Source of the DNA: Candidatus Abyssobacteria bacterium SURF_5
GTDB lineage: Bacteria > Abyssobacteria > SURF-5
NCBI GenBank assembly: GCA_003598085.1
Contig: QZKU01000051.1
Coordinates: forward strand, 1 to 38,635
Direction of reading: 5' to 3'
Length of the DNA: 38,635 bases
The first letter of the stretch is position 1; each line of letters begins with the position of its first letter. This document shows positions 1 to 38,635 of the stretch, in pieces. The position numbers were made by a program, and so were the translations under genes. Below the pieces are notes generated by a model. The model did not search any database. It was not told the origin of the DNA and worked only from the letters and a program-made list of their open reading frames with translations.

Positions 1-259
1 CTTTCGAGCATCCTGATCAGACACTCGATATACAGGATTTAGTTCATGCTTTTCAATTATTTATGACTTTCTCTTACCCACAAATTCTCGCGAGGACCCT
101 AATTAAAAAGATACTTTTTCATGTCATAATTTGACGTTGCCCGCCGCGGCTGCATTCGAGGCATGCAACAATGAGGAGCCTCGATGAAAATCGCGAGCCG
201 GCTTCCATCGTTGAAATAAGTGAAAAATCCGATTCATTTTTGAGAAAAGGGACCGAAAA

Positions 260-2863
260 ATGCGGAAAGATGCTTTTGGGATAGCTTTATTGTTACTGCT
301 TCAGGTGTTATGGATTTCCTCCGCGGTGGCAGAAGACCAGGAGCCGCGCAGGGTCGTGCTCGACAACGGGATGACCGTTATCCTGCTCGAGAACCATAAT
401 TCCCCGGTGGTAACCATTCAGGCATGGGTGAGAGCGGGGACGGTTACCGAGCAGGAATTTATCGGCAGCGGGGTCTCACATTTCGTCGAGCACATGCTGT
501 TCAAAGGGACGGACCGGCGAAGCGTCGGCCAACTGGGGGAAGAAGTGAAGGCGGCGGGCGGCCAGACCAACGCCTATACCGGCTATGACAGGACGGTCTA
601 CTATATAACCTTCCACAGGGACTCATTCGATAAGTGCCTCGATATTTTAAGCGATGCCTTGATGAATTCGACTTTCGATCCCGCTGAAGTCGAGAAAGAG
701 CGTGAAGTAATTCTCAAAGAGATAAAGATGAATCGCGATGACGCATTCCGCCGCCTGTACATGAGGGCGCAGTTGACGGCATACGCGGTTCATCCGTATG
801 GCAATCCGGTCATTGGGTATGAGAATCTGCTGAGGAATCTGACGCGCGACGACCTGGTCACTTACTATAAAAGGCTGTATATTCCCAACAATATCACGTT
901 TATAGCGGTCGGCGATCTTGATGCGGATGATGCATTCCCGAAGATAGAAGCCGCCTTCGCCGATTTTCAGCGAAAATCGATCTCTCCCATCACTGTTCCT
1001 TCAGAGCCGCCCCAGGAAGGGGGGCGCGAGTACAGCGAGGAGTTTGATGTCACCGTGGCCCAGAGCATGATGGGGTTTCACGGGCCGAGCCTTTTTTCAG
1101 ACGACGTGTATCCGATGGACGTGCTGGCGATCATCCTGGGCGGCGGCGATACCTCGCGCCTGTACCGGGAGCTGCGGGAAAAGCAAGGCATTGTCTATCA
1201 CATAGATGCATGGTCGGCTACACCGAGGGATCCCGGCATGTTCTGGGTCAGCAGCTCATTTGAGCCGGAAAACGCGGAAAAGGTAAGGCAGGCTATTTGG
1301 CAGCAAATCGAAAAAGTAAAGGCGGAGCAGGTAACCGAAGAGGAACTGGAAACGGCGAGGGCGAAAGTGCTGAGCTCGTATCTGTTTTCCAGAGAATCCG
1401 TAGAGGGCCAGGCCAGAAGCCTTGGAACGGGCGAAGTAGAGGCCCATGACCTCAATTATGATAAGCGGTATGTCGATTCGGTCGCGCGCGTGACTGCCGC
1501 GGAGATCCAAGGCGTCGCCAGGAAGTATTTCTTCGAGGAAAACATGGTCGTGACGGCCCTGTTTCCGAGAGGAAAAGGTCCGGCGGCGGAGGTCGTTCAG
1601 CGGGAAGAGCGGCATGTTCCGCAGATAGAGAAAACCGTTCTCTCAAATGGGATTACGTTGCTGCTTCGCGACGGCCCCAGTACGGAAACCGTTTCGATAA
1701 AATCGATTTTTCTTGGCGGCGCGCTGGCGGAGACTCCGGAAACCAATGGAATCACCAATCTCATGAGCAAGACGATGCTGAAGGGCACCAAGACGCGCTC
1801 GGCTGAGGAGATTGCGGCGGCAATCGAGTCGCGCGGCGGCACCATGAGCTCGTTCTCCGGCCATAACAGCTTCGGATTTGACGTGAGCATGCTCAGCAGC
1901 GATGTTGAAACAGGGCTTGCCGTGCTGGGCGATGTTGTCGCTAATCCTGTTTTCCCCGAGCAGGAAATGCAGCGAGAGAAAATGGCGGCGCTTGCCAATA
2001 TCAAGAGCGTCAACGACGAGATCTTCTCGTCTTCGATGAAGTTGTTCCGCGAAACCATGTTCAATGGACATCCCTACAGTTTCCTGCTGCAAGGAGATCC
2101 TGAGGTAATTGCCTCGCTTACTCCGGACGATCTGCGGGCGTTCCACACGAAGGCGGTCAATCCGTCGCGAATGGTTCTCAGCATATTCGGCAAGATTGAT
2201 GAGGAGCGGGTTATTGATCTCGTCCAGGAGTATTTCGGCTCGCTCGGACCAGTGGAATCTCCCGCCCCTTCAGCGTTTCCTCCCGATTTCCCGGACGTTA
2301 TCACCCGGGCGCAGCGGGAGTTGAACAAGGAGCAACTCTCCATAGTTATTGGGTTCCCCGGCGTCACCGTCGCCAATCCCGACAGGTACCCGCTCGATGT
2401 GCTGACCGCCCTGCTCAACAGTCAGGGCGGGAAACTGTTCCAGGTTCTGCGCGACGAGCAGGGTCTGGCTTATTCTGTCGGCGCATTCAATCTCGTGGGC
2501 GTCGAGCCGGGCGCATTTGTCATGTACATCCTCACGATTCCTCAAAAGCAGGATGACGCAGCCGCCGGAATGCTCGACGTGATTCGTGATATCAAAGAGA
2601 GCGGCGTCCAGCCCCAGGAGCTTGAACGGGCGAAGATCGAACTCATCGGGAAGCACGCAATCGGGCTGCAAACCAACAGCCAGATTGCCACGGAAGCTTC
2701 GTTTGACGAGCTTTACGGACTTGGCTACGACAATTACAAAACGTATGATGAGAAAATCAGAGCGGTAACCGCCGAAGACATTCAGCGGGTGCTGTCGCTA
2801 GTCATCGATTTCGATCGCTACGTCATGGTCCGGGTTGGCGACGTCGACATGCAAGGTGAGTAG
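260..2863 (+). CDS. M16 family zinc metallopeptidase, two-domain (pitrilysin/insulinase type)
   Basis: An 867-aa protein with an N-terminal signal peptide (hydrophobic residues 7-24), so it is exported. The first half carries the inverted zinc motif HFVEH at residues 74-78, and a further Glu at 154 lies exactly 76 residues on, as expected for the third zinc ligand of M16 peptidases. The second half (from about residue 455) repeats the fold but has no HxxEH, as in single-chain enzymes where the second domain completes the substrate chamber and supplies binding residues. The length fits this fused class rather than the half-size processing-peptidase type. The ATG at 260 follows AAAGGGA at a good distance. 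The likely role is degradation of peptides in the periplasm; the substrate is unknown. The next gene begins 53 bp downstream and may be co-transcribed. Confidence 0.93.
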
Positions 2864-2916
2864 CTTTCGGGCGGAGTGAACAACACAAGAATTGTTGGGA
2901 GAAAGGAGCGTGCGCT

Positions 2917-3108
2917 TTGGAGTGTAACAAAGAGAGGAATCTGCGCAAGTGCAATTGCAGCTATGAGCCGTGCAGCAGAAAAGGTATCTGCTGCGAATGC
3001 GTCGCCTATCACCGTGCCTCGAATGAATTGCCGGCGTGTTTTTTCCCGGACAGCGTCGAGAAGACGTATGACCGCTCGTTCCGCCGGTTCGTCCAGATCC
3101 ACAAGTAG
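2917..3108 (+). CDS. Small cysteine-rich protein, DUF6485-like
   Basis: A 63-aa protein starting at a TTG codon, with a GAAAGGAG ribosome site just upstream (2901-2908) that decides the start. It has a dense cysteine pattern in its first half (C3, C12, C14, C19, C25, C26) and a C-terminal part containing PACFFP and a TYDRS-type segment. From memory this matches the DUF6485 family of short proteins in anaerobic bacteria and archaea; their function is not known to me. The cysteines suggest binding of zinc or an iron-sulfur cluster. It follows the M16 peptidase and is convergent with the Yip1-type gene. The neighbours do not suggest a function. Confidence 0.72.
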
Positions 3109-3181
3109 AGAAGGCATGGCGTCGCAAAAATCTTCGATAAGGGGATTGAAACGTTGAGGTAATTCTTTCGGGCAGCTTTCA

Positions 3182-4294
3182 TTAGAAATCGGCCGACAGC
3201 CGGACGAGGAAGTCAAGCAATCCGAAATCGTATCCGGAAAGCGCCCAGTAGAGGAAAGCCAGAGACAAGACGAGCAGCATTGTGTAGGGGATTAATGCAA
3301 TGGTCACGGCCGTCGGATAGGCGATTCTATGCATTTGTCGTAGTCCCACTGTCACCAGTACGAATTGCCAGACTCCGCCTACCAGCGCTCCCACGAGGGG
3401 AATGAAGAAAAAAATGTTTGTTCCGGCGCTGTAGCATACCACCCTCAACGTCGACTCAAACCTTGCATGCCGACTGGTCATCAGCACCACAAAGACGTGA
3501 TACAGAAGGCACGCCCCCACAAGAACGAGCAGTCCGAGAAGGGGTGAAGCAACAATGCTGCCGATCCCGATCAAAGTGCGCCGGGTGAAGAGCAGGGAAT
3601 AATCCGGCGCGTCGCCGCGAAGGAAAGCAACTGCCCTGCCCGGGTATCCTCCTCTTATAAGGCGCCAGGACAAGCCACCCCCCAACCCGATCAGTGTCCA
3701 ATAGAATCCGTACAAAAGAGGACTTTGATATTCTCGGATAATAGGGACGCGCGAGAAAAAATGGAAAGGCGTAAAAAGTGATTGCGCCCAAGTTTTTGTG
3801 AAGGCGTGCCAGCCGCCGAGCTGTTGGCGACACTCCCAGGGAACGTACGGCCCGCGCGCCATCGCCTTCGAAACTGTCCCTGTCTCTTCCCGCCGCGTCG
3901 GTTCGTTCTGCCGGACCGGCTCGGGCTCGGGAGCGGGCGGTTTGACTGGTTCTGCGCCTTGTTCGCACGGCTCGCAGATGAACCCATCCGCGTCTTCATT
4001 GGCGCAGGCATAGCACAGCAGCCTTCCACAATTCTTGCAATGGGCCATCGCGTCAATGTCGGGATGGAAAGCGCATTTGGAGCGGCTTTCCTCGAGGAGC
4101 CGGTGCGAGCTGGGCCGTCGCGGCGGAGACGGCGAATGAAAAATATCCAATTCCGGCTCATCTGAAGGTTCTTCTTTGGAGGGCTTTGGCGGGGAATCGC
4201 CTTCGCTGAACACGAAGTGACAGTTGGGGCAGATATGGCTGCTCGTATGATCTGAACTGAACTCGGTGCTGCACCGGATACATTGGACGATCAT
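3182..4294 (-). CDS. Zinc-ribbon and B-box zinc-finger protein with C-terminal Yip1-type membrane domain
   Basis: A 370-aa protein. Residues 5-25 form a zinc ribbon (C5, C8, C22, C25). A low-complexity Pro/Glu/Ser linker follows, then a B-box-like finger (C74, H77, C86, C89, C94, C97, C107, C110), a second Pro/Glu-rich linker and about five hydrophobic helices from residue 185 to 365, resembling the Yip1 integral membrane domain. It therefore appears to display two zinc modules in the cytoplasm from a membrane anchor. Bacterial proteins of this make-up are common but uncharacterised, so no function is claimed. It starts 33 bp after the ilvE stop codon on the same strand and probably shares its transcript, although an exact TATAAT (minus strand, 4306-4311) without a clear -35 lies just upstream. 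Confidence 0.8.
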   Translation of the reverse strand: MIVQCIRCSTEFSSDHTSSHICPNCHFVFSEGDSPPKPSKEEPSDEPELDIFHSPSPPRRPSSHRLLEESRSKCAFHPDIDAMAHCKNCGRLLCYACANEDADGFICEPCEQGAEPVKPPAPEPEPVRQNEPTRREETGTVSKAMARGPYVPWECRQQLGGWHAFTKTWAQSLFTPFHFFSRVPIIREYQSPLLYGFYWTLIGLGGGLSWRLIRGGYPGRAVAFLRGDAPDYSLLFTRRTLIGIGSIVASPLLGLLVLVGACLLYHVFVVLMTSRHARFESTLRVVCYSAGTNIFFFIPLVGALVGGVWQFVLVTVGLRQMHRIAYPTAVTIALIPYTMLLVLSLAFLYWALSGYDFGLLDFLVRLSADF

Positions 4295-4327
4295 TAAGAC
4301 GCCCTATTATATTTCACCTTCCGGACA

Positions 4328-5254
4328 TCAGTAAACGGGAGTCAGCCAGTGCGAGTATTCCGGCAGTCTGTTTTGAACCATGTCGAAATAAAGAGCCTGC
4401 AACTTCAGCGTGAGTTCGCCCGGGTTGCCATTCCCGATAGCGCGTCGATCCACCGCGGTTACCGGCGCCACCTGTGCGCCCGTGCCGCAGAAGAAAAGCT
4501 CATCGGCAAGATACAGCTCCGTTCGGCCGATTGGGCGAATGACGGTTTCTATGCCCATTTGCTCGCGCGCGAGCTGAATGATCGTATCCCTGGTAACTCC
4601 TTCCAGAATATCCGACGTTACCGGAGTTGTAATTAACTCGCCATCGCGCACCATGAACAAATTCATTGCGCTTCCTTCGGAGACAAAGCCGTCTTGCGCG
4701 AGCATGATCGCTTCATCGAATCCGTTTTCCTTGGCTTCCGTCGATGCCAATGCCGAATTGATATAGATACCCGTTGCCTTGCTGCGCGCGGGAATGCAAT
4801 TATCCGGTACCCTGCGCCAACTCGATACCATTACACTCAGGCCTCTGGCGGTGTCCAAGTAATCGCCCAGCTTTATGTTGAAAACGGTGAACTCGTCCTT
4901 CAGATCGTCGATGCGCGGCCCGAGTTCGTAGGAACTCTTGTAGGCTATCGGTCGAATGTACATATCCTGGCGAAACTCGTTCATACGAGCCAGTTCGACG
5001 GTGATTCGGCAGGTCTCCTCGATCGAAAGGGGAAGCCTGATTCTGAACAAGTTGAAATTCTTGAACATTCGCTGATAATGTTTCTGCAGTTTGAATATGT
5101 ACAACTGGCTCTCATTTCCGTTCCAGTAGCCGCGTATCCCTTCGAACACTCCGGTTCCGTAATTGAACGTATGGGTCATGATACTGACTTTCGCGTCCTC
5201 GATTGGTACAAAATTGCCCTCAAAAAAGGCATAAGCCCCAAAATCCATTTTCAT
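4328..5254 (-). CDS. ilvE: Branched-chain amino acid aminotransferase (class IV, PLP)
   Basis: A 308-aa fold-type IV aminotransferase that interconverts Leu, Ile and Val with their 2-oxo acids. The PLP lysine is K159 in an ARSKATG context, followed by the EGSAMN segment that lines the cofactor; the early FNYGTGVFEGIRGY stretch is the usual N-terminal hallmark. The open frame extends 81 codons further upstream, but the ATG at 5254 is preceded by AGGAGA and matches the family start, and the extension would run across the strong promoter at 5331-5359, so it is rejected. The length is normal for IlvE. The Yip1-type gene follows 33 bp downstream. D-amino-acid or 4-amino-4-deoxychorismate members share this fold, but the sequence reads as IlvE. 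Confidence 0.9.
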   Translation of the reverse strand: MKMDFGAYAFFEGNFVPIEDAKVSIMTHTFNYGTGVFEGIRGYWNGNESQLYIFKLQKHYQRMFKNFNLFRIRLPLSIEETCRITVELARMNEFRQDMYIRPIAYKSSYELGPRIDDLKDEFTVFNIKLGDYLDTARGLSVMVSSWRRVPDNCIPARSKATGIYINSALASTEAKENGFDEAIMLAQDGFVSEGSAMNLFMVRDGELITTPVTSDILEGVTRDTIIQLAREQMGIETVIRPIGRTELYLADELFFCGTGAQVAPVTAVDRRAIGNGNPGELTLKLQALYFDMVQNRLPEYSHWLTPVY

Positions 5255-5330
5255 AGGTTCTCCTGAATCTCTCCGATTCACGCGCCGGCTGGAAAAGCCA
5301 AACCTGCTTTTTCTCTTGGAGTTGCAACTG

Positions 5331-5359
5331 ATTATATCAGAACATTTTTTTTGGTTCAA
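5331..5359 (-). promoter_or_regulatory. Sigma-70-type promoter of ilvE
   Basis: On the minus strand, TTGAAC (5354-5359), a 17-bp spacer with an A8 tract, and a perfect TATAAT (5331-5336). Transcription would start near 5324, leaving a leader of about 70 nt before the ATG at 5254. This site also rules out the long N-terminal extension of ilvE. Confidence 0.75.
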
Positions 5360-5507
5360 GCGTTTTTGCCCGCTTGGACCCGCTTGGGCCGGTCGCGACT
5401 TTAAAAAAATGATAACTGGTTCGATTTTTGCTACCTTTTTTGTGCTGGGAAACGGCGCCTCTGCCGATTTTTTGAGGCAGCGGGTCCGATGATACAACTT
5501 ATCAACA

Positions 5508-5536
5508 CTGCCAACAGGTTTTGCACAATATATAGT
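5508..5536 (+). promoter_or_regulatory. Possible promoter of the cyclic-nucleotide-binding gene
   Basis: CTGCCA (5508-5513), a 17-bp spacer and TATAGT (5531-5536), 27 bp ahead of the TTG start. The -35 is poor, so this is tentative. The whole 5255-5562 gap separates two divergent genes and holds little else beyond a short imperfect duplication of CCCGCTTGG near 5370. Confidence 0.35.
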
Positions 5537-5562
5537 AGGGTTGTGCTTGTGGAAGGGAAGCT

Positions 5563-6066
5563 TTGGATCAGTTAGTAAAAATATACCAGGAATCGGAAAA
5601 ACTGAGAGCCCTGCAGGTTAATTACTTGCCGCAGGAAATCGTGTTTTCCGAAGGCGAGAATACATCGGAGATGTACATCCTGTTATCGGGGAAAGTGGAA
5701 ATTCTTAAAGACGACAAGCGAATAGCCGTTGTCGAGGAAGAGGGAAGTTATCTGGGAGAATTATCCACGTTGCTCGGGATCCCCCGCAGTGCGACCGTGA
5801 AGACCATGTCCTCTTGCCAGTTTCTTGTTGTTGGATCCGAAAAAGTGACGGATTTTTTGGCCTCGTCTCCCGCTCTTGGTCTCAAACTGGCGCGAATGCT
5901 GGCGGAACGGCTGGTAAGGATGAACATGGACCATGTTCGCCTGGAGCGAAAAATAGACCTGATGATGGAGCGACTGCGCGACGCAAATGATCGTTTGCAG
6001 AAGCGCGACAAGCAGGTCGAACAGCTTGTGGCCCGCCTCGAGAAACTTCAGCACCTCCAATCTTAG
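5563..6066 (+). CDS. Cyclic-nucleotide-binding (Crp-type) domain protein with C-terminal coiled coil, no DNA-binding domain
   Basis: A 167-aa protein. Residues 15-115 form a cNMP-binding beta barrel: a glycine in SGKVEI, and the phosphate-binding cassette GELSTLLGIPRSATV with the conserved Glu and Arg, so a cyclic nucleotide could bind. After the C-helix the chain continues as a charged, heptad-like helix (about 118-165, rich in Arg, Lys, Glu and Leu), likely a coiled coil. The helix-turn-helix of Crp/Fnr regulators is missing, so it should act by protein contact rather than as a transcription factor. The TTG start at 5563 is chosen because GGAAGGGAAG directly precedes it and no ATG lies before the domain. 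It stands alone between ilvE (divergent) and the ilvD-like operon. Confidence 0.82.
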   Translation: MDQLVKIYQESEKLRALQVNYLPQEIVFSEGENTSEMYILLSGKVEILKDDKRIAVVEEEGSYLGELSTLLGIPRSATVKTMSSCQFLVVGSEKVTDFLASSPALGLKLARMLAERLVRMNMDHVRLERKIDLMMERLRDANDRLQKRDKQVEQLVARLEKLQHLQS

Positions 6067-6223
6067 TTCCCCGACTTGTTTCCAACGTTGATTGGAAATC
6101 GATTCGAAATGCTTCGTCATACGACGGAGACCATTCATCTTCGAGGTGTCGGGCTCTGCCATGGTTTAAGGAAATCCGCGAACGGACCTTTCCCCGGCGC
6201 CTGCCAAGAACCCTCGCTGTTGC

Positions 6224-6253
6224 TTGATTTAGTCAATTTTACTGTGGTATAGT
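6224..6253 (+). promoter_or_regulatory. Likely promoter of the ilvD-like operon
   Basis: TTGATT (6224-6229), an 18-bp spacer and TATAGT (6248-6253), giving a start near 6260. The leader to the GTG at 6284 would be only about 24 nt and contains no clear Shine-Dalgarno site. Confidence 0.5.
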
Positions 6254-6283
6254 TAGTTTCTCCATATCAGTAAACGAATACTT

Positions 6284-8026
6284 GTGGACAATGAACGATT
6301 GATGAAGAAACTGGAGCCTGAACAGGCCTCGCGGGCCCTCTCTCTTCTGATGGGTCTGCGCACGCACCGGTTCTTTTACAAGGCAAGTGGATTTATCGAT
6401 GCCGAACTCGGGCGCCCGCTGGTTGCCATTGCCAATACGATGCAGGATGCCGGCGTGGGACATATGCATCTGGGTCAGGTAGCGGAGGCTGTAAAAGCCG
6501 GTATTTATCTTGGCGGCGGAACCCCGATAGAGTTCAACACCATCGGCCCCTGCGGCGGCTACTGTCAGAAACGCGGAATCGATGATCTGACCATGCTTTA
6601 CGACCTTCCCCAGCGCGATGTGATTGCGGATTCGGTCGAGGTGCAGATGCGCAATTACGGGGCGGACGGCCTCGTCTGCATTGGAACATGCGACAAGAGC
6701 ATTCCCGGACTCTGGCTTGGAGCTGCGAGAATGGACTTGCCCACCATTTTCGTGACCGGCGGCCCCGCCTATCCCGGGACCTTCGATGGAGAACCGACTG
6801 TCTTTCCCACGGATGTAATTCTGCGATGCCTGAACGACGTACTTTCCGGCGCGATAACCGATGATGAGTTTCATAATACGATGGCCGAGATGGAGGGGAA
6901 ATGGATTACTTCCTGCGGGGCCTGCCCGGAGCTAACCACAGCCAATACAGTTCAGATGGCGACAGAGGTTATGGGATTGTGCCTGCCCGGCACATCGACC
7001 ATCCCGGGTCCTGACATCGAGCGCCTGCGGAAGGCAAAAGAGGCCGGCGTCGCCATTGTCAAGTTGATCCGGGAAGGCGCCAGGTTTTCTGATTTTGTGA
7101 CGGAGGAAGCTATCCAGGATGCCGCCCGGCTGATCATGGCCACTTCGGCGGGAACCAACGGGATTCTCCACCTGCTGAGTCTGTCGAAGGCGATGGGCCT
7201 CAATGTCGACATAAACACTTTCGCGAGAATCAGCGATCAAACTCCGTACTTCTGTCCCATCCGGCCGAGCGGTCCCTATACAATGGTCGATCTCAACCGT
7301 GCAGGCGGGCCGTTCGCCGTATTGAAAAGAATAGAGACAGAGATAGCCGTCAAGCGCCCGACCGCAGGTGGCAAGACGGTGGGCGAGGTTCTCTCTGAAA
7401 CAGTTATCGCAGATGACAACGTCATCCGGCCGCTCCCAAAAAGCCTGGCCCCGCACGGCGGCATTGTCGTACTGAGGGGTAATCTTGCCCCACGAGGCTC
7501 GCTTTCCCGATTTACCATTGCCGGCAACGAGAAACAGAGGTTCAGGGGCCCGTGCAAGTGCTATGATACTCAGCAGGCGGCTATCATGGGCATCCTCTCG
7601 GACGGGGTGAGCGAAGGCGATGTCCTGGTTGTCCGATACGAGGGACCACGAGGAGGCCCGGGATTTTCTGAAAACTTCCAGGTCGTCCTGCTTTTGGAGA
7701 TGCTCGGGCTGCGCAACGTTGCGGTGGTCACCGACAGCCGCTTTTCGGGAGCGACGGTCGGTGCGCTCTATGTGGGGTATATAACTCCGGAGGCCCAGAT
7801 CGGCGGACCGCTGGCGGCGGTCGAGGAAGGCGACTTCATTTCCATTAGTATTCCTGATCGGGAAATCAATCTGGAAGTGAGCGATGGCGAGATGAAACAG
7901 CGACTGGCAAGGTGGCAGCCGCCCCCTCCCCGGGTCGCGTCCGGAATTCTGGTCGACTGGCATTTGCTGGCGACTCAGTTTGATGAAGGCGCAATGGTAC
8001 AAAGAAACATTCACGGAAGCCCTTGA
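6284..8026 (+). CDS. IlvD/Edd family dehydratase, divergent from canonical dihydroxy-acid dehydratase
   Basis: A 580-aa member of the IlvD/Edd family of Fe-S dehydratases, which remove water from dihydroxy acids (IlvD: branched-chain precursors; Edd: 6-phosphogluconate; others: sugar acids). Family signs are the early N-T-x-x-D-x-G-x-G-H-x-H segment (residues 51-62), T135-C136-D137-K138 and C211-G-A-C214 followed by TTANT. Where canonical IlvD has CDGIAMGH, this protein has GPC90GGYC94QKRGIDD, and the CSGMFTAN context is CPELTTAN, so the cluster environment is altered. The specificity cannot be read from sequence and a plain ilvD label is uncertain. The start is GTG 6284 or ATG 6302; neither has a good ribosome site. 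Its stop codon is one base from the next gene's ATG, so they form an operon. Confidence 0.85.
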   Translation: MDNERLMKKLEPEQASRALSLLMGLRTHRFFYKASGFIDAELGRPLVAIANTMQDAGVGHMHLGQVAEAVKAGIYLGGGTPIEFNTIGPCGGYCQKRGIDDLTMLYDLPQRDVIADSVEVQMRNYGADGLVCIGTCDKSIPGLWLGAARMDLPTIFVTGGPAYPGTFDGEPTVFPTDVILRCLNDVLSGAITDDEFHNTMAEMEGKWITSCGACPELTTANTVQMATEVMGLCLPGTSTIPGPDIERLRKAKEAGVAIVKLIREGARFSDFVTEEAIQDAARLIMATSAGTNGILHLLSLSKAMGLNVDINTFARISDQTPYFCPIRPSGPYTMVDLNRAGGPFAVLKRIETEIAVKRPTAGGKTVGEVLSETVIADDNVIRPLPKSLAPHGGIVVLRGNLAPRGSLSRFTIAGNEKQRFRGPCKCYDTQQAAIMGILSDGVSEGDVLVVRYEGPRGGPGFSENFQVVLLLEMLGLRNVAVVTDSRFSGATVGALYVGYITPEAQIGGPLAAVEEGDFISISIPDREINLEVSDGEMKQRLARWQPPPPRVASGILVDWHLLATQFDEGAMVQRNIHGSP

Positions 8027-8027
8027 G

Positions 8028-9803
8028 ATGACTTATCTTCAGCGCGCAATTCTTGCAATAAGTATTGCTCTTGTCAGCCTGCTGATCGTTTTGATTCTGC
8101 GGTCGGTCCCGAAACAGGCCAAAGAAGTAGCTCCGGTCGATGCGACCCCTCTTTTCGATCCTGTTTCTGCGCATGACTTGGCGACCAGATTGGCAACGGG
8201 GCATCCCCATCGGGCGATGGGGACCGGGGGGAGCAAAGCCGCTGCGGATTGGATTGCAGGCGAGATGGAGCGCCTCGAACTTCGGACGGAGATTCAGGAA
8301 TTTACGGGATGGATCGAGGGGTCCCGGGTTTCGGGGCGAAATGTCATTGGGATCGATTTCGGCGTGCGCAAGACCGCGCTTGTTGTTCTTGCTCATTATG
8401 ATATCCCTTTTCACGTGCGAGAGGGTGCGATGGATGATGCCAGTGGAGTGGGCGTGCTGCTGGAGTTGGCTCGGGTTTTCTCGATCGAGGAACAGGAGAA
8501 GACACTTATTTTTGTCGCGTCAGACGGGGAAGAATGGGGGATGCTGGGGGCTCGACACTTTGTTCAAAGCTATCCGGAGCTTGAGAACATATTCGCTGCG
8601 GTTTCGCTTGATTATGTGAGGGTTGAGCTACCCGAACGGATCTACCTGAGGGGGGAAGGGCAGTTCAAAGGCTATGCTCCGCTGTGGTTGTGGAGTCTGG
8701 CGGAGGACTGCGTGACGAAAGTCAATGGGCAAGCGAAGGCGCCGTCATCCCTGAATCACTACCTGATTCGAGCCACCAACATATCCAGCACTGATCAGGG
8801 GCCGTTTGTGCGCGCCGGAATCCCGGCAATCAATCTTGGCGGAAACAAAACTGATAGCCCTCTGGCGCGGTCGATTTATCATACCCAGTTGGACACTCAT
8901 GAAAATCTGAAACCGGAGATCTTTACGGTTTTCGGACAAGCCGCCGAACTTTTGATCCGTTCGCTCGATGCACTTGCCGACACTCCGGGAGACGAAGGTT
9001 ATTTTCTGCCGCTGCGGCGCGAAAGCTATATCGGCCGGCCCGCCCTGATGAGCATACAGCTCCTGTTATTTCTCCCTTTGCTGATTACGACCTGCTTCCA
9101 CTATATCAACATCGGCAAGGATGAGAGATTCCTTCCAAGGGTAATGGCCGAAGCGTGTAACTTCGTGCTCTTTTTGATGCCGTGGATGCTCGCGAGCGCA
9201 CTGCTTTATCTGCTTGTGCGGCTGAACTATATCCCGAGATATGAGTTGTATCCGGCTACTCCGCTGGACCCATTCCTCTACAGCCCTCACTGGAAAGCCA
9301 TCGCCATAGCAGCATCGGTATTTGTATGCTGTTGGGTGCTTGTTGTTTTCGTACGGCATGCGCTGCCTCCTCTGAGGGAGCCGGATTTTGCCGTTTCAAA
9401 AGCGGTGGATTTGGACGTATTGTTGACGTGTTCGATTATCGCTCTTTTATTGAACGGATTTGCCGCCACGCTGTTTCTTGCGCCTGCCGCTCTGCTATGG
9501 ATATGGATGGTGCAGGGTCGCGATCCGCTGCGCCTATCCTTGAACCTGATGTTGTTTCTTGGGGCGGCCATTCCCCTTATCCTTCTCGTGATTTCCGTTT
9601 CAGGAAATTTGCGGCTCGGCTGGTACGTCCTATGGTACCTGTTGCTTGGCGTCGCCTACAGGTTTTTTTCTCCGGCAGCTGTCCTTATTGCTGTTGCGGC
9701 CGGTACAGTCGGAGGACGTCTTCTGCAGCAGTCGATATTCTCGACAAAGAAAGCGGATAAATCGGAGAACGAAAAAAATGAGGTGCTGGAAGTACAGGTT
9801 TAG
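8028..9803 (+). CDS. M28-family zinc aminopeptidase with C-terminal multi-spanning membrane domain
   Basis: A 591-aa membrane peptidase. An N-terminal signal anchor (about residues 8-25) is followed by an M28 catalytic domain (about 45-320). The co-catalytic zinc ligands are visible as HYD (H123), the DDASG segment (D136, D137), the SDGEEWG segment (E168, E169), a later Asp in SLDYV and a His in SIYHTQLD. The chain from about 345 to 575 holds roughly seven hydrophobic helices, resembling ER-type Fxna peptidases and other bacterial M28 membrane proteins. The active site should face outside the cytoplasm. The frame opens at 7980, but ATG 8028 lies just after the ilvD-like stop with GGA upstream, so I use it. 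The next gene overlaps by 26 bp. Confidence 0.88.
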   Translation: MTYLQRAILAISIALVSLLIVLILRSVPKQAKEVAPVDATPLFDPVSAHDLATRLATGHPHRAMGTGGSKAAADWIAGEMERLELRTEIQEFTGWIEGSRVSGRNVIGIDFGVRKTALVVLAHYDIPFHVREGAMDDASGVGVLLELARVFSIEEQEKTLIFVASDGEEWGMLGARHFVQSYPELENIFAAVSLDYVRVELPERIYLRGEGQFKGYAPLWLWSLAEDCVTKVNGQAKAPSSLNHYLIRATNISSTDQGPFVRAGIPAINLGGNKTDSPLARSIYHTQLDTHENLKPEIFTVFGQAAELLIRSLDALADTPGDEGYFLPLRRESYIGRPALMSIQLLLFLPLLITTCFHYINIGKDERFLPRVMAEACNFVLFLMPWMLASALLYLLVRLNYIPRYELYPATPLDPFLYSPHWKAIAIAASVFVCCWVLVVFVRHALPPLREPDFAVSKAVDLDVLLTCSIIALLLNGFAATLFLAPAALLWIWMVQGRDPLRLSLNLMLFLGAAIPLILLVISVSGNLRLGWYVLWYLLLGVAYRFFSPAAVLIAVAAGTVGGRLLQQSIFSTKKADKSENEKNEVLEVQV

Positions 9804-11226
9804 CCTGAAACTGTTGTCCACTATCATGGCGTGCGCGCTCTGCCTGAATTGTGCTCGAGATGGATCCGTCTCTCGCTCGCTTCGGGCAGGTGGCGAAGCC
9901 GCCGTTTCATCCCGTGCAGACGCTAAGGAAATAGAATGGCTCACTTATCGCGAGGCCCTCGAGATCCTCGAGCAAGCAAACCCGCCCCTTGCCATGATCT
10001 ACTTCTCTCACCGGGACTGCAAGCCCTGCGATTTGCTGGAGAAATGGTCGTTTACCGACCCTCGTGTGGTGAGGGCGGCCAAAGACATGGTCGCGGTCAA
10101 AATCCAGGGCGACGTTGAAACCCAGATAGCCCAGCGACTTAATATCAATACGTATCCGATGATCGTTTTCGCGCGACTGGACAACGGTGAGATCGACAGG
10201 AAAGCCGGCTATCGGGACGCCGGTTCGCTTGCAGAGTGGATTGAGAATGTGCTTGCCGGGCGCGGCACCATAGCAAAACTGCGGAAAGAATTGGAGTCGA
10301 ATCCCGACGACCCCGAATTACTGCTCCGGCAGGCTCGGAATTATCTGGATGCGGATGACCCTCCGGCTTCGTTACAGCTTATTGAAAAGGCCTCCGCCCT
10401 CGATGCCGAGAATGCGGCCGTGCTGGTGGTGCGCGGGCTGTATCATCTGAGGGTTGGCAAGCTGGATGAGGCCGAAAAGGTCATTGCCGCTGCCCTTGAG
10501 CTCGATGAGCAGAATGAAGAGGCGCGGCGCCTTCACATCATGATCTTGTTGGGAAAAACGGAAACGCTGCTCGAACAGCAGGAATATGCCGTCGCCAAGC
10601 AGCAGTATTTGCAAATTCTTGAGCTCGATGGCAGCAATTTCGCCGCTCATATGGGGCTGGGACAGGCCTATCGCAAGTCGGGCGAGGGAGAGAAAGCGCT
10701 TGAAGAGTTTCGCAAGGCGGCGGTTATCCGACCTGATTCCGCTGTTCCCCACGTCGCGCTCGGCGACCTGTATCAAGAACAGAAGGATGATCAAACAGCC
10801 GAGCAGGAATACCTTACGGCTATCGTGATGGAGCCTCGTTACGAGCCGCCGTATTTTCGCCTTATGGAACTTTATGAGAGAAACGGACAGCGCGACGAGC
10901 TAATGGATATTTTTGCCAAGGCATATCCTGTCGAGCCGGCCGGTGCACACAATGAGATCGCCTGGCTGTTTGCGACGTCAAAATGCCCCGAGATATTCGA
11001 CCCGATTGCCGCTGAAAAGCATGCGCAGGCAGCGGTCGAGCTTGAGCCCGATCCGATGTACATCGACACGCTTGCCGAGGCTTATTATGCCCAAGGCGAG
11101 TATAAGCTTGCCATTGGCGTCATAAAGGAAGCGATCGCCGCCGATTCCGAGGATCTGGCGTATTATCGCGAACAATTGGAGAAATTTGAAAAGGCGAAGG
11201 ATGGGGTGTCCGCCTCGCCGGAATAG
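9778..11226 (+). CDS. Exported thioredoxin-fold protein with TPR repeats
   Basis: A 482-aa protein whose first 25 residues look like a signal peptide. Cysteines at the end of that segment (IMAC or LCLNC) could make it a lipoprotein, though neither is a clean lipobox. Residues 55-160 are a thioredoxin-like domain with a CKPC redox pair at 81-84 and the cis-proline segment NTYPMIVF, like the domains of thiol-disulfide or thioredoxin-7-like proteins. From about 180 to 475 there are around seven TPR units (the LGQAYRKSGEGEKALEEFRKA and ALGDLYQEQ types are clear), so it probably scaffolds protein partners. The ATG at 9778 has GGAGAA upstream and overlaps the M28 gene by 26 bp, showing translational coupling. 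Confidence 0.85.
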   Translation: MRCWKYRFSLKLLSTIMACALCLNCARDGSVSRSLRAGGEAAVSSRADAKEIEWLTYREALEILEQANPPLAMIYFSHRDCKPCDLLEKWSFTDPRVVRAAKDMVAVKIQGDVETQIAQRLNINTYPMIVFARLDNGEIDRKAGYRDAGSLAEWIENVLAGRGTIAKLRKELESNPDDPELLLRQARNYLDADDPPASLQLIEKASALDAENAAVLVVRGLYHLRVGKLDEAEKVIAAALELDEQNEEARRLHIMILLGKTETLLEQQEYAVAKQQYLQILELDGSNFAAHMGLGQAYRKSGEGEKALEEFRKAAVIRPDSAVPHVALGDLYQEQKDDQTAEQEYLTAIVMEPRYEPPYFRLMELYERNGQRDELMDIFAKAYPVEPAGAHNEIAWLFATSKCPEIFDPIAAEKHAQAAVELEPDPMYIDTLAEAYYAQGEYKLAIGVIKEAIAADSEDLAYYREQLEKFEKAKDGVSASPE

Positions 11227-11275
11227 GGTTTTTTCGCCTCCGACCGCCACTATTCTGAACAACTCTCAATAATTG

Positions 11276-11304
11276 TTGAAAAACAGGATTGCCACTGTTA
11301 TAAT
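11276..11304 (+). promoter_or_regulatory. Strong promoter of the hydroxyacid dehydrogenase-oxidoreductase operon
   Basis: TTGAAA (11276-11281), a 17-bp spacer and a perfect TATAAT (11299-11304). Transcription would start near 11311, about 80 nt before the ATG at 11393. No other equally good promoter is seen before the carbonic anhydrase gene, so the run 11393-15944 may be one transcript. Confidence 0.75.
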
Positions 11305-11392
11305 GGGGCAACCTTGCAGCGGCGCAGCGGTTTGACCGTTGTGACGATCGTTCCTCTTCGAAGAAATGTGTTTAGTCGGAGGCTGTCTCAAG

Positions 11393-12364
11393 ATGAAGGT
11401 CCTTATCGCCGTTTCTCCCAGCGCGACCACCACCAGTGCAGCATCGGGTGGAAGTCCACTCATGGCTTTCTACGAAGAGCTTGGCGATCTTGCTGTCGAG
11501 CTTGCCTTTCTCCAGGATTCTGTTCCTCTGTCGCAGCAGGTGGGCGACGTTGATGTCATTATTCCCGCTCTCTCGCAAGTAGGCGCCGATGACATAAATT
11601 CAGCCCCAAATCTCAAGCTTATCGCCCAAGCCGGAGTCGGTCTCGATGGCGTCGATATAGAGGCGGCAACCAGGAAAAACGTATATGTCACCAATGTGCC
11701 TTATGGCAGTGCCGTTTCCATGGGCGAACTCACGATTGCTCTCATGATGCTGCTCTCGCGGAAACTGAACGAGGCGCAGGCGAACCTGCGCAAGGGGGTT
11801 TTCTTTCTTCCGCTCGGTTCCGAACTCGGCGGAAAAGTCCTTGGTCTGATCGGACTCGGGCACAGCGGGAAAGAGGCGGCGAAACGGGCGAAAAGCTTCG
11901 ACATGACCGTCCTTGCCGTTGATAAATATCACGATCACATACATACTCCCGACGTGGATTTTTTGGGAGGGACCGAGCAGCTCGACAGGGTCTTGACCGA
12001 GAGCGATTTTGTTTCGCTGCATTGCCCGCTTACGGAGGAGACGCGCGGGATCATCGGTTACGGCGAGTTATGCAAGATGAAGCCGAGCGCTTACCTCATC
12101 AATATCGCGCGGGCGGGTCTTGTACAAAAGGAAGGTTGCATCCGTGCGCTGAAACAGCGGAAAATAGCGGGCGCGGGATTTGACGTTTTTTGGGAGGAGC
12201 CGGTCCCGTTCGATGATGAATTGCTCCAGCTTGACAATGTGGTGCTCACTCCTCATATCGCCACCTCCACCGCCGAGTCACGTGCGAATAATTTCGCGCA
12301 GGTGGCGAGAAACATGAAGCTTGTTGCCCGCGGCGAGAAGCCGGAGTTCTGTGTAAATTTCTAG
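11393..12364 (+). CDS. NAD-dependent D-2-hydroxyacid dehydrogenase (phosphoglycerate dehydrogenase-like)
   Basis: A 323-aa enzyme of the D-isomer-specific 2-hydroxyacid dehydrogenase family. The nucleotide site is G154-x-G156-x-x-G159 with D177 at the end of strand 2, which favours NAD over NADP. The catalytic triad is R240 (NIARAG), E269 (FWEEP) and H288 (TPHIATST). It lacks the C-terminal ACT regulatory domain of long SerA enzymes, so it could be a short 3-phosphoglycerate dehydrogenase or act on lactate, glyoxylate/hydroxypyruvate or branched 2-oxo acids. The frame opens 9 codons earlier, but GGAGG at 11378-11382 points to ATG 11393. It heads the operon of the 2-oxoacid:ferredoxin oxidoreductase, so a linked 2-oxo-acid substrate is plausible but inferred. 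Confidence 0.85.
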   Translation: MKVLIAVSPSATTTSAASGGSPLMAFYEELGDLAVELAFLQDSVPLSQQVGDVDVIIPALSQVGADDINSAPNLKLIAQAGVGLDGVDIEAATRKNVYVTNVPYGSAVSMGELTIALMMLLSRKLNEAQANLRKGVFFLPLGSELGGKVLGLIGLGHSGKEAAKRAKSFDMTVLAVDKYHDHIHTPDVDFLGGTEQLDRVLTESDFVSLHCPLTEETRGIIGYGELCKMKPSAYLINIARAGLVQKEGCIRALKQRKIAGAGFDVFWEEPVPFDDELLQLDNVVLTPHIATSTAESRANNFAQVARNMKLVARGEKPEFCVNF

Positions 12365-12406
12365 GGTAACGGGGGGCGATTGATAACGCCCGCCGGCGCG
12401 ATAAAC

Positions 12407-12431
12407 TGTGACCCAGTCGTGATCGGTCACA
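12407..12431. promoter_or_regulatory. Inverted repeat in the leader of the oxidoreductase genes
   Basis: TGTGACC (12407-12413) and GGTCACA (12425-12431) form a perfect 7-bp inverted repeat with an 11-bp spacer; inside it GTGA-TCGG-TCAC (12419-12430) gives an alternative shorter pairing. It sits in the 117-bp gap between the dehydrogenase and the ferredoxin subunit. It could be an operator (it resembles a widened Crp half-site pair) or an RNA hairpin affecting processing. No T-run follows, so it is not a terminator. Confidence 0.35.
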
Positions 12432-12481
12432 CGTTCTGCAAAGGGGAAAAATCCTGTTTCTCAAAAGCAATGGAGAGCGAA

Positions 12482-12712
12482 ATGGCGAAAGGTGAGATAG
12501 TAATTTTCAGCGACATCTGCAAAGGGTGCGGGCTGTGCGTCGAATATTGTCCGAAGGCCTGCATTCAGATCTCGAGGGAAAAATTTACGCAGTCGGGAGC
12601 GCTTCTTCCGGAATTCGTAAACGAGGAGGAATGTTCTGCGTGCGGCACGTGCGGCAACATGTGCCCTGATTTTGCCATTGAAGTGTACAAGTTCGTCGAT
12701 GAGACCAAATGA
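12482..12712 (+). CDS. korD: 2-oxoacid:ferredoxin oxidoreductase, delta (ferredoxin) subunit
   Basis: A 76-aa protein with two [4Fe-4S] motifs: C13-x2-C16-x2-C19-x3-C23 and C51-x2-C54-x2-C57-x3-C61. This is the small ferredoxin-like subunit that takes electrons from the thiamine-diphosphate site of four-subunit 2-oxoacid:ferredoxin oxidoreductases. The frame is open upstream to a TTG at 12380, but that stretch has no family similarity and contains an inverted repeat; ATG 12482 has GGAGA five bases before it and fits the family, with ATG 12470 as an alternative. It is followed 18 bp later by the alpha subunit. The kor label means 2-oxoglutarate type; the 2-oxoisovalerate (vor) type cannot be excluded. 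Confidence 0.85.
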   Translation: MAKGEIVIFSDICKGCGLCVEYCPKACIQISREKFTQSGALLPEFVNEEECSACGTCGNMCPDFAIEVYKFVDETK

Positions 12713-12730
12713 GGGGGAGATGCGAGCGAG

Positions 12731-13816
12731 ATGACTGAGAGAATGTTTATAACCGGAAATGAGGCCGTTGCCCGGGGCGCGATCGCGGCAAATTGCAGAT
12801 ACTTTTTCGGGTATCCGATCACCCCGCAAAACGACATTCCGGAATTCATGTCGCGCGAGATGCCGAAGGTCGGCGGCGTTTTCGTGCAGTCGGAGAGCGA
12901 GGTTTCCTCGATCTACATGGTATATGGCGGCGCTCTTTCGGGCGCTCGCGTGATGACATCGACTTCGAGTCCCGGCTACGCGCTGATGCAGGAGGGCATC
13001 TCGTACATCGGAGAAATCGAGGCGCCGTGCGTCGTGGTAAACGTTTCCCGGATGGGGCCGGGCATCGGGACTGGCGGCCAGGCCGGCCAGACCGACTACC
13101 GGTGCATCGTGAAGGGCGGCGGGCACGGCGGCTATCGCGCAATCGTTCTTGCGCCGGCTTCGGTTCAGGAGATTTACGAGTTGATGCAGTTGGCGTTCCA
13201 CCTGGCCGACAAATACCGCATCCTGTGCATCGTGCTCTCCGATTACGTCCTCGGGCAAATGGCGGCCACCGTTGAGCTGAAGGAGATAAAATTCGACGAG
13301 GAACTGCCTGATAAATTCTGGGCGCTCAAGGGAACGGATAATAAGAACGGACTGCGCTACATGCACGTTGTCGGCTTCTTTTCATACGGCGGCGTCGTTT
13401 CCTGGCATGAAGCGCTGATGACGAAATATAAGAAGATCGAGGAAAGTGAGATTCGCTACGAGAAGAAATACGCGGATGACGCCGATCTGCTGCTCGTTTC
13501 ATATGGTTCCACCGCGGGCACGTGCCTAAAGGCGATTGAGATGGCTCGGGCCGAGGGGATGAAGGTGGGCCTGTTCAGACCGATCACTCTGTGGCCGTAT
13601 CCCGAGGAAGCGTTGCGTGAAGCGGCGCTGAAGGCCAAACGAGTCTTATGCGTGGAGGATAGCAACGGCCAGATGAAGGAAGACGTCGATTTCGCCGTGC
13701 GCGCGCAGGTCCCGGTTGACTATTTGGGCCTGTGGGCGCGCAACAGTGATCAGCCGCAGGGACTCATTTTCCCCGAGCGCGTATTCCAGGAGATCAAAAA
13801 GATTCTCAGCGAATAA
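12731..13816 (+). CDS. korA: 2-oxoacid:ferredoxin oxidoreductase, alpha subunit
   Basis: A 361-aa subunit with the pyrimidine-binding domain of thiamine-diphosphate enzymes (GNEAVARGAI, then YFFGYPITPQNDIPE, and the SESEVSSI segment carrying the catalytic Glu that activates the cofactor). A transketolase C-terminal-like domain follows from about residue 240 (LLVSYGSTAGTCLKAIE). With the beta subunit it forms the site that decarboxylates a 2-oxo acid to an acyl-CoA, or carboxylates in reverse, using ferredoxin. GGGGGAG lies upstream of the ATG. The subunit layout D-A-B-C matches kor and vor operons; the name VorB would be used if the substrate is 2-oxoisovalerate. The window also holds ilvE, which makes such branched 2-oxo acids. 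Confidence 0.9.
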   Translation: MTERMFITGNEAVARGAIAANCRYFFGYPITPQNDIPEFMSREMPKVGGVFVQSESEVSSIYMVYGGALSGARVMTSTSSPGYALMQEGISYIGEIEAPCVVVNVSRMGPGIGTGGQAGQTDYRCIVKGGGHGGYRAIVLAPASVQEIYELMQLAFHLADKYRILCIVLSDYVLGQMAATVELKEIKFDEELPDKFWALKGTDNKNGLRYMHVVGFFSYGGVVSWHEALMTKYKKIEESEIRYEKKYADDADLLLVSYGSTAGTCLKAIEMARAEGMKVGLFRPITLWPYPEEALREAALKAKRVLCVEDSNGQMKEDVDFAVRAQVPVDYLGLWARNSDQPQGLIFPERVFQEIKKILSE

Positions 13817-13842
13817 AGAGAAACGGAGACGGAAATTCCATC

Positions 13843-14628
13843 ATGAGCACGACAAGCGAAAACAAAGTTCTGGTTTGCGGAAGGCCCGATCTGAGGACCG
13901 GCTTCCCCAGCATGTACTGTCCCGGCTGCCACTATGGCATCATCACCCGCGTCATCTGCGAGGTGCTCGAGGAGATGACGCTGGCGGGCAAGGCCATTGG
14001 TTTCGCGGGCGTCGGCTGCAGCTTTGGCGGCGCGCCGCTTTCCATCAATATTGATTGGGCCTCATGCCCGCACGGACGCGCGCCGGCCATGGCGACAGCG
14101 GCAAAGCGGATTCACCCCGATGCACTCGTGTTCACCCTGCAGGGCGACGGCGATCTTGGCGCAATCGGGCTGGGATGCTTCATGAGCGCCGTTCTCAGGA
14201 ATGAGAACCTGACAACCATCTTCCTCAACAACGCCGGCTACGGACAAACCGGCGGACAGCTTGCGCCCACCACGCTTCTCGGAATGAAGACCACGACGAC
14301 GCAGGACGGCCGCAAGAGCACGGAAGGATTCCCGTTCCACGGGGCGGAACTGGCGGCATATATGAAGGGGATATCCTATTCCGCTCGCGTCAGCGTGCAT
14401 ACTCCCGCCAATTTCCGGAAGGCAAAGCGCGTTCTGAAAACCGCGTTTCAAAAACAGGTGGATGGCGCCGGCTACAGTTTCGTCGAGTTCCTTTCCGCCT
14501 GCCCGTCGGTCTGGGGGAAGTCTCCGGTTGAAGCGGTTGCTTACATTCAGGAATACATGATCAAGGAGTTCCCGCTCGGCGAATTCAAGAACATCGATTC
14601 CATCTACAACGGCGAACCGAAGAGTTGA
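13843..14628 (+). CDS. korB: 2-oxoacid:ferredoxin oxidoreductase, beta subunit
   Basis: A 261-aa thiamine-diphosphate-binding subunit. It has the YCPGCHYGI opening with cysteines C26 and C29, the GDGDLGAIG diphosphate motif, and the NNAGYGQTGGQ segment that completes the Mg-ThDP site. The late FLSACPSVWG resembles the STCPTNWG signature of the KorB/VorB group rather than the pyruvate enzymes. Its short length is normal for this four-subunit class. It lies 26 bp after the alpha gene and overlaps the possible early start of the gamma gene, so it is part of one operon. Confidence 0.9.
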   Translation: MSTTSENKVLVCGRPDLRTGFPSMYCPGCHYGIITRVICEVLEEMTLAGKAIGFAGVGCSFGGAPLSINIDWASCPHGRAPAMATAAKRIHPDALVFTLQGDGDLGAIGLGCFMSAVLRNENLTTIFLNNAGYGQTGGQLAPTTLLGMKTTTTQDGRKSTEGFPFHGAELAAYMKGISYSARVSVHTPANFRKAKRVLKTAFQKQVDGAGYSFVEFLSACPSVWGKSPVEAVAYIQEYMIKEFPLGEFKNIDSIYNGEPKS

Positions 14629-14642
14629 AGGAGAAGCGGATC

Positions 14643-15197
14643 ATGAGCAACCGGTACTACGAAGTTACGTTTTCCGGGATCGGTGGAAAAGGCGTTTTGA
14701 CACTGGGACAGATATTGGCCGAGGCCGGAATGCAGATATACAAGCACGTGGCCTATTTCCCGAACTATTCGCCGGCGATGCGCGGTGGGGAAAGTGAGTC
14801 AACCGTTGTTTTCTCGGACAATGTCATTCCGAGCCCGCTCATTTTCAATCCGCTGCACGCGATCGTGATGGACCCGGCGTCTTTCACGAATTTCGAGATG
14901 CGGCTGAAAACGGGGGGAATTCTTGTGTGCGACGATAGCGTTATCTCTGCCAAGGGCGAGCGCAACGATATCGAGGTTTTCCACGTTCCTGCGTCCGAGA
15001 AGGCAATCGAGCTTGGCGATCTGCAGGTGGCGAATATGGTGCTGCTTGGGGCCTATGCCGGCAAAGTGGAGTCGGTCCCCATTGGAATGATCGAGCGCGC
15101 GCTTACGAAACGGTTCGCAGGCACCCGGCGCGAATCACTGCTCGAGTTGAACAAGAAAGCCGTTCGTGAAGGCAATCAGCTTGCCAGAAAGCTCTGA
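14643..15197 (+). CDS. korC: 2-oxoacid:ferredoxin oxidoreductase, gamma subunit
   Basis: A 184-aa subunit of the pyruvate/ketoisovalerate oxidoreductase gamma family, which forms the CoA-binding part of the complex. The GIGGKGVLTLGQILAEAG start is diagnostic, and the SPAMRGGESESTVVFSD segment is well conserved in the family. The frame opens at a TTG at 14625, but AAGGAG at 14629-14634 sits before ATG 14643, which I use; it lies 14 bp after the korB stop. It is the last subunit gene, with 153 bp to the carbonic anhydrase gene and no obvious terminator between. Confidence 0.9.
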   Translation: MSNRYYEVTFSGIGGKGVLTLGQILAEAGMQIYKHVAYFPNYSPAMRGGESESTVVFSDNVIPSPLIFNPLHAIVMDPASFTNFEMRLKTGGILVCDDSVISAKGERNDIEVFHVPASEKAIELGDLQVANMVLLGAYAGKVESVPIGMIERALTKRFAGTRRESLLELNKKAVREGNQLARKL

Positions 15198-15350
15198 GGT
15201 GAAAATCAGATTTGAGGCCTTGCGCTCCGGGTGACCACCCCAGGTTTCTGTCATCCGTGATGCAGCTTGCAGTACCATTCCTTTCAGTAACGGAGGTGCT
15301 TTCAGTCGTAGCACTGATTCACACCCATCACCGCCAAACGAGGAGAGACG

Positions 15351-15944
15351 ATGATGAAGAGAATTAATGCCGCCGTCGCAGCCAACCCCGCCGATGATCA
15401 GCCTGTTGTAGCTTCTTCCGCGTATGTCGATCCTTCCGCTCGCGTTATCGGAAAAGTCGAGATCGGTTCACGTGTTCTTGTTGGGCCGCACGCCGTCATT
15501 CGGGCCGATGAGATGGACGCATCGGGAAACGTGGCGCCGATTGTGATCGGATCCGATTCGAACGTGCAGGACGGCGTAATCGTGCACTCGCTCGCCGGCC
15601 AGCGGGTAAGTGTAGGCACGCGCGTCTCGCTGTCGCACGGATGCATCGTTCACGGACCGTGCACGATCGGCGATCGCTGTTTCATCGGGTTCCGAGCGAT
15701 CGTGTTCAAATCCAGCGTTGGCGCCGGCACATATGTCGGAACCGGCGCGATTGTGGAAGGCGTCGAGCTGCTGCCGGATACGCTGGTTCCCGCCGGGTCG
15801 GTAGTGAATTCCGCCGAGGCTGTCTCGCGACTTTCAAAGACAGGCGCTAAAGAACAGGACTTCATGAACGACGTCGTCGAGATGAACATGAAGCTTGCGG
15901 AGGGATACCTGCGCCCGAGGAAGGCGGTGAAACAGGCGACCTGA
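15351..15944 (+). CDS. Gamma-class carbonic anhydrase family protein (left-handed beta-helix)
   Basis: A 197-aa protein of hexapeptide repeats (isoleucine/valine-rich turns between residues 18 and 150) with a C-terminal helix, the fold of gamma-carbonic anhydrases. All three zinc histidines are present (H79, H96, H101), and R51, D53, Q73 and D74 match the conserved residues of the archaeal enzyme Cam. It should therefore be able to interconvert CO2 and bicarbonate, although many relatives lacking the Cam acidic loop show weak activity, and that loop looks absent here. GAGGAGAG precedes ATG 15351. Its place downstream of a 2-oxoacid:ferredoxin oxidoreductase, which releases or fixes CO2, suggests a supporting role, an inference from context. 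Confidence 0.85.
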   Translation: MMKRINAAVAANPADDQPVVASSAYVDPSARVIGKVEIGSRVLVGPHAVIRADEMDASGNVAPIVIGSDSNVQDGVIVHSLAGQRVSVGTRVSLSHGCIVHGPCTIGDRCFIGFRAIVFKSSVGAGTYVGTGAIVEGVELLPDTLVPAGSVVNSAEAVSRLSKTGAKEQDFMNDVVEMNMKLAEGYLRPRKAVKQAT

Positions 15945-15954
15945 TAAGCCCGGA

Positions 15955-16617
15955 TCAGGGCATTCGTAGTTGTTCGGCGACGCTGAAGTAAATGTCGTAC
16001 AGATGCAGACCCTTGCTGCACGCCCACAATTCACCGTCGTCGACGCCGATCTCGTACGCCATCAGCTCTTTCACCCGCTGAAGGCCTGCCATGTTTGCGG
16101 GGTAGCCGCCCCATGCATCCCACGACCTGAAATACAAGAAGAAGTGAAGCTTGTTATCCTGAATGCGGGTGTCGATCAGCCGCAGGCACGGCGGATCGGA
16201 AATCTTGATATCGGCCGGCTGCGCGATCTCGATTGTTCCCTGATTGGTCCGATGCCCGCGCTTGTACATTGCGACCACGTCGGCAAACTGCTGCATCAGC
16301 CGCTGGCCGTACGTGTATGTTTCGTTCGACTGCCTTTCACTCGAGAGAAGATATTTCGGAACATAGTCGTTATCGACATAATCCAAGGATGTTGGTGGCG
16401 GGAACGTGCACTGAGGCGGAAACATGCCGCTCGTCGGGACAATGGGCGGATGCGAAGGCCGCTCCACCTGAATGGTGACAAAATCAAGCTCTCTTCGCGT
16501 TTGACCCGCATAACTGCCGGAGTCGATCCTGAATTCGCGTCCCTTTGCGAGTATCGCGCGCACCAGCGCCACCCAGCTTTCCGGCAGGCTGAATGCCTTG
16601 ATAAAAGTATGTTCCAT
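15955..16617 (-). CDS. Thymidylate synthase family protein, compact methanogen-like type
   Basis: A 220-aa protein whose second half matches the thymidylate synthase / dCMP hydroxymethylase fold. Functional residues align with E. coli ThyA at a constant offset of two: C144 (PPC, nucleophile), R164-S165-x-D167, N175 (PANMA), H205 and Y207. The N-terminal half is unlike ThyA and the chain is about 40 residues shorter, as in the thymidylate synthase-like proteins described from methanogens. N175, equivalent to ThyA N177, favours dUMP over dCMP. The methylene donor (folate or a pterin analogue) is unknown. AAAGGA lies 10 bp before the ATG. It follows the glycyl radical gene by 204 bp on the same strand and is convergent, 10 bp apart, with the carbonic anhydrase. 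Confidence 0.78.
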   Translation of the reverse strand: MEHTFIKAFSLPESWVALVRAILAKGREFRIDSGSYAGQTRRELDFVTIQVERPSHPPIVPTSGMFPPQCTFPPPTSLDYVDNDYVPKYLLSSERQSNETYTYGQRLMQQFADVVAMYKRGHRTNQGTIEIAQPADIKISDPPCLRLIDTRIQDNKLHFFLYFRSWDAWGGYPANMAGLQRVKELMAYEIGVDDGELWACSKGLHLYDIYFSVAEQLRMP

Positions 16618-16821
16618 TCTCCGCGTATCCTTTGGATTTTCTCCGGATGTCCGTAACAGGTGCCGCTAATTATAAGAGGTCGCGGAAGAAACTTCAAGCT
16701 TAACCCGAATGAAGGAACGTGCCGAGGGCATGGCACACGGTGTCCCTGCGACGAAGAGAGAATTGTATATTTTCTCGCTTTGAAAAAAAGGGTGAGGGCG
16801 GTCACGCCGATACGTTGCCGA

Positions 16822-19260
16822 TCAGCCGCAGCATGAGCCTTGGAAGCTCTGTTCGGTGCGCGCGATGATCTCATCCTGCATTTCCGGCGTCAGGTCGGCG
16901 AAATAGGCCGAGTAGCCGGAAACTCTCACGAGCAGGCCTGGATAGGCCTCCGGGTGTTTCTTCGCCTCGATCAGCGTTTGGCGATCCACCACATTGAACT
17001 GCACCTGCATTCCACCAAGCTCGAAGTAAGTGCGGATAAGCGAAGCGAGGTCGCGGCTCCCTTTTTCGCCGGCAAGCGCCGACGGCGGGAATTTCTGATT
17101 GAGGGCGCAACCGTTCCCGATGTGCTTCATTCCGAGCGAAACGACCGAACGCATTGCCGCCGTTGGTCCGTTTCGATCCGCGCCCGCCGACGGAGTGATT
17201 CCTTCGGCAAAAGTCGCCCCCGCTTTGCGTCCGTTCGGGAGCGCTCCCGTATACGAGCCGAATCCGTTGTGAGTGGTCATCGTCCAGAAGCCGGGAACAT
17301 ATCTGCCGCCGCGCGGATTGCGGTACCTGATGACTTCGTCGTGGTACATGCGGACGACTTTTCCGGCGAGGACATCGGCGTCGGGACTGCCATTTCCGAA
17401 CTTCGGCGCCTGGTTCCTTATCTGCTGGCGCAACCGCTCATTGCCGTCGAAATCGTCATCGAGCGACCCGAGCAACTGTTCCATTGTCAGCGTCTTGTCC
17501 CGGAAAACGAGCCTGTCGATGGCCGCAAGCGAATCAGCAACTTCGGCAAGTCCCACGCCCTGGATGCCTGTGCAATTGTACAAGGCGCCGCCGCGCGTGA
17601 CGTCGAGCCCGCTCTCCATGCAGCCGTCGATGAGAGCCGATAAGAGGGGGGTCGGATACATATGGATATGCGCAAGTTCGATTGCGTTATTGCCTGCTAC
17701 GGCATTGCGAACGAGGAAACCCGTCTGCTCGCGCAGGGCGGCGAGCACGTCGTCAATGGAGGTGAAGCCGCGCGCATCTCCGGTTTGCGGTCCGTTCCGG
17801 GCGTCGTTGAACCGGCTGAGGCCGTTGGTAAGCGCCATCTCGAGCGCCATGCCGAGGTTGACGAAAACGGCGCCGCACGCCGACATTGTTTTGCCGGGAA
17901 CGTTCGGCTCGACACAGCCCACGATCGAATAGTCCCAGACGTCCGCGCCATTGTCGTCCTGCAAAAGCAATCCCGGCTTGATCCCTTCATCACCGAAGAG
18001 GGCGGGCATACCGCCCCCTTTCTTGATCACTTCCGCCACCTTAACGAGAAATGCGTCGGGCGATTTCGGGTGCACGCGCACGTGCAGGTTGGGCTGGCGC
18101 AACCGGACTGCGTCGAATGCATCAAGGAAGATATAACTCAGCTCATTGGTGACGTCATTGCTGTCGCGATCGGTTCCGCCGAGAGTGATGCCCTGCGCGG
18201 ATGAGAGACCACTGAAGAATTTCGTGCCGACAGAATTGAACAGTGGAAGGATTTCCGCCGATTTCACGAGCATGCAGCCGATAAGCTCGACCGCTTCGTC
18301 GTACTCGAGCCGGCCGGCCTCGACGTCCGCTGCATAAAATGGATACAGTATCTGGTCGAGCCGCCCGAACGAGATTCCGTGCTGGAAATTCTCCTGGTGA
18401 ACGATAACATGAGCAAGCCACAACGATTGCACCGCCTCGCGGAAAGTGCGGGCCGGCATCGCGGGCACGCGTTCGAACACGCCGGCCATGTCGAGCAGTT
18501 CGCGTCTCCGCTCCTGATCGACGCACCCCTGCGCCAGCTCGAGCGCCTTTCGGCGATAGCGCTCGCCGAAAGCGGCCGCGGCAGTGCAGGTGATCTTCAC
18601 CGCCTCGTAGAAATGCAATTGTTGCAGCAGGTCGGGAGTCATTCCACCCGAAAGCTCTATCTCTTCCAGCCGCTTGATATGTGACTCGGCCTCCTCGACG
18701 ATTCCCAAAAAACCAAGCTTGAGCACCTTGTCGTAGGCCGGCGTGATATGCGAGATGCCCGCGAACTGCGTCAGAATGTAATATCCTATCTGCATGAACA
18801 TTTCCATCGGCTGTTCCGGACAGCAGAACTTGCCCGCATACGCTGCAATGCTCTTATCGGACCAGAACGGGAAGATTTCCTGTTCGAGAAGCCGGATTTC
18901 TTCGTCGGTGATCTGGAGCGGATTCGTCGGGCGCGTCCGCAGCTCATGGATTTCAGGCCACAGCAAGAGGCCTGACAGGTCGGGATGCAGCATCGCTGCT
19001 ATTCGATGCGTTGCGGGAGAACCGGCGACCAGTTCTTCGGGATGAATGATCACTTCCGCGTTGTGGAGGATATATTCGAGCGCGCGCGCGCGCCGAAGCA
19101 GTATCGGGGCGGCCTGGGCGTCCCTGGTCTTCATGTATTCGGTAACAAGGCGCGCTTTCTGGATGCAGACCGAATAAGGGGTCTGAAGCATTATTCCCCT
19201 GAGCGACTGAAGGCGGGCATGCACTTTATCTTTTGAGGTTTCCCGGGCTGTAACTGTCAT
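16822..19260 (-). CDS. Glycyl radical enzyme, GCVEP (dehydratase/lyase) type
   Basis: An 812-aa member of the pyruvate formate-lyase superfamily. The C-terminal glycyl radical site is RVSGY with G782, and the thiyl cysteine is C449 in G-C-V-E451-P. The Cys-x-Glu arrangement is typical of the eliminases (glycerol/diol dehydratase, choline lyase, hydroxyproline dehydratase, isethionate lyase), not of true formate-lyases, which have adjacent cysteines. The NCTGIQGVG segment is also usual. The substrate cannot be assigned. It needs a radical-SAM activase, and none with a CxxxCxxC motif is present in this window. The chain ends in an unusual SCCG tail. GAGGA lies 7 bp before the ATG. The thymidylate synthase-like gene follows downstream. 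Confidence 0.9.
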   Translation of the reverse strand: MTVTARETSKDKVHARLQSLRGIMLQTPYSVCIQKARLVTEYMKTRDAQAAPILLRRARALEYILHNAEVIIHPEELVAGSPATHRIAAMLHPDLSGLLLWPEIHELRTRPTNPLQITDEEIRLLEQEIFPFWSDKSIAAYAGKFCCPEQPMEMFMQIGYYILTQFAGISHITPAYDKVLKLGFLGIVEEAESHIKRLEEIELSGGMTPDLLQQLHFYEAVKITCTAAAAFGERYRRKALELAQGCVDQERRRELLDMAGVFERVPAMPARTFREAVQSLWLAHVIVHQENFQHGISFGRLDQILYPFYAADVEAGRLEYDEAVELIGCMLVKSAEILPLFNSVGTKFFSGLSSAQGITLGGTDRDSNDVTNELSYIFLDAFDAVRLRQPNLHVRVHPKSPDAFLVKVAEVIKKGGGMPALFGDEGIKPGLLLQDDNGADVWDYSIVGCVEPNVPGKTMSACGAVFVNLGMALEMALTNGLSRFNDARNGPQTGDARGFTSIDDVLAALREQTGFLVRNAVAGNNAIELAHIHMYPTPLLSALIDGCMESGLDVTRGGALYNCTGIQGVGLAEVADSLAAIDRLVFRDKTLTMEQLLGSLDDDFDGNERLRQQIRNQAPKFGNGSPDADVLAGKVVRMYHDEVIRYRNPRGGRYVPGFWTMTTHNGFGSYTGALPNGRKAGATFAEGITPSAGADRNGPTAAMRSVVSLGMKHIGNGCALNQKFPPSALAGEKGSRDLASLIRTYFELGGMQVQFNVVDRQTLIEAKKHPEAYPGLLVRVSGYSAYFADLTPEMQDEIIARTEQSFQGSCCG

Positions 19261-19344
19261 AACATGTTCCTCTTTGATAACTTGAAATTGAATTTGATTG
19301 CGCTCACAACTCCAAGACCGCCGATACCGGAAACTTCGTTCATA

Positions 19345-19374
19345 ATCTTAACAAAATTCAGATCAGCCTGTCAA
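19345..19374 (-). promoter_or_regulatory. Likely promoter of the glycyl radical enzyme gene
   Basis: On the minus strand, a perfect TTGACA (19369-19374), an 18-bp spacer and TAAGAT (19345-19350). The transcript would begin near 19338, about 78 nt before the ATG. Confidence 0.45.
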
Positions 19375-19522
19375 CGCGATTCCGGCGCGATTTCCGGGGC
19401 ATTCCAGGCGGAAATTGATGTCATGATCTCGATAAACAACATTGAAATGTTGATGAGGATTTATCATTAGTGGTATGATTTGGGCGCGTTACGTGTCGTT
19501 GGGCAACAGGGTCAGCAAATCG

Positions 19523-20026
19523 ATGGATCCAAAAGAGAAAAAAGCACTCGAATGCCCATTTTGCCGGAAGAGCATGAATCATGTCGAGCTTGACGGGCGT
19601 TATGGCGGCAAGTTCGGCGTCTCGTTTTGTCTCGAATGCCTGGGTATCTGGGGCAGTGCGAAAGCTATCCTGCAGATAGGCCCCGACTCTTTGCAACAGT
19701 TGCCGGTCGGACGTGTTTCCGGCGGAGAAAACATGACTTCCCGCGAGATGGTGACAGCCTGTCCGGGATGCAGTCATCGGCTGGAAGAAACGAAATTGGG
19801 AAAAGACGCTGCTGCACTGTGTTTCAGATTTTGCAGGGATTGTGAGAGCTTCTGGTTTGATGGCAGGAATCAGTTGATAAGTTTCATGGTTCTCCTGGAA
19901 GGCAAGCGGCGCGAACTCAAGAAACAGGAAAGTACGCGCGCAGGTAAAAGGAGAAAACATAAGGGGGAGGGAGTGGATTTTCTCAATCTTCGGTACCCGT
20001 TTTCCTGGGATATTTTCGAAAAGTAG
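19523..20026 (+). CDS. Double zinc-ribbon (TFIIB-type) protein
   Basis: A 167-aa protein with two successive zinc ribbons: C11/C14 with C36/C39 (CLECLGIWG) and C80/C83 with C104/C107 (CRDCESFWFDGRNQ). The second knuckle followed by a W-x-D/G-type tail is the pattern of the zf-TFIIB family of small bacterial proteins. The C-terminal third is basic (RRELKKQESTRAGKRRKHK) and could contact nucleic acid. No function is known to me. The open frame begins at ATG 19475, but the first 16 residues look unlike the domain; neither start has a clear ribosome site, and 19523 is a guess. It lies divergent from the glycyl radical enzyme gene. Confidence 0.65.
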   Translation: MDPKEKKALECPFCRKSMNHVELDGRYGGKFGVSFCLECLGIWGSAKAILQIGPDSLQQLPVGRVSGGENMTSREMVTACPGCSHRLEETKLGKDAAALCFRFCRDCESFWFDGRNQLISFMVLLEGKRRELKKQESTRAGKRRKHKGEGVDFLNLRYPFSWDIFEK

Positions 20027-20154
20027 CTGGATTTTCACTGCCGATATTCTAAAGCAGCTTGATATGCATTGGCCGAAAAGTTTTTCAAAAGCGCCTGTAT
20101 CTTAGTATTGGGACAGACTGATGACGACGGACTCGGCCGACTCATCAGAATAAG

Positions 20155-20613
20155 ATGAACGTATTCGAAGAATTCAGACGTCTGGTGAAGGAGTTGGAAT
20201 CAGCCAAGGTGAAGTATGCCCTGATAGGGGAAGTGGCGATGGCCTTCTACACCGAGGCGCGCTTCACCCGGGACATAGATTTGTTGATTGATTCTGAAGA
20301 CTACGAGACGACCAAAAACATTCTGGAGAGGAAGGGTTATTTCGAATCGATTATCCCCCGGAAATTCGGGAAACTCCGAGTGAAGCTTCATCGGTTCTTG
20401 AGAATAGTTGACGAAGATGAAATGATTATCGATCTTCTCATTGCCGAGACCGAGGAAACCCGGAGAATAATTAGAGAGTCACTGGAAGCCGAATCGGAGG
20501 AAGGAAAGGTAAGATTGGCGACAAGAAAGGACCTGATACGGCTTAAGAAGATGCGCGGCTCCAAACAGGACTGTATTGATATAGAGAAGCTTGAAGATGA
20601 AGAAAATCGATAA
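20155..20613 (+). CDS. Minimal nucleotidyltransferase (AbiEii/MNT-like)
   Basis: A 152-aa protein with the core of a DNA-polymerase-beta-like nucleotidyltransferase: G25-E26 in the helix segment YALIGEVAMAFY and the metal pair D40-I-D42 (TRDIDLLID). Most relatives have GG or GS where this has GE. Such stand-alone proteins are usually annotated as AbiEii/AbiGii-type toxins or MNT-domain proteins of toxin-antitoxin pairs and may transfer nucleotides to tRNA or protein. No good ribosome site is seen before ATG 20155. The gene's end overlaps the next small gene by 17 bp, a sign of translational coupling typical of two-gene modules. Confidence 0.78.
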   Translation: MNVFEEFRRLVKELESAKVKYALIGEVAMAFYTEARFTRDIDLLIDSEDYETTKNILERKGYFESIIPRKFGKLRVKLHRFLRIVDEDEMIIDLLIAETEETRRIIRESLEAESEEGKVRLATRKDLIRLKKMRGSKQDCIDIEKLEDEENR

Positions 20614-20725
20614 AGTTCTGAAACAGCTCAGCGAGCTGTACGAACTCAATCGGCGGATAAAGCGCCACGAGGTCAAAAAGAAAGAAACGGCCAAAAAACC
20701 TATCCGGAAAGACGCGGCTGACTAA
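20597..20725 (+). CDS. 42-aa charged coiled-coil-like protein paired with the nucleotidyltransferase
   Basis: A short gene starting at ATG 20597 inside the end of the nucleotidyltransferase gene and stopping at TAA 20723-20725. The product begins MKKIDKVLKQLSELYELNRR and continues with a Lys/Arg/Glu-rich tail; hydrophobic residues at 4, 7, 8, 11, 14, 15 and 18 suggest an amphipathic helix. A terminator immediately follows, so the two genes form a closed unit. Its place suggests an antitoxin or regulator of the nucleotidyltransferase, but that is inference; I do not recognise the family. Confidence 0.6.
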   Translation: MKKIDKVLKQLSELYELNRRIKRHEVKKKETAKKPIRKDAAD

Positions 20726-20742
20726 TCTCAGCCGTTTCTCTT
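20715..20742 (+). terminator. Rho-independent terminator of the nucleotidyltransferase pair
   Basis: A perfect 7-bp stem CGGCTGA (20715-20721) / TCAGCCG (20728-20734) with a 6-nt loop, followed by a pyrimidine-rich run TTTCTCTT. The hairpin overlaps the stop codon of the 42-aa gene. Confidence 0.65.
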
Positions 20743-21005
20743 CAATCCAAATGATGCCTTGAGACCGATCCGGGAATCGGGATTGGAACCAATCACCGCC
20801 AATAAATGCAAGCATAGGAGCACTGCGTGCCGCGCCCTCCCACCACCAAGACGGAGACTCCCATTAAGGTTTTGTTAGGCTTTGGATCAAGGCGTTTTGC
20901 GCCGGCTTCTCAATTGGTGGCAGGCAGATACGCCCCTCTACTTGTCATGATGGCTCGTCATTCAAACTCCGTAACTACAGATGAGGCGGGAATAAAAAGA
21001 TGGTT

Positions 21006-21675
21006 TCAGAGAAAGCCAATGGTTCTCAGGAGATTCCACATTCCGCTTCCTCTGAGAATCCAATCGATGGTTTTTGTGAGGACTGCGGCTGTTTTGCGTG
21101 CCGACGCGGATTCGGGAGCATGTGTGTGATGCAAGTCAGACGATGTTGGAAAGGAGGAGCGTTCCAGAATCTGAGGTCGGATTTCTTCGTATTTTTGTGA
21201 GTCAATCCTGTATCGTAACGAGACGCGATACGTGCCGAAAGGCAGCTCGTTATAAATAAGGACAGGATGATGATCAAGGTCGTATCTGTAGGGTCTAAAC
21301 TCGTACGGTGGTGGTTCTTCATCCACAACGGCATAGCCCGGCAGCATGACCATAAGGAGAAGATGAGGGTGACGGATCTGCCAGGAGTCAAAATAGGTCC
21401 ACACTCCTTTCCGACACGTGGTGAAACCGACCCTCTTGTAGGCCATGCCGACCCACTTGTAAGGGTTGACAGTGAATTTGACGAGGGTCTTGCCGGCAAA
21501 AATGGCAATATCGGGTTTTATCGTGTTTGTGCTCCTGGACAATGTGCACATCTTCCACGCGTTCGCTGTCAATGGAATACATATTCTCGGCATGCTCCGC
21601 CAAATCCATCCTGACAACATTAGAGTTTCCTTGTTCGTCAATTTGGGAGGCGATAAAGCCGCTGAGAAAGCCCAT
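21006..21675 (-). pseudogene. Frameshifted gene of unknown function (about 220 aa when joined)
   Basis: Two minus-strand reading frames join into one protein. The first starts at ATG 21675, about 10 bp after GAGG, and reads MGFLSGFIASQIDEQGNS and onward to about residue 53. The second continues from about 21515 with KPDIAIFAGKTLVKF and runs to TGA at 21006. Removing one A from the A4 run at 21516-21519 restores a single frame through a HKHDKPDIAIF junction. The second part contains a plausible beta-rich segment (FGTYRVSLRYRIDSQ). I do not recognise the family. The frameshift may be a sequencing or assembly error, a recent mutation, or less likely a programmed shift. The last 50 residues are less convincing and overlap a cysteine-rich open frame on the plus strand. 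Confidence 0.5.
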
Positions 21676-21857
21676 AAACTGATGTCCTCGTAAGGAAGGT
21701 CGGGCTCCGCTGATGCAATTCAGGAAATAAACCTTCGGCTAATGCAGATGGTTGGTGCAGTCAAGATTCTATAGCGGCTTTTTGGCGCATGTCAAGCTGT
21801 CTTCCACCGAGAATTAACATTTTCTTTGGCTGTCCTCAACAGGTCACTTTGCTACAG

Positions 21858-23786
21858 TCAGAATCTGAAGCCCAGCAGGTTCCAGTGGTTGAGGAAAAAG
21901 ATGAAAACGACCGCCCCAATTAGAACGAGTGTGTAGTGCAGTCTTCCGGCAACAGACCAATATCCATGTTTCCAAGCCGGTATTGCAAAGACCATGGCTC
22001 CGGCTGTCAGTATTGCAGCCAGGATCGGCACGCAGAGAAGCGCGATCAGGACGGGCGGCACTCCGTGGTAGAGTTCTCCCATCGCCTTCGGCATGATCAA
22101 GATAAAACCCAAGACAAACGCAACGTGCAGAGCAGAGGCGAAACCGGCCAGCAACCGGGCAATTCGGTTTCCCCTCGTTCCGGCATCAGGCCTGCCCCTG
22201 ACGCGAGAAACCAGGGCTCGCAGAGGCCACGCAATACAAGCAGAAAGAAAGACGAGGATGCTGCTTCCGGCGATCGCAAAGTGGAAGGCGTTTTCCTGAT
22301 ACCACCGCAGTTTGGTTGTGTACTGGATGGGGATGGCGTCAATGAACATGTGCGTGATACGGCCGCTCCTATCTTCCGAGAATGCGACGAATCCGTCGCC
22401 GTCAACCCGCTGAAAAACCAGTGGCTCAATCTGCACCCACTTCGACGGCTCCTTGAAGTTGAGGGGAAAATGTATGGTCAATGTGCCGTCGCCGGTTTGC
22501 TCCACCCTGAACTGTGCGAAGAAGGCCTCGATTTTCTGAAGCGTGTGTCGTGAATAGCGATTTGCGAGGTAGTTTCCGGCGAATCGAGCGCTGTCGGAAT
22601 TCCTCATCGGTCCATTTGGCGCAGCATCCTCTCCGGTCGGATAATAGTGGTCGAGAAACCGGCTGCCGAATATGGGAATCACGTCGGGCTTTCCCGTTTC
22701 ACCCGACGAGTTATACGCGAGGAAGAGCCCGACATTGTGCTCCGGCAGAAGGAACATCAGGCTGCCATGCCCGTACAGACCTCCCACGTGTCCGATCATT
22801 CGCTGGTTGTTTTCAGATATCTCGAAGAATCCGTAGCCGGTTCCCGGCAAGCGGGGATGATGTCCGAATTGTCGTTTGTGCATCTCCGCGGCCGTTGCCT
22901 CTTTAAGGATGCGGATCTCTCCAAAGCGGCCCTTCTGAAGATGCGCGATCATGAAGCGTGCCATGTCGGTTGCGGTCATATTGAGCTCTCCCGCCGGCGC
23001 GTCATACAGATAATGATAGGGGAGGCGCTGATAGGAGCCGTCTCTAAATGTATAGCCGACTGCTATGTCAGGCGCCAGCAAAGGGTCCCGAAGAAAACTG
23101 CTGCGATTCATGCCGAGCGGGTGAAAGATGTTTTCGTCAACGTATCGTGCGAAAGGGATGCCGGAGACAACTTCCACGAGATATCCCGCCAGCGCCATAC
23201 CGTGGTTCGAATAGCAGTATTGATCCCATGGCGGCGCATAGCGAGGCGGCATGTGCTTTGACAGATAAAGGCCGAGCGGGACGACCTTTGATTCATCCGG
23301 GGTTTCCTTCCCGATCATCCGCTCATCGAAGTCGCCCGTATGCGTCAGCAGATTGGCTACGGTGACCGGTTCGGGGAAGCTGTCATCTATCTTGAACAGC
23401 GTAAGATATTTATTGACGTCGTCGTCAAGGTTTAGGAGTCCCTTTTCATGAAGCTGCATCACGGCGGTGGCAGTAAACAGCTTCGAGACCGACGCCACTC
23501 GAAACAGCGTCGTGTCGGCGATAACGGGTTTGCGGTTTTCCAGGTCGGCAAAGCCGTATCCCTTTGCGAAGAAAAGCTCTCCGTCCTTCACGAGCGCGAA
23601 AACTGCTCCCGGCATGTGGTATTCCTGCACCAACTCGGAGAGAAGAGAGTCAACGAATGCCTCAAGTTCCTGCGGATCGGTTGGACCGCCGGCACGGGCC
23701 GGCTGCGAAGCGAATAGTTGGATTAGACAAATGACGGTGGCACTGATGTGCTTCATCGTTTTCGAGAAGAGAAATTTCGCAAGCAT
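21858..23786 (-). CDS. Serine hydrolase of the beta-lactamase/DD-peptidase fold with C-terminal membrane domain
   Basis: A 642-aa exported protein. A signal peptide (about residues 10-32, ending in an ARA-type site) precedes a class C beta-lactamase-like domain (about 40-390) with the nucleophile motif S99-V-S-K102 and a Y-S-N triad element in the QYCYSNHG segment. A beta-rich linker follows, and the last 120 residues hold about four hydrophobic helices, so the catalytic domain should be tethered outside the cytoplasm. Substrates of this group include peptidoglycan peptides, D-amino-acid peptides and esters. The frame is open to ATG 23852, but AGGAGGGG lies 8 bp before ATG 23786, which decides the start. 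Confidence 0.87.
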   Translation of the reverse strand: MLAKFLFSKTMKHISATVICLIQLFASQPARAGGPTDPQELEAFVDSLLSELVQEYHMPGAVFALVKDGELFFAKGYGFADLENRKPVIADTTLFRVASVSKLFTATAVMQLHEKGLLNLDDDVNKYLTLFKIDDSFPEPVTVANLLTHTGDFDERMIGKETPDESKVVPLGLYLSKHMPPRYAPPWDQYCYSNHGMALAGYLVEVVSGIPFARYVDENIFHPLGMNRSSFLRDPLLAPDIAVGYTFRDGSYQRLPYHYLYDAPAGELNMTATDMARFMIAHLQKGRFGEIRILKEATAAEMHKRQFGHHPRLPGTGYGFFEISENNQRMIGHVGGLYGHGSLMFLLPEHNVGLFLAYNSSGETGKPDVIPIFGSRFLDHYYPTGEDAAPNGPMRNSDSARFAGNYLANRYSRHTLQKIEAFFAQFRVEQTGDGTLTIHFPLNFKEPSKWVQIEPLVFQRVDGDGFVAFSEDRSGRITHMFIDAIPIQYTTKLRWYQENAFHFAIAGSSILVFLSACIAWPLRALVSRVRGRPDAGTRGNRIARLLAGFASALHVAFVLGFILIMPKAMGELYHGVPPVLIALLCVPILAAILTAGAMVFAIPAWKHGYWSVAGRLHYTLVLIGAVVFIFFLNHWNLLGFRF

Positions 23787-23888
23787 CGAAAATCCCCTCC
23801 TCAAATCTTCAAAGAAATCTTCCTCTTTGGACACGACCTTTTGAGCCTCCATTTATCCAAGATGAGAGCAGTTAGCCACGGCATGATA

Positions 23889-23917
23889 TCTATATCGGAA
23901 GCCGACCAAAATATCAA
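23889..23917 (-). promoter_or_regulatory. Promoter of the serine hydrolase gene
   Basis: On the minus strand, TTGATA (23912-23917), a 17-bp spacer and TATAGA (23889-23894). The start would be near 23882, about 95 nt ahead of ATG 23786. Confidence 0.55.
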
Positions 23918-24049
23918 GAAAAATGATGCGAGATGTTTGGCCGCTACGGCTTGGAATTAGGGACTACCTCCGGTTTGAATTAGCGGAGGGCTTCTGATAA
24001 ACTTCAGCGGCACGGGGAGAAATGTAAGTTGCGGAGAAGATTAAGTCGG

Positions 24050-24075
24050 ATTCCCGCTTTCGCTTTCGCGGGAAT
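24050..24075. repeat. REP-like palindrome
   Basis: A perfect 8-bp stem ATTCCCGC (24050-24057) / GCGGGAAT (24068-24075) with a 10-nt loop made of CGC/TTT alternation. It closely resembles the dispersed 'CCCGCTTTCGCGGG' palindromes found between genes in many bacterial genomes. It has no T-run and so is not a simple terminator. Confidence 0.55.
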
Positions 24076-24167
24076 GACAAGTAAGAGCATCTGTTTTTAC
24101 GGTTCAACTGTATTGCCGACGATGTGGCTTTTTGACGAACATTTTTTCAGAAAGGAAACGCACACGC

Positions 24168-26081
24168 ATGAAGATTTCCGAGAGATATACCGTGAAACGC
24201 GGCCTAAACCTGCTGTTTATCCTTTTGCTCATCGTGATTGCAGCATATGTTTCTGCGGGCGCAGATGCAGCGGAAAGCGAGAAGATCAGCCGGCCAGGCA
24301 AATATGCCGGCTATTCGACTCGACAGTATAAGGGGATCAGCGAATGGTCTTTTTACCTTACGATGCGGGACGGGGTCAGGATCGCGGTTGACCTGTACCT
24401 GCCCGACGGACTGGAAGAGGGGACGAAGCTGCCGACGATCCTGTTTCAGACGCGCTATGTAAGATCGCTCGATCTGCGGTGGCCGTTCAATCTGCTCACG
24501 AACACGTCGCCGGAAACGCAGAAACTGATTGAGTTGTTTGTTCCGCATGGATATGCATGGGTCGATGTCGATGCGCGTGGGTCGGGTGCATCATTCGGCT
24601 CGCGGCAGTATCCCTGGTCGCCGGATGAAGTGAAAGACGGCGGCGAGATTGTCGACTGGATCATCGCGCAGCCGTGGTCTGACGGCAACGTTGGCTCGCT
24701 CGGCTGGTCGTATACGGGCTCGACCAGCGAATTTTTGCTGGTCAACAATCACCCTGCAGTGAAGGCGGTCGCGCCGCGCTTTGCGCTATTCGATACGTAT
24801 ACCGACATCGCGTTTCCCGGCGGCATCCATTCGGCGTGGTTTACGGAGGAGTGGGCGCGCTTCAATAACATTATCGACACGAACAGGATCAAGGGACTCG
24901 GTTTTCTGCCCGGCCTTTCGGTCAGAGGGCCGCGGCCGGTCGATATTGATAGGGACCGAAGCCTTCTTGCGGCTGCGATCGATGAACATGCGGAAAACCT
25001 GAGCATTCATGAGCAGGCATTGAGCATCACATTCCGCGATGACGTCGCGGATTCGGGTCTCGGCACGGTCGACGTCTTCAGCCCGCACAGCTACATCGAC
25101 AAGCTCGAATCGTCCGGCGCCGCCATCTACAGCTTCAGTGGCTGGTTTGACGGCGGCTACCAGCATGCGGCGATCAAGAGATTCTTAACGCTGTCGAATC
25201 CCGGCAAGCTGCTCATCGGGCCGTGGGACCACAGCATCTGCATCAAGCCCTGGTGGCCGAACGCCCAAGAGGTGGAATTCGACTTCAACGAGGAGATGCT
25301 GCGCTTCTTTGATTATCATTTGAAAGGGATCGAGAATGGCGTGATGACGGAGAAACCGGTCTGTTACTACACGCTGGTTGAGGAAAAATGGAAATTCGCG
25401 GATACGTGGCCGCCTGCGGCGGAAATGCGGCGGTTCTATTTTGCGCCGAAGCATGCGCTTGATAGCAATCCGCCTGCCGATGCGGACGGTCTGGACAGTT
25501 ATGAGGTGAACTACGACACCGGCACGAGATTGCATTCGCGCTGGGTTTCGCTCGTAAACGTGAAAGAGGTTCCGATACAATATACGGGGCGGAAAGAGGA
25601 AGACAAGAAACTGCTGTGCTATACATCGGTTCCGCTCGCCGAGGATATGGAGGTCACCGGTCATCCGGTCGTGACGCTGCAGGTTACATCAACGGCAACC
25701 GACGGCAATTTCATTGTGTATCTTGAGGACGTGCATCCGTCGGGCGAGGTGACGTATGTGACCGAGGGGCACTTGCGGGCGATTCATCGGAAGCTGAGCG
25801 AGGAACAGCCGCCATATAAGACGCCGGCGCCTTACCGGACTTTCAAGAGAGCGGACGCGATGCCGCTGGTTCCCGGCGAACCCGCCCAACTGGTTTTCGA
25901 CCTGCTGCCGACATCGTACCTGTTTCTGAAGGGACACTCGATCCGGCTGGCGATTGCCGGCGCCGATAAAGACCATTTCCCGCTGATGAAGACGAATCCT
26001 CCGACGATTCTGAATGTGCATCGGAGCCAGGGGCTGGCGTCGTTTGTGGATTTGCCGGTAGTGGGGGAACGAAAAGAGTAA
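24168..26081 (+). CDS. CocE/NonD family hydrolase (X-Pro dipeptidyl-peptidase S15-like)
   Basis: A 637-aa exported alpha/beta hydrolase. A signal peptide covers about residues 10-35. The nucleophile is S181 in a GWSYTG elbow, after the oxyanion-like DARGSGAS segment (D135-S142). A C-terminal jelly-roll domain (about 420-630), with the CYTSVPLAEDMEVTG and GHSIRLAIAGAD segments, is the second domain of CocE-type esterases and X-Pro dipeptidyl-peptidases. The reaction is hydrolysis of an ester or an N-terminal acyl peptide bond; the substrate is not evident. The frame opens at 24132, but AAAGGAA before ATG 24168 and the signal peptide support the later start. Confidence 0.88.
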   Translation: MKISERYTVKRGLNLLFILLLIVIAAYVSAGADAAESEKISRPGKYAGYSTRQYKGISEWSFYLTMRDGVRIAVDLYLPDGLEEGTKLPTILFQTRYVRSLDLRWPFNLLTNTSPETQKLIELFVPHGYAWVDVDARGSGASFGSRQYPWSPDEVKDGGEIVDWIIAQPWSDGNVGSLGWSYTGSTSEFLLVNNHPAVKAVAPRFALFDTYTDIAFPGGIHSAWFTEEWARFNNIIDTNRIKGLGFLPGLSVRGPRPVDIDRDRSLLAAAIDEHAENLSIHEQALSITFRDDVADSGLGTVDVFSPHSYIDKLESSGAAIYSFSGWFDGGYQHAAIKRFLTLSNPGKLLIGPWDHSICIKPWWPNAQEVEFDFNEEMLRFFDYHLKGIENGVMTEKPVCYYTLVEEKWKFADTWPPAAEMRRFYFAPKHALDSNPPADADGLDSYEVNYDTGTRLHSRWVSLVNVKEVPIQYTGRKEEDKKLLCYTSVPLAEDMEVTGHPVVTLQVTSTATDGNFIVYLEDVHPSGEVTYVTEGHLRAIHRKLSEEQPPYKTPAPYRTFKRADAMPLVPGEPAQLVFDLLPTSYLFLKGHSIRLAIAGADKDHFPLMKTNPPTILNVHRSQGLASFVDLPVVGERKE

Positions 26082-26178
26082 CAAAAAAAGACAAAGATAA
26101 GCAAACCACCAAGCCACGAAGACACAAAGGTTTGAACTGCCTCATGCTTGGATGTCGGCGTTGGTCGGCGGTTGAAAA

Positions 26179-26279
26179 GAGAGATTCTCTCCCGCGAAGC
26201 GCGGGTCAGAATGATCCCGTGGGGCGAGAGATTTCGCTTACGCTCAACAGTAAGAGAGTCTTCACACGCGAGGCGCGTG
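26179..26279. repeat. Cluster of short palindromes (REP-like)
   Basis: Between the CocE-type gene and the URO-D-like gene lie several inverted repeats: GAGAGA/TCTCTC around 26179-26191, CCCGCG-AAG-CGCGGG at 26191-26205, and CACGCG-AGG-CGCGTG at 26265-26279. The last two share a 6-bp stem and an A-purine-G triloop and lie about 60 bp apart. Just upstream (26100-26130) is a low-complexity ACCACCAAGCCACGAAGACAC stretch of a kind often seen dispersed in such genomes. No gene is seen in 26082-26377. Confidence 0.5.
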
Positions 26280-26377
26280 GCAGGCCAGGCAGAGTCAGCT
26301 GACTTCGCTTCGCTCAGCGTGTTTCCCCACCTGTAACAGTCCGTTAAAATCCGCAGTAATCCGTGCTCTAAGAATCT

Positions 26378-27460
26378 TCAGCTTCTTCCGGCGTCTTCCT
26401 TAGACAGCAGGGCAAGGAAACCGTTGGCTTCTTCGGCGGAGTTGATGAAGGACATGATGTAGAAGGCGAAGCCGCGGCCGCCGATCTCGCGGACGATCGT
26501 ACGCGCTCCCTCGGCTTCGACGAATACCTGGCACAGCTTGCCTGCGTCGCGAATCCGCTTCAGCAGCGGGAGCCATTCCTCGGGCGGCGGAGCGCCGTCG
26601 CCCGGAATCCATTGGATTCCCTTGAGATTGTCGAGTGCGAGCAGCATGTCGAGATGGCGGATTTCGCCGGGGCCGTCGAGGTGATAGAAAGCGTGGTCCA
26701 TGTGTTGGCAGCAGGCATTAAGGTCGGGCAGAATGAATTTCTTGAACATCTCCGGCGAAATCATGAAAGAGAAATCGCTCTGCAGCATGTAACAGCGTTT
26801 TGGCGACCAGATCGGCGCCCAGGGAGTTGTGCCGCGTCCGCTTGTCCGGATGACGGCGTCGAGCTCGTCGTAATAGCGAAGCCATGAGTTTGTGATTTGG
26901 CCGGCAAGCCGGAGCACATGCTCGGGCGCGTCATAGAGGTCAAGGAGAAGTTGTTGGGTGGTGCGGAACGAGGCGAGGATATCGAGATTGCCGCCGAGAT
27001 CGGTATGCGCGACCGATACCGAGGAGCCCCAGCGCTCTATCGCGCCGCGCGTGAGATCAAGGATGCGCTTCCACCAGATGTTGTCGGGATTGTAAGAGAA
27101 CTGCAATTCTTCGATTGGGCAGGCATCGGGCGAGTCGAACCAGACGGTGGTCATCTCGGGATCGCCATGCACGTTGGCGCCGAGAAAGCCCGCCATGATG
27201 CCGGGCCCGAAATCCGGCCACCATTTCGGCCACGCGTCACCGTAGAACTGGCGGAACTCGAGGATCGTCTGGAAATGGTCGAGCACTTCATCGACAGGCT
27301 TTTCCAGCAGGAATTCCTGTGACAATTCCATCGGCATGCTGAACGACAGCGGATTGTCGATGATCACCATCGGCCGGTCAATCTCGCCGGCCCACCACGC
27401 ACACCAGTTCTGCTCGAGGCGCCGCCAGTCATCTTCCGTGAATTGTATCTTGGGAGCCAT
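26378..27460 (-). CDS. URO-D-fold protein (uroporphyrinogen decarboxylase-like / methyltransferase-like), HLDG type
   Basis: A 360-aa TIM-barrel protein of the wide uroporphyrinogen-decarboxylase superfamily, which also contains the zinc-dependent corrinoid:coenzyme M methyltransferases (MtaA, CmuA). The FTEDDWRRLEQNW opening and the YHLDGPGEIRHLD and GIQWIPGDG segments are typical of a subgroup found in anaerobes. Where MtaA has H-x-C for zinc, this has H-x-D-G, so the metal site differs. The true heme-pathway role is unlikely. The frame extends to a TTG at 27529, but a near-perfect promoter lies inside that extension, so ATG 27460 is the start. A second URO-D-fold gene is divergently transcribed 302 bp away. 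Confidence 0.8.
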   Translation of the reverse strand: MAPKIQFTEDDWRRLEQNWCAWWAGEIDRPMVIIDNPLSFSMPMELSQEFLLEKPVDEVLDHFQTILEFRQFYGDAWPKWWPDFGPGIMAGFLGANVHGDPEMTTVWFDSPDACPIEELQFSYNPDNIWWKRILDLTRGAIERWGSSVSVAHTDLGGNLDILASFRTTQQLLLDLYDAPEHVLRLAGQITNSWLRYYDELDAVIRTSGRGTTPWAPIWSPKRCYMLQSDFSFMISPEMFKKFILPDLNACCQHMDHAFYHLDGPGEIRHLDMLLALDNLKGIQWIPGDGAPPPEEWLPLLKRIRDAGKLCQVFVEAEGARTIVREIGGRGFAFYIMSFINSAEEANGFLALLSKEDAGRS

Positions 27461-27500
27461 ATTGTCGTTCGAGAGAGTTTCCGGAAATACCTGGGGAGAA

Positions 27501-27529
27501 ATTATAACCGATTCAATTGCGGCAATCAA
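27501..27529 (-). promoter_or_regulatory. Promoter of the minus-strand URO-D-like gene
   Basis: On the minus strand, TTGATT (27524-27529), a 17-bp spacer and a perfect TATAAT (27501-27506). The start would be near 27494, leaving a leader of about 34 nt. It excludes the upstream TTG start of the open frame. Confidence 0.75.
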
Positions 27530-27597
27530 ATTCGAGCCTCGGAGATAGAGCCTTTGGGAAACGGCGAGGAGAAATCGCGCTTAGTCCTCCTCCAGAT

Positions 27598-27637
27598 ATT
27601 TTGGATTTTGGATATATTTTGGATTTTCGATTTTGGG
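27598..27637. repeat. AT-rich direct repeats in the divergent URO-D intergenic region
   Basis: ATTTTGGATTTT occurs at 27598-27609 and 27616-27627, with a partial third copy (ATTTTGGG) at 27630-27637. The spacing of about 18 bp is close to two helical turns, which would suit a repeated operator, but simple-sequence slippage explains it equally well. Confidence 0.4.
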
Positions 27638-27649
27638 TTAAGGAAAAGG

Positions 27650-27745
27650 ATGAGACATAAGAAAACGACCACAGGAGACGCCTGTGCCATCGGGGAGGAC
27701 ATGATGGACTTTTTGAGTTTCTGCAGTGTAATATGGCGGCCATGA
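27650..27745 (+). CDS. Possible 31-aa leader or coupled small ORF upstream of the URO-D-like gene
   Basis: ATG 27650 follows an AAGGAAAAGG ribosome site and opens 31 codons (starting MRHKKTTTGDACAIGED, ending SVIWRP). Its stop TGA (27743-27745) overlaps ATG 27742, an in-frame upstream start of the URO-D-like gene, as an ATGA junction. This layout would allow translational coupling. The product matches nothing I know, and such short frames arise by chance, so this is tentative. Confidence 0.3.
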   Translation: MRHKKTTTGDACAIGEDMMDFLSFCSVIWRP

Positions 27746-27762
27746 AAGAGAAGGGTTCGGAG

Positions 27763-28965
27763 ATGACGCCGAAGCAGCGAATGCGTGCGGCGCTCAAAGG
27801 GACGGGGCACGATGTTGTGCCCGCAGCGCCGAGTTATCTGGCACTATTTCGAGAGGCAGTTGAAAAGCGGCGATACGTTGAGCTTTATCGCAAGAGGATG
27901 CGCGGAATGAAGCGGTATCGGCCGGATCATGATGAGGACGTCGAGTTTCGCATGCAATCGCTGTATGCCGCTTATGAAATTTTTCCGGTGATGCCGGATA
28001 GCATGGAAGTCTCCAGCGGGCCCGCGCGGCAATGGGCCGAACGAACAGAGATTGTCGTTGAGGAGAATGAGTTGTTTTATTTTGACACCGTTACGGGCGA
28101 CCGCCGCAGGATGATAACGTCCGACTTTCCCGCCGGCCGGGATTATCTCTATGGGGTGCTGCCGTCTGCCGACGAGCCGGATGTATGGGATCAGTCGGAG
28201 CTGATCCAGAGCCGCGACGTGATCGATATGCTGGTCCGACTGGTTCCGCTCGAAGAACTCGAGGAGCAGGGCGTTTTCGATTTACCGAGGAAAGTGGCGG
28301 AGGATCGAGGCCGCGATTATTTCGTCATGATTTATGACAGCACTCCGTACACCGCCGCATATCTGCTCGGGTTTCAGGGACTGATGACCTCGTTTTATGA
28401 TAATCCGGATAATCTTCTTTACTTCATTAACCGCATTCTCGAGCAGCGAAAGCCGGTTCTCAGAGGCTATGCCCAAAGCGGAGCCGATGGTATTTACGCG
28501 GAGGAGATATTCAGCGGCGCCGACATCATCTCGCCCCAGTTGTACGATAGATTTGTCTTTCCCGGCAATGAGCGGTATTTTCGTTTTGCAGAGGAGTGCG
28601 GTCTTCTGATGACCTACTACATTTGCGGGAATCCGCTGCCGCTGTTGGGGAGGATTGGGCGGCTGAAATGTTCTGCGGTCGCAGTTGAGGAAGGAAAAAA
28701 GAATTTCAAAATTCCGATTGACCGCGTTGTCGAGGCGCTCGGAAATACGAAGTGCATCTGGGGCAATATTGACGCGGTGGAGTTCGGATTGCATGCTCGC
28801 CCCGAACAGGTGCGGACGGAGGTGGCGCGTCAGATTGAGGCCGCTCGCAGGGCGAAGGGTTTTATCGTCAGCACGGGAAGCCCGCTGCCGCTGGAGTCGC
28901 CGATGGATAACATTGAGGCGTTGATTGCGGCGGCCCATGAGGGGAAATGGGAGTTGAAATTTTAG
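27763..28965 (+). CDS. URO-D-fold protein (uroporphyrinogen decarboxylase-like / methyltransferase-like), ICGN type
   Basis: A 400-aa member of the same superfamily as the divergent neighbour but of a different subgroup. The MTPKQRMRAALKG opening is the classic start of URO-D/MtaA-like proteins and has AAGGG seven bases ahead, which favours ATG 27763 over in-frame ATGs at 27733 and 27742. The YYICGNPLPLLGRI segment corresponds to the zinc motif H-x-C-G-N of MtaA-type methyltransferases, with Tyr replacing His, and IWGNID near residue 340 fits the barrel end. The role may be demethylation or methyl transfer, but no corrinoid protein or reactivase is nearby, so the substrate is unknown. The alpha/beta hydrolase gene follows 61 bp downstream. 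Confidence 0.82.
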   Translation: MTPKQRMRAALKGTGHDVVPAAPSYLALFREAVEKRRYVELYRKRMRGMKRYRPDHDEDVEFRMQSLYAAYEIFPVMPDSMEVSSGPARQWAERTEIVVEENELFYFDTVTGDRRRMITSDFPAGRDYLYGVLPSADEPDVWDQSELIQSRDVIDMLVRLVPLEELEEQGVFDLPRKVAEDRGRDYFVMIYDSTPYTAAYLLGFQGLMTSFYDNPDNLLYFINRILEQRKPVLRGYAQSGADGIYAEEIFSGADIISPQLYDRFVFPGNERYFRFAEECGLLMTYYICGNPLPLLGRIGRLKCSAVAVEEGKKNFKIPIDRVVEALGNTKCIWGNIDAVEFGLHARPEQVRTEVARQIEAARRAKGFIVSTGSPLPLESPMDNIEALIAAAHEGKWELKF

Positions 28966-29026
28966 ATCCCGGATCGGGGCGGTGTGTTAAAATCATGCCC
29001 TTAAGATTTGGAAAAAGGAGAGGTAG

Positions 29027-29914
29027 ATGATGATCGAACGGGTTCATTTCTATTCTGAGGGCTCACGCCTGGCGGGGATATTGTACCTGCCTGAGAAACT
29101 GGAGGAGGATGAGAGGCGGCCGGCCGTTGTGCTGTGCCACGGGTTCACCGGCATCAAGGAATTGATCCTGCCGCAGTACGCACAGGTTTTTGCCGATAAC
29201 GGCTTTATCGCTTTGACATTTGATTACCGCGGCTTTGGCGAGTCGGATGGCCGGCGCGGGCGCCTTCTGTGGCAGGAGCAGCTTGCCGATATTCGTAATG
29301 CGGTAACGTACGTATCGACTCGAGCCGAGGCGGATTCGGAGCGGATCGGCGTGTGGGGCACTTCGTATGGCGGAGCGCTCGCTCCGTATGCTCTCGCGGT
29401 TGACGACCGGATCAAGGCGGGCGTCGGCCAGCTTGGATTCGCCGACGGCTATACCGCCGCAACCAAGAGGCTGCCGGAGGAAGCGATCAGCGTGTTCCGT
29501 CAGATGGTCGAGGAGGATCGCCGCCGGCGCGTCCTGCAGAACGATCCGATGTATGCGGATGCGATGGCGCTGGCGAGCGATCCGGAGATGAGCGAGTTTT
29601 TTGAGAGAGAAGCGCAGAAGATGCCGCAACTTCTCGGCCGCGAGATCATGGTGCAGTTCATTGAGGCGCACATGGAGTTTTCGCCGCTATCGGTGATTCA
29701 CAGGAAGGGAAACCGGCCGTTATTGCTTATTGCAGCCGAATTGGATGTGGTCTCGCCGATGGAAGATTATAAGGAGTTGTTTGACAAAGCGCCGGAACCG
29801 AAGAAATGGGTAGTATTCCGCGGTACCCGCCATTTTGAGCTCTATGAAGGAGACGCAGCCACCAAATCCGCAGACGAAGCGGTTGCTTTTTTCCGCGAGC
29901 ACCTGAAACAGTGA
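29027..29914 (+). CDS. Alpha/beta hydrolase (dienelactone hydrolase-like)
   Basis: A 295-aa cytoplasmic hydrolase. The first strands lead to the oxyanion segment CHGFTG (H38-G39-F40), then DYRGFGES. The nucleophile is S113 in GTSYGG, the acid is likely the Asp of AELDVVSP, and the base is the His of RGTRHFELY near the C-terminus. A helical cap occupies about residues 145-220. The length and motifs fit serine esterases or acyl-peptide hydrolase-type enzymes. AAAGGAGAGG lies before ATG 29027. It is 61 bp downstream of the URO-D-like gene on the same strand, so the two are probably co-transcribed; the shared substrate, if any, is not evident. Confidence 0.87.
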   Translation: MMIERVHFYSEGSRLAGILYLPEKLEEDERRPAVVLCHGFTGIKELILPQYAQVFADNGFIALTFDYRGFGESDGRRGRLLWQEQLADIRNAVTYVSTRAEADSERIGVWGTSYGGALAPYALAVDDRIKAGVGQLGFADGYTAATKRLPEEAISVFRQMVEEDRRRRVLQNDPMYADAMALASDPEMSEFFEREAQKMPQLLGREIMVQFIEAHMEFSPLSVIHRKGNRPLLLIAAELDVVSPMEDYKELFDKAPEPKKWVVFRGTRHFELYEGDAATKSADEAVAFFREHLKQ

Positions 29915-29949
29915 CTTTTCCGGGCCGGCGTGTTGAGATATGAAGGAGC

Positions 29950-30153
29950 TCAAAAATTACACCCTTTTTTTGGAGGGGGAAGCAACAAGGGCTTGTTTGA
30001 GGATTCGGACAACGAGACGGGGGCGAGCGAACTTCTTGGGCATGTAATACGACCTTTGTATCGGCCGCCGCAGTACGGGCAGATGAATTCCATATCCGGT
30101 TTATTCCGAATGACACTTTGTAATTTTGTTCTCCAGATTGTATCGAGGGCCAT
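29950..30153 (-). CDS. Small zinc-ribbon-like protein (67 aa)
   Basis: A 67-aa protein with an excellent ribosome site (AAAGGA five bases before ATG 30153). The middle reads MEFICPYCGGRYKGRITCPR, a CxxC knuckle (C25, C28) and a third Cys at C38; the fourth expected Cys is missing and the only other one is C65 near the end. The Pro/Leu/Lys tail is unlike a folded domain, so the second knuckle may have been lost by mutation or frameshift. The family is unknown to me. It is convergent with the alpha/beta hydrolase, 35 bp apart. Confidence 0.55.
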   Translation of the reverse strand: MALDTIWRTKLQSVIRNKPDMEFICPYCGGRYKGRITCPRSSLAPVSLSESSNKPLLLPPPKKGCNF

Positions 30154-30473
30154 ATTGATCCTTTCCGCCTCATTTTATCGTATTGGCTGATGCGGGCGGC
30201 GCGATTTGTCTGTTTATTTGTTTAGCAAACTGTTAAACATTCACTGCCGTTTTAGTGTGTCACCAAATGTTAAAAATTGTAAACGAGTTGCTGGAATGGG
30301 CGAAATTGCGCGACTTTTGAAGGATTGACACCGACAGGCCCAGCGGGTACAATAAAACATTCGTTCAAACAAATTTCTGCTCACTCTTGGAAATCTAAGG
30401 AAACCCAAGCCTTCGCAAAAACGCAAAACATTCACAAGGATGGCAACACTGTCTTATCTTTCCTCCGAACTAC
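30154..30473. other. Intergenic region with an inverted repeat and a promoter
   Basis: This 320-bp region between divergent genes has no gene I can support. It contains TGTTTA (30219-30224) and TAAACA (30234-30239), a 6-bp inverted repeat with a 9-bp spacer that could be an operator, and the strong plus-strand promoter at 30325-30353. Confidence 0.45.
30325..30353 (+). promoter_or_regulatory. Strong promoter of the membrane spermidine-synthase-like gene
   Basis: A perfect TTGACA (30325-30330), a 17-bp spacer and TACAAT (30348-30353). The start near 30360 leaves a leader of about 114 nt before ATG 30474, which has no clear Shine-Dalgarno site. Confidence 0.75.
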
Positions 30474-32618
30474 ATGAACAAATTGCATGATTTCAAGCTT
30501 TTCTGGGTAAGCCTTCTCCTCCTGTTCCTCGAGCTTCTCATCATCCGGTGGCTTTCGGCGGAGCTGAGGATTTTTGCTTATTTTCACAATCTGCTGTTGA
30601 TCATCTGTTTTCTGGGGATCGGTCTTGGGTGCGCGAGTCCCCGGAGAGAGCCTTCGATCGCGCTACCGCTCGCAATTCTGGGCGCGCTTGTTTTTTTGGT
30701 GTACTGTCCGTGGAGCCTGGGAATCTTTTCGTTGCCGAGAATAACGATGTACCTGGGCAATCTCAAGGACTTCATCATCTGGTATCAGGCAGTCTCGACT
30801 GGAATCGAGAAGACGTGGCAGCTATTGATTGGTATTGGAATGCTTTCCGCGCTGACGGTTGCGATCGTGTATCTGTTTGTTCCATTCGGGCAGTTGCTGG
30901 GGGAACTGCTGAGGACAAGCGAGCGCCCGCTGAGGGCGTATACGGTAAATATTTTCGGCAGTCTCGCGGGGGTAGCACTCTTCACGCTGCTCTCGTTGCT
31001 GTCGTACCCTCCGATTATCTGGTTTTCTCTGCTATTCGTCATGGTCATAGTTTTGCTGGTGGGTGAAGGACGGAGGAGTTCACTGCCAGCGTCGGTAGGA
31101 CTGATGATAGTGATTGGGGGCTTTTTGCTCGTGCACGACTATATTTCGGCGCGGGAGGAGCGCGAGGAGATCTGGTCGCCGTATCAGAAGTTGGAAGTTA
31201 AGCCGCTGGAGTATCCGGACGGAGCGAGTCTTGTGCGGGTAGGATACGTAATCAACGTCAACAGCGTCCCGTATCAGCAGGCGGTTAACTTATCCGATGA
31301 ATTTGTACGAAAAAACCCGCATATTTACGGCTTCAGCAGCGCTGAGATGCTGAAGTATGACCACTACAATCTGCCGTATCTGTTTGGGAAACAACTGGAT
31401 GAGGTTCTGATTGTCGGGGCGGGCACCGGGAATGACGTTGCGGGAGCACTGAGGAACGGAGCGCGACACGTGGACGCGGTTGAGATCGACCCGGTGATAA
31501 TTGATGTGGGCGAGCGGCTTCACCCGGAGCAACCGTATTCTTCCGAGCGGGTCACCAGGATAAACGATGATGCGCGCTCCTTTTTTCATCGGACCGGCAA
31601 GCGGTACGACCTGATTGTGTTCGGTCTGCTTGACTCGCATACGCTGTCCTCGAACCTTTCAAACGTACGACTCGATAATTTCGTGTACACGCTGCAAAGC
31701 ATTCAGGAGGCAAAAGGCCTGCTGAAGCCGGAAGGGGTGCTTGTTCTTATCTTTGACGTGAAGGACAATTTCATTGGACACAGCCTCTATGACATCATGA
31801 TGAAAGCGTTCGGCGGGCCGCCGGTCTGTTTTCGACTGAGCGATACGATTCGGGGCTGGGGCGGGAGCGTCTTCATAGGCGGGGACGCGTCCACTATCGC
31901 TCAGACAATGGCGAAGCATCCTTTTATGCAGAGTCTGATCGACCTCTCGTTCGCCGATGCGGCGACGGCAGCGGCCGTTCCGACAGATGACTGGCCGTAT
32001 CTGTATCTTGAGGGGCAGCGCATCCCATCTCTCTATTTCATTATTTTCGGGGTGTTGATGCTGATCTCGATCCTTCTGGTACGAAAGAGTTTCAGCGGAT
32101 TGAATGGAGTAAACTGGCATTTCTTTTTTCTTGGGGCGGGTTTTCTGTTGATCGAGGTACAGAACGTGAGCAAGCTGGCCCTGCTTTTCGGGGCGACGTG
32201 GATGGTGAATTCGATCATCATCTCAGGCATTATGATAATGATACTCATCGCGAATTATTATTGCGGGTTTGCGCGAATGAGGCCGCGCTGGGTTTATTAC
32301 CTGGGGCTGGGAATCTCGCTGTTGCTGATATACCAGATTCCGCTCGAGTATTTTGCCGGTGTTTCGCTCGTTCCCAAAGCGATTGTTTCGGGGGTGCTCC
32401 TATCTCTCCCGATTTTCTTTGCCGGTGTGATCTTTGCCGATTCGTTCCGCAGATCGAGCGAGCTGAACACGGTTTTCGGATCGAACCTGATCGGGGCGAT
32501 GTTTGGCGGCATGCTTGAATGTGCTTCGTTCGTCATTGGAATCAAGGCACTGCTTCTCGTCGCGCTGGTTCTGTACCTGCTTTCGTTTGCGGCTCTGGCT
32601 CGAAAGGCCGAAGTCTGA
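30474..32618 (+). CDS. Membrane-embedded spermidine-synthase-like methyltransferase-fold protein
   Basis: A 714-aa protein in three parts. Residues 8-225 form about seven hydrophobic helices. Residues 240-490 are a Rossmann-fold domain of the spermidine synthase type: the V-G-A-G-T-G-N-D nucleotide loop (314-321), the VEID acidic end (E337), and GLLDSHT with D387 where SpeE enzymes have their catalytic Asp. From about 515 to 710 there are six or seven more helices. Fused proteins of this type are widespread and mostly uncharacterised; polyamine synthesis is possible but not assured. A strong promoter precedes the gene, which stands alone on its strand until the small cysteine-rich gene 183 bp on. 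Confidence 0.82.
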   Translation: MNKLHDFKLFWVSLLLLFLELLIIRWLSAELRIFAYFHNLLLIICFLGIGLGCASPRREPSIALPLAILGALVFLVYCPWSLGIFSLPRITMYLGNLKDFIIWYQAVSTGIEKTWQLLIGIGMLSALTVAIVYLFVPFGQLLGELLRTSERPLRAYTVNIFGSLAGVALFTLLSLLSYPPIIWFSLLFVMVIVLLVGEGRRSSLPASVGLMIVIGGFLLVHDYISAREEREEIWSPYQKLEVKPLEYPDGASLVRVGYVINVNSVPYQQAVNLSDEFVRKNPHIYGFSSAEMLKYDHYNLPYLFGKQLDEVLIVGAGTGNDVAGALRNGARHVDAVEIDPVIIDVGERLHPEQPYSSERVTRINDDARSFFHRTGKRYDLIVFGLLDSHTLSSNLSNVRLDNFVYTLQSIQEAKGLLKPEGVLVLIFDVKDNFIGHSLYDIMMKAFGGPPVCFRLSDTIRGWGGSVFIGGDASTIAQTMAKHPFMQSLIDLSFADAATAAAVPTDDWPYLYLEGQRIPSLYFIIFGVLMLISILLVRKSFSGLNGVNWHFFFLGAGFLLIEVQNVSKLALLFGATWMVNSIIISGIMIMILIANYYCGFARMRPRWVYYLGLGISLLLIYQIPLEYFAGVSLVPKAIVSGVLLSLPIFFAGVIFADSFRRSSELNTVFGSNLIGAMFGGMLECASFVIGIKALLLVALVLYLLSFAALARKAEV

Positions 32619-32801
32619 CCGATTCTTTCATCTTTTTCCCCTTCTCCCGCGCTTCCTCTCGTGATTCCAATCTCGGCGGCGGTATTTTTTTCAGAAGAGA
32701 AAAAAACTTGTTGAAACCGATTGCGTTTTACTGTTTATCGATAAATAATGATAGGCGAAACTAACAACAGTGCGGTTGTAAGGGTGGAGGCGCGAAAAAA
32801 G

Positions 32802-33059
32802 ATGAGCGGCACCCAGCCCCAGGCCTCGAAGAAGATGCTGCACCGAGTCAGGTGTTGGCACTGCGGGAAGGATTTCGATCTACTTCAGGCAATGTGGTGC
32901 GGATGCGGCAGGGTCGTTAACCGTCCATCGAAAATCTGCCCTCACTGTTTGCAGTGCATCTGCCTGCATCCCGATTATGGAAATGAAGCTTTGTGGGGTA
33001 CCCCTCCGAGATATCTCAGGCAACATGGATTTGAAAGGCTTTTTTATTTATATCTCTAG
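32802..33059 (+). CDS. Small cysteine-rich (zinc-ribbon) protein, 85 aa
   Basis: An 85-aa protein with eight cysteines in pairs: C18/C21 (CWHC), C33/C35 (CGC), C46/C49 (CPHC) and C52/C54 (CIC), followed by an aromatic tail (WGTPPRYLRQHGFERLFYLYL). The arrangement suggests two bound metals. The frame opens at ATG 32748, but GGAGG at about 32784 better fits ATG 32802; both remain possible. I do not know its function. It lies between the spermidine-synthase-like gene and glgC. Confidence 0.65.
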   Translation: MSGTQPQASKKMLHRVRCWHCGKDFDLLQAMWCGCGRVVNRPSKICPHCLQCICLHPDYGNEALWGTPPRYLRQHGFERLFYLYL

Positions 33060-33336
33060 AAAACCTGCCTGATTCAAGATCGTTTGGCTTTCAGGGCCGG
33101 ATCAGAAAATAAACCCGCATGGCGGTGAGACCGCGATTTGTGTGGAGAAGGCGTGATGCTGTTATTTGAATTGCGCTCTGTTTGGCTCGCCCCCGTAGAA
33201 CAACCTGCACCTTTAGCTGCAAGTGGAGACGCTGCAGAACAAGCTGTCATCGTTGTGCAAGAAGTTTTTCTTGAATGTTCATAAAGCGAATAGGACCGGC
33301 CTTGTACGGTTGGGAAAGACATACAAGGAGGAGAAC

Positions 33337-34623
33337 GTGAAGGCAAAAGAAGTTCTTGCCGTTGTATTAGCGGGGGGAGTAGGGACGCGCCTGTATCCGC
33401 TAACGCGGGACCGGGCAAAGCCGGCAGTCCCATTCGGGGGGATTTACCGGCTGATTGATTTTACGCTGAGCAACGCCATCAATTCAGATATCCGCAAGAT
33501 ATTCATTCTTTCGCAGTACAAGTCGCTCTCGCTTCACCGTCACATTCAGTTTGGCTGGAACATATTCAATCCCGTTCTCAATGAGTTTATCACGCTACTG
33601 CCGCCGCAACAGCGCATCAATGAGGAATGGTATACGGGGACAGCGTCGGCCGTGCATCAGAACCTGTATTCGATCCGCAAGGTGCATCCCCGTTACGTGC
33701 TCATCCTGTCGGCCGATCACGTGTATAAGATGGACTATTCAAAAATGGTCGAGTTCCATGAGGAAACCGGCGCCGACCTGACCGTGGGCGCTATTGACGT
33801 GCCGCTGAACGAGGCGCATCGTTTCGGGGTGCTATGCACGGACGGCAGCGGCCGCATCAATCGATTCATCGAGAAGCCGAAGAATCTTCAATCCTGCACG
33901 CCCAACGGCGGAGTGCTCGGGTCGATGGGTATTTACGTTTTTTCGACGGAAGTCCTGGCCGAGGTGCTGGAGCGCGGCGTGCGCGAAGGTGGTCAGGATT
34001 TTGGGAAAGACATAATCCCGATGATGCTCGATTCGCACCGCGTGCAGGCATATCCATTCGTTGACGAGAACAAGAAGCAGTCGAATTATTGGCGCGACGT
34101 GGGCACGATCGATTCGTACTGGGATTGCAACATGGACCTGGTGTCGGTTGACCCTGCCTTCAACCTGTACGATGTCAATTGGCCGATCAGGACCTATCAG
34201 GAACAATATCCGCCGGCCAAAACGGTGTTTGCCGGAGGCGACGATGGCAAGCGGATTGGTCTGGTGCTCGATTCCCTCGTTTCAAATGGCTGTATTATCA
34301 GCGGCGGCCGCGTGCAGCACAGCATCCTTTCTCCCGGAGTGAAAGTAAACAGCTATTCAGAAGTATACGATTCCATCCTGATGTCGGGCGTGCAGGTGGG
34401 GCGCCATGCGCGTATCCGGCGGGCAATCATCGACAAGCGCGTGATCATACCCCCCGGCACGGAAATTGGATACGATCTGGAAGAAGACCGCAAGCGGTTT
34501 TCGGTTTCGGAAAATGGCATTGTTGTCATTCCCAAGGGAACGATTCTCTCGCCGGTTCCTGTTATGGCCATGCCGATAAAACAGAAATCCGTTTCGGCGC
34601 ACAAGGCTGCTCCGCTTGTGTAG
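33337..34623 (+). CDS. glgC: Glucose-1-phosphate adenylyltransferase (ADP-glucose pyrophosphorylase)
   Basis: A 428-aa enzyme making ADP-glucose from glucose-1-phosphate and ATP, the first committed step of bacterial glycogen synthesis. The N-terminal nucleotidyltransferase domain shows LAGGVGTRLYPLT followed by RAKPAVPFGG, and the sugar site includes WYTGTA and the FIEKPK segment. A C-terminal beta-helix (about 300-428) binds allosteric effectors. The frame opens at ATG 33223, but AAGGAGGAG just before GTG 33337 and the family's usual start support the GTG. The length is normal. glgB lies convergently 1.6 kb away; glgA is not in the window. Confidence 0.93.
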   Translation: MKAKEVLAVVLAGGVGTRLYPLTRDRAKPAVPFGGIYRLIDFTLSNAINSDIRKIFILSQYKSLSLHRHIQFGWNIFNPVLNEFITLLPPQQRINEEWYTGTASAVHQNLYSIRKVHPRYVLILSADHVYKMDYSKMVEFHEETGADLTVGAIDVPLNEAHRFGVLCTDGSGRINRFIEKPKNLQSCTPNGGVLGSMGIYVFSTEVLAEVLERGVREGGQDFGKDIIPMMLDSHRVQAYPFVDENKKQSNYWRDVGTIDSYWDCNMDLVSVDPAFNLYDVNWPIRTYQEQYPPAKTVFAGGDDGKRIGLVLDSLVSNGCIISGGRVQHSILSPGVKVNSYSEVYDSILMSGVQVGRHARIRRAIIDKRVIIPPGTEIGYDLEEDRKRFSVSENGIVVIPKGTILSPVPVMAMPIKQKSVSAHKAAPLV

Positions 34624-34653
34624 GCGACAGACACTGATGATCCTCCTCCGTCT

Positions 34654-34671
34654 GGCCGAAAGAATTCGGCC
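34654..34671. terminator. Hairpin between convergent glgC and the diadenylate cyclase gene
   Basis: A perfect 7-bp stem GGCCGAA (34654-34660) / TTCGGCC (34665-34671) with an AGAA loop, in the 60-bp gap between two convergent stop codons. Neither side has a T-run, so it may be a weak or Rho-assisted bidirectional terminator, or an RNA-stabilising 3' hairpin. Confidence 0.45.
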
Positions 34672-34683
34672 CTCCCAGCGCGC

Positions 34684-36132
34684 TCATGATTGTGTGATGC
34701 GGGTTACTTCCACCCTCACATCGACCTTCGGCGGCCGTGGTCCAGCGTAGCGGGCGCCTGCAGGCAGAACGAGAGACGGCGTGACGGTAGTGGTTTCGGT
34801 CAACTTCCGCAGGTCTATGCTTTCCGTCGTCACCTTCAGGGATCCGTTAACCGCCTTACTCGGAATAAGCACGGGTATGGTATCCGGTGAGACTTCTGTC
34901 CGGGAGACTTTTAAACCTGCGGGAATCTTCCCGTGAGTTCGCACATGAACGGGGAGATTCGCCTGAACGAGTTGGTAGGCGGCGACCCGTATTTTTTTGG
35001 GCTCGATATCGATGACGGACAAGCTGGAAGGGCTTGTCACGGAATTGGCGGTAAGCATAATGTCCTGATGCCCCTGCTCAATATCCTCCATATCGACGAC
35101 GACCTTCAGCGCGCGCATATCCACCAGGTCGAATGCTCGGGTTCTTCCGGCGAGGCTGATCATGACTTCTTTGGGCATTGGCTCCTCGATGACCCAATTG
35201 GCCTTCAGATTTCGGTATTCGACAGGGACAACAAAATCGCGGCGAACAGTGCCCGTCTGGTAGATAAAAACGAACCAAAGGACGCATGCCAGGACAACGG
35301 CGATTGCTTTTTCTTTCGATTTTTCTCTGATCCACTGGAGCCAGGTCCGATGGTTTTTCGGAAATTTATCCAGGGCGAACTTTTCCAGTTCCGCCTGGAG
35401 TGTCAATGGATCCGTCAACTCGACGAGGCGTTCCTCTTTTGCCAATGAGATCGTGCCGCGCTCTTCGGAGACGACGATAACGAGCGCATCCGAGCGTTCG
35501 GCGAGGCCGAGGGCGGCGCTATGGCGTGTGCCGCGCATTCCGAGGGCTTGTATGTTGCTCGAAAGCGGCAGATGGCAGGCGAATCGTGATAGCCGGCCGT
35601 GGTCGATAATCACGGCGCCGTCATGTCCGAACGAATGCGGGTCGAACAGGCTCTCCAGAAGAGGCTGGCTCAAACGGCCGTCCAGTTCATATCCTCCTTC
35701 CAGATGCCGGTCGAGGGGGTCGGTTCCTCGAATGACGACGAGCGCTCCTATTTTCTTGCGGGCAAGTTCGTTCATTGTGCGGGAAATGATTTCTATTTCG
35801 GGGTAGCCGGAAAAGACATTGTTACCTTTTCGCAAGGAACTCCACATGCTGATTCGCTCGAAAAACCTTCTCAGCTCCTCCTGGAATATGACGACAAGGG
35901 AGATCAAGAGGATGGCGAAAAACGCTTGTAAAACCACCGCGGTCAGGTACATATTGAACAGGCGCGCCAGGATGTAGATGACGCCGAGAATGAAGATTCC
36001 GAGCAGGACGAACCTGGATGCCGTCGCTTCGAACCAGATCACGACGAGATAGATAAGTATCGAGATGATGGATATGTCAAGGAAATCGGTGAATCTGAAG
36101 CTGTCGATGAGTTGAAAAAGGAATTCGGCCAT
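34684..36132 (-). CDS. Diadenylate cyclase (CdaA-type) fused to YbbR (CdaR-type) domains
   Basis: A 482-aa membrane protein that should make the second messenger c-di-AMP from two ATP. Residues 20-85 hold three transmembrane helices as in CdaA. The DAC catalytic domain (about 105-235) has the D171-G-A motif and GT-R203-H204-S205, where most enzymes have RHR. After a linker, a fourth helix (277-291) leads to YbbR-type repeats (about 297-390 and 395-480), which should lie outside the membrane. In Firmicutes, CdaA and its YbbR regulator CdaR are separate adjacent genes; here both are one chain. It starts 53 bp after the glgB stop on the same strand and may be co-transcribed. AGAGGA lies about 12 bp before the ATG. 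Confidence 0.87.
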   Translation of the reverse strand: MAEFLFQLIDSFRFTDFLDISIISILIYLVVIWFEATASRFVLLGIFILGVIYILARLFNMYLTAVVLQAFFAILLISLVVIFQEELRRFFERISMWSSLRKGNNVFSGYPEIEIISRTMNELARKKIGALVVIRGTDPLDRHLEGGYELDGRLSQPLLESLFDPHSFGHDGAVIIDHGRLSRFACHLPLSSNIQALGMRGTRHSAALGLAERSDALVIVVSEERGTISLAKEERLVELTDPLTLQAELEKFALDKFPKNHRTWLQWIREKSKEKAIAVVLACVLWFVFIYQTGTVRRDFVVPVEYRNLKANWVIEEPMPKEVMISLAGRTRAFDLVDMRALKVVVDMEDIEQGHQDIMLTANSVTSPSSLSVIDIEPKKIRVAAYQLVQANLPVHVRTHGKIPAGLKVSRTEVSPDTIPVLIPSKAVNGSLKVTTESIDLRKLTETTTVTPSLVLPAGARYAGPRPPKVDVRVEVTRITQS

Positions 36133-36185
36133 ATCCGTTCGAATCCTCTCGATGGTGAATTGCCTTTACGGCGACACCAGAAACG

Positions 36186-38450
36186 TCAGCAGAGATTAAG
36201 TTGCTGTTTTTGAATCTTCTCCGTCCGTTGATTGTCGAAGCTTTGATCAATCGGTTCCAGAATCAAGCATCCAAGTGGAGGGAGTGTAAGCGAGAGCGAC
36301 TGAGCAAAGCCATGGAAAGGTTGCGGCACGGCATTCAGTATGCCCCAGTTGCCGACGTTGCCGCCCCCGTACAGGTCTGAATCGGTATTCAGTATTTCCT
36401 TGTATGCTCTTGCCTCAGGCACTCCGATATGGTAATCATAGCGAACCACGGGCGTAAAATTGCATGCACAGACGAGGTAGGATGTGTCGCTTGACCGGAT
36501 GTAGGAGACAACGGACTGCGCGCTGTCGTCACAGGTGATCCATAAGAACCCACGTGGGTCATGATCGCGCTCCCACAGAGTCGGCTCGCTGCGGTACAGT
36601 GCGAGCAGGTCCCTCAAGAAGAATTGGAACTGTTGCCGCAGCGGGTCCTTCGGCAAATCCCAATCGAGTCCGAAATCATGGCTCCACTCGTAGTCGGGAG
36701 CAAGCTCAGTCCCCATAAACAGCAATTTTTTACCCGGGTGAGTGAACATGTATGCCAGCAAGAGTCTCAGGTTGGCAAACTGCTGCCAGCGGTCGCCCGG
36801 CATCTTTCGAAGAAGCGAGCCTTTCCCGTGGACGACCTCGTCATGAGAAAGGGGGAGAACGAAGTTTTCGCTATAGGCATAGAGCATCGAGAACGTCAAC
36901 GTATTGTGATGGTATTTGCGGTGAACGGGGTCTTTGCTGAAATATTGCAGCGTATCATGCATCCACCCCATATTCCATTTGAAACCGAACCCGAGCCCGC
37001 CGTGGTACTTGGGGGAAGTGACGCCCGCATAGTCGGTGGATTCTTCGGCGATGGTAAAGCAGCCCGGGAACTGGGCATAGACGGCCTCGTTCATGAGTTG
37101 CAGGAATTCGATTGCTTCGAGATTTTCTTTCCCGCCGTATCGGTTAGGAATCCACTCGCCGTCATTCCTGCTGTAGTCGAGATAGATCATGGAAGCCACG
37201 GCATCCACCCGCAGAGCGTCGATATGATATTGATCCAGCCAGAAAAGCGCGTTCGCCAGCAGAAAGTTTCGCACTTCATTGCGCCCGAGATTGAAGATAA
37301 GCGTGCCCCAGTCCTTGTGCTCAGCCTGGCGAGGGTCGAAATGTTCGTATAAAGCGGTTCCGTCGAACCACCGCAGCGAATAGTCGTCCTTGGGGAAATG
37401 AGCGGGAACCCAATCGAGGATGACTCCAATTTCATTTTGATGACATTGGTCGACGAAGTACTTGAAATCGTCCGGCGTTCCGAAACGGGCGGTTGGCGCA
37501 AAATAGCCGGTTACCTGGTATCCCCATGAGCCGTCGAACGGATGCTCGGCGATCGGCAGGAGCTCGATATGGGTGAAGCCGAGTTCCCGCACGTGTTTTA
37601 CCAGCTTATCCGCCAGGTCGCGGTACGTGAGCCAGCGGGTTGGAGATTGTGCAGGTCTGAGCCAGGAACCCAGATGCACTTCGTAAATCGCCATTGGGGA
37701 GCGTCGCAGGTCTTTTGACTGCCGCGTCTTCAGCCATTCGGAATCGTGCCACTGATACCGCTCCATATCCCAGACGATGGAAGCGGTTTTCGGCGGAGCT
37801 TCCATGGCAAATGCGCACGGGTCCGTTTTTACCCGAATATGGCCGTCGGCGGTTTTTATTTCGTATTTGTACAAGATGCCGGCGTCCATGTCGGGGACGA
37901 ACAATTCCCAGACGCCGGAGCTGCCGATCGTTCTCATGGGATAGAGACGCCCGTCCCATCCGTTAAATTCACCGATGATGCTGACTCTTTTCGCCGCGGG
38001 CGCCCAGACGGCAAAGGCGACTCCTTTTCGGCCATTCTGCACGCAGGGGTGAGCACCGAGCCGCTGATAGAGGCGGCGGTGACTTCCTTCTCCCAGGAGA
38101 TACACATCCATATCTCCGAGCGTCGGCAGGTATGCGTACGGGTCTCGCCGCTCCCAGGTTTCGCCATTGGAAAATGTAAAAGTCAGCCTGTAATCGAAGG
38201 GCAGGGTCTCATTCATGAGCGCGGCCGCAAACAGGCCGCCGGGATGAATTCGAGTCATCCGCACTGTTGCGCGGTCACTCTGCAGGTCCACTTGCACGGC
38301 ATCGGGGTGGAAGGCGCGGACAACCACTCCTTGAGCGGGATGCTTCAGCGGGTGGGCGCCCAAGATGGCGTGGGGATTACTGAATTCGCCGTTTAACAGC
38401 CGCTCGATATCCTGAGTCTTTGGCTGGATCAGTAGGTTCTCGGTCTCCAT
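36186..38450 (-). CDS. glgB: 1,4-alpha-glucan branching enzyme
   Basis: A 754-aa GH13 enzyme that introduces alpha-1,6 branches into glycogen. An N-terminal carbohydrate-binding region (about 15-110), a CBM48 domain (about 140-220, with [18 protein letters not shown]) and the catalytic barrel are in the usual order. The nucleophile is D416 (ALRVDAV), the acid/base is E469 (TIAEES), and the third Asp is in [13 protein letters not shown]. The frame opens 17 codons upstream at a GTG (38501), but the family start and the promoter-like TATAAG at 38487-38492 favour ATG 38450. There is no strong ribosome site. The diadenylate cyclase gene follows downstream. Confidence 0.94.
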
Positions 38451-38486
38451 AAACGATAATGGACATGGTGGAATGGTAACGGCTAC

Positions 38487-38515
38487 CTTATAGGATACCA
38501 CAAAAAAGGCGATAA
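38487..38515 (-). promoter_or_regulatory. Possible promoter of glgB
   Basis: On the minus strand, TTATCG (38510-38515), a 17-bp spacer and TATAAG (38487-38492). The -35 is weak. If real, the transcript starts near 38480, downstream of the GTG at 38501, supporting ATG 38450. Confidence 0.35.
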
Positions 38516-38635
38516 ATACATGGGTAGAACCGAGGGACAGCGATTCCGCAACCCGACATTCGGAAGTGAGTGAAAGGGCACAAAGACAGGGTTTTTATGG
38601 TGAAAGAGGAATAGAGCAATGTCGCAGAGGGTATT

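Follow-up and report, generated by a model that had tools for sequence, protein, structure and literature searches.

A single gene of Candidatus Abyssobacteria bacterium SURF_5 encodes a predicted CdaA-type diadenylate cyclase and a CdaR-like YbbR regulator in one chain. In most bacteria, the YbbR domains belong to a regulator protein of its own. The 482 amino acids comprise, in this order, a CdaA_N region with three transmembrane (TM) helices, the DAC domain, a fourth TM helix and two YbbR domains. The product is probably a membrane-bound cyclase with its regulator covalently attached through the fourth helix, and with an output in osmotic, ion and storage-glucan balance. The window, by which we mean the whole stretch of DNA that was analysed (38,635 nucleotides), is an entire contig of a 5.1 Mb genome that is 98.5% complete. 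The features discussed below are as follows.

34684..36132, minus strand: fused CdaA-type diadenylate cyclase / YbbR gene (ORF, Pfam, full-length relatives)
36025..36093, minus strand: TM1, residues 14-36, within CdaA_N (AlphaFold2, hydropathy, Pfam CdaA_N 11-87)
35959..36015, minus strand: TM2, residues 40-58 (AlphaFold2, hydropathy)
35887..35949, minus strand: TM3, residues 62-82 (AlphaFold2, hydropathy)
35428..35778, minus strand: DAC catalytic domain, residues 119-235 (Pfam, Foldseek)
35614..35622, minus strand: active-site motif D171-G172-A173, in the clade context S-x-G-H-D-G-A (sequence, alignment)
35512..35532, minus strand: G201-T-R-H-S-A-A207, equivalent to GxRHRxA with the last Arg replaced by Ser205 (alignment)
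35257..35319, minus strand: TM4, residues 272-292, joining the cytoplasmic DAC domain to the predicted extracytoplasmic part (AlphaFold2, hydropathy)
34957..35250, minus strand: YbbR domain 1, residues 295-392 (profile match to the CdaR structure 5hqh, Foldseek)
34714..34953, minus strand: YbbR domain 2, residues 394-473, absent from SURF_17 and L042 (Pfam, Foldseek, alignments)
36186..38501, minus strand: glgB, on the same strand as the fusion and upstream of it, with a 53 bp gap (NCBIfam)
33223..34623, plus strand: glgC, the downstream neighbour, convergent with the fusion (NCBIfam)

An earlier note on this DNA, made from the letters alone, had located the gene correctly. It lies on the minus strand, as 482 uninterrupted codons followed by a stop; the plus-strand reading of the same interval was rejected, as there are stops all through the frame. 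The note had also considered that a frameshift might hide two separate genes. No such frameshift was seen. The G+C content by codon position stays coding-like across the CdaA-YbbR junction, and intact copies in one frame are present in independent MAGs, among them a full-length one that is 58% identical to the window fusion. We therefore exclude an assembly or frameshift artefact that joined two genes, the chance of which is negligible.

In Pfam, CdaA_N (PF19293) matches residues 11-87 with 31 bits (cut-off 23.8), and it is matched at an E-value of up to 0.001 in all 29 aligned clade members. The DAC domain reaches 120 bits against a cut-off of 27, and contains the DGA motif with the preceding His that is typical of CdaA (H170-D171-G172-A173). 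The NCBIfam equivalog model for CdaA (TIGR00159) gives 178.3 bits, below its cut-off of 188.8, and the GxRHRxA signature of CdaA is not matched, since the window protein reads GTRHSAA. Scores for the NCBIfam models of the other DAC classes (DisA, CdaS, CdaM, DacZ) are far under their cut-offs.

YbbR (PF07949) scores 43 bits in total against a cut-off of 22.3, with the best stretch in the second domain. The other outcome that the note had named as a refutation, a YbbR profile that misses residues 297-480, therefore did not arise. The first domain is weak in Pfam, and its assignment comes from Foldseek and from a match of the clade profile (positions 304-399) to the Listeria CdaR domain 5hqh at 4e-6. 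Searching PDB sequences with the YbbR part as a single sequence gave a chance match only, so that profiles and a fold search were needed. A profile built from the two-YbbR type alone reached at best 2l3u, at 0.03. The one-YbbR type, often missed by Pfam, matches 5hqh as a profile at 2e-6.

The AlphaFold2 model of the full chain, built from 29 sequences, has a mean pLDDT of 86.8. It contains helices at residues 14-36, 40-58, 62-82 and 272-292, a DAC fold and, beyond TM4, two beta domains. In a Foldseek search of the PDB it retrieves CdaA/DacA of B. subtilis, Listeria and S. aureus, mostly with TM-scores of 0.8-0.9 over the target. The YbbR part, modelled alone with a pLDDT of 92.8, has YbbR/CdaR structures on top (4qdy and 2kxy, then 5hqh, 3lyw and 2kpu); ribosomal chains of the L25/TL5 type are scattered among the matches, with a poorer global fit. 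Pfam, PDB profile matches and AlphaFold2/Foldseek thus concur on a CdaA_N-DAC-TM-YbbR fusion, as the earlier note had read it from the translation.

The stretch before TM4 carries five Lys or Arg and one Asp or Glu, and these charges, like those after TM3, fit the positive-inside rule. Together with the model they place the YbbR part across the membrane from the DAC domain, as had been anticipated. The predicted topology is a cytoplasmic DAC domain and an extracytoplasmic YbbR part, preceded by a single TM helix.

This architecture suggests how the protein may work. Paired DAC domains join two ATP molecules into c-di-AMP. In the fusion, the three N-terminal helices would hold the DAC domain in the cytoplasm, and TM4 would place both YbbR domains in the periplasm. 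An envelope signal, such as turgor, the state of the cell wall or osmolarity, could then alter the packing of TM4 on the CdaA helices, and hence the pairing of the DAC domains. Covalently joined, sensor and enzyme would not separate, and TM4 would relay changes that arise in the YbbR domains.

Of the three DAC proteins encoded in the window genome, one is the fusion; the others are a true DisA (425 bits, cut-off 201) and a short DacZ-like protein of 204 residues with a GSRHVAA motif, which scores below its cut-off. The genes of the latter two are L002 (G000:C115) and L003 (G000:C122). The fusion is the sole CdaA-type cyclase in the genome. It is also the only YbbR gene, as no separate CdaR/YbbR gene was found elsewhere in the genome, and the fixed one-to-one ratio of enzyme and regulator that the earlier note proposed is therefore plausible. 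A search of the window genome for the c-di-AMP riboswitch RF00379 gave no match.

The fusion is not a peculiarity of one genome. When 84,980 named genomes were scanned by motif, it turned up in MAGs of the Desulfobacterota/Deltaproteobacteria, Myxococcota, Omnitrophota, Elusimicrobia, Nitrospirota, Planctomycetota and Verrucomicrobiota. Most of the lineage belongs to phyla that have been little studied and are known from MAGs. The scan gave intact single-frame fusions in 28 relatives besides the window; the L045 fusion is frameshifted, and those of L061 and L063 are cut by contig ends. A second, profile-based survey of 386 genomes, independent of the motifs used in the scan, found single-frame fusions in each of the three genomes that represent the window's family and in 10 of the 383 others, the latter divided equally between the RH[STA] type (five) and the RHR type (five) described below. 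Both sister genera have the fusion. In SURF_17, a Candidatus Abyssobacteria MAG from one of them, the second YbbR domain was lost or never present, and within the clade the number of YbbR copies is one or two. A viral collection yielded 89 stretches that matched a pattern, none of which encodes a relative.

Some members are unusual. A two-YbbR fusion (L043) is found in a 0.9 Mb CPR-type Candidatus Liptonbacteria bin, beside a cysteinyl-tRNA synthetase gene, and may reflect transfer or misbinning. The fused cyclase at L108 1498-3189 (G127) has about 180 extra residues ahead of CdaA_N, in which there is no Pfam domain. In an Omnitrophota genome (G074), a 454-residue DAC protein without the DGA motif (L083 444-1805) sits on a very long branch, and may be a cyclase that has degenerated or been repurposed. 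This genome also carries a classical CdaA-CdaR pair and two fusions.

In a number of genomes (two Nitrospiraceae, Omnitrophota and two Myxococcota) an ordinary cdaA-cdaR pair is present alongside the fusion, and in others, such as that of the window, the fusion is the lone CdaA-type cyclase. The coexistence indicates a separate lineage, and not simply a local pair that has been joined. An unrooted tree of 41 fusions and 53 separate CdaA proteins was calculated from the columns of CdaA_N and DAC after removal of the diagnostic ones. All 41 sampled fusions fall on one side of a branch that parts them from the 53 separate proteins (support 98/90), and 35 of them, including that of the window, form a subclade with support of 100/98. 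A single origin of the fused lineage is the best reading of this tree, which has long branches, a limited sample and no root. Several independent fusion events, which the RHR-type fusions might suggest, are not claimed, because the tree groups all 41, with the long branches as a caution.

A rival reading is a recent chance fusion of adjacent cdaA and cdaR genes by loss of a stop codon. The separate genes are commonly adjacent, often with one in-frame stop between them, and fusions at the level of strains have been reported (PMC10243994), perhaps of this kind in single streptococcal strains. However, the fusion is shared by every genome of the family, three in number, and by members in many phyla, it forms one group in the tree (98/90), and the fused clade has an active-site signature of its own. 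A chance event is thus refuted, unless the grouping is a long-branch artefact, and we regard it as very improbable.

The signature, which the earlier note overlooked, affects two motifs. In all 35 subclade members GxRHRxA has become GxRH[S/T/A]xA, whereas Arg stands at this position in 51 of the 53 separate CdaA proteins, with Lys or Gln in the remaining two. In nearly all subclade members, PLHDGA has in addition become xGHDGA. The loss of the Arg, and the presence of a classical CdaA pair in several of the genomes, might indicate a pseudo-enzyme, or an enzyme with another product, that serves as a receptor for c-di-AMP or ATP. Against an active cyclase there is also the DisA ortholog of M. 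tuberculosis, in which activity was killed when the whole of RHR was changed to AAA (PMC3328451), a broader change than that of the fusions. We consider a pseudo-enzyme or altered enzyme rather improbable. The D, G and A of the DGA motif, R203, H204, S222, E223 and E224 are invariant among the 31 fusions compared, with D171, R203 and S222 kept in 31 of 31 in the first tree set. In Leptospira CdaA, replacing the residues that correspond to D171 and R203 by Ala abolished activity, and replacing the one that corresponds to S222 reduced it (PMC12974146). Moreover, the window genome has no classical CdaA that could compensate, its DacZ-like DAC protein likewise lacks the Arg (RHV), and many members have a phosphodiesterase encoded next to the fusion. 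From these conserved residues, the fusion is expected to be an active enzyme.

The phosphodiesterase is part of a recurrent gene context, which we surveyed by scanning the immediate neighbours with Pfam and locating them by phmmer. An NrnA/DhhP-type DHH phosphodiesterase adjoins 10 named fusions, often with overlapping gene ends; Rv2837c is among its PDB matches, as is a cyclic-dinucleotide phosphodiesterase. The window genome encodes its nearest relative of this operon DHH protein on another contig (L134). MgtE with CBS domains, a Mg2+ channel, adjoins or shares a gene run with about nine named fusions. Enzymes with a CBM_48 domain are found near the fusion not only in the window but also in L035 and L053 (GlgB), L048 (GlgX), and L052 and L060 (TreZ). 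A CBM_48 gene lies within about 4.5 kb of 5 of 27 fusions, against 0.24 expected from the per-genome counts of CBM_48 genes (P about 2.5e-6); if the window's own relative is left out, the figure is 4 of 26 (P about 7e-5). Both P values treat genomes as independent, which overstates significance.

From the proximity of glgB, the earlier note had suggested a link with carbon storage. This holds in part. GlgB, GlgX and TreZ are enriched beside the fusions of the clade, and in a sister genome (L035) glgB overlaps the fusion gene by 4 bp. However, the DHH phosphodiesterase and MgtE are commoner neighbours than CBM_48 enzymes, and neither SURF_17 nor the deltaproteobacterial members have glgB next to the fusion. 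In the surroundings of the window fusion there is also a gene for a 714-residue membrane protein with a spermidine-synthase-like domain (window 30474-32618; L036 5237-7387), conserved across two genera and convergent to the fusion in SURF_17. Further away, at 16822-19260, an 812-residue protein has, by eye, the C-terminal sequence RVSGYSAYF as in glycyl radical enzymes.

Longer runs occur in a Nitrospirota bin (L052), with DHH phosphodiesterase, fusion, MgtE and TreZ on one strand, and in Omnitrophota (L053), with a GGDEF (diguanylate cyclase) gene, fusion, MgtE and GlgB on one strand. Both are candidate c-di-AMP modules. Neighbours of these kinds make osmotic, ion and storage-glucan balance the likely output of the fusion. 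It is conceivable, and we put it forward tentatively, that the fusions are an undescribed old sensor-cyclase lineage, with an active-site loop rebuilt after the fusion, at the core of a c-di-AMP module composed of the DHH phosphodiesterase, MgtE and an alpha-glucan or trehalose output enzyme. If so, such a module would tie the state of the envelope, or osmotic state, to Mg2+ and to storage or compatible-solute sugar. The wide lineage, the motif change and the operons appear undescribed in the literature searched, the main review of DAC architectures lying outside that search.

The role of the YbbR part leaves some room for doubt. We know of no YbbR domain with a known ligand, and the change from one to two copies in the clade, even between sister genera, may mean that precise sensing is not needed. 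The part could thus be a structural tether for cell-wall anchoring or oligomer stability, with output set by the phosphodiesterase or by cytoplasmic partners such as GlmM, which acts by way of the cytoplasmic domain to inhibit free CdaA (PMC8573169). The glmM family, however, is absent from the 25 neighbour families listed in each tally. In addition, c-di-AMP levels respond to free CdaR in S. aureus (PMC11520302), P. gingivalis (PMC9259658) and Chlamydia (PMC12422730), so that a mere tether seems unlikely, if less so than a pseudo-enzyme. In the preferred reading, a regulatory YbbR part, control could run in either direction. In Chlamydia, YbbR activates DacA and its level is limiting (PMC12422730), whereas CdaR acts negatively both in P. 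gingivalis (PMC9259658) and in S. aureus (PMC11520302).

Among known systems, the fusion is closest to the CdaA (DacA)-CdaR (YbbR) operon of Firmicutes and others, with the same CdaA_N, DAC and YbbR domains and the same expected topology. In that system, free CdaR contacts the membrane helices of CdaA (PMC8573169, PMC10243994), and the mechanism of control has been stated to be unclear (PMC8573169). The fusion differs in being one polypeptide, in the absence of glmM from the neighbour families listed, and in having one or two YbbR domains; in lactic acid bacteria, CdaR is reported to have three or four. Its subclade has RH[STA] and GHDGA in place of the RHR and PLHDGA of CdaA. The DisA, CdaS, CdaM and DacZ classes share the DAC domain, with partner domains that differ from those of the fusion.

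A CdaA-CdaR fusion as such is not new. Some streptococcal strains have CdaA likewise joined to CdaR in one chain (UniProt A5LQF8, E1M7C3, V8IIN0) (PMC10243994). By their description, these are particular strains, in a genus where two genes are the rule, in contrast to the old multi-phylum lineage reported here. The gene context makes biological sense in the light of Synechocystis, where c-di-AMP acts on GlgB via SbtB, and where affinity chromatography picked up MgtE as one of several putative c-di-AMP receptors (PMC10117731). There the tie to GlgB runs through SbtB, whereas for the fusions the tie shown is gene adjacency. With respect to the classical pair, a natural fusion removes the stoichiometry problem and offers a single chain for structure and assay, which should make it simpler to test how the extracytoplasmic part governs the cyclase. 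The fused operons, in turn, point to a matched phosphodiesterase and to MgtE and GlgB/GlgX/TreZ as concrete outputs.
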